Below are positions 1 to 64,000 of a stretch of 64,000 nt of DNA, piece after piece (position 1 is the stretch's first letter; each line of letters starts with the position of its first letter). The notes beneath the pieces were generated by a model that saw only the letters and a list, made by a program, of their open reading frames with translations, was not told the origin of the DNA and made no database searches. The position numbers were made by a program, and so were the translations under genes. The stretch lies in contig NZ_CP036276.1 in assembly GCF_007747995.1 (NCBI RefSeq), positions 310,001 through 374,000 on the forward strand. The letters run 5' to 3'. The DNA is from Symmachiella dynata. Lineage in GTDB: Bacteria; Planctomycetota; Planctomycetia; Planctomycetales; Planctomycetaceae.

Positions 1-1350
1 ATTAGACAAGGTGAGAATCTGCGGCTGTGCATCGCCGATCGTATAGGCTACTCCATGCGCGACCACGCCAAAGTCGTCGTTGATCGTGCCGGTGATTAAC
101 ATCTCTTCCAATGGCGAGACGCGCTGATCACGGCCGGGGAAGGTGAGTTGGATGTCCGGCCGGCGGTTGGGGAGTACCTTGAGAGAAATCAGCGGCGGCC
201 GTTTGTTCTTCCGTCCCTCGGCGTCGGTGAGTTGCAGTGTGTAGTTGCGGGATTCTCGCATCGGCAACGTTGCCACGTATTCATGCGAATCATCAACCGT
301 CATGCTGAGCGGCACATTTTGTCCGTCGTCGCTGACCAACACAGCCTGGGCGACCGATTTGTTGAGCGCGAAGGAGAGCGTCACGGTACTCCCTTCGACG
401 GCTGTCACTTGTCGCACATCTTCGGCGATTTCTGGTTCCTGATTCGTGTAGCTGGGGAATTCAATCCGCGCATCGGCCTGTAGTAGCCGCGGGTATTCGA
501 AGACTGTGACTTGGAATTCCTCAGTCCGCTGTCCGTCATACTCGACCGTATAGGTCAGGTCGCTCTCCACAATTCCGATGCGCGCGCCAAACAGCGGGTC
601 GTCCAAGCTTTTCTGCATGGGCAATGTTTGCGCAGCGTCGGTTGGGGCATCGTCGGATTCGGTTTCTGTTGTGGCGCGTGTGGTGAGCAAATTGACATCC
701 ACCGGCATCCGTGCGCCGAAGCGGGCGGTGATTACCAGTCCGGTCCCCCGCTCAACTTCGACGTTGCCGGGATCGACTTGAATTTCGAAATCGGCCAGCG
801 ACGAATTCGTAGTGGCGACCTCGTCGGAAATCACCGCTTGGGCAGTGCGGGGATTGATGCTCCACAGCCAGATCGTGACTCCCAGCATCATGAGCAACGA
901 CGCGACATGCGCATATTGCGCGCGATGGATTTTGGTATCCGGCACGACGTCGCGCCAGTCATGCAGCCGCGCGTGATTCAAGGCTTGTTGAATCACGGTT
1001 TGCTGCAAGTACCCCATCCGGCCTGGTAGCCCTTCACGTTGTTCAACAGCTGTGAGCAACAAGGAATTCAGATCGGGATGTTGTGCTTCAATGCGACGCG
1101 CTAACCATTGTGCGTCGTGTTGGCGACTTCGCGATACCAAGTACGTCAAAAATCCGACCGACAGCGCAGCCAAGAGGTATAGCGGCATCGTGTATGCGGT
1201 CGAATATCCGGCAACGGTGGAGATCCCCCACACAACGAATGCCACCACAGAAACGGCCAGCCAGTAGAACGCCAATTGCCGCCACGTGTTGTGACGTCGA
1301 TAACGTTCGCCGACGGTCTGTAACAAATAATCGAGATGCAATTCAGTCAT
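1..1350 (-). CDS. Membrane protein, DUF4175-like, partial (3' end outside window)
   Basis: The reading frame is open from an ATG at 1350 to the left edge (450 codons visible), so the C-terminus is missing. The N-terminus has two closely spaced hydrophobic helices (about residues 24-42 and 48-66), a cytoplasmic stretch with QHDAQWLARRIEAQHPDL, and a third helix near residue 150. A long extracytoplasmic part with Ig-like beta segments follows (for example FEYPRLLQADARIEFPSY). Large proteins of this layout commonly follow BatA-like genes in planctomycetes and are often called DUF4175 or simply membrane protein. It starts 33 bp after the BatA-like gene and is probably the last known member of the MoxR operon. 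Its function is unknown; a role with the VWA protein at the envelope is inferred from position only. Confidence 0.75.
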   Translation of the reverse strand, partial: MTELHLDYLLQTVGERYRRHNTWRQLAFYWLAVSVVAFVVWGISTVAGYSTAYTMPLYLLAALSVGFLTYLVSRSRQHDAQWLARRIEAQHPDLNSLLLTAVEQREGLPGRMGYLQQTVIQQALNHARLHDWRDVVPDTKIHRAQYAHVASLLMMLGVTIWLWSINPRTAQAVISDEVATTNSSLADFEIQVDPGNVEVERGTGLVITARFGARMPVDVNLLTTRATTETESDDAPTDAAQTLPMQKSLDDPLFGARIGIVESDLTYTVEYDGQRTEEFQVTVFEYPRLLQADARIEFPSYTNQEPEIAEDVRQVTAVEGSTVTLSFALNKSVAQAVLVSDDGQNVPLSMTVDDSHEYVATLPMRESRNYTLQLTDAEGRKNKRPPLISLKVLPNRRPDIQLTFPGRDQRVSPLEEMLITGTINDDFGVVAHGVAYTIGDAQPQILTLSN

Positions 1351-1383
1351 AGCTCGTCTCAAAAATGCGAGTAGACGACATCG

Positions 1384-3513
1384 TCAGGCAGCAGGTGCAG
1401 CGGCCCGTGCCGTGCGACCTGCCCACCAGGTTTCGAGTATCAACACGACCAATGCCGCCAAAACTAGCCAATGCCATAGTTTTTGACGGCTCTCCAGTTC
1501 ACGGTTTTTCAGTTGCCGCTGTTGTTGTTCTTGCTGGGCCAGTTCCGCGGCGGTCGGCGTGCGCTGTAGCACCAGTCCCAACTGTTCCAATTGTTCAACG
1601 GGTAGCGCAGCGGTTTTGCTTTCTTGCGGAGGCAGATTGACCGCGAACGCCTGTGAGCGGTCGCCGCGTTGAAACCGATAGATCCCTGGCGTATCGGTCG
1701 CGTCGGTGCTGCGGCCGTTGAATGCTAGTTGCGTCTGCACCGCATCGGGCGCTGCCAGCACAATCTCTCCTTCGCCGCCGCCTCCCTCATCCAATGTACA
1801 GACAACCGCGTCGCCGACGTAATACGCTGGTAAGTCCGCGGAGATTCCGGCGCTGCGTTCCAAAATCGCATTGAGCAGCGGCGCGAATTTTGAGGAGAGT
1901 GCCAATTGGCTCTCCTCGGGATGCCAACCGGAGGTGAATAACAACAACCGGCCTTTCCCGACGGGCACCTCGACCAGAGCTGCTGCGCCATCGTCGAAAC
2001 GGGCCAAGATCTCTGCGCCGGGGAGTGCTGCTTCATCGATCCGGCGATGTTTCCAAAAACGAATCTTGGTGAAATCGCTAAAACGCGATTCGGAAAACGA
2101 TGTGAATAGCGGATGATCGAACTGGATATCCTCCAGCATCGCATAAGTGTCCGCGTTGACTTCGGTGGCGATGATCGATTGTCCGCCAATCAACTGCGAT
2201 AATTCTTCGGCCGCCGCAGCTGACGGCAAACTATACAGTATCGTCCCGCCGTTACTGAGAAACTGTTGCAATATCGCGATCTGCTCCGCCGTCGGTTGGG
2301 CGGTCACGGTGGCCAAGGCAATGTCGCCGGGCGCAGCTACGAATTCCGTTTCGTCAGGCGCAATGATTTCTACATGCCGCGCAGGTGTATCAGCTAAAGC
2401 CCGTTCTAAAAAGTACCGCGGTTTTTGCGGGCCTTCACCGGTGTCGTCACCCAGGTACCAGATCCTCATTTGGGCCGGTTTTGCGGCAACGTGGTAGGCG
2501 ACGTTGTCGAATTCCTGGTCGTCCCCGGTCAGTTTCAGGGAGGCGGCTTCGACTTCTGCGGGACGGGGTGGGGCTTGCACGATACGGCTTTGCCCGGCGG
2601 GAACATACACGTCGATGCGTGCGTTGTCTGATGTGGGTTTTTCGTCCGATTCTGCAGCGGTTTCGACCCAGCCGATTTGGAATTGATCGCGTTGGGAGTC
2701 GGCGGCGTTGTCGATGCGGACGCGGACGGTGCCGGCGTCGCGGGTATGCCGATCTTCCGGTCCCGGGGCGACAATTTGTAAACCGGCATTGGTGGTTGCT
2801 ACCGGGGTGATCGTCGCGATGGAGACCTCGATTTCCGTCGGCCAGCGATGCGCCCGCAGTCCGGTCAAACGGCTGCCTTGCTGCAAATCGGAAATTAGGA
2901 CAATTCGTTTGGCTGCGGCGGCGGGATTAGACTCCGCGGCGGCATCGCGCGACAGTAGATCCGACGCGGCTGTCAGCGCCGCATCCAGGTGCGTCGCCCG
3001 CCAACTCGGCTTGAGGTCGTCCAACGCGCTGCGGATCATTTGCCGACGACTGCCGCTGACCGTGTTGTCCCATTCTGAAAACGTGATCAGCGGGCGAATG
3101 TGTGAATCAAAAGCGACCAAGGCGACTTGATCGTTCGCGTCGCATTGATCGACTTCTGTCAGTACCTGCTGGACAGCTTGATCCCAAAGCCCGTCGCGGC
3201 GCATGCTGGCACTGCTGTCGACCAACAGCACGACCCGCTCACCGGCGTGTTGCGCAACCAGTGCGTGACTGGTATTGCGGAAAAATGGACGCGCGAAGGC
3301 CAACGCCAACAAGCAAATCGCTAATCCACGCAGAAACAACAACCACAGGTTTTCCAACCGACTCCGCCGCGTGACCCGCAGCGGAGAAGGGGAGAGAAAC
3401 ATCAACGAGCTGAACGCCACGCGCTCGCGCGGAGTACGCCGCACGAGGTGAAACAAAATCGGCAATGAAACCGCCAAAATGCCTGCGGCATAGAGAGGAG
3501 CTAAGAAACTCAT
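1384..3513 (-). CDS. BatA-like membrane protein with von Willebrand factor A domain
   Basis: The 709-residue protein opens with the BatA N-terminal module (FLAPLYAAGILAVSLPILFH, then RRTPRERVAFSSLMFL), two membrane helices and a VWA domain with the MIDAS-type motif LLVDSSASMR near residue 95. The long middle part (about residues 300-650) resembles glutamine-amidotransferase-like or DUF4159-like folds seen in such proteins. A final helix (WLVLAALVVLILETWW) anchors the C-terminus. ATG at 3513 overlaps the stop of the DUF58 gene by four bases and is preceded by GGAGGGGCGT, so translation is probably coupled. BatA-type proteins work with MoxR ATPases and DUF58 proteins in envelope or stress functions in other bacteria; the substrate here is unknown. 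Confidence 0.85.
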   Translation of the reverse strand: MSFLAPLYAAGILAVSLPILFHLVRRTPRERVAFSSLMFLSPSPLRVTRRSRLENLWLLFLRGLAICLLALAFARPFFRNTSHALVAQHAGERVVLLVDSSASMRRDGLWDQAVQQVLTEVDQCDANDQVALVAFDSHIRPLITFSEWDNTVSGSRRQMIRSALDDLKPSWRATHLDAALTAASDLLSRDAAAESNPAAAAKRIVLISDLQQGSRLTGLRAHRWPTEIEVSIATITPVATTNAGLQIVAPGPEDRHTRDAGTVRVRIDNAADSQRDQFQIGWVETAAESDEKPTSDNARIDVYVPAGQSRIVQAPPRPAEVEAASLKLTGDDQEFDNVAYHVAAKPAQMRIWYLGDDTGEGPQKPRYFLERALADTPARHVEIIAPDETEFVAAPGDIALATVTAQPTAEQIAILQQFLSNGGTILYSLPSAAAAEELSQLIGGQSIIATEVNADTYAMLEDIQFDHPLFTSFSESRFSDFTKIRFWKHRRIDEAALPGAEILARFDDGAAALVEVPVGKGRLLLFTSGWHPEESQLALSSKFAPLLNAILERSAGISADLPAYYVGDAVVCTLDEGGGGEGEIVLAAPDAVQTQLAFNGRSTDATDTPGIYRFQRGDRSQAFAVNLPPQESKTAALPVEQLEQLGLVLQRTPTAAELAQQEQQQRQLKNRELESRQKLWHWLVLAALVVLILETWWAGRTARAAAPAA

Positions 3514-4460
3514 ACGCCCCTCCTGGAAACTCGCCGTCCGCGACGCATTCGCGCCTGCAAGAAATCATGCAGCGCCCCGTCCAGCGGTTGGTTGGTTGTC
3601 AGCGGAAAGTATTCGATTCCCAACTTGTCACATGTTGCCCGCACGGATTGATTGTGCGCTTCCAGTTTTTCGAGATACCCGGGGCGGACCTGTTGGGGAT
3701 CGACATACAAATCGCGTCCCGTTTCTAAATCCTCAAACAGCAACGATTCCTCGAAGTCGAAACTCGTCTCGGCTGGGTCGAGAATTTGAAACAGAATCAC
3801 ATCCTGCCCTCGTGACCTGAGCGTCCCCAGCGCGGTTTCTAATCCGTCCAGCTCTGCCAAGCAATCAGACAGGATCACCACAATCCCTCGACGGCTGACG
3901 TACTCCGCGAACTGCCGCAGCGGCTCGGCAACGTCTGTCCCGCGACCGGCCGAGGGGCGCTCGAGCGCCAACATCAGCCGTCGCAATTGTCCGGGGCGAT
4001 AATGCGGCGGTAAGATATCGTCGAGGCGTTCATCAAAACGGACCAGCCCAACCGCGTCGTGTTGCAGTGACAAAAAATAGGCCAACGTTCCAGCCAACGT
4101 TGCCGCATAGTCGGCTTTGGTGTAACCCAAGCTGCCGTAACTCATCGACCGGCTGCTGTCGACCGCCAGATGGCAGCGGAGGTTGGTTTCATCTTCGAAG
4201 CGTTTGATGTAGTGCCGGTCGCTGCGGGCGTACAGTTTCCAGTCGAGATATCGCGGGTCATCTCCCGGACTGTATTGGCGATACTCGGAGAACTCGACGG
4301 AAAAACCGTGATAGGGACTCCGGTGCAGCCCATGCATGAATCCCTGCACGACGATCTTGGCCCGCAATTCTAACGCCTTGATCCGCATCAACGATCCGGG
4401 ATCAAGAATCTCGTCGCTGCGGCGCGCGGCCGGGGTCAAGTTTACGGCGGGCTGAGTCAT
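3510..4460 (-). CDS. DUF58 domain protein (VWA-like MoxR partner)
   Basis: This 316-residue protein carries the DUF58 signature: GFSVEFSEYRQYSPGDDPRY around residue 52, then LDWKLYARSDRHYIKRFEDE. A VWA-like fold follows with LAVDSSRSM (about residue 98) and ILSDCLAEL. There are no membrane helices, so it is cytoplasmic or peripheral. It sits between MoxR and the BatA-like gene with 4-bp stop/start overlaps on both sides, the usual order in MoxR operons. In the family the DUF58 protein is thought to act as adaptor or substrate of the MoxR AAA+ ATPase. Recognition is strong; the physiological role is not shown by the sequence. Confidence 0.9.
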   Translation of the reverse strand: MTQPAVNLTPAARRSDEILDPGSLMRIKALELRAKIVVQGFMHGLHRSPYHGFSVEFSEYRQYSPGDDPRYLDWKLYARSDRHYIKRFEDETNLRCHLAVDSSRSMSYGSLGYTKADYAATLAGTLAYFLSLQHDAVGLVRFDERLDDILPPHYRPGQLRRLMLALERPSAGRGTDVAEPLRQFAEYVSRRGIVVILSDCLAELDGLETALGTLRSRGQDVILFQILDPAETSFDFEESLLFEDLETGRDLYVDPQQVRPGYLEKLEAHNQSVRATCDKLGIEYFPLTTNQPLDGALHDFLQARMRRGRRVSRRGV

Positions 4461-5479
4461 CGCGCAGCAGGCCTTTCCACGGTTTCCAATAACCGCTCGA
4501 CGACTGACTCCACTGTCACTCCTTCGGCCTCCGCGCGGTAGTTGACCAAAACTCGGTGCCGCATCGTGGGGTGCACGAGGGCGCGAATATCGTCTTCACT
4601 CACATGGGCGCGACCGTTTAACAAGGCCCGCGCCTTAGCACCGAGCACAAGGTTTTGTGCCGCTCGTAACCCGGCACCCCAGCTGACCCACTCGTTGACA
4701 AACTCCGGTGCCTCGGCTGTGTTGGGGCGAGATGCCGCTGCCAATCGCACGGCGTAACGCACGACATCCTCGGCCACGGGGACTTGACGAACGATCTCAT
4801 GAAATTGCTGCACATCCTGGCCGGTGTAGAGTGCTTGAATTTTTTCCGCAGCCACCGATGTCGTGCGAGTGACGACGGCCACCTCGTCATCTTCGGGCAA
4901 GTAATCGATCACGATGTTGAACATGAAGCGGTCCAACTGCGCTTCGGGGAGCGGATAGGTGCCTTCCATTTCGATCGGATTTTGCGTCGCCAACACAAAA
5001 AATGGTTCTTCCAAGCGGTACTTCACGCCGGCAGCGGTGACTTGATGCTCCTGCATGGCCTCCAACAGCGCCGCTTGTGTTTTGGGCGGGGTGCGGTTGA
5101 TTTCATCGGCCAGAAGCACATTGGCAAAAATCGGTCCTTTGACAAATTGCAACGTACGGTGCCCGTGCGCATCCTCTTCCAGAATCTCGGTGCCGGTGAT
5201 ATCCGCCGGCATCAAGTCGGGAGTGAATTGAATTCGCTGGAATTTTAAATCAAACACCTGCGCGATCGAATTGACGAGCAATGTCTTGGCCAGTCCCGGC
5301 GCGCCGGTGATCAGACAATGTCCACCAGCGAACAGCCCATACAAGAGTTGGTCGATGACCTCCTGCTGTCCGATGATGGTTTTAGACAACTCATTCTGGA
5401 TCAAGCCCCGCGCCGCATGGACCCGTTCCACGAGTTGTTGCTGTGTTTCAAAACTCTCAGCCGCCGTCGCCAATTCCAC
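4457..5479 (-). CDS. MoxR family AAA+ ATPase
   Basis: This is a 340-residue AAA+ ATPase. Walker A is GAPGLAKT (about residue 59), Walker B and the following segment read VLLADEINRTPPKTQAALLE, and sensor 1 is FVLATQNPIE. The C-terminal lid carries the usual MoxR ending with DDIRALVHPTMRHRVLVNY. Length and layout are normal for MoxR. The start is a GTG at 5479 with GGGGAG five bases upstream. It is the first gene of a tightly overlapping operon with DUF58, BatA-like and DUF4175-like genes. MoxR proteins act as chaperone-like ATPases, often loading metal ions or remodelling VWA proteins; the client here is probably the BatA-like protein. Confidence 0.93.
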   Translation of the reverse strand: MELATAAESFETQQQLVERVHAARGLIQNELSKTIIGQQEVIDQLLYGLFAGGHCLITGAPGLAKTLLVNSIAQVFDLKFQRIQFTPDLMPADITGTEILEEDAHGHRTLQFVKGPIFANVLLADEINRTPPKTQAALLEAMQEHQVTAAGVKYRLEEPFFVLATQNPIEMEGTYPLPEAQLDRFMFNIVIDYLPEDDEVAVVTRTTSVAAEKIQALYTGQDVQQFHEIVRQVPVAEDVVRYAVRLAAASRPNTAEAPEFVNEWVSWGAGLRAAQNLVLGAKARALLNGRAHVSEDDIRALVHPTMRHRVLVNYRAEAEGVTVESVVERLLETVERPAAR

Positions 5480-5526
5480 AATCGCTCCCCTTTAGTTTGT
5501 CCTCAAGCCTGTTAGTTAATAGGAAA

Positions 5527-5551
5527 GTAGGTCATGCACAGCATGACCTAC
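5527..5551. repeat. Perfect palindromic repeat, GTCATGC-ACA-GCATGAC family
   Basis: Eleven-base arms GTAGGTCATGC and GCATGACCTAC are separated by ACA and form a perfect hairpin. It lies in the gap between the DUF4159 gene and moxR. The same core occurs as an inverted pair at 21789-21857 and again at 42710-42726. No T-run follows, so it does not look like a classical terminator. The phrase CCTCAAGCCTG flanks it on both sides (near 5502 and 5597). Confidence 0.8.
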
Positions 5552-5628
5552 ATGGGCATGGCATGCGTTTGTGGTAAACGTGCTCATCAGTTGTTGTCCT
5601 CAAGCCTGTCACCTCAAGCCTCACCACT

Positions 5629-6456
5629 TCAATGCGTCATCGCATAAAACACGATGTTGATTCCCAGCGGATAGGCTTTCTTCTCTGAAAATTCGTGGAA
5701 ATACCATTCGTTTTCCCCTTCGCGCTCCCAGCCGTCGCCCAGATCGGTGTTGTGGCAAATGAACGCCATCATTCGGCCGTTGTCGTCGAAGATTGCTTTG
5801 TAGTGCACTTGCCGCGAGTCTTCGCCGCGCTCCCAGGTGATGCCCCGATCACGGCCCCATTCGGCGGCGTGGATGCTGGGGACCTGCGGGCGTTCTTTGA
5901 GGTCGTACACGCAATGAAAGATCGGATGCTCTAACGGAATCTCCACCGGTTCGCGGTCGGGGAAGACGCGTTTGATTTCGCGATAGAAGTTTTCCCATTC
6001 GCGATATCCCCAAAAGTCGTCGACCATCAAAAAACCGCCGTTGAGGAGATACCGCCGCAGCGCCACGATCTCGGCTTCCTCGAAATACAAGTTGCCCGGT
6101 TCGATCATGTAGAGAAACGGGTAATCGAACAGTTCCTCATCGGTCAGCCGCAGAACCTTGCCGTTGGGATCGACTTTTAACGAAGTCAATTGCTGCAAGC
6201 GAAAGGAGAAGTTCAAATCGCTGTCGGGGTAGTCGGTCCGCCATTTGCCTCTCCGGCCGTACGATCCGTACCGGACGCGGGCAAAAGTGAACACGTCACT
6301 TTGAAACTGCTTATCGATTTGCCATTCCGGCACACCGCCGCGGCCTCTGGGACTACGGTCGCGTCGAAAGCGGTGGCGACGTTGAGCATGAGAAATCTGC
6401 GCCAAACAAATCGCGATCAGAGCGACTGTGATCAGGATCGGCAAACGTCGTGACAT
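5629..6456 (-). CDS. DUF4159 domain protein, exported
   Basis: This 275-residue protein begins with a signal peptide (MSRRLPILITVALIAICLAQ, cleavage near SHA). It contains the DUF4159 core: LYMIEPGNLYFEEAEIVALR and then RYLLNGGFLMVDDFWGYREW, which resembles a glutamine-amidotransferase-like fold. The ATG at 6456 is preferred over the two upstream GTG codons because GAGGAG lies five bases before it. It is followed after 149 bp by the MoxR operon on the same strand, and planctomycete DUF4159 genes often sit beside MoxR/BatA blocks. It probably acts outside the cytoplasm. The biochemical function of the family is unknown. Confidence 0.85.
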   Translation of the reverse strand: MSRRLPILITVALIAICLAQISHAQRRHRFRRDRSPRGRGGVPEWQIDKQFQSDVFTFARVRYGSYGRRGKWRTDYPDSDLNFSFRLQQLTSLKVDPNGKVLRLTDEELFDYPFLYMIEPGNLYFEEAEIVALRRYLLNGGFLMVDDFWGYREWENFYREIKRVFPDREPVEIPLEHPIFHCVYDLKERPQVPSIHAAEWGRDRGITWERGEDSRQVHYKAIFDDNGRMMAFICHNTDLGDGWEREGENEWYFHEFSEKKAYPLGINIVFYAMTH

Positions 6457-6486
6457 CACCACTCCTCGACGATGACGGCTGTGGAA

Positions 6487-9096
6487 CTAGTCAGCTTTCG
6501 TCTCTATTGGTTCGGCAGATTCTTGCGGTTCGGCGGATTTCTGTTCCCGGTGGATTTTCAGTAGTAAGCGATGCGCCTCTCGAAAGCGGGGCGCTTCTTC
6601 TAGTGCGCGAAGCAAATGGTTTTTCGCTGATAGGGGATCGTTTTTGTGCAACAAACGTGCCAATTGGTAGTGCGCGTCGATCGCCACATGGGGTTCAAGT
6701 TCCAAAACGGCTTGATAAGCAGCGACCGCCGTTGCGGGTTTCCCAAGTTCACGGCACGCCCGCGCCCAGGCATTATACGCGCGGGGCAACAGCGGGTTGA
6801 CCGAAATAATTCGATTTGCGTTGATTTCCACCGCTTTCCAGTCTTGGCGCTCAACGGCCAGCGTCAACAAACGCAGGTAGACTGGCAGCGCATCGGGACT
6901 ACGTGTTGCCAGTTTTTCCAACACCGTCGTCTCTTGATCCGTCTCGCCCAATTGTCGATGGGCAGTTGCTAATAGCACGTACGCATTTTCACTGGAAATA
7001 TTTTCGGGAAGCAATTCCAACAGCTTTTGTAGCGGCTGCTTTGCGGACTCCCATTGCTCGGCTGCCAAGAGTGTTTTGGCGTGTTCGGTAAGTACAGCAA
7101 TATTTTTCGAGTCCAACGGATCGCCGGCGTCCGCCTCGATAATGCCGGTCTCATCGCGGCGCGGTTCCGTCCAGTCGACATCCGGTCCTAGTGCCAATGC
7201 GCGCTTACGGGCGAACTTGGCGAAATCATTTTCTAACTTTGCCAAGCCTTCGGTGCGACGTTCCAATGCCACATTGACCGGCACTCCCGCTCCCAAGTCG
7301 TGCAGGATCAGTTTCAAGGTGTCCAGCCCATGTTTCTCAATCAAGTGCTCGACAACCAGGGATGATTGAAAATAGGCAAACTGCAAGTGCATGCCGCTGG
7401 GCGGGGACATAAAGGCACTGCTCAATTGACTGACCGGTGTCAGCTTGTCGTCCAAGATCCATTTTCGATACTGAGGCGTCATCGACTGCCCCCAGCGACC
7501 ATTGGCTTGCCGTTCTTCGTAGACCGAAATGCCTTCACTGAGCCAACGGGGCATTTTGTTGTTGGTGAGATTTAACGTCACCGTGTGACAGAATTCGTGC
7601 CACAAGACCGACTCCCAATTCGTGGGATTTCCCGCCTGGGAGGCAGGGCTGTTGGCCGTAATCACATTGCCAAAGCAGACACCCAGATACCCCGCGCCTC
7701 CCGGCATGCCGAACGTGCGGACGGCGAAGTCTGACTGGTCGGGAAAGATTTCCACAATCACCGGAGCGGACAACTGCAGATCATATTTTTCACACAACGT
7801 TTGTTTCGCGCGCTGCAACAACTGCAGCACGCGCGGCCCATAGACGGCTGCTTCGCGGGCATCCATCCGCACGATGAAATCGTCGTCTTCCAATGTGCGG
7901 AACTTGGCTAGGTTTTCCTGCAGCGTGATGAGATTAAAACTGACCACATCGTAACCGTCGCTCTTGAAACCGGCCTGGGCCAATTGCCAACCCTCTTCTT
8001 CTTTGCCCAGACGCAACAGATCCTGCGCGAGTTGAATCGTAGCGGGTGCGAAGTCGGCATCCTGTTCCAGCGCGCGGCGTTGATACGCGGCGCCTTCGCG
8101 AAAGCGATAATTCCGCGACAACTTTTTACCTATCAAATAATCCATACTCGGCTCGTTGACGGCGCGACCGCGTGCGGCGGCGCGATATGCTTGTTCGCCT
8201 TTGGGGTCAGCCGCATAATGCGCCAACACCGCGCGGTAGGCCCAGGCCTGACTTTGAAGCGGATTAATTTCCAGCACTAAGCGAATCGCCGCTTCCGCGT
8301 CGTCGTAGCGTTCCGCATCGATCAAACGGTCAATTGTAAACAGCAAACTCGGCACGTGCTGTGGATTAATTTCTAATGCACGATCTAGCGCCTGTTGCGC
8401 GGCTTGGGAATCACTGGAAGCCAGTGCCCGCGCCAAGCCGAATTGGACGTCGGGGTCGTCGGGGAACTGTTTGACTGCTGCACGAAATTCTTCGGCAGCG
8501 AGCGCGTCGTCATGTTTCTCCAGCGCCAGATTGCCGATCGCTACATAGGCGTCGGGCCGATTGGGATTTTCTTTTTTGGCGCGGTCGTAAAAATTGAGCA
8601 GGACATCGCGCGGCTCCGCTTCTAGTTGTAACAAGGCGTCGCCGCAAGCCACCAGATTGGCTGTGTCCGTATATCGCCAAGGAAAGCGGAGGATCAGTCG
8701 CCGAATTTCGGCGAGTTCCGCCTGTGCTTGTTCCTGCTGGCCCGCTTTGTGAAACATCTGCCGCGACATGAGCCGTAGGCGGATGCTCCAGGGATAACGT
8801 TTTAGCGCGGCTGTGGTGGCGGCGCGTGCCTCTTCATGACGGCCGAGCATGAGTTGCGATTCGACATGCAGGACCGGCCAATCTTCACCGTAACGACGCG
8901 CGTCGAGAGCCTGTTGCGTGACCGTAATGCATTGTTGGTACCGTCCGGTTTGAAATAGCTCGCGGGTATCGTCCAATTCGGTAGCGTGGGCAACAGAACC
9001 AGCGCAGAGGGTGATTGCGATGACCAAACCGGTGAACCGCAGCCAATCGCATCGGGGACGTGTACAGGGATGGGACAATCGCGGGGAACACGGCAT
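6487..9096 (-). CDS. TPR-repeat protein with central HExxH metallopeptidase-like domain, exported
   Basis: An N-terminal hydrophobic segment (about residues 20-36, ending SVAHA) looks like a signal peptide. TPR-like helical repeats fill both the N-terminal 380 and the C-terminal 220 residues. Between them, near residue 500, lies a gluzincin-type centre: WHEFCHTVTLNL followed by PRWLSEGISVYEE, giving two zinc-binding histidines and a downstream glutamate, as in peptidase MA-like proteins. ATG at 9096 is chosen over starts 48-57 bp upstream because AGGAAGG sits about seven bases before it. It is the first gene of the minus-strand block leading to DUF4159 and MoxR. Zinc binding looks possible; proteolytic activity and substrate are unproven. 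Confidence 0.8.
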   Translation of the reverse strand: MPCSPRLSHPCTRPRCDWLRFTGLVIAITLCAGSVAHATELDDTRELFQTGRYQQCITVTQQALDARRYGEDWPVLHVESQLMLGRHEEARAATTAALKRYPWSIRLRLMSRQMFHKAGQQEQAQAELAEIRRLILRFPWRYTDTANLVACGDALLQLEAEPRDVLLNFYDRAKKENPNRPDAYVAIGNLALEKHDDALAAEEFRAAVKQFPDDPDVQFGLARALASSDSQAAQQALDRALEINPQHVPSLLFTIDRLIDAERYDDAEAAIRLVLEINPLQSQAWAYRAVLAHYAADPKGEQAYRAAARGRAVNEPSMDYLIGKKLSRNYRFREGAAYQRRALEQDADFAPATIQLAQDLLRLGKEEEGWQLAQAGFKSDGYDVVSFNLITLQENLAKFRTLEDDDFIVRMDAREAAVYGPRVLQLLQRAKQTLCEKYDLQLSAPVIVEIFPDQSDFAVRTFGMPGGAGYLGVCFGNVITANSPASQAGNPTNWESVLWHEFCHTVTLNLTNNKMPRWLSEGISVYEERQANGRWGQSMTPQYRKWILDDKLTPVSQLSSAFMSPPSGMHLQFAYFQSSLVVEHLIEKHGLDTLKLILHDLGAGVPVNVALERRTEGLAKLENDFAKFARKRALALGPDVDWTEPRRDETGIIEADAGDPLDSKNIAVLTEHAKTLLAAEQWESAKQPLQKLLELLPENISSENAYVLLATAHRQLGETDQETTVLEKLATRSPDALPVYLRLLTLAVERQDWKAVEINANRIISVNPLLPRAYNAWARACRELGKPATAVAAYQAVLELEPHVAIDAHYQLARLLHKNDPLSAKNHLLRALEEAPRFREAHRLLLKIHREQKSAEPQESAEPIETKAD

Positions 9097-9402
9097 GGGG
9101 CCCCTTCCTCGGCGACAACAGCGCTGTTCGCCGAACCCGGACATGAGTTTCAAAAACCCGCTGCTGCTAGTCGTCGCCTTCGACGCTTAAGGCACACAGC
9201 CAGGCAATGGCAGATTTTCAATCCCACCGAACGGCATCCGCGCAAGCGGCCAACCGTGTCCTGCGGCAGGGCCTTTTCACTGACAGCAAGTCCCTCAATG
9301 TTGCATTCGCAACGGTAGCTGAATTTTGAGATAGACGCAAGAACAATAACCGCAACCACATCCGCCCGCTGGTGCCCCAAGATCACGAAACGGGGCGACG
9401 AT

Positions 9403-9432
9403 TTGCACACGCCGCACGGCGTCGGCTACAAT
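9403..9432 (+). promoter_or_regulatory. Candidate sigma70-type promoter
   Basis: TTGCAC and TACAAT are separated by 18 bases, about 90 bp upstream of the gene at 9524. This is the best hexamer pair in the 9097-9523 gap, which otherwise shows no coding signal. Prediction by eye only. Confidence 0.4.
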
Positions 9433-9523
9433 CAAGATCAGCTACCGGCAACACGTTGTTGCCAAAGAGGCAGCAATTTGTGGAACGGGACCTTCCCCCT
9501 CGCCAACAGCAAAACAGATTTCT

Positions 9524-10054
9524 ATGTCATTTGACGATTTCGGAGTAGAACGCCGCTTTCACGAAGCGTGGGATGCCATACGCATCGCCCGCCCGGTCAG
9601 CTTTTCGCTGTTCACATTTGGCGAAACCGAATTGCCGTATTATTTGGTCTGTCATCCCCAGTCCGAAGGAGCGACCGTCAAAATCACCGAAGGGGAGATC
9701 AAAGTCACGCGGCCGATGTTGATCACACCGGATAACATGGATGCGGAGTTTCGGAATTTTTTCGAGAGTCAAGAAGAACACGAAATGGTGCAATTCTTGA
9801 TGAAGCGAACCGTGATCCCACAATTAAAATTCGACAACACCAGCCACAGCAGCGATATTCGTAGCGACAGCGTCGAAGAGGCAGTCGCACTGCTCAATCG
9901 CAAACTCGATGCCGAAGAGCAAGAACGGGTCGCCGTACTAACCGCCCCACCAGAATTAGCCGGCATCGCCTTGTTGCGGTACGCCCTAGAACGGGTCATC
10001 GAAAGCCAACCGCACAACGTCCAAGAACTCCGCGAACGCGGCTTTCTGCCGTAA
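9524..10054 (+). CDS. Conserved-looking hypothetical protein (176 aa)
   Basis: This is a soluble 176-residue protein with no signal peptide or membrane helix. It is rich in charged residues and seems to be alpha/beta in its first half (FSLFTFGETELPYYLVCHP) and helical at the end (LAGIALLRYALERVIESQ). I do not recognise the family. It has its own candidate promoter upstream and is transcribed away from the metallopeptidase-like gene. No strong Shine-Dalgarno sequence precedes the ATG at 9524, but this start gives a compact, natural N-terminus. Coding is supported by frame length and by the absence of a plausible competitor on the other strand. Confidence 0.65.
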   Translation: MSFDDFGVERRFHEAWDAIRIARPVSFSLFTFGETELPYYLVCHPQSEGATVKITEGEIKVTRPMLITPDNMDAEFRNFFESQEEHEMVQFLMKRTVIPQLKFDNTSHSSDIRSDSVEEAVALLNRKLDAEEQERVAVLTAPPELAGIALLRYALERVIESQPHNVQELRERGFLP

Positions 10055-10119
10055 CGCGATGAAACCTCCGCACTCCCACGTCGGGTGCGATAGGATGTAT
10101 CGACCGGACGCATGGGTGG

Positions 10120-10147
10120 CTGGAGGTCGGACGAAGTCCGCCCCCAG
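10120..10147. repeat. Dispersed hairpin repeat, GACGAAGTC-CCCCCAG family
   Basis: The element forms a stem-loop with CGGAC, loop GAA and GTCCG, extended by CTGG and CCAG. It lies between convergent genes. A second copy with covarying stem bases (CAGAC-GAA-GTCTG) is at 42650-42676, also between convergent genes and also preceded by GGTGG. Compensating changes suggest selection for the structure. It may end transcription but no U-run follows. Confidence 0.65.
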
Positions 10148-10244
10148 GTCGAAGGACTCTCCATGCCCATGCCGAAAGGCTGGCGGCTCGCTGCGCTCGA
10201 CTTCCAGCCACACGGTCAGGATTTCTGCAAATCCACCGTGAGGC

Positions 10245-10760
10245 TTAATACTTCGTCGTGCGACCTTCTTCGGTCCACAGCGAGAGTTCGTCCATCAACG
10301 AGCGCATTTCGGGGTGTTGACGGATGGCGCCGATGACGGCGTATTTCTGCAAGCTGCGGCGGCGAATTTCTCGTTCCAGCATGGGTCGGATTTCCTGGCG
10401 GAACATGTTTTGGTGACGATAGCGAATCCAGCAATAGCCTCCCATCAGGGCCATCATCACCAGTCCGATGTCAAAAAACGCACCCGCCCAACCGATGCCG
10501 GTGATCACGTGCAGAGCGACGCAGCCCCAGAAGCAACTGATCAGACAGACCCAGAGCGGCAGCGTGCTTTGCATGCTCAAGCGTTCGCTGGCTTGGATCA
10601 ATCGCCCATAGAATTCCGGATCAGCGATGCCCTCTCGGCCCGTCTCCTGAGCAAAAGGTTCGCAGACCAATTCCCCATCCCGGCGCGACACCAACATCGC
10701 CTCCCCTTCATCGGGAAGATAATCGGCCAAATATTCAAGATCTTCAAAGGGCGTATTCAT
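10245..10760 (-). CDS. Hypothetical membrane protein (171 aa)
   Basis: The protein starts with a soluble, acidic N-terminus (MNTPFEDLEYLADYLPDEGE). Two hydrophobic helices follow (about residues 66-84 and 88-106, WVCLISCFWGCVALHVITGI and FFDIGLVMMALMGGY), then a basic helical cytoplasmic tail. The ATG at 10760 is favoured over one 48 bp upstream because GAGGG lies five bases before it. The gene follows the threonine-synthase gene on the same strand with a 59-bp gap and may be cotranscribed with it. I do not recognise the family. Confidence 0.65.
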   Translation of the reverse strand: MNTPFEDLEYLADYLPDEGEAMLVSRRDGELVCEPFAQETGREGIADPEFYGRLIQASERLSMQSTLPLWVCLISCFWGCVALHVITGIGWAGAFFDIGLVMMALMGGYCWIRYRHQNMFRQEIRPMLEREIRRRSLQKYAVIGAIRQHPEMRSLMDELSLWTEEGRTTKY

Positions 10761-10819
10761 CGCGACCCTCGTATCAGAATCAATAATGATGGCTACCGCG
10801 TTTCGCAACGTTTACTTTA

Positions 10820-12304
10820 CTAGAAACCGGAAACGACTTCCATGATTTTTTCTAAATCGTTTTCTACGACAACGGGTGAATTGGCGTGGACCGCCTCGTT
10901 CACGCCGCTGGGGCGTAAGAGGCGATCAAAATCGTCCGATTTTCCGCTGTGATAGGCGACCGTGACGTTGGGATCCTTCAATTGGTGTCCGGTCAAAATA
11001 CAGACCACGCGATCGCTTGCCGCTATCACTCCTTCTTCGCGAAGCTGCTTCACCCCGGCCACACTGGCTCCGCTGGCCGGTTCACAACCGAAGCCGCCGG
11101 CGCCGACTTGGGCTTTGCCATCCAGGATTGCTTGGTCGCCCACCTCGCGAACCACACCGTCACACGCATCCAGCGCCCGCAGGGCTTTGTTCAAATTGAC
11201 CGGCCGATTGATTTCAATCGCCGAAGCCAACGTCGCAGCGCGGCGCCCGCCCGCCTCCATCGCTACAAAATAATCCTCACGCACCGTGGCGTCGGGGCGT
11301 CCATGGTTCCACCGCAATCCGTCACGTTCGTACAACTCGTGCAACGTATTCGCCCCCGCCGCATTGATCACCGCTAGTCGCGGCAGACGGTTGATCAGCC
11401 CCAATTCCTTCAGCTCCAGCAAGGCTTTGCCGAAGGCGCTGGTGTTGCCCAGATTTCCCCCGGGAACCACGATCCAATCGGGCGGCTCCCAAGCGAGCGA
11501 TTCGAGTATCCGAAAGATGATCGCCTTTTGACCTTCCAGCCGAAACGGGTTCAGGCTGTTGCACAAATAGATCCCTGCTTGCGAACACACTTCGCGAACC
11601 CGCTGCATTGCATCGTCGAAATCCCCTTCGAGTTGAATTGTCTTGGCGTTGTAGTCCAAGGCCTGCGACAATTTCCCATAGGCGATCTTGCCGCTGCCGA
11701 TAAATACCAACACTCGCAGCAGCCCGGTGCAACTTCCAAAGATGGCCAACGACGCGCTGGTGTTGCCGGTCGAAGCACAGGCAGCCTGCGTCGCTCCCAC
11801 CATGTGGGCATGCGTTACAGCGGCCGTCATGCCGTTGTCCTTAAAGCTGCCCGAGGGATTCAAACCTTCGTATTGCAAAAACAGACTGCCGTCATTCATG
11901 CCGCAATAACGGGCGACGGAATTTGATTGCTGCAAGATCGTTTGCCCTTCGCCGATGGTGACGATTTTGTCCTCCGGAGCAAACGGCAGCAATTCTCGAA
12001 ACCGCCAGACGCCACTGAAATCGAGCGGATTGCGTCGCGTACTCCATCGCCCTTCGAACTCCCGCAACGACCCCGGCACCGCCACGCGATCCCAGTCATA
12101 CCGCACATCCAACAGACTCCCACACGTCGGGCAGCCGGTATGCACTTCGTCCATAGAAAACGTCGCCCCACAGTCGGGCGCAATGCAACATTGGTAGGCA
12201 ATCTCAGTCGAATGGGCGGAAATCGGTCTGTCTCCGGACAAGGGGCAAACGGTCAAAAACGGCAGTTCTCCCTGTATTGTCGACGGCGGAGCAGGAATTG
12301 ACAA
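10820..12304 (-). CDS. thrC: Threonine synthase (PLP fold type II)
   Basis: This 494-residue enzyme converts O-phosphohomoserine to threonine in the aspartate family pathway. It has an N-terminal zinc-ribbon-like segment ([11 protein letters not shown] and [10 protein letters not shown], about residues 39-64), the PLP lysine in [11 protein letters not shown], the phosphate-binding [14 protein letters not shown] and a substrate loop with [11 protein letters not shown]. Length fits the cyanobacterial/plant-like class of threonine synthase with extra N-terminal residues. A second, only distantly similar paralogue lies divergently at 12605-13849. Which of the two supplies threonine cannot be told from sequence; this one has the more canonical fold-II motifs. 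Confidence 0.82.
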
Positions 12305-12373
12305 CTCAAAAACCGGAAAGGTTCGGCGGCGGGGTCATGGAGGGTCTTCGCCTGCAATCATTAAACAATAAAA

Positions 12374-12480
12374 TCGCGCGCAGAGACGCAAAGCCGCAGA
12401 GAGAAAGTAGAAGAGGAGTCACGAAGGGGGGGCTTCTCTTGACTTTGCGGCTTGGCGGCTTTGCGCGCGGTTCCTTTCTT
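12374..12480. repeat. Inverted pair of GC-rich CGCAAAGCCGCAGAG-type repeats
   Basis: GCGCGCAGAGACGCAAAGCC and, in inverted orientation about 35 bp later, GACTTTGCGGCTTGGCGGCT followed by TTGCGCGCGG form a long imperfect hairpin. It is located in the 300-bp gap between the two divergent threonine-synthase-like genes. Repeats with the phrase 'GACGCAAAGACGCAGAG' are widespread between genes in planctomycetes. I see no gene in this gap. Confidence 0.6.
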
Positions 12481-12604
12481 TTTGTGTCAATTTGACAACG
12501 GTTGCGGGACCCCCCTTTGAAATGAGTTTCCAAACACGATACGCTGAAATCCCGTTTCGTAAATCGCCACATTTCCCCCTTCCACAATAGACGAGCAACT
12601 CACC

Positions 12605-13849
12605 GTGCATACCTCCCTAACCTGTGCTGCGTGCGGCTTGGATCATGCGGTTGATCAACTTCAGAATCTGTGTACCGCTTGCGGCAAGCCGTTGTTGGCT
12701 GGGTATGATCTGGCGGCGCTGCGCGAGACGTTTACGCCTGACGCCGTCCGCCGCCGCGCGACGCGGTCGATGTGGCGGTTTGCTGATGTGTTGCCAGTCG
12801 ACGATGTCAGCGAGGCGGTTTCGTTGGGCGAGGGGCAGACGCCGCTGTTGCGATTGGAGCGCCGCGGCGCGTTTGCGGAGTTTGAGAATCTGTTCGTCAA
12901 GGACGAAGCATTCAACCCCACCGGCAGCTTCAAAGCCCGCGGCATGGCGGCGGCGGTGACGCGGGCCGTTGCGCTGGGGGCCAAGGTCGTCGCGCTTCCC
13001 TCTGCCGGAAACGCCGCGGGGGCTGCGACGTATTATGCGAATCGCGCCGGCATTGAATGCTTTCTGTTCATGCCCGAAGACACGCCGCCGGCGAACATTA
13101 TTGAAAGCGTTGTGGGCGGAGCGAACGTGTTTTTGGTAAATGGGCTGATCAGCGATTGCGGCAAGTTGGTCAAACAAGGTTGCGAGCAATTCGGGTGGTT
13201 CGATCTTTCGACCCTCAAAGAGCCGTTTCGCATCGAAGGCAAAAAGACGATGGGTTACGAACTTGCCTTCGACATGGCCGATGCTGCTCAAGCCACACAA
13301 CTGCAATTGCCGGACGTGATTTTTTATCCCACCGGCGGCGGCACCGGATTGATTGGGATGTGGAAGGCGTTTGACGAAATGCAACAACTGGGCTGGATCG
13401 GCCCTGAGCGACCGCGAATGGTGGTCGTCCAAGCAGAAAACTGCGCCCCGGTCGTCCGTGCGTTTGAGCAAGGAGCCGACCATGCGGAGATGTTCGCCAA
13501 TGCGTCAACGGTCGCCTCGGGCTTACGGGTCCCGGCAGCGGTCGGCGATTTCATCATGCTCCGCGTCCTCCGCGAATCAAACGGCACAGCCCTGACCATC
13601 AGCGACGCCGAACTGCTCGACGGCGTAAGAGAATTCGCCACCCAACAAGGAATCTACGCCTGCCCTGAAGGGGGAGCGGTCTGGAAAGCAGCGCAACAAC
13701 TCTTAAAAACCGGCTGGCTAAAACCGGATGAAAAAATCGTGCTATTCAACACCGGCAGCGGGTTGAAATACAACCACCTCTTCCCGGTCGGGGGGTTACC
13801 GGTGTTGGATCATACTGATCCGGATTGTTTGGATTGTGTTGTGGGGTGA
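12605..13849 (+). CDS. Threonine-synthase-like PLP enzyme (paralogue)
   Basis: This 414-residue fold-type II PLP enzyme has an N-terminal zinc ribbon (CAACGLDH and CTACGKPL, residues 7-28). The PLP lysine is in NPTGSFKARGM (about residue 108), SAGNAAGAATYYA is the substrate-loop equivalent and PTGGGTGLIGMWKAF binds phosphate. The short helical insert and the NPTGSFKARG form differ from the [10 protein letters not shown] form in the neighbour at 10820-12304, so this is an old paralogue and not a recent duplicate. It could be a second threonine synthase or an enzyme acting on a related phospho- or hydroxy-amino acid. The start is an ATG at 12605 beside HTSLTCAACG, the normal family N-terminus. 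Confidence 0.78.
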   Translation: MHTSLTCAACGLDHAVDQLQNLCTACGKPLLAGYDLAALRETFTPDAVRRRATRSMWRFADVLPVDDVSEAVSLGEGQTPLLRLERRGAFAEFENLFVKDEAFNPTGSFKARGMAAAVTRAVALGAKVVALPSAGNAAGAATYYANRAGIECFLFMPEDTPPANIIESVVGGANVFLVNGLISDCGKLVKQGCEQFGWFDLSTLKEPFRIEGKKTMGYELAFDMADAAQATQLQLPDVIFYPTGGGTGLIGMWKAFDEMQQLGWIGPERPRMVVVQAENCAPVVRAFEQGADHAEMFANASTVASGLRVPAAVGDFIMLRVLRESNGTALTISDAELLDGVREFATQQGIYACPEGGAVWKAAQQLLKTGWLKPDEKIVLFNTGSGLKYNHLFPVGGLPVLDHTDPDCLDCVVG

Positions 13850-14032
13850 TTTTTGGGGGGGTGTGGGTGGGGCGGTTTGGATTTCGCGTCACGACTTGTT
13901 GAGACATGCAGGTTCGCTGGCTCGCATTAATGCGTCGGTGTAATAGGGCAACTCGTGCGAGGAAGCTATGCTTGCTTCACTCGTCAATCGCAACTAGCTT
14001 TTGTGGTGCTCAAAATGACCAAGGACTTTGCC

Positions 14033-15532
14033 ATGGATCTCTCGGAGTACAGCATTGTCGACCTCCAATACCTTTTTGATAGGGGCGAGTGGACTGCCCG
14101 CACTCTTTGCGAAGCCTACTTGAAACGCATCGCTAATATCGACAGTGCCGGGCCGAGGTTGCGAGCGGTGATCGAGACGAATCCCGACGCGATAGCCATC
14201 GCCACTTCTCTGGATCAAGAGCGAAGAGCGCAGGGGCCGCGCGGACCGATGCATGGGGTACCGATGCTGGTCAAGGACAGCATCGACACCGCTGACCGAA
14301 CAATGACCACAGCAGGCTCCCTGGCGCTCGAAGGAAATATCGCCTCACAAGACGCTTTTGTTGTCCAGAAGTTGCGGGACGCTGGTGTCGTTTTGCTCGG
14401 CAAGACCAACATGAGCGAGTGGGGCTACATGCGGTCAACCCGCGCCTGCAGTGGATGGAGTAGCCGCGGTGGCCAGACACGCAACCCTTATGTGCTCGAT
14501 CGCAGCCCGCTGGGTTCCAGCAGCGGATCTGCCGTGGCGGTGGCGGCCAACTTGAGTCTGGGGGCGATTGGCGCAGAAGTTGACGGCTCGATCGTGCGTC
14601 CAGCTTCAGCAAATGGTATCGTCGGACTGAAGCCAACTGTCGGACTCGTCAGTCGCCGAGGAGTGATCGGCGTTGCAGAGCCCCAAGATACGGTTGGCCC
14701 GATGGGCCGGTGTGTGGCCGATGTTGCAGTAATTATGAATGCAATCGCGGGTACCGATCCGGATGATGCGGCAACTGCTTGTGCGGATGGCAACCGTCCG
14801 ACTGACTATCGCGCCGCACTTCAACTGGATGCTCTCCAAGGCACGAGATTGGGCGTTGCGCGGGAATGTTTCTCCGGACACGAAGGGACGAGTGCCGTTA
14901 TCGAGCGGGCGATCGAAATTCTGCGGCAACTAGGTGCTGAGATCATCGATCCTATTCAGGCCACGACCTTGCCGTTTTTTGGCGCTCTGGAACTTGAATT
15001 GTTCGAGTACGGTATCAAATCCAATATCAATGACTACCTAGCGGCACACCAGGGGGCCGCGGTTCGCGACTTCGACGAACTCATCGAATTCAACCAACGC
15101 CATGCAGATCAGGTCATGCCCTACTTTCATCAAGAATTCTTTGAGATGGCGCAAACGAAAGGTGGGTGGGACGACACTCGATGCGTGGACGTTCGAAAGG
15201 AACTCCGCCGGTTGTCACGCACTGAAGGAATCGATAAAGCTCTGGCAGAGCATCGACTTGATGCAATTATCGCTCCCACGGAAGGGTCACCGCCCTTTGT
15301 GATCGACCCGATCGTCGGTGACCATCTCCTGCCATTCGGCTGTTCGACCCCGGCTGCAGTCGCAGGTTATCCCCATATTACCGTTCCGGCCGGCTTCGTT
15401 TATGGTTTGCCGGTAGGCCTCTCGTTTTTTAGTGGCGCATTTCAAGACTTTAATCTCCTCAGTTACGCATTCGCTTTTGAGCAAGCCACACATGCACGGC
15501 AGCCTCCTCAGTATTTTTTGACTATCAAATAG
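14033..15532 (+). CDS. Amidase signature family hydrolase
   Basis: This 499-residue amidase has a complete Ser-cisSer-Lys triad: lysine in PMLVKDSIDTADRT, the glycine/serine-rich loop PLGSSSGSAVAVAANLS, and the nucleophile region GAEVDGSIVRPASANG. Length and motif spacing are normal for peptide-amidase-like members. There is no clear signal peptide when ATG at 14033 is used; that start has AAGGA about eight bases upstream, while longer starts at 13955 or 14015 lack one. It probably hydrolyses a small amide or a C-terminal peptide amide. The gene stands alone, and neighbours give no substrate clue. GatA is unlikely because no GatB or GatC gene is nearby. Confidence 0.88.
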   Translation: MDLSEYSIVDLQYLFDRGEWTARTLCEAYLKRIANIDSAGPRLRAVIETNPDAIAIATSLDQERRAQGPRGPMHGVPMLVKDSIDTADRTMTTAGSLALEGNIASQDAFVVQKLRDAGVVLLGKTNMSEWGYMRSTRACSGWSSRGGQTRNPYVLDRSPLGSSSGSAVAVAANLSLGAIGAEVDGSIVRPASANGIVGLKPTVGLVSRRGVIGVAEPQDTVGPMGRCVADVAVIMNAIAGTDPDDAATACADGNRPTDYRAALQLDALQGTRLGVARECFSGHEGTSAVIERAIEILRQLGAEIIDPIQATTLPFFGALELELFEYGIKSNINDYLAAHQGAAVRDFDELIEFNQRHADQVMPYFHQEFFEMAQTKGGWDDTRCVDVRKELRRLSRTEGIDKALAEHRLDAIIAPTEGSPPFVIDPIVGDHLLPFGCSTPAAVAGYPHITVPAGFVYGLPVGLSFFSGAFQDFNLLSYAFAFEQATHARQPPQYFLTIK

Positions 15533-15883
15533 GGCCGCCACTCAGATGACAAATTCAAAGTGTTTGTCAGGCTCACCGATTTTAGAACAAACGTCCTGCC
15601 AATCTAATTTGGCAACATCCGCCGCTGCATCGAAGCTGCAACTGTGACTAACCAAAACACCGTCCTTTCCCAGCGCATGTTGTTGCCGGCCAACACTTAC
15701 CTAAGCCGCACGGTATCGCATTTCGAAGAACGAAGCTCATTCTTCAAACGGTCGTTCATCCGTGAAATCGATGACAGATGAGACACCCGTTTCGGTGGTG
15801 TTGTCCCCACGGTCGCGAAACCGTGCCTTCCCATGAAAGCGAGGCGCACGTGGCAAATTTTCAACGGACCTCTGGATAGGTCG
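15533..15883. other. Intergenic stretch without recognised feature
   Basis: About 350 bp between the amidase and a convergent membrane gene. Only short shadow frames occur. I see no RNA gene, strong repeat or clear terminator. Confidence 0.5.
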
Positions 15884-16435
15884 CTAGTGCGGATTTTGTT
15901 TGCTTTGCACGATCATTTCCTGAGCCCGCAAAAACGTGTCGATTGGGATCGCGGGATCGGACGCATTATGGAGGTGGGGTTGATCGCCGGAGTCGACGTA
16001 AAACAAGACTTCGGAATCAGGTCGACTACAGACTGGGCAGACTGAGATGCGAAGGACCTGCATCTTATCGTCCAAGTAGACGACATCCGCATGAGAACCG
16101 CTGTGCTGCTTTAGATTGTTGCGGACATGTGTCTGCCGGGCGGCAGCGCGTGCGCGATTTATTGCTGGAGTGACGCCAACAAGAATTGCCACAACCAAAA
16201 CGGCAGTGAGCCAGGTCTCAATCGCCGTGAATTGCCAGAGTGCGGAGTGGCGAATCGGTCGAGTTAGTATGCTAGCGAGAATGACCAATCCGTAGAGGAC
16301 CCCAAAAGCGACAGCGCCGATGAAAGCGCAGAAGGGAGTCAGAACCACCATGGTTTGGAATAGACCGATGGGGATCAGGATGGCAGAAAGAATCACACCG
16401 ATGAATGTGCCGATCACAACTCGTCGAAGGATCAT
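15884..16435 (-). CDS. Membrane protein with DUF1559-like pilin motif
   Basis: The 183-residue protein has three to four hydrophobic stretches in its first 100 residues (VIGTFIGVILSAILIPIGLF, MVVLTPFCAFIGAVAFGVLY and AVLVVAILVGVTPAINRARA). The third runs straight into ARAAARQTHVRNNLKQHSG. That phrase closely resembles the DUF1559 pseudopilin signature of planctomycetes (LLLPAVQ-x-ARE-AARRxQCxNNLKQ). After it comes a short soluble part with CPVCSRPDSEVLFYVD, like the H-X9-DG or content part of DUF1559 proteins. The normal prepilin N-terminus is absent, so this looks like a rearranged relative with extra membrane helices. The start ATG has no good Shine-Dalgarno sequence. Confidence 0.6.
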   Translation of the reverse strand: MILRRVVIGTFIGVILSAILIPIGLFQTMVVLTPFCAFIGAVAFGVLYGLVILASILTRPIRHSALWQFTAIETWLTAVLVVAILVGVTPAINRARAAARQTHVRNNLKQHSGSHADVVYLDDKMQVLRISVCPVCSRPDSEVLFYVDSGDQPHLHNASDPAIPIDTFLRAQEMIVQSKQNPH

Positions 16436-16720
16436 GGAATTGTTTTAGCTCTATTCAGCTGACCATAGAGTGTATGGGTGAAAAGTAGTTGCGAAGAAAG
16501 AACCCCGCCCTACATTCGCGATAAAAGACCTGCTCTGATTATCTGTTTTCGGTGCTGCGCATGCAAGAAGATTTTGCGGCGAGCCGATCGTCTGTCGCGT
16601 TCAAAGCCGAGAGAGCAGACGTTCTTCCCAGCGATCGGAAGTGCCGCATTGCCATCTAGGCAAACGCACTGTCTCGAAGAAGCAGTGGCCGCTTCGCAGG
16701 CGAATTCGATTGAAATCAAT

Positions 16721-17887
16721 CTAGGTGCTGACATCCGCGTCATCCCATTGGACGCCCGGAGACAGAGCCCATGTCAGCGCTTGTCTCCGTTCTTGCATCA
16801 GCCCGCAACGTTCAATGTCGTGCGTGTTGCGGTAGTCACTGCGGATACACATGTTGCGGAAGCCGTTGTGGATACAATAGAAGAAATCTTCGAGCGTAAT
16901 GATCAATTCAAGCGGCTGGAGTTGTGAGGCAGCCATCAACTCATCAAAGCTGCGATCAAAATTGCAAAAGAACGAATCACGAATGTGCCGCGTGATACTG
17001 TAGGGGACTAGCTTCTCGTACGGACAGACCAAGGGAGCATTTCCGAGTATCCAGGCCAACCCCCACATATTCTCCATGGCCCAACCCGCTTGCCCCATCG
17101 ATTCGCGAGCGTCTTTCCTCGATGTGCCAATCCAATCTGCTTCCCGCTCGGAAAACGAACTGCGCACCAAACCGTTATCTTTGACATAACGCTTGATGAC
17201 AGACGAAGGAACCTCTTCCTCGGGCGCTAAGACCCAAGCGACCGCCGCGTGCGCGGCCATTAGACGACGCACAATCTCTTTTTGCGGCCGCAGTTGTGTG
17301 AACCCTCGGATCTCTGCGGTTGGCATCCAAGCGGCAACTTCAAGGCCCATTTCTTTCGCAACTTCGACGTGTCGAGAACGTATGGACTCGGCAACGTTAT
17401 CCAGTTTACCCATTTCCCATTGACAGGTCTCATTCATCAATTCATCGGTCAACTCCAAGCACGCAGCGAACTTCATCTCGTCCATTTCGCCCGGCAACCC
17501 ACACTCGACTCCGACATACTGAAAGCCGAGGGTTCTCGCTGCCTTATCGAGTTCAGCATGAATCTCGTCCAATTGCCCTTGGGTCAGCGTACTCGTGTAG
17601 ATAAGTAAGATCTGAAGAAGTGTTGAGCTGTTGATCTCTTCTAAGTCTTCGTCAAGGTGTTGGACCTCCACACGAAACGCGTCTTCGTCTGCGCGTGTAA
17701 CTCTCGTGAACGATTCGATCAACTGCGTGAGGGATTCATCTCCAGATTCCAATTCGAATGGGCACTCGATTATGAAAACCCATTCCAGCGCCATCTCCGA
17801 CGGCTTCAGATCGGTGTTCTCATTCAGGTAACGGAAAAGAGACTCAGCATCCTTGAGCGCCTCTTCAGGGAACGGTTCGTCGTTCAA
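16721..17887 (-). CDS. DUF4272 domain protein
   Basis: This is a 388-residue soluble protein. The second half matches DUF4272: EIVRRLMAAHAAVAWVLAPE, KDNGLVRSSFSEREADWIG, WAMENMWGLAWILG, and the typical C-terminal phrase QERRQALTWALSPGVQWDDA. The first 170 residues look like a separate alpha/beta domain (EMALEWVFIIECPFELESGD). Translation probably starts at a TTG at 17887 because AAGGA lies seven bases upstream. The function of DUF4272 is unknown; members are scattered across bacteria, often near other immunity-like or stand-alone DUF genes. No obvious operon partner is present. Confidence 0.8.
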   Translation of the reverse strand: MNDEPFPEEALKDAESLFRYLNENTDLKPSEMALEWVFIIECPFELESGDESLTQLIESFTRVTRADEDAFRVEVQHLDEDLEEINSSTLLQILLIYTSTLTQGQLDEIHAELDKAARTLGFQYVGVECGLPGEMDEMKFAACLELTDELMNETCQWEMGKLDNVAESIRSRHVEVAKEMGLEVAAWMPTAEIRGFTQLRPQKEIVRRLMAAHAAVAWVLAPEEEVPSSVIKRYVKDNGLVRSSFSEREADWIGTSRKDARESMGQAGWAMENMWGLAWILGNAPLVCPYEKLVPYSITRHIRDSFFCNFDRSFDELMAASQLQPLELIITLEDFFYCIHNGFRNMCIRSDYRNTHDIERCGLMQERRQALTWALSPGVQWDDADVST

Positions 17888-18305
17888 GCTGCGTCCTTTT
17901 CGTTTTACTTGATTGAAGTTGGTGTTTGTTGAAAGTGCTCATTGATTTGCCTGATGGAGTTCCGTTTCACAGCTTGTCGCCAGGCAAGGACCGTTCTTCC
18001 AATTCGCAATCAGGCTTTGCTCTGAGTATCTGTCCTTGATTACTTGAATGCAAGAACTTTCTCATAGCAGCTGTCAACTTAATTCAGAGTGAGACTCTCA
18101 CAGAGTTGCCACATAGGAAATCTGAATCGGACGGTGATATGACTTATCTGAGAACCGTTCCTTTCCCAACGTAATTGTTACCGGACGACACTTGCCAGGG
18201 TCCCACGTAATTGCATTCCGAACAACACCGCACTATTCACAATAATTCACCAGAGGTAGACTTTTGGAGAACGATATTCCACCACGCCGTTATCAGGAAA
18301 ACGCC
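17888..18305. other. Intergenic stretch without recognised gene
   Basis: About 420 bp between divergent genes. It must hold the promoters of the DUF4272 and LRR genes, but no convincing hexamer pair was identified. A short phrase CCCA(A)CGTAATTG occurs twice (near 18164 and 18204). Confidence 0.4.
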
Positions 18306-19349
18306 ATGTCAACGCTCGAATCACCGCCGGTTCACAAACGTCCGAACACGTGGCGGTGGATAGCGCTGGCGATATTATTGCTCGGGGCGGTTGTGGTGGT
18401 GAAAGTGGTGATTCCCGTTTATCGACAAGAACGGGCGATTGCAAAAATCGAGTCGGCTGGATTTGGGACAATTGTGCAAAGCGAGCGTATTGGGCCGGAT
18501 TGGTTGTGGAAGGACGTTGCGCCGGCTCGTTGGAGGGGCTTCGACCGCGTTAATGAAATCACACAGCCGCGTTTTATTGGTTTCACGATGAGCATGATGA
18601 TAATGAATGAATACATCGGAAAACCTCGACGGCTGTGCGAAATTACTTATTCAGGCGTGCCTAAGATTGATCTTGTTGCCGCCGACTTGCAAGCCGTTTC
18701 CGGTCCGAGCCTACGCGAACTCGATTTGCGACACATGAGGGTTCAGCCAACAATTTTGGACGGCTCCTCCGATGCTACCAACCTAGAATATCTGGACCTA
18801 GCGGCGACGAACATCGATGACCACTCGCTCAAGCAGATCTCGCAATTCGATAACCTCAAATTCTTGTACTTGGAAAAGACCAAAATCACAGGCGCCGGTT
18901 TGAACTATCTTGGCAAATTGACATCTTTGCAGGAACTGGCGCTCGATGACACAGACATTTCGGATTCAGGGCTTCTAACCCTCGGAAACCTTCACGATCT
19001 CCGCAAGTTATGGTTGTCGAATACAAAAATCACGGACGACGGTTTGCGCGCATTGGAGAAAATGCCACATTTGGAGATCCTTGACTTGACTGGAACGAAC
19101 GCCACTGACGCGGGGGTGCGGAAGTTCGTATCCAATCACACGTCGAAACTCGCCGCTCTTAGGAGTCTGTTTCTGTACAACACTCGAATCACGGATCAGT
19201 TGCTCCCTCATCTAAGGGGTCTCGGTAAGCTTGAGTATCTTGATCTCAACGGAACAGCGGTCACTTGGAAAGGCATCAGGACTTTGGAGGAAAAAATACC
19301 AGGGTGTGAAATCCAAGGTGGACTCTCCACAACACTCTTCACCAAATAA
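18306..19349 (+). CDS. Leucine-rich repeat protein with N-terminal membrane anchor
   Basis: This 347-residue protein has an N-terminal helix (about residues 17-38, WIALAILLLGAVVVVKVVIP) and at least six LRR units from about residue 145. Examples are LEYLDLAATNIDDHSLKQIS, LKFLYLEKTKITGAGLNYLG, LQELALDDTDISDSGLLTLG and LRKLWLSNTKITDDGLRALE. The 24-residue period and the T-x-I-(T/S)-D-x-G-L pattern are typical of planctomycete LRR proteins. ATG at 18306 with CAGGA upstream is favoured over the upstream TTG. The protein is probably anchored in the cytoplasmic membrane with the LRR solenoid outside. The ligand is unknown. Confidence 0.85.
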   Translation: MSTLESPPVHKRPNTWRWIALAILLLGAVVVVKVVIPVYRQERAIAKIESAGFGTIVQSERIGPDWLWKDVAPARWRGFDRVNEITQPRFIGFTMSMMIMNEYIGKPRRLCEITYSGVPKIDLVAADLQAVSGPSLRELDLRHMRVQPTILDGSSDATNLEYLDLAATNIDDHSLKQISQFDNLKFLYLEKTKITGAGLNYLGKLTSLQELALDDTDISDSGLLTLGNLHDLRKLWLSNTKITDDGLRALEKMPHLEILDLTGTNATDAGVRKFVSNHTSKLAALRSLFLYNTRITDQLLPHLRGLGKLEYLDLNGTAVTWKGIRTLEEKIPGCEIQGGLSTTLFTK

Positions 19350-19547
19350 CCTTCGAATACGGGTACAGACTTTATATCCTCCAAGCGCAAAGGTTCAACA
19401 CGTTTCGATCTCTTGGCCTCAAAAGCCACCGAACAGGGATTGCTCGAAAATCGGGTTTGTCTCATAATACCGGCGCGCAGGTGCGCTCAGGTTGCGCGGC
19501 TGCACCGATTCACGCCTACTCCCCATCATCTGCAACAGGAGACTGCG

Positions 19548-20474
<927 letters not shown>

Positions 20475-20499
20475 TTCCGCACAGAGATCTACAAACTCC

Positions 20500-20534
20500 A
20501 CGGCCCCGTGATAAAATCGCGGGGCCGTTTTTTT
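20500..20534 (+). terminator. Rho-independent terminator after cysK
   Basis: ACGGCCCCG (20500-20508) and CGGGGCCGT (20520-20528) form a nine-base GC-rich stem with an eleven-base loop, followed by seven Ts. It lies 26 bp after the cysK stop. Confidence 0.9.
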
Positions 20535-20634
20535 GTCGGTCGGTTTGGGTGTGGTGCGTGAAGGTGGTATTTGTTTCTGTTATACTCGGAGGCACTTTTC
20601 CGGCTTTCACACCTTAGAAACACTGAACCATCCG

Positions 20635-21774
20635 ATGAAATTTGAAACGCGTTGCGTCCATACGGGCGTCTACAAAGACGAATCTTACAACAGCGCCACC
20701 ACGCCGATTTATCCCACCTCAACGTTCGTTTGGGACGCCGTCGACAAGAACCGCGGCTATGACTACACCCGCAGCGGAAATCCCACGCGGCGGGCCTTGG
20801 AAGAAAATATCACGTCGCTGGAAGGGGGCATCGATTGCCGCTGCGTGGCGACCGGCATGGCGGCCATTACCACGGCGCTACAACTTTTCACGCCGGGCGA
20901 TCATATTATTTCCGGCGACGATATCTATGGCGGCACGTTTCGCTTGTTTCACAATGTGCTCTCTGAGCGGGGGCTGGAATTTACGTTCGTCAAGATGACC
21001 GATCTGGATGCAGTACGCGCGGCTGTGCGGCCGGAGACCAAATGCATTTGGATTGAGACCCCCAGCAATCCCCTGATGAACATCATCGACATGGCAGCCG
21101 TGGCGGAGATCGCCAAGCAGGCGGGCGCAATTTCTATTGCCGACAATACCTTCATGTCACCCTACTTTCAACGGCCGTTTGAATTCGGTGTCGATATCAT
21201 CGTGCACTCGATGACCAAGTATCTCAACGGCCATTCCGATGTCGTCGGCGGTTGCGTGGTGACGCGCGATGAGCAACTGGCGGAGCGGGTTAACTATCTA
21301 CAAAATGCGATGGGCATGGGCTGTTCGCCGTTTGATGCCTGGCTAGTGTTGCGGGGAATTAAAACCCTCGCGCCGCGGATGCAGGCGCATCAGCGCGGCG
21401 CTACGGCCTTGGCGGAAATGCTGCATGAACATCCGGCGATCGAGCGGGTCTATTACCCCGGCTTGCCGTCGCATCCCGGTCACGAATTGGCCAAAAAACA
21501 AATGACCGGCTTCGGCGGCATGCTCAGCGTCGACGTCAAAGGAGGCCGCGCAGTCGCCGAGCGGTTGGTGACGAAGACGGAATTGTTCTTGTTGGCCGAA
21601 TCGTTGGGCGGAACGGAATCATTAATTGAATACCCGGCGGAAATGAGCCACGCCTCCATGACGCCCGCAGCACGATTGGCCGCCGGCATTGGCGAAAACA
21701 CGGTACGGATTTCCGTGGGGATCGAACACCCGGATGATCTCATTGCGGATATGCGGCAGGCACTGGAAGCATAA
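20635..21774 (+). CDS. Cys/Met metabolism PLP enzyme (cystathionine gamma-synthase/lyase family)
   Basis: This 379-residue fold-type I enzyme has the family landmarks MKFETRCVHTG at the N-terminus, YDYTRSGNPTRRALE, TGMAAITTALQLFTPGDHII, and the PLP lysine in HSMTKYLNGHSDVVGG (about residue 195). The C-terminal segment LAESLGGTESLIEYPAEMSH matches cystathionine gamma-synthase and gamma-lyase. It belongs to the trans-sulfuration branch linking cysteine and homocysteine. Synthase, lyase and O-acylhomoserine sulfhydrylase activities cannot be separated by eye. It lies downstream of cysK but beyond a terminator, with a TATACT -10-like box at 20581. ATG at 20635 is the first start with a normal family N-terminus. 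Confidence 0.88.
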   Translation: MKFETRCVHTGVYKDESYNSATTPIYPTSTFVWDAVDKNRGYDYTRSGNPTRRALEENITSLEGGIDCRCVATGMAAITTALQLFTPGDHIISGDDIYGGTFRLFHNVLSERGLEFTFVKMTDLDAVRAAVRPETKCIWIETPSNPLMNIIDMAAVAEIAKQAGAISIADNTFMSPYFQRPFEFGVDIIVHSMTKYLNGHSDVVGGCVVTRDEQLAERVNYLQNAMGMGCSPFDAWLVLRGIKTLAPRMQAHQRGATALAEMLHEHPAIERVYYPGLPSHPGHELAKKQMTGFGGMLSVDVKGGRAVAERLVTKTELFLLAESLGGTESLIEYPAEMSHASMTPAARLAAGIGENTVRISVGIEHPDDLIADMRQALEA

Positions 21775-21788
21775 TCACAAGCTTCGGA

Positions 21789-21857
21789 GGTCATGCTGTG
21801 CATGACGTCGTTAGTAAGCAGGCCAAACTTTCGCGATTCGTCATGCACAGCATGACC
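21789..21857. repeat. Inverted pair of GTCATGCACAGCATGAC palindromes
   Basis: GGTCATGCTGTGCATGACG (21789-21807) and its exact reverse complement CGTCATGCACAGCATGACC (21839-21857) are separated by 31 bases. Each arm is itself palindromic, so cruciform or alternative hairpins are possible. The element fills the gap before the enolase-superfamily gene and belongs to the family also seen at 5527 and 42710. Confidence 0.85.
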
Positions 21858-21898
21858 TACCGATCTTAAAGAGTACGCATGACGACCAAGATGAATTC

Positions 21899-23014
21899 AT
21901 GAAAATCGCAAAAATCGAAACCTACCCCGTCCAGATTCCCCTCAAACCCCAGCGGCGTATGAAGTCGTCACTCGGGCAGCACAATGTGTCGCCCTACTTG
22001 ATCGTCAAGGTGGTGACGGACACCGGTCTTGAAGGGGTCGGCGAAGCGACCGTCATGCCGCGGTGGAGTGGAGAAACGGTGTGGAGCGCCGAAGCGCTCG
22101 TCAAACATATTCTGGCCCCCCAACTGATTGGCCGCGACCCGGAGGACATTCCCGGATTGGCCTATGCGATGGATCGCACGGCGCAACACAACTGGTTTAC
22201 GAAATCCGCGATTGAAATGGCCTGCTGGGACATCAACGGCAAGGCGGCCGGCAAGCCGGTCTATGAATTGCTCGGAGGAGCGGTGCGACCGTTGACGTTT
22301 CGCTGCCGGTTTTCGTTGGGGGCGTATGAACCGGATCGTGCGCGACGGCGGGCGGAGGAACTGGTTGCGGAAGGCTTTGAGACGATTAAGGTCAAAGTCG
22401 GCGGAGACCCGGCCTCTGATATCGAACGTGTGCGAATCGTCCGTGAGGTCGCCGGTCCGGATCGCGATATCGTCATCGATGCCAACTGCGGTTGGGATGC
22501 CGAGACGGCGATTTCAGCTTGTCACGAGATGCGGGACCTGAATATCGATGTGTTTGAGCAACCCACGCCCGACGGCGACTATGCCGCCTTGGCCCGCGTT
22601 CGCCGCAAAATCGAACCGGAAGTGATGGCCGACGACATTTGCTTCAACATGATTCATGCCCAAGAGTTGATCCGCAACGATTGTTGCGATGTGATCAGCC
22701 TGTATCCCGGTAAGCAGGGGGGCATTCAAAAGTGCGTCGATATCATTGAATTCGCCGAAGCAAACGGCGTCGCCTGCAGTATTGGCTCCAACCTGGAATG
22801 GGACATTGCCACCGCCGCTATGGGGCATGTGATTGTCGCCTGCCAAAACATGCAGGTCGAAAAATACCCCGGCGACGTGCTGGGGCCCGACTATCACGAA
22901 GTTCGTATCGCCAAGAACCCCATTCAAATCGAAGGCCCGCTGGTCACCATCACCGATGCGCCCGGCTTGGGCATCGATGTCGATTGGGACGTCGTCGAAC
23001 AACACCGCATGTAA
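21899..23014 (+). CDS. Mandelate racemase/muconate lactonizing enzyme family (enolase superfamily)
   Basis: This 371-residue enolase-superfamily enzyme has the N-terminal capping domain (residues 1-125) and a TIM barrel. Visible catalytic elements are the KxK motif in ETIKVKVGG (about residue 165), metal ligands in VIDANCGWD, VFEQPTPDGD and VMADDICFN, and a strand-6 lysine in SLYPGKQGGIQK. This pattern is that of the MLE/dipeptide-epimerase subgroup, in which lysines on opposite faces abstract a proton from a carbon next to a carboxylate. The sugar-acid dehydratase subgroup looks less likely. The substrate is unknown. The ATG at 21899 fits the family start MKIAKIETYPVQIPL. Confidence 0.85.
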   Translation: MKIAKIETYPVQIPLKPQRRMKSSLGQHNVSPYLIVKVVTDTGLEGVGEATVMPRWSGETVWSAEALVKHILAPQLIGRDPEDIPGLAYAMDRTAQHNWFTKSAIEMACWDINGKAAGKPVYELLGGAVRPLTFRCRFSLGAYEPDRARRRAEELVAEGFETIKVKVGGDPASDIERVRIVREVAGPDRDIVIDANCGWDAETAISACHEMRDLNIDVFEQPTPDGDYAALARVRRKIEPEVMADDICFNMIHAQELIRNDCCDVISLYPGKQGGIQKCVDIIEFAEANGVACSIGSNLEWDIATAAMGHVIVACQNMQVEKYPGDVLGPDYHEVRIAKNPIQIEGPLVTITDAPGLGIDVDWDVVEQHRM

Positions 23015-23068
23015 CGATCGTTCGCGCGGCGCTCGTCATTCTGCCCAGTTGGAACGCACCCCTTCGGG

Positions 23069-24472
23069 TTATTGCCCTCCCATCGGGGGGCGGGGTTCGA
23101 GGTATTTTAACCGTTTTTGAATGCCGATGTTCACGCTTTGATAGCGGGTCGACAATTTTCCAGCATTGAACAATTCCGCACGAATATTTTCGATGTCGTC
23201 CATTCCGATCGCATTGGTAAAGATCGGTAGCAAATATTGCTTGCCCAACTTCGAGAGTTGGAATCGCTTCGCATCGTAAAATGCCGGGTGCACTTGGCGG
23301 GCGTGGATCAGTTGCCATTTGTCGCGGAGGATATTGGCTTCGATCGAATCCAACTGAAAGCCGTGTTCGCTGGACCATTGCAAAGTCGCCACGCAATTAT
23401 TGCGTCCCTCGGCCAACAGTTCGATTGCTTTGCCGCCGAGTTGTGAACCGTAAAATCGGTCAAACAAGATCGGCCGGCCACCCCGTTGGGTGTGACCCAG
23501 TTTCCGGGTAAAGATCGCCGACGCAGCTGTTTCATGCCGCTGGCGGGCCGTGAAGAATTCGTTCCCCATCGATTCGTCGAGCATATCTTTGAGGTGTTCG
23601 GCCGCACCACTGAACAGCACATTGCCCGCGGGGTCAAAGGTCTTCTTCTTCGCTCCCAACGGTTGGCCGTCCGCATCGCGGACCCCTTCTCCAATGACAA
23701 TCACCACATGTTTCTGCAAGTCGTATAACTCACGGACGCGTTGCGTCAATCGTTCAAACTCGATTGGAAACTCCGGCATCAACACAATGTCTGGTTGTCC
23801 GTAAGCTGAACCGAGTGCGATGAAGCCCGAGTCGCGGCCCATGACCTCGACAATCGCAATGCGGCGATGTCCTTCGGCCGTGGTGCGGATCCGTTCAATC
23901 CCGCCCGCGGCGACATAGACAGCTGTGGCGTACCCCGGCGTGACGTAGTTAATCATCTCGTCGAGATTCAGGTCAGGATGCCCCTGTTTTTTCTCATAGC
24001 GGAATTTTCCAGGGGTCTCGGTCTCAACGCGCGACCATTCATTCGGCTCGTCAAGATAATTCAGGCCCAAGTCGTTGTCGATAGTTTTCGGGGCCAGCAC
24101 GCAGGGGAACCGCTCCGACAAGGGTTGCATACCGTTGAGCGTGCCGTCACCACCGATGCAGATCAAGCCGTCAACTCCCAGACGCTGCAATCGGCTGGCG
24201 ACGAGGTCGACTGACTCCTTATCATTGGGGTCGACATAGGCCCGCGAAGCCCCCAAAATTGTCCCGCCCAAACACGGGTCCAATTCTGGAATGGTGCTGA
24301 ACAGTGGGTTCAGCACCAAATGTGGGACGTGTGTACTGAGCACGCCGTAGAAGCCGCGTATAATTCCTACGACTTCGATTTTGAGAGCATTGGCCCGCTC
24401 CACCGCACCATAAATCGTAGCGTTCAGCGCCGGCGTATCTCCCCCGGCAGTCAATATGGCGATGCGTTTCAT
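23069..24472 (-). CDS. 6-phosphofructokinase family enzyme
   Basis: This 467-residue PfkA-superfamily enzyme phosphorylates fructose 6-phosphate. It begins MKRIAILTAGGDTPALNATI, where the usual GGD-x-PG is GGDTPA. The phosphoryl-donor site reads CIGGDGTLNG and the catalytic loop APKTIDNDLG. MGRDSGF and KLGHTQRGGRP bind the sugar phosphate. Glycine in GGDGT is the ATP-type residue, while lysine in PKTIDND is typical of PPi-dependent and of plant/trypanosome ATP enzymes, so donor specificity is uncertain. The length exceeds the 320-residue E. coli type. It is transcribed convergently with the enolase-superfamily gene and divergently from the HtrA-like protease. Confidence 0.88.
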   Translation of the reverse strand: MKRIAILTAGGDTPALNATIYGAVERANALKIEVVGIIRGFYGVLSTHVPHLVLNPLFSTIPELDPCLGGTILGASRAYVDPNDKESVDLVASRLQRLGVDGLICIGGDGTLNGMQPLSERFPCVLAPKTIDNDLGLNYLDEPNEWSRVETETPGKFRYEKKQGHPDLNLDEMINYVTPGYATAVYVAAGGIERIRTTAEGHRRIAIVEVMGRDSGFIALGSAYGQPDIVLMPEFPIEFERLTQRVRELYDLQKHVVIVIGEGVRDADGQPLGAKKKTFDPAGNVLFSGAAEHLKDMLDESMGNEFFTARQRHETAASAIFTRKLGHTQRGGRPILFDRFYGSQLGGKAIELLAEGRNNCVATLQWSSEHGFQLDSIEANILRDKWQLIHARQVHPAFYDAKRFQLSKLGKQYLLPIFTNAIGMDDIENIRAELFNAGKLSTRYQSVNIGIQKRLKYLEPRPPMGGQ

Positions 24473-24625
24473 GGGCGATTCTCCTCGTTGTCGATTCGTC
24501 GTTATTGCTTAAATCGAAAGGCCTTGAGTCTAGACGCAAGACGAGATATACCACGCGGAGCGAAATGAGGGCAGGGTAAAACCTTGCAAATTTTTCGGAT
24601 CGGTTTTTGATTGAGGATACGAATC

Positions 24626-25780
24626 ATGAAACAGATGACAACGTGCCTACTTTCCGCAGTCGTCGGAAGTGTTCTGACTGTCGGTTTACTTCAAACGCCA
24701 TCAAGCATTGCGATTCAGGCAGAGGATCAGCCGCCGTTGCTCGCTCCGCGCGCCCAGCGGCCCAACAAACTTCCGCAGGAAGAGCTCACACCCGATGAAG
24801 AGATCAACGTCAGTATCTATGAACGCGTCAATAAATGCGTGGTGAATATCACGACCAAAACGCCGAACGTGGACCCGTTTTTTATGACACAATCCGAATC
24901 CGAAGGAGCCGGGTCGGGAAGCGTGCTCAATAAAGAAGGGCACATCCTCACCAACTTTCACGTGATTCAAGATGCCAGCCGCGCCATCGTCACCCTCTAC
25001 GACGGCAAGTCCTACCCCGCGACGCTGGTTGGCGCCGACCCTGTGAATGACGTGGCTGTGATCAAGATCGATGCCCCGCCCGAAACGTTGATCCCCGTCT
25101 CATTCGGTGATTCAGGCCGATTAAAAGTTGGGATGCGTGTGATCGCCATTGGGAATCCTTTTGGATTAGAGCGAACGCTGACGACCGGGGTCATTTCGAG
25201 TTTAAACCGCTCACTGAGAATCCGGCGTCGCACAATTACCTCGATCATACAAACCGATGCGGCGATCAATCCGGGAAGTTCCGGCGGCCCGCTGTTAGAT
25301 ACCCGCGGGCGGTTGATCGGGATGAACACAGCCATCGCCAGTTCGGTTGGCCAAAGCGCAGGAATCGGTTTCGCAATTCCTTCGCGCTTGATCGAACGCA
25401 TCATCCCCCAACTGATTATGAACGGCCGCGTGATTCGCGGTGATATCGGCATTAGCCGCGTTTATGAGACGGATGAGGGACTGTTGATAGAAAAACTTGT
25501 CCCCAATGGCCCGGCGGATCGTGCCGGTCTGCAAGGTCCGAAAATTATTCGCCGGCAAGACGGATTCTTCGTCTTGCAAAAAATCGACCGGTCCGCTGCC
25601 GACGTCATCGTTGCTGTCAACGGCAAGAAGACCCCCACAGCCGAAGAGTTTTTGACCATCGTCGAACGTCATAAACCGGGCGAAACCGTGGAACTGACAA
25701 TTCTCCGCCAAGGCCGGACCGCGCACGTCAAAGTCCAGTTAGGCGGCGATGATCAGGAGAAACGGAACCATTCGATTTGA
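24626..25780 (+). CDS. HtrA/DegP-like trypsin family serine protease with PDZ domain
   Basis: This 384-residue exported protease has a hydrophobic N-terminus (residues 7-24) and an S1C protease domain with a complete triad: His112 in TNFHVIQ, Asp142 in VNDVAVIKID and Ser219 in NPGSSGGPLLD. A single PDZ domain follows (from about residue 285, DIGISRVYETDEGLLIEKLV). One PDZ makes it DegS-like or a short HtrA. ATG at 24626 is preferred because GAGGA lies eight bases upstream; the longer frame uses a TTG without a ribosome site. It probably works in envelope protein quality control. No neighbouring sigma factor or regulator is seen. Confidence 0.9.
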   Translation: MKQMTTCLLSAVVGSVLTVGLLQTPSSIAIQAEDQPPLLAPRAQRPNKLPQEELTPDEEINVSIYERVNKCVVNITTKTPNVDPFFMTQSESEGAGSGSVLNKEGHILTNFHVIQDASRAIVTLYDGKSYPATLVGADPVNDVAVIKIDAPPETLIPVSFGDSGRLKVGMRVIAIGNPFGLERTLTTGVISSLNRSLRIRRRTITSIIQTDAAINPGSSGGPLLDTRGRLIGMNTAIASSVGQSAGIGFAIPSRLIERIIPQLIMNGRVIRGDIGISRVYETDEGLLIEKLVPNGPADRAGLQGPKIIRRQDGFFVLQKIDRSAADVIVAVNGKKTPTAEEFLTIVERHKPGETVELTILRQGRTAHVKVQLGGDDQEKRNHSI

Positions 25781-25796
25781 AGTTGGTTGGTTAAGA

Positions 25797-25915
25797 GTGG
25801 CCGGTGGCTAGTGGCCGGTGGCCAGAAAAGAAGGGGGCAGGGGGACAGACCGCTTTCGGTTCCCAAACCCTCAAGCCTGTCCCCCAAGCCTCTGGCCTCA
25901 GGCCGCGGCCATTGA
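25797..25915. repeat. Degenerate intergenic repeats (GTGGCCGGTGGCTAG; CCTCAAGCCTGTCCCCC)
   Basis: GTGGCCGGTGGC occurs twice in tandem at 25799-25824. It is followed by GGGGGACAG and, about 35 bp later, CTGTCCCCC, which can pair. The phrase CCTCAAGCCTG also occurs near 5502 and 5597. A reading frame crosses this stretch but looks artefactual. Confidence 0.5.
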
Positions 25916-26007
25916 CAGCGGGCGTACGGGATGTGAAAGTGTGCAAAGTCTGCCGGTTGGGTAAAATCGGCGGTTGTTTCATTCGTCCGTCGCCGGAAAG
26001 TCAACTC

Positions 26008-26259
26008 GTGAAGTATCGCCCTTATCTGCTCCGCTCACTGTGGGTCGGCGCTGTTTTGTTGCTGTTGTTTCTTGTTGTGCTGTTCGTCTGGCTGGCACTC
26101 AGCAGTTTGGGCGATACCGGCGGTGCGCAAGCAGCCAAGGCGATTACGTTGTCGCTGGCGATCTGTCTCGGGTTTGATCTGATTGGCCTGATCGTCCTGC
26201 TCACGCTTGCGGAATTGGAGCGGACCAAGCCCAACGAACCCGCCGACGAAGGGGATTAG
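26008..26259 (+). CDS. Small two-helix membrane protein (83 aa)
   Basis: A GTG at 26008 with GGAAAG upstream starts a small protein of two strong hydrophobic helices (LWVGAVLLLLFLVVLFVWLA and LAICLGFDLIGLIVLLTLAE) and a charged C-terminal tail. The frame stays open upstream to 25804, but that part runs through repeat DNA and has unlikely composition. The stop overlaps the stop of the convergent CPBP gene by three to four bases. The family is not recognised. Confidence 0.6.
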   Translation: MKYRPYLLRSLWVGAVLLLLFLVVLFVWLALSSLGDTGGAQAAKAITLSLAICLGFDLIGLIVLLTLAELERTKPNEPADEGD

Positions 26260-27089
26260 TCGCCTTGTGGTTCAGGTGGGGCGGCATCGTCGGCAGACGG
26301 CAAATGGGCGGCGAAGATCAAGACCGCCACGGCGACGCCCCAACCGACCGCCATTCCGAGACCACCGGGTGTGCCTTTGAGGAACATCGCTGGATAGACG
26401 TCGGCTGCTACATGAATCAAAACGGCAGCGACCAAGCTTCCCGTTAACTCGCGGGAAAAACCTAGGATCAATCCGGCACTGGTGGTGAAAATTAGTGCCG
26501 ACCAATCCAGTGCGAAACGATCACGTAGCGGGTTAAAGGGGTTGAGCCAATGCCCCATTCCAAAGAGCAGGGCGGTTGCCAAGAGTCCAAAGCCGAAGCG
26601 GACCCGGCCGATGTGGAATCGTCGCACAAAAACGCGATTCCATTCCGCTTGGAAGAAACCACGAAATAACAGCTCTTCTCCGAAGCCCACAAACAAGACC
26701 TGAAACACGACTGTGCTGATCCAATATCCCGCAAGGCGGCTTTGAAGTTCCAGTTGACCGAAGACTGCTTCCAGCACTAATGGGAGCAATGCCAAAGTTG
26801 CTCCACTACACAACCCAATGAGCACGCCTCGCTTGCAGCGTTGACCTGTCAGACCGTATTCGGCCCAACTCCGTTTCAAAGTCAGCGCCGCACAGACGGC
26901 GACGGCGATCATGAGGACGTGTGCGGCGTAGTTCCAATACAGCAACTCCGTTTGCCAGCGTGCGAAGGACGAAACGTCGATCCATTTCACACATACCACG
27001 ATGGCTGCAAATACGATCAGTAGCGCCGCGGCATGCGCGATGCGCCGCGGGGCGGATGCGAGCGCGGGATTATCGGGCGTGTGCGGCAT
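26256..27089 (-). CDS. CPBP family intramembrane metalloprotease
   Basis: This 277-residue polytopic membrane protein (about eight helices) has the CPBP/Abi motifs: EELLFRGFFQAEWNR with the EExxxR signature near residue 140, FGMGHWLNP with the metal-binding histidine, and AAVLIHVAAD near residue 235. These are the Rce1/CAAX-protease-like motifs. Bacterial members process prenylated or other membrane proteins, or confer bacteriocin self-immunity; no substrate is evident here. The stop codon overlaps that of the convergent small membrane gene. Length is normal. Confidence 0.85.
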   Translation of the reverse strand: MPHTPDNPALASAPRRIAHAAALLIVFAAIVVCVKWIDVSSFARWQTELLYWNYAAHVLMIAVAVCAALTLKRSWAEYGLTGQRCKRGVLIGLCSGATLALLPLVLEAVFGQLELQSRLAGYWISTVVFQVLFVGFGEELLFRGFFQAEWNRVFVRRFHIGRVRFGFGLLATALLFGMGHWLNPFNPLRDRFALDWSALIFTTSAGLILGFSRELTGSLVAAVLIHVAADVYPAMFLKGTPGGLGMAVGWGVAVAVLIFAAHLPSADDAAPPEPQGD

Positions 27090-27132
27090 GATGTCCCTCT
27101 ACAATGTGCTCGGGAGATAACATCCGCAACAG

Positions 27133-30054
27133 TCAATCCCATGCCAGCGGTTGTTGCCAACTTGCTTTCAGGTCTCGCCAAGGCATGTCAATCGCTCCGT
27201 AACCACGGATGCCGCGGAACATGACATTGGGGCCATTGTTGACAATGCCGATTTCAGTCAGAGGCAGGCCCTCGAAAATTGATTCCAATTGCTTCTGGCA
27301 AGTGGGTGGGACTTCAATCACGAACCGCGTATTGCTTTCTGAAAACAACAACACGATGTCATCGTCGCAGCGTCCGACTTCGCCCAATGCGGCCAACCAA
27401 ATTTCCGCTCCCAATTCGCCGGCGAAACTCATCTCCGCAATCGCCGCTGCTAAGCCCCCTTCACTGAGGTCGTGACAACTGCGGATCAGACCCGCATGGA
27501 TGGCCTGATGCATGGCGCGGAAAATTTTGGGAGCCATAACCGTATCGACCTGCGGCACAGCCCCGCCCTTGACGTCATTGACCAGACAGTAGTGGCTGCC
27601 TCCCAGTTCGTTTTTCGTCGCGCCGACTTGGTACAACACGTTGTCCGCTTGTTTGAGGTCCATGCTGACCGACTTGCGGACGTCGTCCGTTTGCCCCAAC
27701 GCGCTAATCAGCAGCGTGCTGGGAATTGCCACCGTTTGTTTGTCGCCCGCTTCATCGACGAAGGAGAACTCGTTGTACAAGCTATCCTTGCCGCTAATGA
27801 ACGGCGTGCCGTAAGCAACTGCCACGTCGTAACAGGCTAGTGCTGCTCGGACCAAGCTGCCGAGGGTTTCCGGTTTGTCGGTATTGCCCCAACAGAAGTT
27901 GTCTAGTACGGCGATCTTAGTGGGATCGGCACCGACGGCGACGCAATTCCGCACCGCTTCGTCAATCGCCGACGCGGCCATCCAGTAGGGATCGATGTCG
28001 CCATAATGCGGATTCAACCCGCAGGAAATTACCAAGCCGCGCTGGGATTGCAGGTCGGGACGCACGACAGCTGCGTCCGACGGTCCGTCGTTTTGCACGC
28101 CGACGAGCGGCTTGATCACGCTGCCTGCTTGCACTTCGTGGTCGTACTGCCGAATCACCCATTCTTTACTACAAACGTTCAGCGAGCCGAGAATCTGTGT
28201 CAGGTCGCTGTTGTAATCGACTTTACTGGGCAGGTCCTTGCTGCTGGAATTTGCCGGGACAAAAGTCGCTTCACGGATGACCGGCGGGCGGCCGTTGTGG
28301 AGGAAGTCCATCGACAAATCCGCCACTTGCTGGCCATCGTATTTGAGTACCAATCGACCAGTGTCTTGGAATTCACCGATGGCGGTCGCTTCGACCCCTT
28401 CAGCGGCGCACAGGTCATGAAACTTTTGCCAATTCTCCGGCGGCACAGACAGCACCATCCGCTCCTGCGCTTCAGAAATCCAAATCTCGGTGTAAGACAG
28501 CCCGGTGTATTTCAGCGGGGCTTTGTCCAACCAAACCTCGGCACCCAACTCCTCACCCATTTCACCAACCGCACTACTAAAGCCACCCGCACCGCAGTCG
28601 GTGATGGCCGTGTACAGACCCTGATCCCGAGCATCGAGAATCACATCGGCTACCATTTTTTCGGTGATGGGATTCCCGATCTGCACTGCTCCACCGGAGA
28701 GTGTTTCGCTATGTTCGGTCAATTCGGCGGAAGAAAATGTCGCGCCGTGAATCCCGTCGCGACCCGTGCGTCCCCCGACGGAGACAATCAGATCTCCCGG
28801 ATAGACCTGTTTGTCTTCTTTGCCGACCGGAATCATCGCCACGTTGCCGCAATAGACGAGCGGATTGCCGAGATAACGTTCGTCGAAATAAACGGCGCCG
28901 TTGACCGTCGGAATGCCCATGCGGTTGCCATAATCTCGCACCCCGGCGACCACTCCCTGCGCGACCGCCTTGGGATGCAACACGCCCGGCGGCAGGTCGT
29001 CGTAGGAAACATCCGGCGGTGCGAAACAAAACACGTCGGTGTTGCAAATCGGTTTGGCACCCAGTCCCGTTCCCAACGGATCGCGAATCACGCCACCGAT
29101 CCCGGTATTGGCGCCGCCATACGGTTCCAGCGCCGAGGGATGGTTGTGCGTTTCGACTTTGAAACAGACATGTTGCTCGTCATCGAAGGTAATGATGCCG
29201 GCGTTGTCCTTGAAGACGCTGATGCACCAATCGTCGTCTCCCAAGTCTTCGCGGATTTTTACCGTCGCTGCGAAGATGGTTTCTTTGAGCATATTCTCAA
29301 ACAACCGCTCCGTCTTGCCGTCGTTGTAACGGACGCGGCCGCCGAGTGTCTTGTGTGAACAATGTTCGCTCCACGTTTGGGCGACGGTTTCCAACTCCAC
29401 GTCGGTGGCGTCGCGGTCCAATTCACGGAAGTGAGCTTGGATCGTCTGCATCTCAGTCAGGTTGAGATACAACTGGCCTTCGCGACTCAAACGTTCGAGG
29501 TCGTCGTCCGACATGGTGCGGATTGGGACGGTGATCAGATCAAATTGATATTCGCTGCCGATACCCAGGTTTTCCATCCGCAGCGCGCCGGCGATGACTT
29601 GTTCGATGGCGTCGTTGGCCAGAATTTTTTCCGAGACGCGCGTGATTTCTGCATCGTCCGCATTCTCGTTGAGCCAATACTTGCGGCAGGTCCGGACGGC
29701 TTCCGTATCAAACCCCAGTCCCGACATCGCTTTTTGGGCGCTGTTGGCGATATTGTCAGTCACGCCCGGTTTGTAGAGCACGTTGAGTAACTTCGCGCCG
29801 CCGCACATCGTCCCGTCAGCCCCATCCAGCCGATGTACGCGGAAGGTTTCCACGACCGTATCGGCCAACAACGACTCGGCAACTCGGTTCACACTGTCGG
29901 AATCGAGTTCACCTTGAATCAAAAACGAGCGTGCCGTACGCACGTTGCTGACCGAGTTGGATCCAAGTACGCGGCATTCCTGCAGGACCCGGTTACCTTC
30001 ACGGTCCACCTGCCCGTCGGCCGGTTCAATTTCCACTTCCCAAAGCATCGTCAT
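27133..30054 (-). CDS. purL: Phosphoribosylformylglycinamidine synthase with two fused PurS-like domains
   Basis: This large (973-residue) FGAM synthase catalyses the ATP-dependent fourth step of purine synthesis. Residues 1-75 ([20 protein letters not shown]) and about 90-165 ([20 protein letters not shown]) both look like PurS. They precede a normal PurL catalytic part with [33 protein letters not shown] and [20 protein letters not shown] in the first half and [17 protein letters not shown] in the second. No glutaminase (PurQ) domain is fused, so a separate PurQ is needed. ATG at 30054 was chosen over the upstream GTG at 30081; ATG at 30048 is also possible. Ammonia is presumably supplied by PurQ encoded elsewhere. 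Confidence 0.93.
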
Positions 30055-30222
30055 TTTGCCGTCGATTCCTAATTGGTTCACGTCGCTGTCGCACTTCGCG
30101 ATATTCGGCCCACGTCCGATTCAGCCCCTAACATAGTGGCCGCCGCAACCGGTGGGAAGCAAGCCCCCCTTACCCGGCTCAATTTTGTGGCCAATGCCGA
30201 ATCGCCGTTTCCCCAACCCCGG

Positions 30223-31089
30223 TTATTCCAGTGTTTCCCGCTTAACGCGGGCAGCACGCAGGGATTGGACCAGTGTTTCGGTGTCGTCCCGCTCAATAGC
30301 GCCACGCAATTCCCGCAGTTGCGTCTCGAACTGGTCCAATCCGGCCAACATGGCTGTTTTGTTGCCTTGGAAGATGGCAGCCCACAAATGTTCGTCGCCG
30401 GCGGCAATCCGGGTTGTGTCGCGAAACCCGCTAGATGTCAACGGGCGGGTTTCGTCGCGGAGCGTTGCCGCCAAGGCCGAAGCGACTAAGTGGGGTACGT
30501 GGCTCGTTTCAGCAAGAATGTTGTCGTGCTCCTCCGGCGACATTTCGATCACCGTCATGCCCACCTGCCGCCAGAACGCGCTCACTTGGGAGACCGCAGT
30601 CGGATCGCTGTCGTTGTGCGGCGTGACAACGCAGATGCGGTCTTGATAAAGGTCGGCATTGGCGTGTTCGAAACCTTGTTTCTCAGAGCCTGCCAACGGA
30701 TGCGCGCCGACAAAATGCACGTCGGCTGGTAAGGACCCGGAGACAGCGGCGCAGATCGCCCCTTTGGTGCTCCCGCCATCGGTCATCAATGTTCCGGGAC
30801 GGCAATGTGCTGCGGCTTCGCGCACTCCTGTGACGATCTTGTCCACGGGAGTACAAAACACAATCAGGTCCGACTCGGCCGCGGCCGCGGATAGATCAAC
30901 AAGACAGTCGTCGATCAATCCAGCTTGTTGCGCCGATTGCAGTCGCGGCAAGTTACGGCCGACGCCGATGATTCGTGCGGCCAATTGTCGTTGCTTCACG
31001 GCAGCCGCTAGGGATCCGCCGATGAGGCCAACGCCCACGATGCAAATCGTATCAAAGTGGCCAGGAGATTTGAGGGAGGATTGGGGCAT
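30223..31089 (-). CDS. tyrA: Prephenate dehydrogenase
   Basis: This 288-residue TyrA oxidatively decarboxylates prephenate to 4-hydroxyphenylpyruvate in tyrosine synthesis. The NAD(P) Rossmann motif is CIVGVGLIGGSLAAAVK (residues 16-31). Catalytic and substrate residues are in DGGSTKGAI, HFVGAHPLAGSEKQGFEHA and LAETSHVPHLVASALA. There is no fused chorismate mutase or ACT domain, so feedback control by a fused domain is absent. It lies upstream of purL on the same strand with a 168-bp gap. Arogenate cannot be excluded as substrate. Confidence 0.92.
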   Translation of the reverse strand: MPQSSLKSPGHFDTICIVGVGLIGGSLAAAVKQRQLAARIIGVGRNLPRLQSAQQAGLIDDCLVDLSAAAAESDLIVFCTPVDKIVTGVREAAAHCRPGTLMTDGGSTKGAICAAVSGSLPADVHFVGAHPLAGSEKQGFEHANADLYQDRICVVTPHNDSDPTAVSQVSAFWRQVGMTVIEMSPEEHDNILAETSHVPHLVASALAATLRDETRPLTSSGFRDTTRIAAGDEHLWAAIFQGNKTAMLAGLDQFETQLRELRGAIERDDTETLVQSLRAARVKRETLE

Positions 31090-31372
31090 AACGGATGCAT
31101 TCTAGATGCCGCGGCTGCGGAATTCCACTGCCGTTTCATTCCCAGCCGGGACAAGCCAACGAAGTCGCACGGCCGTTTTCCGGGGTTTATGATGGCGAAA
31201 CGGCACGAAATTCAATAAGATCGAGCGTTCATCTCAAGGCGGCGCCGATTCGAAAGTCGGCGGTGCCGCTCAAGCATTCGGTCGCCTGACGTTTGGAAGG
31301 CATCGCGATTTGCCTTCTGCGTGGGGCGTCCATTTTTCGGAAGCCACGTCCCCGGAGAAGCAGAGAGCATCT

Positions 31373-33487
31373 ATGTCCAATCATCAAGTCGCAGATCTTC
31401 GCAATGTAGCACTCGTGGGCCACGGAGCTGTCGGGAAAACGACACTGGCCGATCTGATGTTGTTCAAAGCCGGCGTCGGGAAACGAGCCGGGTCCGTCGA
31501 CGACGGATCGAGCGTCTTGGACATCGACGAAGAAGAAAAGCATTGCAAGCACTCCGTTTCCTCGGGCATGGTGCACTTCGATCACGCTGGTAAACGGATC
31601 AACGTATTCGACACGCCGGGCTACCCCGATTTCATCGGTCAGGCCATCGGCGTACTGCAAGCCGTCGAAACCGCTCTGATTGTGGTCAGCGCCAGCTCCG
31701 GCGTGCAGGTGAATACGCGGCGGATGTTCAACGAAGCGGGCAAAGCCGGTCTGGCGCGCGCTGTCGTGATCAATAAGATGGATTCCGAAAATATCCAATT
31801 CGAGGAACTCCTCGATGGCATACAGCAAACGTTCGGTGCGCAATGCGTTCCCCTGAACCTGCCGGTTGGGTTAGGCCATGATTTCAGCGGTGTGGTTAGC
31901 ACGCTCTCTGTGCCCAGTGAAGTCCCCGCCGGGACTGTGATGGATCCCACGGAAATCAATCAGCAAGTGATGGATGCCATTGTCGAAGCCGACGAGGCAT
32001 TGATGGAGCGGTTTCTGGAAGGCGAGAAACTCGCCCCCGAAGAAATCAGCGCCGGTCTGTCCAAAGCCATTGCCGCCGGCACGTTGATTCCCGTCTTTTG
32101 CGTCAGTGCTAAAAACGATATCGGTGTGAGCGAATTGATGGACGGTCTCGCCGCCTCGGCGCTGCCTCCCACAGCCATCACCCGCACAGCGCTCAATGCC
32201 GAGGGCGAAGAAGTCCCGCTGACCGTTTCTGCGGACGGCCCTTTTGTCGCGCTGGTCTTCAAAACGCGCATCGACCCGTTTGTCTCTAAGATGAGCTATT
32301 TGAAGATCTACTCCGGGTCGCTACACAAGGATACGTCGGTGCATAGCGCCAACTTGGACAAGTCGCTCAAAATCGGTCATCTGCTAGATGTCCAGGGAGG
32401 CCAACAAGAGGCAGTCGACTCTGCTGCGGCCGGTGATATCGTTGTTGTTGTCAAAATGGACGACCTGCACGTCGGCGATACACTCAATGACGGCAAATCC
32501 GGCCTGTCGATGCCCCCCATCAAATTCCCCACGCCCATGATCGAATTGGCGGCGGAGCCGAAAAGCCGCTCCGACCAACAGAAGATTTCCGGCGCGCTGC
32601 AGAAGGTCGACGAAGAAGACCAAACCTTCCTGCTCCGCCGCGATTCCCAAACCAAGGAACTGGTCATCCAAGGCATGAGCGAACTGCATTTGCAGATCGT
32701 GTTGGAGCGGTTGCTCGTACGCGACAAAGTGGAAGTCGTGACCCACCAACCGAAAATTCCCTATCGCGAAACCGTCAACGGCGAGGCCGAAGGCAGCTAT
32801 CGGCACAAAAAACAATCAGGCGGTTCCGGTCAATTCGGCGAAGTGCACTGCCGTGTCTCCCCCTGTCCGCACGATATTGATCCCGAAGAATACTTCAATA
32901 AAACGCGGTTCCTCAACATGCGGGAGTACCACTACGATCCCGATCTGAACTATGCCTTCGTTGACCGTATCTCGGGCGGTTCGATTCCCAACCAATTCAT
33001 CCCCGCTGTCGAAAAGGGCATCCGGGAACGAATGGAGCGGGGGGTGCTTGCCGGATATCAAGTGCAGGATGTCGTCGTGGAATTGTTCTTCGGCAAAGAC
33101 CATCCTGTGGACAGCAACGAAACGGCCTTCAAAATGGCCGGCAGCCTCTGCTTTCGCAACCTGTTCCAAGAGGCCAAACCCTCTCTGTTGGAACCGATTG
33201 TGCATGTCGAAATCACCATTCCCGACGAAAACCTGGGCGACATCACCAGCGACCTCAACGGCCGCCGCGGCCGCGTCGAAGGCATGGACACCGCCCCGGG
33301 CGGGTATCAAGTGATCATCGCCCACGCTCCGCTGTCAGAAATGATGACCTACGCCCGCACACTCTCCAGCATGACCAGCGGCCAAGGCTCCTTCACCATG
33401 GAACTAAGCCACTACGACATGGTCCCCCCCAACGAACAAGCCAAAATCATCGCCGCCGCGAAGAAGGGGGACGACGAGGACGAATAA
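31373..33487 (+). CDS. fusA: Elongation factor G, EF-G-II-like
   Basis: This 704-residue translational GTPase has G1 in VALVGHGAVGKTTLADLML, G3 in NVFDTPGYPDFIGQ and G4 in VINKMDSEN. Domains II to V follow, including LHLQIVLERL, HKKQSGGSGQFGEVHCRVSP and the C-terminal LNGRRGRVEGMDTAPGGYQV. The G1 motif GHGAVGKTT differs from the AHIDAGKTT of canonical EF-G, and the switch region is divergent (EEEKHCKHSV instead of EQERGITI). It therefore belongs with the EF-G-II-like group and not the main translocase. No ribosomal protein or tuf gene is adjacent. ATG at 31373 gives the natural N-terminus MSNHQVADLRNVALVGH. Confidence 0.88.
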   Translation: MSNHQVADLRNVALVGHGAVGKTTLADLMLFKAGVGKRAGSVDDGSSVLDIDEEEKHCKHSVSSGMVHFDHAGKRINVFDTPGYPDFIGQAIGVLQAVETALIVVSASSGVQVNTRRMFNEAGKAGLARAVVINKMDSENIQFEELLDGIQQTFGAQCVPLNLPVGLGHDFSGVVSTLSVPSEVPAGTVMDPTEINQQVMDAIVEADEALMERFLEGEKLAPEEISAGLSKAIAAGTLIPVFCVSAKNDIGVSELMDGLAASALPPTAITRTALNAEGEEVPLTVSADGPFVALVFKTRIDPFVSKMSYLKIYSGSLHKDTSVHSANLDKSLKIGHLLDVQGGQQEAVDSAAAGDIVVVVKMDDLHVGDTLNDGKSGLSMPPIKFPTPMIELAAEPKSRSDQQKISGALQKVDEEDQTFLLRRDSQTKELVIQGMSELHLQIVLERLLVRDKVEVVTHQPKIPYRETVNGEAEGSYRHKKQSGGSGQFGEVHCRVSPCPHDIDPEEYFNKTRFLNMREYHYDPDLNYAFVDRISGGSIPNQFIPAVEKGIRERMERGVLAGYQVQDVVVELFFGKDHPVDSNETAFKMAGSLCFRNLFQEAKPSLLEPIVHVEITIPDENLGDITSDLNGRRGRVEGMDTAPGGYQVIIAHAPLSEMMTYARTLSSMTSGQGSFTMELSHYDMVPPNEQAKIIAAAKKGDDEDE

Positions 33488-33610
33488 GCGTTCATTTTTC
33501 CAGTTTTTGTATGGCTTTGTCCGCATGTACTTACGAAATCATATGGCATACGGACGATTGTATTATGACTTACCTCCTGGAATCAGGATCGGTGATAAAG
33601 GAATATTCAC

Positions 33611-34345
33611 ATGGGAGCGTGGGGGTACGGAATTCTTCAAAACGATACTGCCCAAGATGGAATGTGCGAGGCGGCGGGTCAATTGCAGTCTATGCTACCG
33701 GGGTTTGCTGAACACCCAGGTCCGGAAACGGCGGCGCGCCTCAGTGCCACCATCGGAATGTGTCTGCAATTTTCAAGGTATTTGTTCGACGCAGATTCAC
33801 CCTGTCATTCCCATTTGTTGAAGGCCATTGAGGCTAACAATCGGTACTTTATCGAGCTGCCTGGAGAAGCGGAAAACATACTATTGTCAATTTTAGGCGG
33901 TCGGGGACTTGATCTTGCCGACTGCGGCGCAGTCTTGCCTAACGACCTAGAAAGAGCCTTTCACGGATTTGAGCCAAGCGAATTTCCGACGCAAAAAGCA
34001 TTCGGCGAACGGCACGAAGACCTTTTCCGACATCCCGAGTCCACTCGTTTCACACAGAATTTTGTCGATTCGCTGGTCAAGCAAGTTGATGAAGGTTTTG
34101 CGGACGAGGATGTTGTAGACGACCTTTCTCGCGATGGCGAGTTTATGGGGCCGCTAGGACTATTGTTGATCATTGAGCCGTGTAAAATCGATTCCGGAAA
34201 ATTCACGCAATGGCGCGAACAATTCCAAGACGTTTGGGGTGATCGTGAGCCTAGCAATGACGATATGGAAGCAAAATTCGAAGCGTCTTATCGGCCATGC
34301 GTCGAATTGGCCCTCGACTACGGCTTGCGGAAATTTACCGAGTAG
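33611..34345 (+). CDS. DUF4259 domain protein
   Basis: This 244-residue soluble protein starts with the diagnostic DUF4259 N-terminus MGAWGYGILQNDTAQDGMCE (typical MGAWGxGxFxNDxAxD). AAGGA lies eight bases before the ATG. The rest is acidic and helical. The role of DUF4259 is unknown; members are sporadically distributed. The gene is followed at its stop codon by a 100-bp dispersed repeat, and base composition here is lower in GC than in neighbouring housekeeping genes, consistent with an accessory gene. Confidence 0.8.
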   Translation: MGAWGYGILQNDTAQDGMCEAAGQLQSMLPGFAEHPGPETAARLSATIGMCLQFSRYLFDADSPCHSHLLKAIEANNRYFIELPGEAENILLSILGGRGLDLADCGAVLPNDLERAFHGFEPSEFPTQKAFGERHEDLFRHPESTRFTQNFVDSLVKQVDEGFADEDVVDDLSRDGEFMGPLGLLLIIEPCKIDSGKFTQWREQFQDVWGDREPSNDDMEAKFEASYRPCVELALDYGLRKFTE

Positions 34346-34447
34346 GTCCGGCTGTGCCGGACGATTGCGGGAGCGATTTAAACCACGTCAGGTCCGGATT
34401 CCAGGGACCGTCAACAGACTACAACGGCCGGTAGAACCGGCCCTACG
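34345..34447. repeat. Dispersed repeat, copy A (GGTCCGGCTGTGCCGGAC ... GGCCGGTAGAACCGGCCC)
   Basis: This is a repeat of about 103 bp with a hairpin at each end: GTCCGGC-TGT-GCCGGAC and GGCCGGT-AGA-ACCGGCC. A second copy in the same orientation lies at 35131-35234, so the pair brackets the membrane gene at 34499-35119. The copy starts at the stop codon of the DUF4259 gene. Confidence 0.85.
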
Positions 34448-34498
34448 CTGCTAGAAATTGGAGAGTGAAACGTCAAAAGCGATCCGAAAAAGTTTGCC

Positions 34499-35119
34499 GT
34501 GGCGTTTTTTGTGGGCTTGAACGCGATTTCGTATTTTGTCCGCAGTGGCCCAAGCTCCGGTTGGTTTCGCATGTCGAGAATCGGTGACCTCTATGAGGCA
34601 ATTGGGTTTCCGTTAATCGTGTGGGAATACGGGGGCGTCGTTGGCGCCAACTATTTCTTCATCGCTTCACTTGGAATTGATCTGTTGTTTGGAGCCGTGT
34701 TGTATTGGCAGGCACCATTTCTGTTTCGGGACGTATTGCTTGAAGAACCAAGAGAATCACATGAGCCGCGCCGTACGGCAAATCAATACGCCCCAGCGTC
34801 TCTGTTATTGCCCTTTTGTGTGGCCATGTTGTTCGGCTTTTTGGATTGGCATCTGAGGTGGTTGTTAATTCTTGTTAGCGTGCCGGCTGTGGTGTTTGTG
34901 TTTGGCCGTTGTACGCCGACAATTAATCGAAAATACGTCTATGGCAGTGTTTTGGGGTTTCTACTGTTGGTGTACTTCCTATGCCCGTTCGACGAGCGGC
35001 CTGCGATCGATGTGTTGGCCATTCGTTGTTTTATGGCGTGGGGTGGGCAATGGAGCGCTTATCAAGTGATTCGAGCGTTTCGAATGTGGTATCAACAGAA
35101 GAGCAGAATAGAATGTTGA
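34499..35119 (+). CDS. Hypothetical membrane protein between direct repeats (206 aa)
   Basis: This 206-residue protein has an N-terminal hydrophobic segment and about four further helices (GANYFFIASLGIDLLFGAVL, ASLLLPFCVAMLFGFLDWHL, LLILVSVPAVVFVFG and YGSVLGFLLLVYFLC). The likely start is GTG at 34499; the same frame has a stop at 34466, so a longer N-terminus in that frame is short at best. GGAGAG lies about 34 bp upstream and would better serve a GTG at 34465 in another frame, so a frameshift near the start is possible. The gene is bracketed by two direct repeats. The family is not recognised. Confidence 0.6.
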   Translation: MAFFVGLNAISYFVRSGPSSGWFRMSRIGDLYEAIGFPLIVWEYGGVVGANYFFIASLGIDLLFGAVLYWQAPFLFRDVLLEEPRESHEPRRTANQYAPASLLLPFCVAMLFGFLDWHLRWLLILVSVPAVVFVFGRCTPTINRKYVYGSVLGFLLLVYFLCPFDERPAIDVLAIRCFMAWGGQWSAYQVIRAFRMWYQQKSRIEC

Positions 35120-35130
35120 TCCAGCGAGTC

Positions 35131-35234
35131 GGTCCGGCTGTGCCGGACGAATGCGGGAGCGATGTGAACCAAGCCGGGCCCGGATTCTAGAGAGTGCCAA
35201 CAGACAACAACGGCCGGTACAACCGGCCCTATGG
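35131..35234. repeat. Dispersed repeat, copy B
   Basis: Same orientation and layout as copy A at 34345-34447. Terminal hairpins GTCCGGC-TGT-GCCGGAC and GGCCGGT-ACA-ACCGGCC are intact, while the middle has diverged. It overlaps no recognised gene and ends about 20 bp before the next start codon. Confidence 0.85.
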
Positions 35235-35253
35235 ACTTTGTCGGAGCGATAAT

Positions 35254-35601
35254 ATGTCAGACAACCCCGTCGAGCCGGATCCCGTCTCCGTCCCCGATCA
35301 GCCGCAACCGCAAAGCGTTTCGGCGACGCGCGCCTCTTACAATCTGTTTTCTGACACTGTGATTGGTGTGAATACACGTAAGAGTGACAACAAGTTTCAG
35401 GCCATATTTATTGGCATTTCGATTCTGGTGTTGGCAGCGGTCGGCGGCTTGATTGCAGTGTGGAACACAGAGTGGGAAATGCCCTGGTATGCCGGCGCGT
35501 TACTCGGCGCATTCGCTGGATTGGTATTTGGAACATTTGCCAGCGGCATCTTCTTGATGGTCTATCGAGCCTGGCGGCACGTCCAAGGAAAACACGATTA
35601 A
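35254..35601 (+). CDS. Small membrane protein (115 aa)
   Basis: ATG at 35254 has GGAG about seven bases upstream. The first 55 residues are polar and proline-rich (MSDNPVEPDPVSVPDQPQPQ). Two hydrophobic helices follow (FIGISILVLAAVGGLIAVW and YAGALLGAFAGLVFGTFASG) and a short basic tail. The glycine/alanine-rich second helix suggests helix packing. The family is not recognised. The stop is 19 bp from the end of the convergent 1330-residue gene. Confidence 0.65.
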   Translation: MSDNPVEPDPVSVPDQPQPQSVSATRASYNLFSDTVIGVNTRKSDNKFQAIFIGISILVLAAVGGLIAVWNTEWEMPWYAGALLGAFAGLVFGTFASGIFLMVYRAWRHVQGKHD

Positions 35602-35620
35602 CCGGCACTTGAAACAACGT

Positions 35621-38600
35621 TCAATCGTCGTCCGCATCTGCCAACTTTGTATCCCAACCGACGACTTGTTCCGAGAATTCCAGCATGCTGATTGTGATCT
35701 TTGGCAGCGTGACGGGGGTGACCGGGGCGTCGAGGTCGAAGTGGTCTGGCTGTTCCATCTTGGCGACCTCGTTCTCCAAGCTGTACAGCCAGGGCGGAAT
35801 GTCCATTGCCGAACCGGTTGTGCTTTCCAAGTAGTCGTCGACCTTTTCGCTCAGCGTTTCAAAGGACGCCGAGGGCGTTTGCAGCCGCGCTGCTTCGATC
35901 GCTTCGGGCACGAGCGCCAAAATTCGGTCCAACGTGAGCGGCTTAATGAACCGTTCATTCAGCCGGTCTCGCAAACTCGGCAGTTTGATGCTGCACGCGC
36001 GCTCCAGCCGCGCCAGATTTCGCAAAAACGTTTCTGAAAGCGTTTCGGTTTTAATGCGGAACACATCCTGCCAAATCTCCGCCGCCTCAATCGCGCCTTC
36101 ACGGGCCAGTGCTTCGTGCACGATGGCCACCGGCGTCAGATCCCACGCCTTGCGGTCGTAATCGGCTTCCAATCGCAGGAACGCCAACAGCTGATAAATG
36201 TTTTCGCCGTAGTCCGATTGCGTGGTTGTGCTGTTGTATTCGATAAAGCGTTCGTACTTGTCCTGCAAACAGCGAAGGATGATTTCCAAGCAATCAGATG
36301 CGTCTTCCCGATCCAATTCGCCGCTGGAAAGATCCTCTACCAATCGCATCGGATTGAGTGGATCGTCGTCCTCTTCCAGCATGTCCAGGTACGATTCGAC
36401 TCCTTGACGCAAGATCGCGCGGATGCCCCCCAAGGTCAGATTGCCGCCGTAAAATAGATCCTGACCATATCGGCGGATAAACCATTTGACCTCGGACCAA
36501 GCCACACGGTCGTTCAGCGCTTCGACGGTGGAAATCCGCATCGTGCTACTGTGGTCCAGCCACAGTTCCAGATAGTACTCGCCGATTTCACCGACCGATT
36601 GAATCAACTGCTCGTCGGTGAATTTTCCGTTTTCCCAATCTTCGGAACTCCGGATCACGCAGCTCAGCGAATTTCGCAAGGCGGCTGAAAACAACCCGGC
36701 GAATTCCGTGACCGTCACACCGGCGCGATTGCTGCGGCGCTCCATCAATTGCGCTGTCTTGAGCGTATGCCACGTTTCGCGCAACAAACCCAGTCGCGGC
36801 AACTGCTCCAACAGAAATTGAATCGCTGATTGCAGCGTCCGCACGCGGGCGATCGCCAGCGGATCTCCTCCTTCGTGCAGTGGTACATACAACAGCGGTC
36901 GCCGCGAGATCGCTTTGAGGAAAGGCGGCAGCAACGCTTGGGTCTGCGCGACGTCGGAACGGAAAATAGCGCGGTACAACGGAACGGCCGATTGCTCCCA
37001 ACCTTTCAAGACCGCTCCCGACGGTTTGTCCGGCAGGCAACTCAACAACGTCCGCGAGGAATCGCCGCATTTGCTGAAGACAATAATCAACATCCGCAAC
37101 AACTCAATCTTCATCTGCGACTGACGGTCGAATTCGATCAACGATTCTTGATCGCCCATCGGCAAGTCCGATTCCATGTCGGAAACCGATTCAATGAGCA
37201 CTTTCAGGCCCTTGAGCAGCGCCGTGTCATGTTGCCGCCAATGCAGGATCGTCTCGCCCAACGTCTCGGCAAAATCAGCTGCATCGTCGTCGGTCGGTGA
37301 CATGGCGGACGACATATTCGCCGCCGCAATTTGCCGCAGATGCGACAGATTGGCCAAAAACACCAACCGGTCACGCAGTCCCGAACTCAGCGAATCAAAT
37401 TCGCTATCCCGCGAGAAAAGATCGTCGTCGACAGTGTCACCACTGCGGCCGTCGCGGGCGCTTTCTTTGAACGTCACATCCTCATAAGCCGCCTCGAAGA
37501 GATTTGCTTCTTCGTCCTCGTCGTCGTCACCTTCGAGGTCCTCAAGTTCCTCGTCGTCGAGCAGCATATGCTGTTCGCCGGCTATCGCTTCGTTAAACGA
37601 GGGAACAGACCAATATGCGCCGGCGTTGGCTTCGAGGTAATCGAAGAACTTTTGAATCTTTGGCCAGGCACGGCGGCTGGTTGCGGTGGGGTCTTCGTCT
37701 TCGAGCGGCGTGAGCACCATTTCCAACCAGCGTCCCGCCAAAATGTGAAACGAGTAGTTACCCGATTCGAGCGAAACGGTTTCCCCTTCGCTGAGCCACT
37801 GAATCAGCAGTCCCATCGATGCGACAATATCCCCTTTGTCCAACAAGGCCGAGACGACCAGCGCGTACGACTTGGGGGATTGAAAGCGTTCGACTTGCTG
37901 CCGCCAAAAGGCAATGTCGCCCGCCGATTCACCAGCCGTCCGCCATTCGGCCAAGACCTCTGCTACGTGCGACGCGGACTGCCAACTTTCCTGCCCCGAG
38001 ACGGGTGGCAAGTCGGCCACAGCTGTCGTGGCGTAGCGATCCCATTCGTCGGCCAAGTTGTGAAACTCCGTGGAGATCTTATCCAATGTTTCCCGGTCCC
38101 CGGCAGCGGCCGCCTCGCTCATCAACCGGGCGAACAAGCTGAAGACGCGGTCGACCAGATCGATCAACACGTCGACCCGCGGATCAACAATGCTGTCTTC
38201 CCGCGCGGTGAACAACGGAAACAAACCTTGAAAGCCGAGAATATTCCACGGGTCGACCAACGCGCCGCAACCAATTCCCCGGTGAATCAAATCCGGAATT
38301 TCCGCTGCCCGCTGAGCAGCCGCGGTGATGTCGTTATGATCCAAGTCAATATTGGCCGCCGTAATCGCGCACTGAATCTCGCATTCAATCCGCGCTGCCG
38401 AGGAAGGGATCGTATTCGCGTGCCGCATCGATTCTTCGGGATACCCCATCCGCGCATACAGCAGCGAGGTATGCACATGCTGCAGTTGCCGTGCTCCGTA
38501 ATCGGCGAGAAACAAATTCAAATGCTGCCGGACGCGTCCAAACGGTTGCCGGTGCACCCGGGCTTCGGCGATGATTTTCTCAGCCACCAGTCCGGAGAGG

Positions 38601-39613
38601 GACTCCATCAGCCGCGTATAAAACGCATCCCGTTGGCGCGCGACTTTGGGCAACAATGTCGTAAGGCTAATGTCTGAGCTATGCGTGTCGGGGCCGGCGC
38701 CGCTGATCGACGATGCCATCAACATCGTTCCACACAACGCCGCTGCCGCTTGATACAGCGCCTCTTCTTCGGTCATGTCCTCGGCTTGCTCGATCCAATC
38801 GACCAAGGCATCGACAACAATTTGCCGCACGATAAAACGATGGTACAACCCTTTGTTATCGATGCAGTGCGGATCCCATTCGCCGAACGTGTAATTCGTC
38901 CGTTTATAAACCGGATGGCTTTGATCGTACGCCCGCACATCGATGGCGACTTCTTGGAGTTGATCCAAATCGAAATAGGCGTCTCGCAACAAGGCCGGCG
39001 GCGAAGCCCGCAAGATATCGAGTGTGGTCTGGATCAACTTCTGGTATTTGCCAACAGCAACGCCCGCCTGTTGAATATAAATCGGGACTGGGCGAAACCG
39101 CTCATGCGGATACGGCTGCATCCTGCGGCCCGATTCCAGAACCGCAATCGGACGATGCCCGATGAAGTCGTTCAGTTGCTTCAATGCGCCTGCGACAATC
39201 CGATCGGTTTCATCCCAAGGCGGACCTTGCGCCAACGTGGCTTCGAACAGCCGCGCCAGAAAAAAGGGCTGCTGCAAGGCGCCGTCGGGCAAATGGAATA
39301 ATAAATCCCGATGGTATCGGCGATATTCCGGAGCGACTTCGTCGAAGACCAGCTTCAAGACCGCTTCGACCTGCCCCGTGTCGGCAAAGGCCGCCGACTG
39401 TCCCTCTGCCTTGCGCAAATATTCACCGAGCAGAACCCGCAGACGATTCCACGGAAACTCCGTATCGATCCAGCCGTGCAGCCGATTCAGTGCGCTGTGA
39501 AAACCGGGGTCGGGATTTCCAGCGGAAAAATTTAGATATCCCAGCAGAACTTGTAAGTCTGCTGCGACCTCTTGAGGAATCGCGGTCGAGGATCGGGCAG
39601 CTTTTCGAGCCAT
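35621..39613 (-). CDS. Very large conserved-looking protein of unknown function (1330 aa)
   Basis: The frame is uninterrupted for 1330 codons with normal codon use for this genome. The protein has no signal peptide or clear membrane helix and appears almost wholly alpha-helical, with irregular repeat-like segments (QLQHVHTSLLYARMGYPEES, AAQRAAEIPDLIHRG) that recall TPR/SHNi-TPR solenoids. Around residue 680-710 there is a highly acidic linker (DDEELEDLEGDDDEDEEANL) that splits the protein into two halves. I recognise no catalytic motif. The start ATG at 39613 gives MARKAARSSTAIPQEVAADL. It stands alone between convergent and divergent genes. It may be a planctomycete-specific scaffold, but that is inference. 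Confidence 0.8.
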   Translation of the reverse strand: MARKAARSSTAIPQEVAADLQVLLGYLNFSAGNPDPGFHSALNRLHGWIDTEFPWNRLRVLLGEYLRKAEGQSAAFADTGQVEAVLKLVFDEVAPEYRRYHRDLLFHLPDGALQQPFFLARLFEATLAQGPPWDETDRIVAGALKQLNDFIGHRPIAVLESGRRMQPYPHERFRPVPIYIQQAGVAVGKYQKLIQTTLDILRASPPALLRDAYFDLDQLQEVAIDVRAYDQSHPVYKRTNYTFGEWDPHCIDNKGLYHRFIVRQIVVDALVDWIEQAEDMTEEEALYQAAAALCGTMLMASSISGAGPDTHSSDISLTTLLPKVARQRDAFYTRLMESLSGLVAEKIIAEARVHRQPFGRVRQHLNLFLADYGARQLQHVHTSLLYARMGYPEESMRHANTIPSSAARIECEIQCAITAANIDLDHNDITAAAQRAAEIPDLIHRGIGCGALVDPWNILGFQGLFPLFTAREDSIVDPRVDVLIDLVDRVFSLFARLMSEAAAAGDRETLDKISTEFHNLADEWDRYATTAVADLPPVSGQESWQSASHVAEVLAEWRTAGESAGDIAFWRQQVERFQSPKSYALVVSALLDKGDIVASMGLLIQWLSEGETVSLESGNYSFHILAGRWLEMVLTPLEDEDPTATSRRAWPKIQKFFDYLEANAGAYWSVPSFNEAIAGEQHMLLDDEELEDLEGDDDEDEEANLFEAAYEDVTFKESARDGRSGDTVDDDLFSRDSEFDSLSSGLRDRLVFLANLSHLRQIAAANMSSAMSPTDDDAADFAETLGETILHWRQHDTALLKGLKVLIESVSDMESDLPMGDQESLIEFDRQSQMKIELLRMLIIVFSKCGDSSRTLLSCLPDKPSGAVLKGWEQSAVPLYRAIFRSDVAQTQALLPPFLKAISRRPLLYVPLHEGGDPLAIARVRTLQSAIQFLLEQLPRLGLLRETWHTLKTAQLMERRSNRAGVTVTEFAGLFSAALRNSLSCVIRSSEDWENGKFTDEQLIQSVGEIGEYYLELWLDHSSTMRISTVEALNDRVAWSEVKWFIRRYGQDLFYGGNLTLGGIRAILRQGVESYLDMLEEDDDPLNPMRLVEDLSSGELDREDASDCLEIILRCLQDKYERFIEYNSTTTQSDYGENIYQLLAFLRLEADYDRKAWDLTPVAIVHEALAREGAIEAAEIWQDVFRIKTETLSETFLRNLARLERACSIKLPSLRDRLNERFIKPLTLDRILALVPEAIEAARLQTPSASFETLSEKVDDYLESTTGSAMDIPPWLYSLENEVAKMEQPDHFDLDAPVTPVTLPKITISMLEFSEQVVGWDTKLADADDD

Positions 39614-40057
39614 CGGAAGTTTTGAATTCTCATCATACAGTGAAAGCAGTTGGTCTATTGCGCATTATCTCGCTGCGCCTTAGTAGAGCAACCGCGTCGG
39701 CATTTGAAAACCCCGACGCCCGGTCCGTGGGTGTGCATGGAGACGATGCAGTTTTCAGCATGTCACACCGACGTCTTCGGGGCAATGCTACCGCACAAAT
39801 GCCCAAACCGTAGGGTGTTTTTGAAATCATGCCACCTAGTTTGAGACAAAATGACCGAAAACGGTTCGGATCGGCCCGCAGGCGTAAATCGTTCCGGTTT
39901 TCCCTTTTCCGTAGCCTCATGGTTGGGTTTCCCAGCGTGATCCGATTAGAATCAAGATTGCCAGTTATTGCCAAACACGCCGGTGTCGACAGGTTCCGCG
40001 GGTCAATCATCCGTACTCGTCTTCGCCGATTCACTATTTTTTCGAGGGCGAGTCAAC
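39614..40057. other. Intergenic stretch without recognised gene
   Basis: About 440 bp between the divergent 1330-residue gene and the UspA gene. Only shadow frames occur. It must contain promoters for both, but no clear hexamer pair was found. Confidence 0.4.
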
Positions 40058-40522
40058 ATGATTAACCTCAAACGTATTCTCGTGGCGACTGACTTTAGCG
40101 AACACTCCAACGTCGCCGTCAAGTACGCCACCGCATTAGCACAGGCCTTTGACAGCGAAGTGATTCTGTGCCACGTCGTCGAGGCGCCCGATTTGATTTC
40201 GCAAATCCCGCCAACCGGCGAAGGCTATTTTCCGCCGAACTTCCAAGAACAACAGCGGAAAGCGGCGGAGGAAGAATGCGCCAAAATCATCACCGACTCC
40301 GGCATCAAAAACGGCCGGTCGTTGATTGTGGAAGGGAGCGCCTTCTTCGAGGTGATCCGAGCTGCCAAAGCCGAAGACGTGGATCTGATCATCGTTGGGA
40401 CACACGGTCGCGGCGCGATCGCACATGTGCTGCTCGGTTCGGTGGCGGAAAAAATCGTCCGCAAAGCCCCGTGTCCGGTCTTGACCGTCCGCGAGGGAGA
40501 ACACGAGTTCGTCCTGCCCTAA
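40058..40522 (+). CDS. Universal stress protein, UspA family
   Basis: This 154-residue single-domain Usp protein starts MINLKRILVATDFSEHSNVA and has the ATP-binding motif of the family, G-x2-G-x9-G-(S/T), in GTHGRGAIAHVLLGSVAEKI. It ends with RKAPCPVLTVRE. These features indicate the ATP-binding UspFG/MJ0577 type. ATG at 40058, preceded by GAGGGCGAG, gives the normal N-terminus; the track-length extension to 39968 is not supported. It lies 128 bp upstream of the Nramp-like gene on the same strand with two hairpins between, so cotranscription is uncertain. Confidence 0.9.
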   Translation: MINLKRILVATDFSEHSNVAVKYATALAQAFDSEVILCHVVEAPDLISQIPPTGEGYFPPNFQEQQRKAAEEECAKIITDSGIKNGRSLIVEGSAFFEVIRAAKAEDVDLIIVGTHGRGAIAHVLLGSVAEKIVRKAPCPVLTVREGEHEFVLP

Positions 40523-40531
40523 TGCTGCATG

Positions 40532-40602
40532 AGCCCTCGGAGGACCCGAGGGCTGGAGACAAGTTCGCCGCTTGAACTCCTGAACCCCCGGTTTTGCTGG
40601 GG
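40532..40602. repeat. Two adjacent hairpins (AGCCCTCGG/CCGAGGGCT and CCCCCGG/TGGGGG)
   Basis: AGCCCTCGG (40532-40540) pairs perfectly with CCGAGGGCT (40546-40554). A second hairpin is formed by CCCCCGG and TGGGGG around 40585-40602. Neither has a T-run. Such paired hairpins between genes are common in planctomycetes. Confidence 0.65.
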
Positions 40603-40650
40603 GACCGTTTATGGAACTTGAATGACTCAACCGCCACAAGCGAGCTGAAT

Positions 40651-42639
40651 ATGTCTGAGACGCCGCAATTCTCCACCGATGACGTGACCGAACTCGATGC
40701 CGGCAAAAGAAAAGTCCCCAAAGACCAAATGCCGGGCGTTGCCAATATGCCCGCCTGGAATGTGGGGGAATTGATCGACGCCCCCAAATTCGGTTGGAGG
40801 CAGTGGACGTTGTTGCTCGGGCCGGGTTTGCTGATGGGGGGCTCGGCGATCGGTGGCGGCGAGTGGCTGATGGGGCCATTGGTGACTGCGAAATACGGCG
40901 GCAGCCTGCTATGGTTAGCGACGCTCAGTATCCTGGGCCAAGTGATCTACAACTTGGAGATCAGCCGTTACACGCTGTATACCGGCGAGCCGATTTTCAC
41001 CGGCAAATTCCGCATGGTGCCCGGCCCCACGTTTTGGGTCTTCATCTATCTGCTGCTCGATTTTGGCTCGGTGTTTCCCTATCTGGCAGCCAACGCAGCG
41101 ACACCGCTGGCGGCCGTCATTCTGGGGCATATTCCCGATCCCGAAAACGTCGTCTATGAACGGCATCTTCTCAAGTACTTAGGTTATGGGATTTTTCTGG
41201 CAGCCATGATTCCTTTGGTCTTTGGCGGAAAAATCTACAACTCTCTCAAGGCGCTGATGACGTTCAAGATCGTGACCGTGATGGGCTTTTTGATCGTCTT
41301 GGGCATGTTCTATTCTCACACCGCCACCTGGGTCGACATCTTCGGCGGCTTTGTCAAATTCGGCAACCTCCCCATCCGTCGCGGAGAAGATCTCAACCAC
41401 AATGGAAAACTCGACCCCGGCGAAGACTGGGACCACGACGGGCGACTCGACGTCAAGGAACCGATGCTCAAACCGTTGTTGGATTCTGATGGTGATGGAA
41501 AACCAGATGCAACGGACATCTATGAAACCGGCAAGCCCGACAACATGGTCACCATCCAACAAGGGGACGAAACGGTCTATTGGCCCGACTTGGACAAGGA
41601 CGGAAAACCGGATAAGACGGTGATGCTCGACACCAACAACGACGACGTGCCGGATACCGAATTTCCGCTCGATGCGGATCAAGACGGAAAATTGGACACA
41701 TTTGTTGACATCGACGGGCCGAACAAAGATGGCCACGTGACTCGCGATGGCGACAATGTCGCCAACATTTTCACCACGCTGTATCGCGGCGAACCGATGC
41801 CCGATATCGACTGGTCGATGATCGCGTTTCTGTCGGCGCTGGTGGCGATTTCCGGTTCGGGTGGACTGTCGAACACTCCGGTCAGCAATTACACCCGCGA
41901 CCAAGGTTGGGGCATGGGGCACCTTGTCGGCGCTATTCCCAGCGTGGTCGGCGGCCAGGACCTGGAACTCTCGCACGAGGGAACCGTCTTTGTCGTCAAC
42001 GACGAAAGCCTGCCTCGCTGGAAGCGTTGGTACAAACACATTCTCCGCGACCAACTCGTCGTCTGGATGCCGGCATGCTTCTTTGGGTTGGCACTGCCCA
42101 GTATGCTCTCGGTACAATTTCTACCGCGGGGCGCCGTCATCGACGACCAATGGACGGCCGCCGGGATGACCGCCGGAGCTGTGCAGGACGCGGTCGGCGG
42201 CACGCTGGGGCAATTGGCTTGGTTTATGACGCTGTTCTGCGGATTTCTGGTATTGGCGCCCAGCATGGCCACCTCAGCGGATGGTGTGATTCGCCGCTGG
42301 GTCGATGTCTTCTGGACCTCCAGTCCGCGACTTCACAAAGTCGAACCCAAGCATATCCGTTACGTCTATTTTGCTGTGCTTACGGTGTATGCGACCTTCG
42401 GAATGATCATGTTGACCCTCGGCAAACCAGTCACGCTGTTGTTGATCGCGACGACGATCTTCAACTTCGCTTTAGGTTTCAGTTGTTGGCACACCTTGTG
42501 GTTGAACCTGGTGCTGTTACCCCAACAAATCCGTCCCGGTTGGTTCGCCCGCATCACGTTGTTCTTGTCGGGCTGTTTCTTCTGGACGGTCGCCACCATC
42601 TCCGCCACGATCACCCTACAAAAGTTTGGCTTGTTGTAG
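40651..42639 (+). CDS. Nramp-related transporter with inserted calcium-loop repeats
   Basis: This 662-residue polytopic membrane protein is related to the Nramp family. The first helix reads LLLGPGLLMGGSAIGGGEWL, in which the canonical DPGN metal motif is replaced by GGGEW. About ten helices are visible. Between about residues 245 and 380 an aspartate-rich insert carries at least six EF-hand-like loops of the thrombospondin type 3/dockerin kind: DLNHNGKLDPGEDWDHDGRL, DSDGDGKPDATD, DLDKDGKPD, DTNNDDVPD and DADQDGKLD. Normal Nramp proteins are about 400-450 residues without this insert. ATG at 40651 is favoured over a TTG at 40594. The transported ion is unknown; the insert probably binds calcium outside the membrane. 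Confidence 0.8.
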   Translation: MSETPQFSTDDVTELDAGKRKVPKDQMPGVANMPAWNVGELIDAPKFGWRQWTLLLGPGLLMGGSAIGGGEWLMGPLVTAKYGGSLLWLATLSILGQVIYNLEISRYTLYTGEPIFTGKFRMVPGPTFWVFIYLLLDFGSVFPYLAANAATPLAAVILGHIPDPENVVYERHLLKYLGYGIFLAAMIPLVFGGKIYNSLKALMTFKIVTVMGFLIVLGMFYSHTATWVDIFGGFVKFGNLPIRRGEDLNHNGKLDPGEDWDHDGRLDVKEPMLKPLLDSDGDGKPDATDIYETGKPDNMVTIQQGDETVYWPDLDKDGKPDKTVMLDTNNDDVPDTEFPLDADQDGKLDTFVDIDGPNKDGHVTRDGDNVANIFTTLYRGEPMPDIDWSMIAFLSALVAISGSGGLSNTPVSNYTRDQGWGMGHLVGAIPSVVGGQDLELSHEGTVFVVNDESLPRWKRWYKHILRDQLVVWMPACFFGLALPSMLSVQFLPRGAVIDDQWTAAGMTAGAVQDAVGGTLGQLAWFMTLFCGFLVLAPSMATSADGVIRRWVDVFWTSSPRLHKVEPKHIRYVYFAVLTVYATFGMIMLTLGKPVTLLLIATTIFNFALGFSCWHTLWLNLVLLPQQIRPGWFARITLFLSGCFFWTVATISATITLQKFGLL

Positions 42640-42649
42640 AATAGGGTGG

Positions 42650-42732
42650 CTGGGGACAGACGAAGTCTGCCCCCAGTTCATGAGGCGTAGGTATATCAAA
42701 CGACCTGACGTCATGCACAGCATGACCTACGC
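42650..42732. repeat. Composite repeat: GACGAAGTC hairpin plus GTCATGCACAGCATGAC palindrome
   Basis: The first half (42650-42676) is a hairpin CTGGGG-A-CAGAC-GAA-GTCTG-C-CCCCAG related to 10120-10147. The second (42710-42726) is the GTCATGC-ACA-GCATGAC palindrome, enclosed by GCGTAGG (42685) and CCTACGC (42726-42732). It fills the gap between convergent genes. Confidence 0.75.
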
Positions 42733-42749
42733 AACATGCGAAATGCCGT

Positions 42750-43808
42750 TTAAGCAGGCAAGACGTCATTCAGTACGCTCTTGCCTCGCAAGCCCAGCAG
42801 TGAATCGTTTTGATGCGCGTGGTCGGCGTATTCGGGATGCTTCAGCAGTGCGGCATGCAACTGCGGGAGATTGTAATACGGCACCGACGGGAACAAATGG
42901 TGGTCCAGGTGGTAGCCCACATTGTGCGGCGCGAATAACAATCGCTCCACCGGTCCTGCGGCGAAGTTGCGTGACATGTTCAAATCATGTTCACCTTCCA
43001 ACCCAAAATGCTCAGCGATACTCCGCAATCGCAAAATCACGGGCAGAATCGTAAAGGCCGGCAGGTACCACAACAACAGCACGGGCACCCACATGCCGGT
43101 GACCGTCACAGCTGTGGCCAACAAGACGTAATAGCACAACTTGCCCCAGGGGCGCGGCTTAGCTTCGTCCGCTTTGGGCTTTTGGCTGGAGAGATCACCG
43201 ATGGCTTTGAGCATGTCCAAAAATCCGCCGCCGCACAGATCGCGCGCCAGCAATTTGGCCAATGCCCAACGGGTCTTGGGAAACTCCCATTCCGGTTTGC
43301 CTTCTTTGCGAGTCCAGTCCGGGTCGTCGTCGGTGTTCAGATGACTGTGATGCGCCAAGTGGTTGGCCCGGTACCCTTCGGTCGAAACCAACACCGGCCA
43401 GGCCAACAACCAATTGCTCAGTCGGTCATTCCAACGGCGGCTGGAAACAATACGAAAATGCGATGCATCATGCATGATGATCAACAACGCATGCTGTCGC
43501 GCCGCAATCAGAATCGCGCAGCCAACCCATACCAATGGATGTGGAAACATGATTGCTGCCGTAAAGCAGGCGGCGATCATTGCCCAGTCACAAGCGATCG
43601 CCGCTAGGCCTCGCCCGGGAGTGAGTTTTGACAATTCGCGCAGGCGCTGGCGAAACTCATCCGTAAGGCGGATTTCTCCCGGCGAGACGGCGTCTGTCTC
43701 GCCGCGGGTTTGCGTTTGACCGGAGAGGATTTCCTGCATCTCAGTCGCGGCAAGCTCGTGCGTTTCTGCCAGTTGTGTTGCTTGATCGTCGTTCGTGGTT
43801 GTGGACAT
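42750..43808 (-). CDS. Membrane fatty acid desaturase
   Basis: This 352-residue integral membrane di-iron desaturase has three histidine boxes: HDASH (residues 113-117), HLAHH (150-154) and HLDHH (300-304, in NVGYHLDHHLFPSVPYYNLP). Membrane helices lie around residues 70-110 and 225-265. It introduces a double bond or hydroxyl group into an acyl chain. ATG at 43808 is supported by GGGAG eight bases upstream and lies only 14 bp after the ThiF-like gene, so it is the last gene of the eight-gene FeeM operon. In that context it probably acts on the N-acyl chain or its precursor, but a general membrane-lipid desaturase is possible. The first 60 residues are a polar extension. Confidence 0.9.
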   Translation of the reverse strand: MSTTTNDDQATQLAETHELAATEMQEILSGQTQTRGETDAVSPGEIRLTDEFRQRLRELSKLTPGRGLAAIACDWAMIAACFTAAIMFPHPLVWVGCAILIAARQHALLIIMHDASHFRIVSSRRWNDRLSNWLLAWPVLVSTEGYRANHLAHHSHLNTDDDPDWTRKEGKPEWEFPKTRWALAKLLARDLCGGGFLDMLKAIGDLSSQKPKADEAKPRPWGKLCYYVLLATAVTVTGMWVPVLLLWYLPAFTILPVILRLRSIAEHFGLEGEHDLNMSRNFAAGPVERLLFAPHNVGYHLDHHLFPSVPYYNLPQLHAALLKHPEYADHAHQNDSLLGLRGKSVLNDVLPA

Positions 43809-43822
43809 CGTCGTGACTCCCG

Positions 43823-44734
43823 TTAATCCAGTAGGCCCATTTTGCGAAACTGACGTTTCGCGAGCCACAGCTTGAGCCGTTGTTTAGGATGGCGATTGCC
43901 GCCGCGAAGCTTGCCATGCCGGAACTTCTGCAGCAATGCATCGAATTGGAAATAGTAGGGAGCCGCCTTGACCCGTCCCACACCGATCAAAATTTTTGTC
44001 ACTTCCGTCGCCGCCACGCCCGCGCACATTTGACAGGCCAGTCCCAGCGAGGGAATCGATTTATCCGTAAATTGTTCTTTGGTGACGTCCATGTATTTCA
44101 GGTACAGCGTATCGGGCGTCAACCCGCCGATGAAATTCAACATCTGCTCAAACGGCGTTTGCCCGTCATGCATGTCAAAATAGTCGTCAAAGCCAATGCC
44201 GCCCGGTTCAAACACCATCCAACCGATGCTGAATCCAAAGGGACCGGCGGTGACCACATGTGTTCCTTGTTCGGCCGCGACTTTGAACACCGTCCGTCGG
44301 ACGTCGGTTTTCAATAGGTCCATGCCGTCGAGCAGCACATCCACGCCGTCCAGGAATTCGTGACAGTTGTCCAAGGCGAGCGGGCGATGCCAGGCGTCGA
44401 TTTCGATTTCCGGATTGATGTCACGAGCGATTTTCGACATGACCTCGACCTTCGGTTCTCCTACAGTCGAAGCCTTGGCGCCGTATTGCCGGTTGGTGTT
44501 GGCCACGTCGTAATGATCGGGATCGGCGATACGAAACCGCGTGATCCCCAATCGCGCCAAGGTCGCTAGATGGCTCCCTCCCACGCCCCCCATGCCGGCA
44601 ATTGCCACACAACTGTTTCTGAGCTTTTGTTGCTGTTCGGGCGAGATCAATCCGCTATGCCGCGAAAACGCTTCGTCATATGACCAAGGTTGCGTCGCAT
44701 CGGTGATCGGGATCGCTTGAGTGGCTGCGGACAT
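43823..44734 (-). CDS. ThiF/E1-like adenylating enzyme
   Basis: This 303-residue protein has the E1-type nucleotide site VAIAGMGGVGGSHLATLARL (about residue 44), the N-x-NRQ loop in DPDHYDVANTNRQYGAKAST and the metal-binding aspartate in LLDGMDLLKTDVRR. Only one CxxC (LACQMCAGVAATE) is present near the C-terminus, so the second half of the usual ThiF/MoeB zinc site is missing. No ubiquitin-like ThiS/MoaD gene with a Gly-Gly tail lies nearby. E1-like proteins such as TcdA adenylate a small-molecule carboxylate, and this one may do likewise with an N-acyl amino acid. ATG at 44734 is the first ATG. It lies between the methyltransferase and the desaturase with gaps of 60 and 14 bp. Confidence 0.85.
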   Translation of the reverse strand: MSAATQAIPITDATQPWSYDEAFSRHSGLISPEQQQKLRNSCVAIAGMGGVGGSHLATLARLGITRFRIADPDHYDVANTNRQYGAKASTVGEPKVEVMSKIARDINPEIEIDAWHRPLALDNCHEFLDGVDVLLDGMDLLKTDVRRTVFKVAAEQGTHVVTAGPFGFSIGWMVFEPGGIGFDDYFDMHDGQTPFEQMLNFIGGLTPDTLYLKYMDVTKEQFTDKSIPSLGLACQMCAGVAATEVTKILIGVGRVKAAPYYFQFDALLQKFRHGKLRGGNRHPKQRLKLWLAKRQFRKMGLLD

Positions 44735-44794
44735 GTGTGTGATTTCATTCTTTGACTGAGGGTTGTCGACCAAGCGGCACGAATGTTCTGCGAA

Positions 44795-45502
44795 TTAAGC
44801 CGCTGGTTTTTTCACCGTCAAATACAACGTATTGCCCCGGACCTCATCGCCAATGATTTCAAATCCGTGTTCTGTGAATAACGTGCGAGCCTGGTCAGCA
44901 TCAAAGGGACTGATCAGAATTCCCTTCCGCATTGCCCAACCATTGATCCGATTCGCAAACCAACGCAGCGGCGCCAATCCGCGGGGATTTAATAGAACAT
45001 TCGCCGTCGCCACGCCCCCGGGCGCCAGCACGCGTGAAATTTCATCCAGCGCCAAACCGGGATCGGGAAAGCAGTGGAAACCGTTGGCAATATTGACCGT
45101 CTGGAATTGTCCGTCGCTGAAATCGAGTTTTCCTACATCGCCGTATTGCACCGTGACGTTCTCCCTCTTGCGGAACGCCTTGGTCGCCGATTCGATCATC
45201 GCAGACGAAACGTCGATAGCAATCACGCCGGGAGTCGGCCGTTTACGTAACCGACGGTACTTTAGGCACATATCAAGCACGCTGCCGTTGCCGATCGGAA
45301 CTTCCAGATGACTCTCCGACAAGTTGCCTTCGAAAAACGAGACCTGTTTCCAGATCGTCGAGTTGTAGGCGAACGTCACCAGAAACATGCCGCGGATGTC
45401 GTACCACCACGACGGCGTGTTGAATGCCCGCGCTACCCGACGGACTGACGGGGAAGCGGAGGACGCGGCTAATGAGGCTGTGTTGGAGTCGACTTCGTAC
45501 AT
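44795..45502 (-). CDS. Class I SAM-dependent methyltransferase in the FeeM operon
   Basis: This 235-residue class I methyltransferase has motif I in LEVPIGNGSVLDMC, an acidic SAM-ribose residue in VIAIDVSSAMIESA, motif II-like VQYGDVGKLDFSDGQFQTVN, and LDEISRVLAPGGVATANVLL as motif post III. The layout resembles UbiE/Coq5-type methyltransferases that act on lipids or phenols. ATG at 45502 is favoured over the longer frame. It lies between the patatin-like and ThiF-like genes on the same strand. A likely role is O- or N-methylation of the acyl amino acid product; the exact target is unknown. Confidence 0.85.
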   Translation of the reverse strand: MYEVDSNTASLAASSASPSVRRVARAFNTPSWWYDIRGMFLVTFAYNSTIWKQVSFFEGNLSESHLEVPIGNGSVLDMCLKYRRLRKRPTPGVIAIDVSSAMIESATKAFRKRENVTVQYGDVGKLDFSDGQFQTVNIANGFHCFPDPGLALDEISRVLAPGGVATANVLLNPRGLAPLRWFANRINGWAMRKGILISPFDADQARTLFTEHGFEIIGDEVRGNTLYLTVKKPAA

Positions 45503-45638
45503 GATTTCCAACTTATTCAATCGAATACTGTAGACCGAGCAAAATCCCACTCGGTCTGTTTTTAAGTTTGGGTGGTAGTAGATACCTAACCCACTATGTA
45601 TCTAGCCCATGGATTGACAACGGCGAACCGAGAGCGTG

Positions 45639-46658
45639 CTACAGGGCATCGAATCCGAATCCTGTCATCGTTGTATAAGGGTTGTGAGGAATCTGTTCCC
45701 GCTTCTTTTCCGGTGTGGGCAACGGACCGTCTGCGGTTGGCAATCGGACCGTCCGTGACGTATCACACGCCAATCGAACCGCATCTTCGGCCAATTCCTC
45801 AAGATCGCGATAATCCTTTGTCGCGGCCGGTTGGGCGGCCGACTTCTTCCGGACTTCAGTTCCCGACAGGTCGAGAAAGTTCCGAGACTGTTCGTAGCCC
45901 ATCGCGTACAATTCCGCTCGCTCTTGGACTGAAAGATCAAAGTTCACCGACGAATGTGCGCCGGTGCGGACCAACAAGGTCCGCCGCCATTGATCGCCGG
46001 AGATGCTCGGTTCATCGGCGGCGTCCAACAACATTCCCGCTACGCGTTGTACATAGGTCTTGAGTCCAAATTGCTTGGAGCGTGCGAGTCGGGCGACTTG
46101 ATTTCGCACCAGCCGAATGGTCACCGTCTCGTGCGGACTGCCGGGAAACAACAACTCATCGTCGATGGCTGCCAACGACCCGTCGATCAAAATCGCACCC
46201 TGCATGCGGCGCACGGCAAAGATGCCTGGAATTCCGATCGAACACCGCACACTCGTAGCCACTTTTGTTTCGGGTGTCGTTTGATTCGAGAAAATGAACG
46301 GTTCGCCCGTTTGAATGTCGGTGCAAACCACAGACAACGGGTGCTGCAAATCACAAAAACGCCGACCTTCTAAAAAGCTATCCAGCCATTGTTCGAAACG
46401 GCGTCCGGCGCATAATCCATAACCACGGACGATACCCAACGGCCGGAAATCTAAAAATTGGCGATAGTCGGTATCCCGCATGAGATCGACCGCCTCGTCA
46501 TGCGAAAATCCAGCAGCCAGGACGGAAGCAACCAAGCTACCTGCCGACGCACCGGCCCAGCCGCGAATGCGACCGCCATGCTCGTCGATCCCTTTCAAGC
46601 TGCCGAGATGGGCCGCCAATCGCGTGCCGCCACCTAACATGCATACATTTAATTCCAT
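45639..46658 (-). CDS. Patatin-like phospholipase/acyl hydrolase
   Basis: This 339-residue protein has the patatin fold motifs: the oxyanion-loop region ELNVCMLGGGTRLAAHLGSL at the N-terminus, the nucleophile elbow GWAGASAGSLVAS (GxSxG) and the dyad aspartate in AILIDGSLAAIDDE. ATG at 46658 is supported by GGGGAG eight bases upstream; the 75-residue extension in the open frame overlaps the HlyD gene and is not patatin-like. The enzyme could release acyl chains from membrane lipids to feed the synthase, transfer an acyl group, or remove product. The last 80 residues are polar. It is fifth in the operon. Confidence 0.87.
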   Translation of the reverse strand: MELNVCMLGGGTRLAAHLGSLKGIDEHGGRIRGWAGASAGSLVASVLAAGFSHDEAVDLMRDTDYRQFLDFRPLGIVRGYGLCAGRRFEQWLDSFLEGRRFCDLQHPLSVVCTDIQTGEPFIFSNQTTPETKVATSVRCSIGIPGIFAVRRMQGAILIDGSLAAIDDELLFPGSPHETVTIRLVRNQVARLARSKQFGLKTYVQRVAGMLLDAADEPSISGDQWRRTLLVRTGAHSSVNFDLSVQERAELYAMGYEQSRNFLDLSGTEVRKKSAAQPAATKDYRDLEELAEDAVRLACDTSRTVRLPTADGPLPTPEKKREQIPHNPYTTMTGFGFDAL

Positions 46659-46713
46659 GAACCGACTCCCCCCGAAGCCACAAATCTTGTGTGAATCGTT
46701 GTTGCTTCTGCTC

Positions 46714-47865
46714 TTAATTTCGTTGTTCTTGTTTCTTTGCGTTATCGGTGGTGACGACTTCCGGAGCAGCGGATTTGCTTTCCGAAGCTTCCGGTTCCTG
46801 GTCTTCACCCGTTTCGATAAACACATCAACCGGCAAACCGACGACCAGCGTGTTTTGCTCGTCCAGCACGATGACAACTTCACGCACCTTCACGTCGATA
46901 CGCTCGCCCGGTTCGTTGCTCATATATTTCTTGGGAACCATCAACGGCGAACAGGAAACCACCTTGCCGTGAAATTTTGTCTCGGGATCACCATCGGCCG
47001 TTACGTAGGCGTGCTGGCCCGGTTTGACAGCTAGTGCATCCAATTCTTCCACGTAAGCCCGCGTCCGCATTTGCGACGCATCGACCATGACCAGCAATGG
47101 CTGCAAGTCTTGAGGGCCGACCATCTGTCCCGGCTCGCGGCCCACGCGGAGAATGATCCCGTCTGTGGGAGCGACTAATTCCGCCTTTTTCAATTCGGTT
47201 TGAGCGACACCCAATTCTGCTTCGGCCTGGGCGATTTTAGCGTCGGCAATAATCAAATCGTCCTCCCGAGCGGGAGCTTCGATTTCCTTGATCCGCGAGT
47301 TTTCCAATTGCTGTTCCGCAAGGGCCGCTTGATAGGCTGATCGGCGTTCTTCGAAAGCCTCGGCCGTAATGGCGTTTTTCTTTTGCAGTTCCAAACCGCG
47401 TTGATACCCTTGCTTGGCGGTTTCCAACTGCACGCGAATTTTGACGAGCGCGTTTTTAGCGACCTCAATCGTCTCGGGCCGTTCGCCGTTGGAAAGGCGG
47501 GTCCGTTCACTTTTGGCCAGGGCCAATTTGGCCTGCGCGAACTCGAGTTGTTTTTTTAAGGTTTCCGTACCCAATACGGCCAACACCTCTCCCTGTTTGA
47601 CTTGTTGGCCTTCGTTGACATTGACCTTCGCCAAACGTCCGGCAATTTCGAACCGCAAGGGGACATCACGCTGCGCCCCTTCGATGATACCGCTGGCAAA
47701 GATTAGCGGCCGTTTGTTGACCGAAACGGCCGGTGTTTCTCTTTTTTCTGGCGCGGGCGCTGCACCCACTGACCAATTGTGCAGCCACGGCATTTTCTCA
47801 GGCGAGGTCATCGCCACGAAAGCGCCGATGCCCATCGGGAGAACGATTAATAATAACCACCGCAT
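46714..47865 (-). CDS. HlyD/DevB-like periplasmic adaptor protein
   Basis: This 383-residue membrane fusion protein has an N-terminal anchor helix (MRWLLLIVLPMGIGAFVAMT), a lipoyl/barrel-sandwich half (SGIIEGAQRDVPLRFEIAGR, NVNEGQQVKQGEVLAVLGTE), and a long alpha-hairpin coiled coil (about residues 100-225). The returning lipoyl half is LVAPTDGIILRVGREPGQMV, followed by a beta-barrel. The form, with a DevC-type permease and DevA-type ATPase next to it, is that of DevBCA exporters, which carry glycolipids or other amphiphiles through a TolC-like channel. No TolC-like gene is in the window. Confidence 0.9.
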   Translation of the reverse strand: MRWLLLIVLPMGIGAFVAMTSPEKMPWLHNWSVGAAPAPEKRETPAVSVNKRPLIFASGIIEGAQRDVPLRFEIAGRLAKVNVNEGQQVKQGEVLAVLGTETLKKQLEFAQAKLALAKSERTRLSNGERPETIEVAKNALVKIRVQLETAKQGYQRGLELQKKNAITAEAFEERRSAYQAALAEQQLENSRIKEIEAPAREDDLIIADAKIAQAEAELGVAQTELKKAELVAPTDGIILRVGREPGQMVGPQDLQPLLVMVDASQMRTRAYVEELDALAVKPGQHAYVTADGDPETKFHGKVVSCSPLMVPKKYMSNEPGERIDVKVREVVIVLDEQNTLVVGLPVDVFIETGEDQEPEASESKSAAPEVVTTDNAKKQEQRN

Positions 47866-47970
47866 TGCTATGCCCTCGAGACGCGATTACGACCGCGTGT
47901 TATGTCTTTGAAAATTTTGTTTGGTGTTCGGGTCGCCGTCAGGTTTCTGCCGACTCCGCAATTTTAATAA

Positions 47971-48717
47971 TCACCGGATATCATTCGCCGATACCGTTTG
48001 CCCGGCAAAGTTTGTCGTGCGTGCTTTTTGTTCGGTTGTCGATTCGTTAATCCGGCCGTCGACCAGATGTAAAATTCGGTCGGCCATCGAAAAAATCCGC
48101 GAGTCGTGCGTGACTACGACGACCGTTTTCCCCAATGACTTGGCCAGCGTGTTCAATGTCTTCATCGCACTTGCGCCCGATTCGGCATCCAGCGAAGCGG
48201 TCGGTTCGTCCGCCAAAATCAAATCGGGATCGCCGGCCAAAGCCCGCGCCAAGGCAACCCGCTGTCGTTGGCCCATGCTCAATTGTGTCGAACGATGATC
48301 CGCCCGATCCGACAGGCCGACCAAATCCAACAGCCGCCGCGATTCGGATTGCGCCAATCGGGAGGGGTATCCCAACAGGTCCAACGCCACCTTCACGTTT
48401 TCCCAAGCCCGCAGACCGTCAAACAGATGAAACCGTTGAAAGACAAATCCAATGTTTTCGCGACGAAACCGCGCCTGCTGTTTCGCATTCAGGCGACTGA
48501 CATCCTGATCCAAGATCTGTAACGTGCCGCTGTCGGGAGATAATATACATCCCAGGATCGACAACAGCGTCGTCTTCCCGCTTCCCGAGGGACCGACCAA
48601 AAATACACACTCTCCGCGCATGACCTCCAAGTCGATCCCGTGCAGGACGGTCGTTTTGATCGCCCCGGACCGATAGGTCTTTTCAATACCGCGAGATAGG
48701 ATGACGTGGTCAGTCAC
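47971..48717 (-). CDS. ABC transporter ATPase, DevA/LolD-like
   Basis: This 248-residue ATPase has Walker A GPSGSGKTTLLSILGC, the Q-loop region IGFVFQRFHLFDG, the signature TQLSMGQRQRVALARALAGD, Walker B LILADEPTASLD and the H-loop VVVVTHDSRIF. It is of the MacB/LolD/DevA type that pairs with FtsX-like permeases. The likely start is a GTG at 48717, ten bases after the permease stop, with the AAGGA of the permease end as ribosome site; a longer frame into the permease is not supported. It powers export with the neighbouring permease and HlyD adaptor. Confidence 0.9.
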   Translation of the reverse strand: MTDHVILSRGIEKTYRSGAIKTTVLHGIDLEVMRGECVFLVGPSGSGKTTLLSILGCILSPDSGTLQILDQDVSRLNAKQQARFRRENIGFVFQRFHLFDGLRAWENVKVALDLLGYPSRLAQSESRRLLDLVGLSDRADHRSTQLSMGQRQRVALARALAGDPDLILADEPTASLDAESGASAMKTLNTLAKSLGKTVVVVTHDSRIFSMADRILHLVDGRINESTTEQKARTTNFAGQTVSANDIR

Positions 48718-48727
48718 AGAACTTGTT

Positions 48728-49852
48728 TTATCCTTGAAGTACAATGGCCGGATCAATCCGACGTAAACGTTGGAAGGGCAACACAGAGGCCACGAGGCAA
48801 ATTGTCGCGACCAGTCCAATCCCCGCTACTCGCAAAATCATGGGAATTTCGATCGGTGCCAGCGGCGTGGAGCAATACGTCTCCGCCACCCACACAATCC
48901 CCATGCCGATCAACGTGCCCACCACGGCAATCGTACAGGACTGGACCAACACCACTTGTAAAATCTGACCGTTCTCCGCACCGATCGCTTTGAGCGTCGC
49001 GAAATCGTTGACGTGATCCAATGCGAGCGCATACAAACTTTGGGCCACCATCAACAGTCCCACTAACAACCCCAGGACCGTTGCCATACCAAAACTAATA
49101 CCAATTCCGGTGCGGTGCATCCAATAATCTTGAGAAATCTTGCGGAACTGGGCCGCTGTATATACGTTCGCACTCGGCACGAGATGCCGGATCTCTTCGC
49201 TCAGCTCATTGAGATTCACACCGTCAGCGGCTTGAATCAAAAAGTACGAGCAATAACCCTCACGGATTTGGGCGTACTGTCGTGCGGAATCGATGTTGGT
49301 GAATACGTAGGGCGTGGTCATGAAACCGATCACGCCATCGGTAAACCCGGTGATCTTTGCCCGATGGCCGCTAATTTCAACAATGTCGCCGATTTGTGCA
49401 TACCCCAATTTGCGGGCATCGAGTCGGTCGATGGTGATCGAATCGGGACGGTAGACATATGTCTCGCCGCCTTCGTCAACATTCCACGCAGCTCCTATCT
49501 TAGAAAGCGGGTCGATGCCGATAATCATCAGCGTTTCGAAACCGCCATCGGGGAGCGTCGCAATACTCGGCTGGACGATATAGGGGTCTGCTAGGGCAAC
49601 ACCCTCAAGTCCGCGGATGCGATTGAGCCATTCGACCGGAATGTCGTTGGCCAGGTCGACGTTCTCGACCAAGTGCTTGCCCACCCAGATATCGGCGTCG
49701 GTGTGATCCACCAGCAAACTGGCTTTATGGATCAGCCCGAGATACAACCCGCCCTGAACATTAACCAAGACTAGCGAGAAAATGACTCCCGTTAGAGCTG
49801 TGATTAGTTTTCCGCGATTCGAAAGCAGAATTTTTAGGGCAAAAGAAATCAT
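48728..49852 (-). CDS. ABC transporter permease, DevC/FtsX-like
   Basis: This 374-residue permease has the MacB/FtsX topology: one N-terminal helix (ITALTGVIFSLVLVNVQGGL), a large periplasmic domain (about residues 40-245) and three C-terminal helices with the conserved phrase DFATLKAIGAENGQILQVVL. It ends LRRIDPAIVLQG, typical of DevC. Three proteins, the DevB-like adaptor, DevA-like ATPase and this DevC-like permease, form one exporter. The gene follows the FeeM-like gene with a 46-bp gap on the same strand, so the exporter is tied to that enzyme's product. Confidence 0.9.
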   Translation of the reverse strand: MISFALKILLSNRGKLITALTGVIFSLVLVNVQGGLYLGLIHKASLLVDHTDADIWVGKHLVENVDLANDIPVEWLNRIRGLEGVALADPYIVQPSIATLPDGGFETLMIIGIDPLSKIGAAWNVDEGGETYVYRPDSITIDRLDARKLGYAQIGDIVEISGHRAKITGFTDGVIGFMTTPYVFTNIDSARQYAQIREGYCSYFLIQAADGVNLNELSEEIRHLVPSANVYTAAQFRKISQDYWMHRTGIGISFGMATVLGLLVGLLMVAQSLYALALDHVNDFATLKAIGAENGQILQVVLVQSCTIAVVGTLIGMGIVWVAETYCSTPLAPIEIPMILRVAGIGLVATICLVASVLPFQRLRRIDPAIVLQG

Positions 49853-49898
49853 CGCGCGACCACCAGCGGGGGCTAGGTCGGCGTCCGTGTGTCGGTGA

Positions 49899-50714
49899 TT
49901 AACACATCAGACTGGGGATAGTTAAGCCGCCTTCCAGTGCGGCATCAGCAAATTCTTCAACCTCAAGGGCGTTCATCGGTGTCGACTGCAGTTCTTCCCT
50001 GGGAATAGCTGTCCCAAAGAACTGGCTATAGCAGGCAGGCCGTTCCACATCAATACGAGGGAAATTCAAGGCACACGCCACAGCCGGATTATTTCGCACC
50101 GAAGGAAAGGATTTTTGGCTGCCGATTTGCTCGAATCCCATAAACCGCATGTAAAACTGAGCATGACGGGGGTGGACGGCAATCAGAAACTGATCCATGC
50201 CATTTTGGCGAGAATGTTGAGCCATCAGCCGGGTCATCTGCACAAACAACGGCAATGTCTGCTTCACTTGTTGACGCCGGTGCGCCAGACAAGAGACCTC
50301 GCCCAGCGAATACCCGCGGTCCCGCAGGCCGTTGACTTCTCGATCATAGATGCAATCCATCGGCAGACCGAGTTCACCGTCGCCGATCAAACTGACCGTG
50401 CCGATGACTTCGTTCTGGTAAACCGCTATGAAAACATTGGTCGTCGGCAACAAATGGTACGGTGTCACGCGCATTTCGAAATCGTTGGGTTCAATCAAAC
50501 CCGTTTCGACATACGCTTCGTAAACCAGATTGAAGGCCGCCCTGCGCTCATATTGAGTACTCGCAATACGATACGAGATCTCCTTGAGAGGCGCAACGGG
50601 TACATCGGCCGCAATGTTCATAGTTGCTTCGGCCGGGGCTACCATGACTGCTCCAGTTGAAAATCTAGTCCATCGTGGGAAACCACGAAGTTTGGGTAAA
50701 GTCTTTTCAACCAT
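49899..50714 (-). CDS. FeeM-like long-chain N-acyl amino acid synthase
   Basis: This 271-residue acyltransferase is of the GNAT-like FeeM type. Recognisable segments are AFNLVYEAYVETGLIEPNDF, the central strand LPTTNVFIAVYQNEVIGTVS, the family phrase GDGELGLPMDCIYDREVNGL and the following LGEVSCLAHRR. This resembles FeeM and, more distantly, autoinducer synthases, which use acyl-ACP to acylate an amino group. The predicted product is an N-acyl amino acid. It is the first gene of the eight-gene operon. ATG at 50714 was kept although AGGA is 12 bases away; internal ATGs at 50645 and 50621 are alternatives. The amino acid and chain length cannot be read from the sequence. Confidence 0.85.
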   Translation of the reverse strand: MVEKTLPKLRGFPRWTRFSTGAVMVAPAEATMNIAADVPVAPLKEISYRIASTQYERRAAFNLVYEAYVETGLIEPNDFEMRVTPYHLLPTTNVFIAVYQNEVIGTVSLIGDGELGLPMDCIYDREVNGLRDRGYSLGEVSCLAHRRQQVKQTLPLFVQMTRLMAQHSRQNGMDQFLIAVHPRHAQFYMRFMGFEQIGSQKSFPSVRNNPAVACALNFPRIDVERPACYSQFFGTAIPREELQSTPMNALEVEEFADAALEGGLTIPSLMC

Positions 50715-50743
50715 AGCTTACAGATTCCTGTCTAACGTCCTCG

Positions 50744-50761
50744 AACCCCACGAAAGGGGTT
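50744..50761 (-). promoter_or_regulatory. Small hairpin in the presumed 5' leader of the FeeM gene
   Basis: On the minus strand AACCCC and GGGGTT are separated by TTTCGT, about 30 bases before the FeeM start codon. It could influence translation initiation. Significance is uncertain because the stem is only six bases. Confidence 0.35.
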
Positions 50762-51638
50762 TCCGGGTGCAATTTAATACTCAGTCGCCGACACAATCGA
50801 ATCGGGTTTTCAACTGCAACTGGATCCATCCACGGAATTTATGTCACAAGACGTGTCTGGAATATTCGCAAATGTCACTGTCAGCGTCGTTCTTCAAGGA
50901 ATCAAACGAATTGCCATAACCAAACTCATCCGTAGAAATCACACGATTCCCCAAAGCGGTCACACGACTTGTGCCGATTGTTACGATAACGCCTGGATGT
51001 GTCGGATATTGGCTTCGCTCAATCCAAGTTTCTGAATCCTTCAATTGTCCGGGACGCAAGCCGCGCCCTTCGTTGGTGGCATTGAAATCGGTCGTAATCA
51101 TACGACCAACAATCTCATCGACTTGTCGATGCCGTCACTACGGGGCGTATCACGTCTATTGTTCACATTTTGCCGGGAGAACCGGTGATCGGGGTCATAG
51201 TTTTCCTCATACGTCTGACCCGTACATCGATAATCCGGCGACCACAAGGTTGTTTGGCCATGTCAACGTTTTGAGGCCATCGCCTCTTAAAACAAAAAGC
51301 TATGATTGAATGAATTCCCGTTTCTCTTAAGCATTCAGGTGCGCATTGCCCCGTATGCAAATGAGATACGTTTATGATTTGAATGTGGATAAGACGACCG
51401 AAACGGTCAGAGGAGAGGGGGCGCACAGGGGTGGTTTGAATCGTCGCGAACTTACCGGAGCGCGAAGCGCGTTATAGCAGCGCGTCAACGAACGAAGAAC
51501 AGGGATTCCCCTGAAATCTGCAAAACCACTTAATCCTAAAAGACTGCATCCTTGCGAGAGTTGGCCCGAAACTCCTATTTTACTCGCTTTCGTAAATAGC
51601 AATGTCCTTTAATGTACTGGCGTAGCCGTCAATTCCAT

Positions 51639-51667
51639 TTGACATCGCGCAAGTGATAGAGTAGAGA
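51639..51667 (+). promoter_or_regulatory. Candidate promoter with TTGACA box
   Basis: A consensus TTGACA at 51639-51644 is followed after 17 bases by the weak -10 box TAGAGA, about 90 bp upstream of the small gene at 51757. Only the -35 box is good. Confidence 0.3.
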
Positions 51668-51756
51668 GGTTACGTAAAGTTTCCCGGAAGGACAAGGCTG
51701 CGAGGCAACTCGGCGGGCAGTTTTTTTGGCTGGATGAAGCTAATCGGAATATCAGC

Positions 51757-51960
51757 ATGGCCATGAACGACGAAGAATTGCTCGAAATCAAAGACCGCCT
51801 ACAAACCGGATATTGCAATCCGCATTGGCGTAAGCATGTCGAAGAACTTGTCGCCGAAGTCGAACGACTGCAGACGTTGCTCGATGCCATCACGCGGCTC
51901 TCTGCCGTCGATCCAGCGGATTTCGACCACGATCCCGGCTCGGATACCGTGATTCTTTGA
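51757..51960 (+). CDS. Small helical hypothetical protein (67 aa)
   Basis: The 67-residue frame begins MAMNDEELLEIKDRLQTGY and contains a charged helix or coiled coil (HVEELVAEVERLQTLLDAI) and an acidic end. ATG at 51763 is an equally possible start. GGAAT lies six to eight bases upstream. The stop codon abuts the end of the convergent methyltransferase gene, as expected for real adjacent genes. There is no cysteine pair, signal or recognised family. The heptad-like pattern and clean frame suggest it is coding, but it is short. Confidence 0.55.
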   Translation: MAMNDEELLEIKDRLQTGYCNPHWRKHVEELVAEVERLQTLLDAITRLSAVDPADFDHDPGSDTVIL

Positions 51961-53175
51961 TTATTCGGCGACCCGCTCTGCTAGCTCAGGCAACACACGC
52001 TCCAGATGCGGCCGCTCGATCGACAACAGCTGCTTCAAAGTGCGATACTCGGCAATCAGCGCCGTACGCCGGGCTTGGTTCACAGGCTGCTTGACCGCTC
52101 GCAGTAGTACGTTTTTTGCTGTGTGCTCCATGTCGATGAACTCGACGACCGACGTGGCATAGTCACAAATCCCTAGTGCCGTCGCCCGAAACGCATCGGT
52201 GGCAACCGCCGCGAACCGCTCCTTGAGAATTCCATGCGCGGTCAATGCCCGCAGCTCCTGGTTCTGGATTGAGGTGGCGAATTCGTGCTGGCAACACGGA
52301 ACTGCCAGGATGACCTCGGCTTTCCAACGCACTGACTGGGCAATGGCATCGTCGGTCGCGGTATCGCAGGCGTGCAATGAAACCGAGAGGTCCACTTTCT
52401 CCTCGTCTGCAAAGCGGTCGATGTTGCCTGTCTCAAATCGCAACCCCCGGCAATGCAGTTTCTCGGCGACTCGTTGGCAAGTTGCAATCACGCTGGGTTC
52501 GCGATCCAAGCCCGTGATCTCCACATCAAAGTCGTGGATCACGGTCAACAGATGGTGCAGGGCGAAGGTCAAATAGCTTTTGCCACACCCAAAATCAATC
52601 ACCCGCAAACGACGGTCGCGGGGAAGATGCTCTACGATATCGTTGACGATCTCCAGGTAGCGATTGATTTGCCGAAACTTTTTGCGTTTGGCGGCGCGCA
52701 CGGCTCCGTCGGCGGTCATGACCCCGATCTCGACCAGAAACGGACAGGCAGTCCCTTCGGGGATCAAGTATTGCTTCTCGCGGTCATGCAATTGCACGGA
52801 CGGTTGTTTGGTCGGTGCATGGCGTTTGACTTTGTACGAGCCATCCGCCCGCGCCCGCACAACGTAGTCGCAATTGGCGGTGAACAGATGCCCGTGTTCA
52901 AATTCGGTTTGCAACAGATCTCCCAACCGCGCTGCTGCTTCCGGTTCCGAAAGGTTCTCGTGCGTCTCTTTTTTCTGGAAGTGATACGTCAATTGAACAG
53001 CCGTCTGCTCCTTGATCGCCACCAGCCGCGCGGTGACCTTGCGATATTCAACATCCGAGGCGGAGCGGCGTTTGCTCAGCGTACACTGCACGAAAACCTC
53101 GTCAGCCAGCGCTTGGGAAAACAGTTCTGTGGGAAGAGCAGGGGACAAGTTCACGTCCGGAGAGGAATGCGTCAT
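51961..53175 (-). CDS. SAM-dependent methyltransferase (GSTCD/RNA-methylase-like)
   Basis: This 404-residue protein has an N-terminal alpha/beta domain (about residues 1-175) and a class I methyltransferase domain. Motif I is LRVIDFGCGKSYLTFALHHL, the acidic loop VEITGLDREPSVIATC, and then VDLSVSLHACDTATDDAI and VILAVPCCQHEFATSI. The DFGCGKSYLTF, SLHACDTATD and PCCQHE combination is that of a family including eukaryotic GSTCD and bacterial proteins thought to modify RNA, but the substrate is not established. It overlaps the following zinc-ribbon gene by four bases (ATGA), so the two are translationally coupled. Confidence 0.85.
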   Translation of the reverse strand: MTHSSPDVNLSPALPTELFSQALADEVFVQCTLSKRRSASDVEYRKVTARLVAIKEQTAVQLTYHFQKKETHENLSEPEAAARLGDLLQTEFEHGHLFTANCDYVVRARADGSYKVKRHAPTKQPSVQLHDREKQYLIPEGTACPFLVEIGVMTADGAVRAAKRKKFRQINRYLEIVNDIVEHLPRDRRLRVIDFGCGKSYLTFALHHLLTVIHDFDVEITGLDREPSVIATCQRVAEKLHCRGLRFETGNIDRFADEEKVDLSVSLHACDTATDDAIAQSVRWKAEVILAVPCCQHEFATSIQNQELRALTAHGILKERFAAVATDAFRATALGICDYATSVVEFIDMEHTAKNVLLRAVKQPVNQARRTALIAEYRTLKQLLSIERPHLERVLPELAERVAE

Positions 53176-53795
53176 GTCACCACGTGTTTCCAGGGCGGCG
53201 TTGCAATCAGGTTGAACATGTTTTTATCGAACGCCTCTCGCGGTGAAGCAGGTACGAGTTTCAATTTTGTGCTGTGACCGCGGTGAATGATCCATGCGCC
53301 AAAGCGGCGGGAAATGGATTGTATCATCGCACTGGGAACAAAAAACGCGCCGGGGTTCTCCATCAATGATCGCGGCATGGCATCCGCCTGTTCCGGCGCC
53401 AAGCGTTGCGGGTGGAATGTAGTCGCGCGGGAGAGTTCGTCGGGACTCCAATTCAGAAAAATTGCACAGAGTGACAAGGGGGCCCACAAAGCCGAAGCGA
53501 TCGACCAAAGGACCATGCCGTCGGAGTGATTTCGCTCTGGGTCAGCGAGTTCATCGACGAGATGCGGCAAAAAATACAAGCCGTTGGTTGTGGCATACAG
53601 CAAACCTCGGGCGGGCAGCGCGCGACGGCGGACTGTCACTTCTCCCAACGGCGCACGGACTTCACCCAAGATCGTCTGCAATCGGGAAAGGGGTGGATCG
53701 GCTTCGTTGATGTCGACCGCTGCCATACAATCGGGGCAATGCCCGCCGCGAGGCTCGACCCAGCTATAGCATTCGTGGCACAACAGCATCGACAT
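53172..53795 (-). CDS. Zinc-ribbon hypothetical protein (207 aa)
   Basis: The N-terminus has a zinc ribbon (LLCHECYSWVEPRGGHCPDC, two CxxC pairs). A beta-rich domain follows (VRRRALPARGLLYATTNGLY), with a hydrophobic stretch near residue 105 (LWAPLSLCAIFLNW) and a C-terminal part that resembles a PH- or GRAM-like fold. ATG at 53795 has GGAAC about eight bases upstream; ATG at 53789 is possible. It is translationally coupled to the methyltransferase downstream, which suggests a shared pathway, perhaps RNA or membrane related. The family is not recognised. Confidence 0.7.
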   Translation of the reverse strand: MSMLLCHECYSWVEPRGGHCPDCMAAVDINEADPPLSRLQTILGEVRAPLGEVTVRRRALPARGLLYATTNGLYFLPHLVDELADPERNHSDGMVLWSIASALWAPLSLCAIFLNWSPDELSRATTFHPQRLAPEQADAMPRSLMENPGAFFVPSAMIQSISRRFGAWIIHRGHSTKLKLVPASPREAFDKNMFNLIATPPWKHVVT

Positions 53796-53961
53796 ACAAA
53801 GTTCCAAAGTCAGCCCGTTTCCCTACCGTTCGGTCGGCAGTTGCCGCTGCGTTACTGTAATTACCGCAGCCCCGCGCAGCAAGGTGAGCCTCACGGCAGG
53901 TGCTTTTGCCACGGGTTGCGAAAAAGAGGAATCACCACCGGGTACCGGTCACTGCATCCGG

Positions 53962-54396
53962 TCACTTTTTGACCGGTGTCTCTTGGTAGAAGACCGAGCG
54001 CCACTTGCCGTCCCGCAAGGCCCATGTCGATGTCGCGTATACGGTGGTGAGGGGAATCTGCTTATCGCCGTGGCTTCCCTTCCAACGGAATTTGTAGGTC
54101 AAAATACCCACGTCGGGACTGACCTGGACCAGCTTCACGTCGGTCACGGTGTACGATGTGATCGTGACCTGCTCCAGGCTACGCAAGATGTCCTGACCGG
54201 CTTGGCGGCCGCCATCGTACGTGACAGCAAACGTCTCCTCGGCCAACAGCGCTTTTAATGTCGCTTGATCCTGCTGTTTGATCGCTTCGATGAGTTTTGA
54301 CTCTTGTGCCAACAGTGTTTTCTGAAGTGGGTTCGGCGGCGCATCGGCACCGGACAACAACACCGCAAACAGAACGATGGCGAATCGATATTTCAT
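53962..54396 (-). CDS. DUF4440/SnoaL-like protein, exported
   Basis: This 144-residue protein starts with a signal peptide (MKYRFAIVLFAVLLSGADA). A cone-shaped alpha+beta NTF2-like fold of the DUF4440 type follows: LIEAIKQQDQATLKALLAEE, VTYDGGRQAGQDILRSL and STWALRDGKWRSVFYQETPV. ATG at 54396 gives a normal export signal, while the longer frame has none. Members of this fold are often ketosteroid-isomerase-like enzymes or small-ligand binders; no catalytic residues can be assigned. No operon partner is seen. Confidence 0.78.
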   Translation of the reverse strand: MKYRFAIVLFAVLLSGADAPPNPLQKTLLAQESKLIEAIKQQDQATLKALLAEETFAVTYDGGRQAGQDILRSLEQVTITSYTVTDVKLVQVSPDVGILTYKFRWKGSHGDKQIPLTTVYATSTWALRDGKWRSVFYQETPVKK

Positions 54397-54618
54397 GGTG
54401 ATTTTCACTTCCGACTGAAGACAGAAAAAACGAGGTCCCGAACGATCAGCTGATTCTATGAGCCGATGCGCTCCCCAACAACCGCGTAACATCCTTGGCA
54501 GTTGCAATTCACAGGGTTCTGGAGTTTTGGAAATTGCATGTTGAAAGGCGTGACCATAAAATCGGCGGTCAGCACGTCACCAGTTCCATCAACCAATTCG
54601 CATTGAGGTCACCCCGTC

Positions 54619-55131
54619 ATGAACATTGGCCAAACGATGATTCCCGAGTTTGATATGGAGATGGCAAATACGCGCAAAGTGCTGCAGCTGGTTCCCGATG
54701 AGAAATGGGACTGGAAAATCCATGACAAATCTAACACCGTCGGCTGGGTTGCCAATCATCTGGCCGACATTCCCGCCTGGGTCGAGAAAATTCTTTGCCA
54801 CGATACACTCGACGTCGAACCGGTTGAGGGACAGCCCTATCAATCCCCCGTAGAAACATCGACAGCTGCGGTGTTGGCGTTGTTTGATAAAAACGTCGCC
54901 ACTGCCCGACAACTACTGGAAACCGTCGAGGATGCAAAACTGTTTGAGCCTTGGTCGCTATTACGGCAAGGGCAAGAACTCATGACCTTGCCTCGCTTGG
55001 CTGTCTTGCGAACCTGGGTTCTCAATCATACGATCCACCATCGCGCGCATTTGTGCGTCTACTTGCGGGTCAATGATGTTCCAGTTCCCGGTCTCTATGG
55101 CCCCTCGGCCGACGATGCCGGACCGGCCTAA
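54619..55131 (+). CDS. DinB family protein
   Basis: This 170-residue four-helix-bundle protein is of the DinB/YfiT type. Metal-binding histidines are visible at NHLADIP (about residue 46) and in NHTIHHRAHLCVYLR (about residues 136-140). The C-terminal VNDVPVPGLYGPSADD is the usual family ending. GAGGT precedes ATG 54619. DinB-like proteins are metal-dependent and many act as thiol transferases, for example with bacillithiol or mycothiol; the thiol in planctomycetes is not known to me. It is followed by yaaA on the same strand after 113 bp. Confidence 0.85.
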   Translation: MNIGQTMIPEFDMEMANTRKVLQLVPDEKWDWKIHDKSNTVGWVANHLADIPAWVEKILCHDTLDVEPVEGQPYQSPVETSTAAVLALFDKNVATARQLLETVEDAKLFEPWSLLRQGQELMTLPRLAVLRTWVLNHTIHHRAHLCVYLRVNDVPVPGLYGPSADDAGPA

Positions 55132-55244
55132 CAAGCGGACGGAAACAAATGTTGCGACATTCCTGGTCGGAAAATTCGCCAACCCATTCGTCGGCAAGAG
55201 CACTCCTCGTCTAACGCTATTTCTCAAAAAACGATCGTCCCGCA

Positions 55245-56048
55245 ATGTTGATACTGCTCTCTCCGGCAAAAACACTCGATCTGTCGCCGCAACAACAAAC
55301 GCAGACATACACCGAGCCACTATTTCCCGACGATGCCCAGCAGTTGATTAAAAAGTTGCGCGGAATGTCGATGAAGGCCTTGGGAGAGTTGATGGGCATC
55401 AGCAGCGATTTAGCGCGGCTGAATCGCGACCGGTATGCCGAATGGTCGCTTCCCTTTACACCAGAAAATGCGAAACAGGCCGTGCTGGCGTTCGACGGCG
55501 AGGTCTATACGGGACTCGCGGCGAGTTCGTTTCGCGCGGCTGACCTCAAATTTGCGCAAAGTCATTTGCGTATCCTATCAGGGCTTTACGGCGTGTTACG
55601 CCCACTCGATTTGATGCAGGCGTACCGGTTGGAAATGGGGACGCGACTCGCCACGCGGCGGGGCAAGGATTTGTATGAATTTTGGGGCGATCGGATTTCC
55701 CAATCGATCAATGCCGATTTGGCTCAGCAAAAACACCGTGTGTTGGTCAATCTGGCATCTCAGGAATACTTCAAGGCGGTACGACCTCGGCAGGTCGACG
55801 GCCGGACCGTCGCGGTCGTGTTTCGGGAAATCAAAGGCGGCAAGTCGCGGACAATTGCGACGTTTGCCAAACAGGCGCGGGGACGGATGGCGGCTTGGAT
55901 CATTCGCAACCGCATCGTCGACCCGGCCGATTTGAATCAGTTCGCCGAGGCTGATTATCAATATGTCGCCTCGGAGTCGACCGCGGATGAAATCGTCTTC
56001 TCCCGCCCGCAACCGCCACCACCGGGCAAAGCCAAACGGTCGGCATAA
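55245..56048 (+). CDS. yaaA: YaaA peroxide-stress protein
   Basis: This 267-residue protein is a clear YaaA (DUF328) member: MLILLSPAKTLDLSP at the N-terminus, then AVLAFDGEVYTGLAASSF, LRILSGLYGVLRPLDLMQAY, YRLEMGTRLATRRGKDLYEF and LVNLASQEYFKAVRP. YaaA limits free iron and protects DNA under hydrogen peroxide stress in E. coli, and it has a DNA-binding cantaloupe-like fold. No OxyR site was found. The C-terminal proline-rich tail (FSRPQPPPPGKAKRSA) is an addition to the core. Confidence 0.93.
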   Translation: MLILLSPAKTLDLSPQQQTQTYTEPLFPDDAQQLIKKLRGMSMKALGELMGISSDLARLNRDRYAEWSLPFTPENAKQAVLAFDGEVYTGLAASSFRAADLKFAQSHLRILSGLYGVLRPLDLMQAYRLEMGTRLATRRGKDLYEFWGDRISQSINADLAQQKHRVLVNLASQEYFKAVRPRQVDGRTVAVVFREIKGGKSRTIATFAKQARGRMAAWIIRNRIVDPADLNQFAEADYQYVASESTADEIVFSRPQPPPPGKAKRSA

Positions 56049-56436
56049 TTGCCATCTCCCGAGTGACCGGTGATTCCGGTAGAGACGCCCGAATCTTCTC
56101 TGAACTGCGGGCTGGAGGTTGCTAAAAAGCATCATCGCGCGTGGCAGGTGCTAGAGTCTTATGCGGATGCGGATTTCTCGGAATCCGTGAAGTATCGCGA
56201 TATCGTAGACCGCGCAAGCGACTTGGCTCGGTTCAGCGACTTCATTCTGCAACGTCCATTCTGAAATGTCATGAATATCGAAGTTACATGATCACGAAAC
56301 CCGCAAGGTTTTGTGCGTAACGAACAGTGGGCACATGACGAACCAGTGTGGGGACACTACTACCATCCTGAACTCCAATAGCCGAATTTTCGTCGCCGAC
56401 ACGCGATGAAAGGGCATTGGTTGGGGGGCAATTGAC
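56049..56436. other. Intergenic stretch, possible degenerate small frame
   Basis: About 390 bp between yaaA and the cadherin gene. A 64-codon GTG frame (56070-56264) is present but has no ribosome site or recognisable features. It may be a decayed end of another gene. Confidence 0.4.
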
Positions 56437-59157
56437 GTGCGAATTTCTCTTTTCATCACGACCGTCTTGGCCATTTCATCCCAAACGGGCATGTCGGATG
56501 AGACACAATCGGCCAATGCGCCGGGGCAACCTCAAGGGCCGCGGTTTTCCGTCGCAGAGAATAGTCCCATTGGAACCACAGTGGGAACGGTCACCTCGAA
56601 AAAAGGGGCCAACCAATCGCTGCGAACGTATTCCATTACTGGTGGCAACGAACACCAGACGTTCGTGATCCACGCCAAGACCGGCCGGATCGCTGTGCGA
56701 AATTCCTCCCGATTGGATTACGAAACCAACCCCGAATACGTGCTGCAAATCACGGTCGAGGGGACGGAAGATTTTGATGACAGTTTTGATAGCGGGTTTG
56801 CTGCGGAATTGCGCAAATCAGGCATCAACGTCGAGGATGACAAGCAACTGCTCGAAACACTTTCCGTGACGATCACTGTTAAAAATGTCAATGAGTTTCC
56901 CGCACTCGAAGCACAAACGCTGTCAATCGCCGAGAATAGCGCCGCTAGTGTGGTTGTCGGCCGCGTGTTGGTCTCTGATCCAGATGCGGGTGACACGCAT
57001 TTGTTTTTATTCAACAACGACAACGCGCGCTCTCCGTTCGAGATTGATCCTCGCACTGGTGAGATCACGGTCCTCGATCCCACGGCACTCGACTATGAAA
57101 TACAAACCTACTTTGAAATGAACGTCGTCGCCATCGACGCCGGGGGAGCGGCCCTCTCAGAAACGCTGCGCATCGAAGTGACGGACATCAACGAGCCGCC
57201 GCAACTTGCCGCCGAAATGTTTACGCTGCCCGAAGCCAGTGATCCCGGCACGGTTGTCGGTCGTATCCCCGGGGTTGATCCCGATGGTGAAGCTGCGCTG
57301 ACTTATGCCATTGTCCGTGGCAATGACGACAACGCTTTCACTATCAACGAACGGACGGGCGAAATCAGCGTTGCAAAGAGCGCTGCATTGGACTTTGAAC
57401 AGACACCACAACGACAGATTGGCATCGAAGCTCGCGACGCCCAAGGCGACATCGGAACGACAGAGGTGCAAATTCAACTCACCGATGTGAATGAACCACC
57501 TGTTGCTGGAAACCAAGAGTTTGCGTTACCTAGCCAAATCGAATCGGGCGCGGTGCTCGGAACGATCTCGGCAGATGACCCGGACCAGGGGGAGCAGTTG
57601 ACGTTCGGGATTACCGACGGAAACGATGACGGTGCCTTTGCAATTGATCCGAAGACCGGTGAGCTGACAGTCGTCTCTCCGGAAAAACTAAATGCCCGGT
57701 CCGCGCGTCAAGCGGCCTTGTCGATCAGCATCGCTGACCGTGCGGAAGCATCAACCACGGCGACCGCCACGATTGATTTGGGAATCGCCCAGGCAGATTC
57801 ATCACTGGCTGCCGCCATTCGGGCCATGTCCGCAGAAAATGAAGACACCGACGATACGACCCATCCCGTGGACAGCCAAACGGCAGCGGTTGTAGCAAAG
57901 CCGACCCCCAAAACCAAACCAGCTCCGCCCGTGACTCCCAAAGTTGCAACGTCGGCCACAGCACCGGCCGCGGTTGCAACGGCGGTACCCACGAATGTCG
58001 TTCCTGCATCCAACAAACGAGCGGCAGCGAGTTGGTTGCTACTTTGTATCGGAGGTGCTGCGGTCGTTTGGGGTGCAGTCTTGGTGCTGACGTCCTTGCG
58101 TCAGCGGCGAATGTCGGCGACTCTTAGGAAATCCATTGCCGCCGCTCATCACGATGAAGAATTGCTGCATGAGCGGATGCTGAGTTTGGACGCGTTTTCT
58201 AATGAATTACGTGCCGAACGCGATGAGTTGATGGCTACGCGGCGGCTGCTTACTGGAGAATTCGAGAAACTCAAGTCGCTGTTGGGGCGGCAAACTGAGG
58301 AACTCCGCTCGACTGACACTGTGCTGCAACATGGCGATGAAATACTACAAAAACAAATGGCCATGGCTGCTGCTCCTGCACCTGTAACAGGCCCCGCCGG
58401 CGAGACTTTAGATTCGGTGCGCCGCCAATTCGCCGTGCAACACCAACGCTTGGGGACATTGCAGGAAACGATGGAGCAACGCGATCGCGAGCTGATCGAT
58501 ACCTGTTCTAAAATGGATACGCGTCTGGAGGAAGTTTTGCAGAAAGTGTCGCTGATTGACACTTTTGACGAATCGCAACAGGGAGGCGGAGATGACTTAC
58601 CTCCATCTGAGGAAGATAACGTTGCCGGAGCCCATGCGATGGCTGCCTGGGACAAACGACAAGCGCAGATCCAGGAACTGGAACAACAATTCGATAGCAG
58701 TACCGGCGAACCTTCTCCAAGCGGAATGGCCACGAAAGCCTCTTTGCAAGACGAGGCCATGACATCGACGGCTGTAAGCGACATGGAATTTGACTATGGA
58801 CTTCTCGACGCCAAGCCATCGCCTGGTGAACTCTTTACCGATGACCCCGCTACCGATGAGCACGTTACCGAAGAGATGCAACAAAAGTGGGCGGCCCGTA
58901 CGGAACTGAATACACTCCGCTCAGTGGCGAATCAATCCACTCGAACAACTCTTGCGAATTACTCCCGCAAGAAATTTCTCAGAAGTAAACTGCTGTTGGG
59001 TTCGCTGGCGCTGTTTGGAGTCAGTTTCGCGATGCTCCTGTGGCTGGGCGGATTGGGGGCCAATGCCTCGCAGTCCTCGCTGGGCTGGGGGGCTTTGGGA
59101 ACAGGTGCCGTCGCAACGGTCTTGCTGGTCTCCTCTTGGTTTAAACACCGCAGGTAG
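56437..59157 (+). CDS. Cadherin-repeat membrane protein with coiled coil
   Basis: This 906-residue protein starts at GTG 56437 with an export signal. It carries four cadherin-like repeats (about residues 35-150, 155-250, 255-350 and 355-445). Each has the calcium-site motifs, for example FSVAENSPIGTTVGTV, DPDAGD, FEIDPRTGEITV and VTDINEPP. An alanine/proline-rich linker and a membrane helix (SWLLLCIGGAAVVWGAVLVL, about residue 535) come next. A long coiled coil (about residues 560-780) and two C-terminal helices (LLLGSLALFGVSFAMLLWLG, WGALGTGAVATVLLVSSW) complete it. Cadherin repeats outside with a coiled coil inside suggest adhesion or shape control. A bidirectional terminator follows. Confidence 0.85.
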   Translation: MRISLFITTVLAISSQTGMSDETQSANAPGQPQGPRFSVAENSPIGTTVGTVTSKKGANQSLRTYSITGGNEHQTFVIHAKTGRIAVRNSSRLDYETNPEYVLQITVEGTEDFDDSFDSGFAAELRKSGINVEDDKQLLETLSVTITVKNVNEFPALEAQTLSIAENSAASVVVGRVLVSDPDAGDTHLFLFNNDNARSPFEIDPRTGEITVLDPTALDYEIQTYFEMNVVAIDAGGAALSETLRIEVTDINEPPQLAAEMFTLPEASDPGTVVGRIPGVDPDGEAALTYAIVRGNDDNAFTINERTGEISVAKSAALDFEQTPQRQIGIEARDAQGDIGTTEVQIQLTDVNEPPVAGNQEFALPSQIESGAVLGTISADDPDQGEQLTFGITDGNDDGAFAIDPKTGELTVVSPEKLNARSARQAALSISIADRAEASTTATATIDLGIAQADSSLAAAIRAMSAENEDTDDTTHPVDSQTAAVVAKPTPKTKPAPPVTPKVATSATAPAAVATAVPTNVVPASNKRAAASWLLLCIGGAAVVWGAVLVLTSLRQRRMSATLRKSIAAAHHDEELLHERMLSLDAFSNELRAERDELMATRRLLTGEFEKLKSLLGRQTEELRSTDTVLQHGDEILQKQMAMAAAPAPVTGPAGETLDSVRRQFAVQHQRLGTLQETMEQRDRELIDTCSKMDTRLEEVLQKVSLIDTFDESQQGGGDDLPPSEEDNVAGAHAMAAWDKRQAQIQELEQQFDSSTGEPSPSGMATKASLQDEAMTSTAVSDMEFDYGLLDAKPSPGELFTDDPATDEHVTEEMQQKWAARTELNTLRSVANQSTRTTLANYSRKKFLRSKLLLGSLALFGVSFAMLLWLGGLGANASQSSLGWGALGTGAVATVLLVSSWFKHRR

Positions 59158-59205
59158 TCGCAAGCGGCTGACGTCACTCGAGACGTAAAAACCTTAGACA
59201 TAAAA

Positions 59206-59254
59206 AAACGGGGCGGAGGGACATCAGCGTCACCTCCGTCCCGTTTGTTTTTTT
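59206..59254. terminator. Bidirectional rho-independent terminator
   Basis: AAACGGGGCGGAGG (59206-59219) pairs with CCTCCGTCCCGTTT (59233-59246) with one G-T wobble. It is flanked by A-runs on one side and T-runs on the other, so it can end transcription of both the cadherin gene and the convergent HEAT-repeat gene. Confidence 0.88.
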
Positions 59255-59286
59255 ATCGCTGGTAGCCTGATGAACCAGCCCATGCT

Positions 59287-60765
59287 TTACGGGTCGATGA
59301 GCAGCAAGGCGCGTGTGGCCGCATTGCGTACGCCTGGGTTATCGTCGTTCATTGCTTCGAGCAATTCCGGAACGACCGTTTTCGACGGCGAACCGACAGC
59401 CCCTAAGGCGAAGGCGGAAACTTCTCGCACGCGAGCATTCTCATCACTCAGCCGAGCTGCCAAAGCTTTCACCACGACATTGCTGTTGGGTGCGATCTCT
59501 GCCAAGGCATAGGCGGAAACCCAACGGACGTCGGCGTCGGCATCGTCCAAGGCGCTGGTCAATACGGCAATGGAGTTCGCATTTTTGCCGGCCACCTTCC
59601 ACAAGGCTTCAGCCGCTTGCAAATTGCCCGGCGTCACTTCGCATTCTGACGCAGAGACGAGCATCGGGACTGCTTTTTCGGCTGGCGGACCAATCTCGCC
59701 CAAGGCGACTGCTGCCAACGACTGCACCGAATTGGCGCCGTCACTCAGCCCGTTGGAAAGTGTGGGGACCGCAAACTCGGTTTTATGGGTGATCCGCCAC
59801 AAGGCCAACGCAGAGTGCATGCGCACCTTGGCGTCGGCATCGTGCAGCAAGACCGTTAATGCGGGAACCGCGGGGGCCGCTTCCTCTTTCATCATTCCCA
59901 ACCGATAGACAAGTTTGTCTCGATTGGGTGCGTTTGGGTTGCTCAGTGCTTGCAACAGATCAGCGACGTCCCCTTCTGCTTCCAGGGGAATCGGTAGGGC
60001 CGGGGCCGTTGTCGGAAAAGTGGATGTCGGGCGACGGTCGTCGACTGCAATGTCGGAAGCAGCCGGGGTTTCAATGGTCTCTAACCGAACCAACGGTTCG
60101 CGGCGATTGATCTGCCGCGGTTTGCGCGTCACTTGAATCGCAGGTTGTTCAGACGCTGTCGTGGTTCGCTCGGTCGTGGTCACTTGCCGTCGCGTACGCG
60201 GCGGTAGAAACAGATCGCTGGATGCTTCTTCATCATTGGCCGGGACCGGTTCCGACTCAACGGGCGGAGCTTCCGGAGGCAAGTCCAACGCAGGAGCATC
60301 TTCGGAAATATCCGGCACCGGATTAATATCGGTGGGGACGTCGTCAGCCGGTTCTTCATAAGGGAGAGCCGGTGGCACGGGCGGAGGCCCATCCTCAGCC
60401 GGGACGTCACCAGTATCGACCGGCAGGTCACCGTCGTCGGCCGGTTCGGGGGCCGGGACGTCAACCGGCATCTCGGAGTCACCCGGATATTGCGGCTGCA
60501 TCATCGTCGGCGAACTGGGACAGAATCCCCCCGGCGGGCAGTTTTGGAAGTCTTGAGGAAAGACCCGCCAACACGTGGGGAAGTATCCGTAATACTGTTG
60601 GCAATGAGGACTAATCTTCACCGGATCGTATTCGGTTCGATTTTCTTTGTGAAAGAGTCCTTTGAACCACCCCGCCGATACGGTCGTTGGCCAGAAGATG
60701 GGAATGACTGCGAGGGCAGTCACGACAGACAGAAGCCGACTAGCCGACCATGATTTCTTTAACAC
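59287..60765 (-). CDS. Secreted HEAT-repeat protein
   Basis: This 492-residue protein has a signal peptide (about residues 1-31, ending TTVSA). A planctomycete-type phrase QYYGYFPTCWRVFPQDFQNC follows near residue 57, then a long proline/aspartate-rich linker (about residues 90-265). Five or more HEAT repeats make up the C-terminal 200 residues (for example VPALTVLLHDADAKVRMHSA, VRWVSAYALAEIAPNSNVVV, VREVSAFALGAVGSPSKTVV). The GTG start at 60765 is supported by GGGAGG ten bases upstream. The FPTCWR phrase is common in planctomycete exported proteins of unknown role. The HEAT solenoid probably mediates protein binding. Confidence 0.83.
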   Translation of the reverse strand: MLKKSWSASRLLSVVTALAVIPIFWPTTVSAGWFKGLFHKENRTEYDPVKISPHCQQYYGYFPTCWRVFPQDFQNCPPGGFCPSSPTMMQPQYPGDSEMPVDVPAPEPADDGDLPVDTGDVPAEDGPPPVPPALPYEEPADDVPTDINPVPDISEDAPALDLPPEAPPVESEPVPANDEEASSDLFLPPRTRRQVTTTERTTTASEQPAIQVTRKPRQINRREPLVRLETIETPAASDIAVDDRRPTSTFPTTAPALPIPLEAEGDVADLLQALSNPNAPNRDKLVYRLGMMKEEAAPAVPALTVLLHDADAKVRMHSALALWRITHKTEFAVPTLSNGLSDGANSVQSLAAVALGEIGPPAEKAVPMLVSASECEVTPGNLQAAEALWKVAGKNANSIAVLTSALDDADADVRWVSAYALAEIAPNSNVVVKALAARLSDENARVREVSAFALGAVGSPSKTVVPELLEAMNDDNPGVRNAATRALLLIDP

Positions 60766-61111
60766 GATGATCTGCCTCCCTGCGGGGCGTTTTCAGTAAC
60801 AAGACCTCGATCCCCTGCGCGCTCAGGCAACGCAAATTCGAAGACCGCTTCCCGCATTTTGGTGGAAGGGTTTCGAGGCTGGGTCGGATCCAGGTAGGTT
60901 ATTTGGTCGTTGAGGTCCCCCCTGCGCAAAACCAATTCTTGCGCGGCAGGACCACGGGTATGGTTTACATCGGTTGGCGCACCCGGTCCATTTGAAGGAA
61001 TTGCGCCGGTTATGCCCGACTTGACGTCTCTTGCCTAGATTGACATTCGCGGCTGTCCCGAAACGATGACGATCGCAGTCCCATTACGATCGCAATGGGC
61101 GGTCAACGTAA
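60766..61111. other. Intergenic region upstream of the HEAT-repeat gene
   Basis: About 350 bp with no convincing gene and no clear promoter. It leads into a repeat region beginning at 61112. Confidence 0.4.
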
Positions 61112-61344
61112 CCCAGGGCGTCGCTGCGCTTTGCCCTGGGCTGACATGTTATGGCTCCGTCGGGGCGAGATCAGCGACCACTCGACGGTACCAAGTGTAT
61201 TTATGCCTTTGGCCGCTATTGCACCTCAATCGAGGCCCCAACGGGGCCACACAAGTCAGCCCAGGGCAAGGGTGCGTGAGCGAAGCGAACGCCCCGCCGC
61301 CCTGGGTTTGGATGGCCGTAGAGCGATTTAGCCCTGAAAGGGCG
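61112..61344. repeat. Composite inverted repeat (CCCAGGGC ... TTGCCCTGGGCTGA / GCCCTGAAAGGGC)
   Basis: The left arm (61112-61167) and right arm (61232-61306) are imperfect reverse complements. Both contain CCCAGGGCG, TTGCCCTGGGCTGAC and a CCG-GGGGC hairpin. A further hairpin GCCCT-GAA-AGGGC follows at 61332-61344. These phrases are common between genes in planctomycetes. An open frame crosses the region but looks artefactual. Confidence 0.75.
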
Positions 61345-61537
61345 ACACAATTCATTGGCTTAAACAACGCCAAATTTCGCCGCCGTCCAGGGATTCATTC
61401 GCGAGACACGAATTGAGATCGCTCGGCCGATTTGCTACGCTCAGCACAGCAATCGCAGGTTTTCCCGGACTGAGATGTTCTAGAACCGGGACCGTGTTTA
61501 GAGACCGTTGCGAATTGACCCGGCGGGAGCGAGTCCG

Positions 61538-61885
61538 ATGAGTGACGAAAAAACGATCTTCAAAAAAATCATTGATAAAGAGATTCCAGCAGACATCGTT
61601 TTCGAAGATGACCTCTGCTTGGCATTTCGCGACGTCAATCCACAAGCACCCACGCACGTGCTGGTGATCCCTAAACAGGAGATTCCTTCCGTCGCGGATT
61701 TAGCAGATAGCGACGCCGCCTTGGCGGGTCACTTGCTGTTGGTAGCCCGCGACGTGGCAAAACAGTTAGAATTGGACAGTGGATTTCGTCTGGTGGTCAA
61801 CAACGGTCCCGGAGCAGGCCAAACAGTGGATCATCTGCACATCCATATTCTGGGAGGTCGCAGCTTGGTTTGGCCGCCCGGATAA
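61538..61885 (+). CDS. HIT family protein (histidine triad nucleotide hydrolase)
   Basis: This 115-residue HINT-branch protein starts MSDEKTIFKKIIDKEIPADI and carries the histidine triad in GAGQTVDHLHIHILGGR (HxHxH), with the catalytic middle histidine. The FRDVNPQAPTHVLVIPK segment is the family's second signature. Such proteins hydrolyse phosphoramidates such as AMP-lysine or aminoacyl-AMP. ATG at 61538 has GGGAG eight bases upstream; the longer frame adds ten residues with no support. It follows the repeat region and lacks an operon partner. Confidence 0.93.
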   Translation: MSDEKTIFKKIIDKEIPADIVFEDDLCLAFRDVNPQAPTHVLVIPKQEIPSVADLADSDAALAGHLLLVARDVAKQLELDSGFRLVVNNGPGAGQTVDHLHIHILGGRSLVWPPG

Positions 61886-62006
61886 ATCCGCACGGTGAAA
61901 TTGCTCGCTGAGGAATAGAACCGTACTTCGTTTCACTGATTAGATCCTACCCCCGTTGATATTCGCCTTTGCAAAGACATCGCTCATGAATTTTAAGGAA
62001 CACCGC

Positions 62007-63029
62007 ATGCGATCGACTAAACCTCTGATTGCCTTTGTTGTCATGGCCGCCATGGGAACGTTGTTGTGGGCCGGAGCCGAGGGGGACGTTCCTTCGGGAG
62101 AGCGGATGATTGCCGCCGCCACCAAATTTGAGAACTCTCTCAATGCCAAACAGCGCAGCAAAGCGGAGTTTCAATTCGACGACGAGGAACGCTTGAACTG
62201 GCATTTCATTCCCCGCGAGCGGAAAGGTCTTCCGCTGAAAGACCTGGAAGGGGAGGCACTCAAGGCGGCTCACAACCTGATTCAATCGGGCCTGTCGGAT
62301 GCCGGTTATACGCAGGCACTGGATGTAATGAGCCTCGAAGAGGTGGTCTACCTGCTTGAACAAGGGGACCGGCAAGAACGTCGCGAACGCCGCGACCCGG
62401 ACAAGTATTATCTGAGCCTGTTCGGTAAGCCGAACCCGCAAGGGAAATGGGGCTGGCGACTGGAAGGGCATCACCTGTCGTTGAATTTTGTCGTCCAAGA
62501 TGGCAATGTCGTCTCGAGTACACCGGAGTTCTTTGGCGCCAATCCTGGCTACATCAGTGCCGGACCGGGACGGGAAATTCGTGTGTTGGCGGCCGAAGAA
62601 GATTTCGCACGGCAAATCGTCAACATCAGCACTCCGCAGCAGCTAAAAACAATCTGGATCAGTGAAAAGGCGGACAGAGACATCCGGGGCGCTGGCGAAT
62701 CGCAACCGGTGGTCACCGATCCGATTGGCTTAGCCTATCGCGACATGAGTGACGAACAACAAAAACTATTATCCGCACTGCTCAGCGAATATCTGCGGAA
62801 CATGCCGCAAGACATTTCGCAGCAGCGGCACGCGGAATTGAAGGCGGCCGGTTTAGACGACATTACTCTCGCTTGGTGGGGCGGTCGCGAACGGAACGAA
62901 CCGCACGCGTACCGGTTGCAGGGACCGACCTTTATTGTCGAATACAACAACACCCAAAACTCCGCCAATCACATTCATTCCATCTGGCGCAACCTCAGCG
63001 GCGATTTCGATGTCGCCCGCAATCAGTAA
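62007..63029 (+). CDS. DUF3500 domain protein, exported
   Basis: This 340-residue protein has a signal peptide (MRSTKPLIAFVVMAAMGTLL) and then the DUF3500 domain: FQFDDEERLNWHFIPRERKG, LQAGLSDAGYTQAL-like IQSGLSDAGYTQALDVMSLE, YYLSLFGKPNPQGKWGWRLE and GHHLSLNFVVQDG. The C-terminal IEYNNTQNxANHIHSIWRN-like phrase (VEYNNTQNSANHIHSIWRNL) is diagnostic. ATG at 62007 has AAGGA seven bases upstream and is preferred over ATGs at 61956 and 61986. Function is unknown; the conserved histidines and tryptophans hint at metal or ligand binding outside the cytoplasm. Confidence 0.88.
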   Translation: MRSTKPLIAFVVMAAMGTLLWAGAEGDVPSGERMIAAATKFENSLNAKQRSKAEFQFDDEERLNWHFIPRERKGLPLKDLEGEALKAAHNLIQSGLSDAGYTQALDVMSLEEVVYLLEQGDRQERRERRDPDKYYLSLFGKPNPQGKWGWRLEGHHLSLNFVVQDGNVVSSTPEFFGANPGYISAGPGREIRVLAAEEDFARQIVNISTPQQLKTIWISEKADRDIRGAGESQPVVTDPIGLAYRDMSDEQQKLLSALLSEYLRNMPQDISQQRHAELKAAGLDDITLAWWGGRERNEPHAYRLQGPTFIVEYNNTQNSANHIHSIWRNLSGDFDVARNQ

Positions 63030-63431
63030 ATGATTCCGGTCAAGGTTACGCCGTCTGCAGCCGCAATCACAAAAGAGTTTTTAACCACGAAAAGAACGGT
63101 GATTCGTCGTCCGTGCTACTAACATCCAAAATCTTTTCGCCATTCCCGGCTTTTGAGTTTGCCTCTAACAGATAAACCACGAAAGACGCGAAATACACGA
63201 AAAAAAGACAGAGGAAACGACATAGACTTGCGGCGCTGAAGTAGAACTTAAAAAACAAAACTTGGATGAAAATAACTTAGGTTCTTTTTCGAGTGTTTCG
63301 TTTTTTTCGAGGTTCAGTTTTTTTGCTGACATTGCGGTAGCAGGCCACACCGGATGTTTAACGGCTCTTATTCCCTAATCGAACGTCATCCCTTAAGGCT
63401 CACACGTTCGTGTTTTTCATGAGGTCGACCG
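63030..63431. repeat. Intergenic region with AACCACGAAA-type repeats
   Basis: AACCACGAAA occurs at about 63080 and again at 63174 within AACCACGAAAGACGCGAAAT and ACACGAAAAAAAG. This is the widespread AACCACGAAAGACACGAAA repeat of planctomycetes and some other phyla. The rest is AT-rich with poly-T tracts and no gene. Confidence 0.6.
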
Positions 63432-64000
63432 ATGAGTCAAGTCGTCAGCAGTGCGTTGGAACAAGAGTACCGCGATGCGTTTCCGGAATCGGCAAAGCAT
63501 TTTCAGCAAGGCCGTGAGACGTTTCCCAGCGGCGTGACGCATGATGCGCGGTATCTAGAACCGTTTCCTGTCTATGTCCATTCGGCTGCGGGATCGCGCA
63601 AGCAAACCGTCGAAGGTCGTGAATTGGTCGATTATTGGATGGGGCACGGATCGATGTTGTTGGGGCATAGCCACCCGGCCGTCGTCGCTGCCGTCCAAAA
63701 ACAAGCGGCGCTTGGCACGCACTATGGTGCCTGTCACGAATCAGAAATGCGCTGGGCGGAATGGGTCATCAAACTTGTTCCTTCGGCCCAGCGGGTGCGA
63801 TTCGTCAACAGCGGCACCGAAGCGACATTGATGGCACTTCGTGTCTCTCGCATCGTCAGCGGCAAAACGAAGGTGATCAAATTCGCCGGCCATTTTCACG
63901 GTTGGCATGATGGTTTGATCCCCGGCGCGGATGCTCCGCACGATACCGGTAGCTACGCCATGCCGGGTGTGACCGATAGCGTGATGGGCGACTTGGTGAT
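63432..64000 (+). CDS. Class III aminotransferase, HemL-like, partial (3' end outside window)
   Basis: ATG at 63432 with GAGGT six bases upstream opens a frame that runs off the right edge (189 complete codons). The N-terminus has the class III PLP aminotransferase landmarks: FPSGVTHDARYLEPFPVYVH, DYWMGHGSMLLGHSHPAVVA, VRFVNSGTEATLMALRVSRI and KVIKFAGHFHGWHDG. These are closest to glutamate-1-semialdehyde aminomutase and related aminotransferases. True HemL normally has PGGVNSP where this reads PSGVTHD, so the enzyme may act on another substrate. The PLP lysine lies outside the window. Confidence 0.87.
   Translation, partial: MSQVVSSALEQEYRDAFPESAKHFQQGRETFPSGVTHDARYLEPFPVYVHSAAGSRKQTVEGRELVDYWMGHGSMLLGHSHPAVVAAVQKQAALGTHYGACHESEMRWAEWVIKLVPSAQRVRFVNSGTEATLMALRVSRIVSGKTKVIKFAGHFHGWHDGLIPGADAPHDTGSYAMPGVTDSVMGDLV

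Follow-up and report, generated by a model that had tools for sequence, protein, structure and literature searches.

A transporter of the Nramp-related group, encoded in a 64,000-nucleotide stretch of DNA (the window) on a 7.77 Mb planctomycete chromosome, bears six or seven calcium-type loops in one insert of about 128 residues, at the tip of the hairpin that joins transmembrane helices TM5 and TM6. The loops are constrained, the insert is predicted to be folded and to lie outside the cytoplasm, and close relatives lack it altogether. We consider it fairly probable that calcium folds the insert into an outer cap with a structural and not a sensory role, carried as an optional module by an Nramp-related carrier. 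The features are collected in Table 1; for the transporter gene itself, an alternative in-frame TTG start at 40594, upstream of the ATG, is possible.

Table 1. Features of the transporter locus, in window positions.
Feature	Position	Strand	Basis
Universal stress protein gene, upstream of transporter	39968..40522	+	Pfam Usp, 120.6 bits; 12 loci
Nramp-related transporter gene	40651..42639	+	662 aa, ATG to stop, frame open; NCBIfam NF037982 match
TM1 motif GGGEW (residues 68-72), where canonical Nramps have DPGN(W)	40852..40866	+	alignment of relatives
TM5 (residues 195-221), preceding the extracytoplasmic hairpin	41233..41313	+	AlphaFold2 model; DraNramp alignment, Z 30.9
Hairpin strand 1, short (residues 239-243)	41365..41379	+	model; FGNVPV sequence also in insert-free relatives
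Putative calcium-loop insert (residues 244-371), ~128 residues, net charge about -23	41380..41763	+	sequence, alignment, model
Loop 1 DLNHNGKLDPGE, complete 12-residue EF-type loop	41389..41424	+	positions 1, 3, 5, 9, 12 D/N/E in 29/29 insert-bearing sequences
Loop 2 DWDHDGRLDVKE, complete 12-residue EF-type loop, abuts loop 1	41425..41460	+	positions 1, 3, 5, 9, 12 D/N/E in 29/29
Loop 3 DSDGDGKPDATD	41482..41517	+	varies among relatives
Loop 4 DLDKDGKPDKTV	41587..41622	+	D/N/E at positions 1, 3, 5, 9 in ~95% where present
Loop 5 DTNNDDVPDTEF, variant	41629..41664	+	pattern match
Loop 6 DADQDGKLDTFV	41671..41706	+	pattern match
Loop 7 DIDGPNKDGHVTRDG, interrupted DIDGDGxRDG	41707..41751	+	D353, D355, D366, G367 invariant in 29 rows
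Hairpin strand 2, short (residues 368-372)	41752..41766	+	model; DNVF-type sequence also in insert-free relatives
TM6 region (residues 388-417), with GSGGLSNTPVSNYTRD where canonical Nramps have MPH	41812..41901	+	alignment, AlphaFold2 model

The protein matched the NCBIfam model NF037982, "Nramp family divalent metal transporter", with 133 bits, where the cut-off is 50. A single-sequence Pfam scan, which is a test of detection and not of a structural feature, gave no family up to E 10, PF01566 included. AlphaFold2, supplied with an alignment of 56 sequences, modelled the whole protein with a mean pLDDT of 86 and a pTM of 0.87; such models place no ions. In structural alignment, residues 45-662 matched DraNramp (6d91) with a Z score of 30.9 over 389 residues at 2.9 A, the LeuT/Nramp fold spanning the entire core, and human NRAMP1, DMT1, BfraNramp and EleNRMT gave Z scores of 27-29. 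Profile and structure thus uphold the Nramp-type transporter of a preliminary description of this DNA, but not its word "channel": it is a carrier with the LeuT fold and belongs to the Nramp-related group, outside the canonical Nramps. Because the core aligns over its whole length with Nramp structures, in which this hairpin is outer, the insert should lie on the extracytoplasmic side, and the count of lysine and arginine residues (21 in inner loops versus 3 in outer loops, insert excluded) points the same way. Topology and structure prediction, proposed earlier as a check, therefore puts the insert outside the cytoplasm; a cytoplasmic position is supported by neither the alignment nor the charge distribution.

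Loops were sought with the pattern D-x-[DN]-x-[DN], with DxDxDGxxD as the strict form. Six matches begin at residues 247, 259, 278, 313, 327 and 341; five of them also have G6 and D9, and that at residue 327, DTNNDD, is a variant. A seventh loop, at residue 353, is split by three extra residues where most relatives have DIDGDGxRDG, the split form being confined to this genus among the sequences compared. All of them, five strict and two variant, fall inside the single insert between TM5 and TM6, in agreement with the description of at least six DxDxDG-type loops in about 135 residues between membrane helices. In composition-preserving shuffles the mean number of strict loops was 0.005 for the whole protein and 0.05 for the insert, versus the 5 observed, and none of 20,000 reached 5, which rules out loops by chance. 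Loops 1 and 2 satisfy the full 12-residue EF loop DxDxDGxxDxxE, with Glu at position 12. No recent tandem duplication at the DNA level was detected in the window.

Conservation within the insert is concentrated on the loop ligands: 16 positions reach 90% conservation or more, and 14 of them are ligand sites of the loops (Fisher P 1.2e-7). The ligand positions of loops 1 and 2 were kept in all 29 insert-bearing sequences, with positions 2, 4 and 7 varying, which bears out the reading of these as real, conserved calcium-type loops; the single-loop relatives retained D1, N3, N/D5, G6, D9 and E/D12 in 18 of 18. In most pairs with usable dS, dN/dS was about 0.02-0.15 in the insert compared with 0.03-0.10 in the core; dS was saturated in several distant pairs, and one outlier pair (L081/L093) had raised values in insert and core alike (0.25 and 0.36). 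Since the ligands are invariant and dN/dS is comparably low in insert and core, the loops are not filler and, judged from the sequences compared, are kept by purifying selection as calcium-type ligands. Loops 3-6 vary among relatives, and therefore Ca2+ binding by every loop would not be required.

Within the whole-protein model the insert had pLDDT values mostly of 77-93, and modelled alone it reached a mean pLDDT of 83.6 and a pTM of 0.71, as short strands and loops. The insert is accordingly predicted to be a folded domain. Neither model contains a helix between residues 239 and 372: the helices that flank each loop of an EF-hand are missing, and the arrangement is that of the tandem helix-free DxDxDG loops of thrombospondin type 3. 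A Foldseek search with the isolated insert matched no solved structure, irregular calcium folds being hard to match; Pfam gave no significant match to the insert, the thrombospondin type 3 profile included; and a sequence search of the PDB gave a single, non-significant match to SCaMC-1 (E 0.11). Disordered filler with variable, non-conserved loops, which the preliminary description had set against its own reading, was ruled out by model confidence, dN/dS and ligand conservation, although the number of middle loops does vary.

Homologues with and without the insert, which the same description had proposed to look for, were both found, and form a graded series at one hairpin tip. The 72 rows of the tree comprise 20 with no loop, 18 with one loop, 12 with an intermediate insert (two to four loops, three or four in most) and 22 with a long insert. 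Three 12-residue loops abut one another in L114 and L115; those of L114 have diverged at the DNA level, and the expansion there is therefore not recent. A tree of the core only requires 11 or more changes of length class, and placing the long inserts (21 rows, L094 left out) in one clade of that tree was rejected by the AU test (p-AU 1.4e-6). L078 with a long array and L095 with no insert belong to the same genus and are sisters with full SH-aLRT support, the DNA that flanks the insert being 76-78% identical on both sides; many relatives with 55-70% identical cores are without the array. As insert-free relatives exist, the core does not need the insert. Among 294 sampled genomes of the phylum, every relative detected outside the window's family was insert-free.

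L094, a divergent paralogue with 39% identity in the core, has the insert-free L034 as its closest relative. The L094 insert nevertheless aligns over the full length with the inserts of the window's group at a mean identity of 46%, versus the 39% of the core; only for L094 is the insert more alike than the core, and all pairs without L094 show the reverse. This suggests that the module moved between paralogues, with the caution that the invariant Asp residues may set a floor to the identity. By these comparisons, gain, enlargement or loss of such a cap seems to have happened repeatedly, in an order that we infer.

Two further observations concern single relatives. The insert at L045:5655-6026 is of near-full length with most middle loops gone, loops 1, 2 and the last being recognisable, and is possibly a decaying array. 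L076 and L087 (genomes G018 and G128) are near-identical over the N-terminal ~445 residues, which take in the insert (dS 0.012 within it), and strongly different in the C-terminal part, a pattern of either recombination across genera or a chimera of metagenome assembly.

DxDxDG motifs were reported to have a strong bias to the periplasm, the surface or secretion, and the folding of Tk-subtilisin needs a Ca2+-stabilised insertion that contains such a motif (PMC3123361). We propose that the hairpin tip bears, on the extracytoplasmic side, tandem EF-type calcium loops without helices, which in a calcium-rich exterior would bind Ca2+ and fold into a rigid cap. The cap would shield or stabilise the outer face of the carrier, its bound ions being structural and probably permanent; it was probably enlarged from a few loops by duplication and lost or handed on between paralogues, and would leave a carrier core that functions without it. 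Precedent and the apparent dispensability of the insert lead us to prefer a structural role, and the existence of insert-free sisters speaks against gating as an essential one.

For the earlier suggestion that the loops sense calcium or gate transport, nothing positive was found; many relatives have similar cores and no array. In such a scheme, Ca2+ on the array would stiffen TM5-loop-TM6a and tune alternate access, giving a response to external calcium. In a marine habitat, with external Ca2+ at millimolar levels, such loops would be saturated, and the insert-free L095 beside L078 indicates a core cycle independent of the insert. We regard this scheme as unlikely, even though loops 1 and 2 are full EF loops with Glu12 and the insert is part of the h5-loop5/6-h6a segment, for which in silico work on Nramps shows movement together with the outer gate (PMC10606218). 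An elaborated form, in which external Ca2+, once bound to the array, has an allosteric effect on the outer gate, loop number tunes the response and the array is a cassette passed between paralogues, appears decidedly unlikely. The strong negative charge of the insert, on an extracytoplasmic loop before TM6a, could instead concentrate divalent cations at the outer mouth and hand them to the carrier, but conservation sits on ordered ligand positions and not on charge in general, and we think such a collector very unlikely. Variable loop number and frequent changes of length class would also suit a weakly constrained decoration, in the form of a repeat-prone surface loop that either lacks a function or serves to dock partners at the cell surface; near-core dN/dS, invariant ligands and a predicted fold speak against it and leave it little probability.

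Among known systems, helix-free DxDxDG calcium arrays, of which the thrombospondin type 3 repeats are one kind, are extracellular and, like the insert, built of tandem DxDxDGxxD loops (thrombospondin calcium motif: PMC3123361), whereas the window's insert has no cysteines, begins with two complete 12-residue EF loops with Glu12 and gave no significant Pfam match and no fold match. The four-calcium insertion of Tk-subtilisin similarly places DxDxDG in an irregular, Ca2+-stabilised insertion into an ordinary fold (PMC3123361), but there 25 residues are inserted into a soluble protease and here ~128 into a membrane carrier. SCaMC-1 and citrin, calcium-regulated mitochondrial carriers, also combine a carrier and EF-type loops in one chain; their helix-loop-helix EF-hands, however, form an N-terminal domain, and the carrier family is unrelated. 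DraNramp/MntH (6d91, 8e60) aligns structurally over the whole length (Z 29-31) at only ~10% identity, and its TM5-TM6 loop is without an inserted domain (chain 398). In the literature on Nramp with planctomycetes, EF-hands or calcium-binding domains, and GGGEW, the architecture was unreported, subscription papers being mostly outside the coverage. With none, one, three, four or about seven loops at a single tip, and with insert-free sisters, these natural variants are a ready test set, which could show how calcium-binding domains grow within a membrane protein and whether calcium stabilises or regulates a transporter.

The motifs of canonical Nramps, the Mn/Fe importers, and with them the DPGN/MPH metal site of DraNramp, are absent: GGGEW replaces DPGN in TM1 and SNTPVSNYTRD replaces MPH in TM6. 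Nramp-related proteins (NF037982, with EleNRMT as a studied case) are a paraphyletic group outside the canonical Nramps, with the same LeuT/Nramp fold, low identity to canonical members and generally no DPGN or MPH (PMC12873925, PMC8806188). Within it the NRMTs, which are Mg2+ transporters, have DxxG in TM1 and TxxA/T in TM6 (PMC8806188); in contrast, the protein studied here has GGGEW in TM1, with Gly at the Asp position, as well as the calcium-loop insert, and is not detected by PF01566. G69-W72 was unchanged across 56 relatives, and IGGGEW was present in 72 of 77 rows, near-invariant irrespective of the insert. The replacement of DPGN, which the preliminary description had singled out, is therefore real but not peculiar; it is family-wide and ordinary among Nramp-related proteins, and thus unconnected with the insert. 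The genome (G000) holds about eight Nramp-superfamily members; DPGN in TM1 was absent from all that were read, most of which have a G-x-G-[E/D/S]-like motif, and on these sequences the organism may depend wholly on Nramp-related carriers.

The relatives that bear names are Planctomycetaceae/Planctomycetales MAGs. A search of the own genome for a donor of the insert gave one weak match only, L136 (G000:C1, about 3539026), a long protein with a TSP3-like stretch, DTDNDGTEDLNDPLPFDRDNDGLPDRIDADDTGNGLPD. The universal stress protein neighbour is kept at transporter loci both with and without the insert; the neighbourhood is therefore uninformative on the insert, and a functional link through neighbours was dropped. 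A 1330-residue ORF at 35621-39613 on the minus strand, which gave zero matches in a Pfam search, neighbours the transporter in 15 loci, and with the Usp gene it makes up a partly conserved neighbourhood around the transporter.
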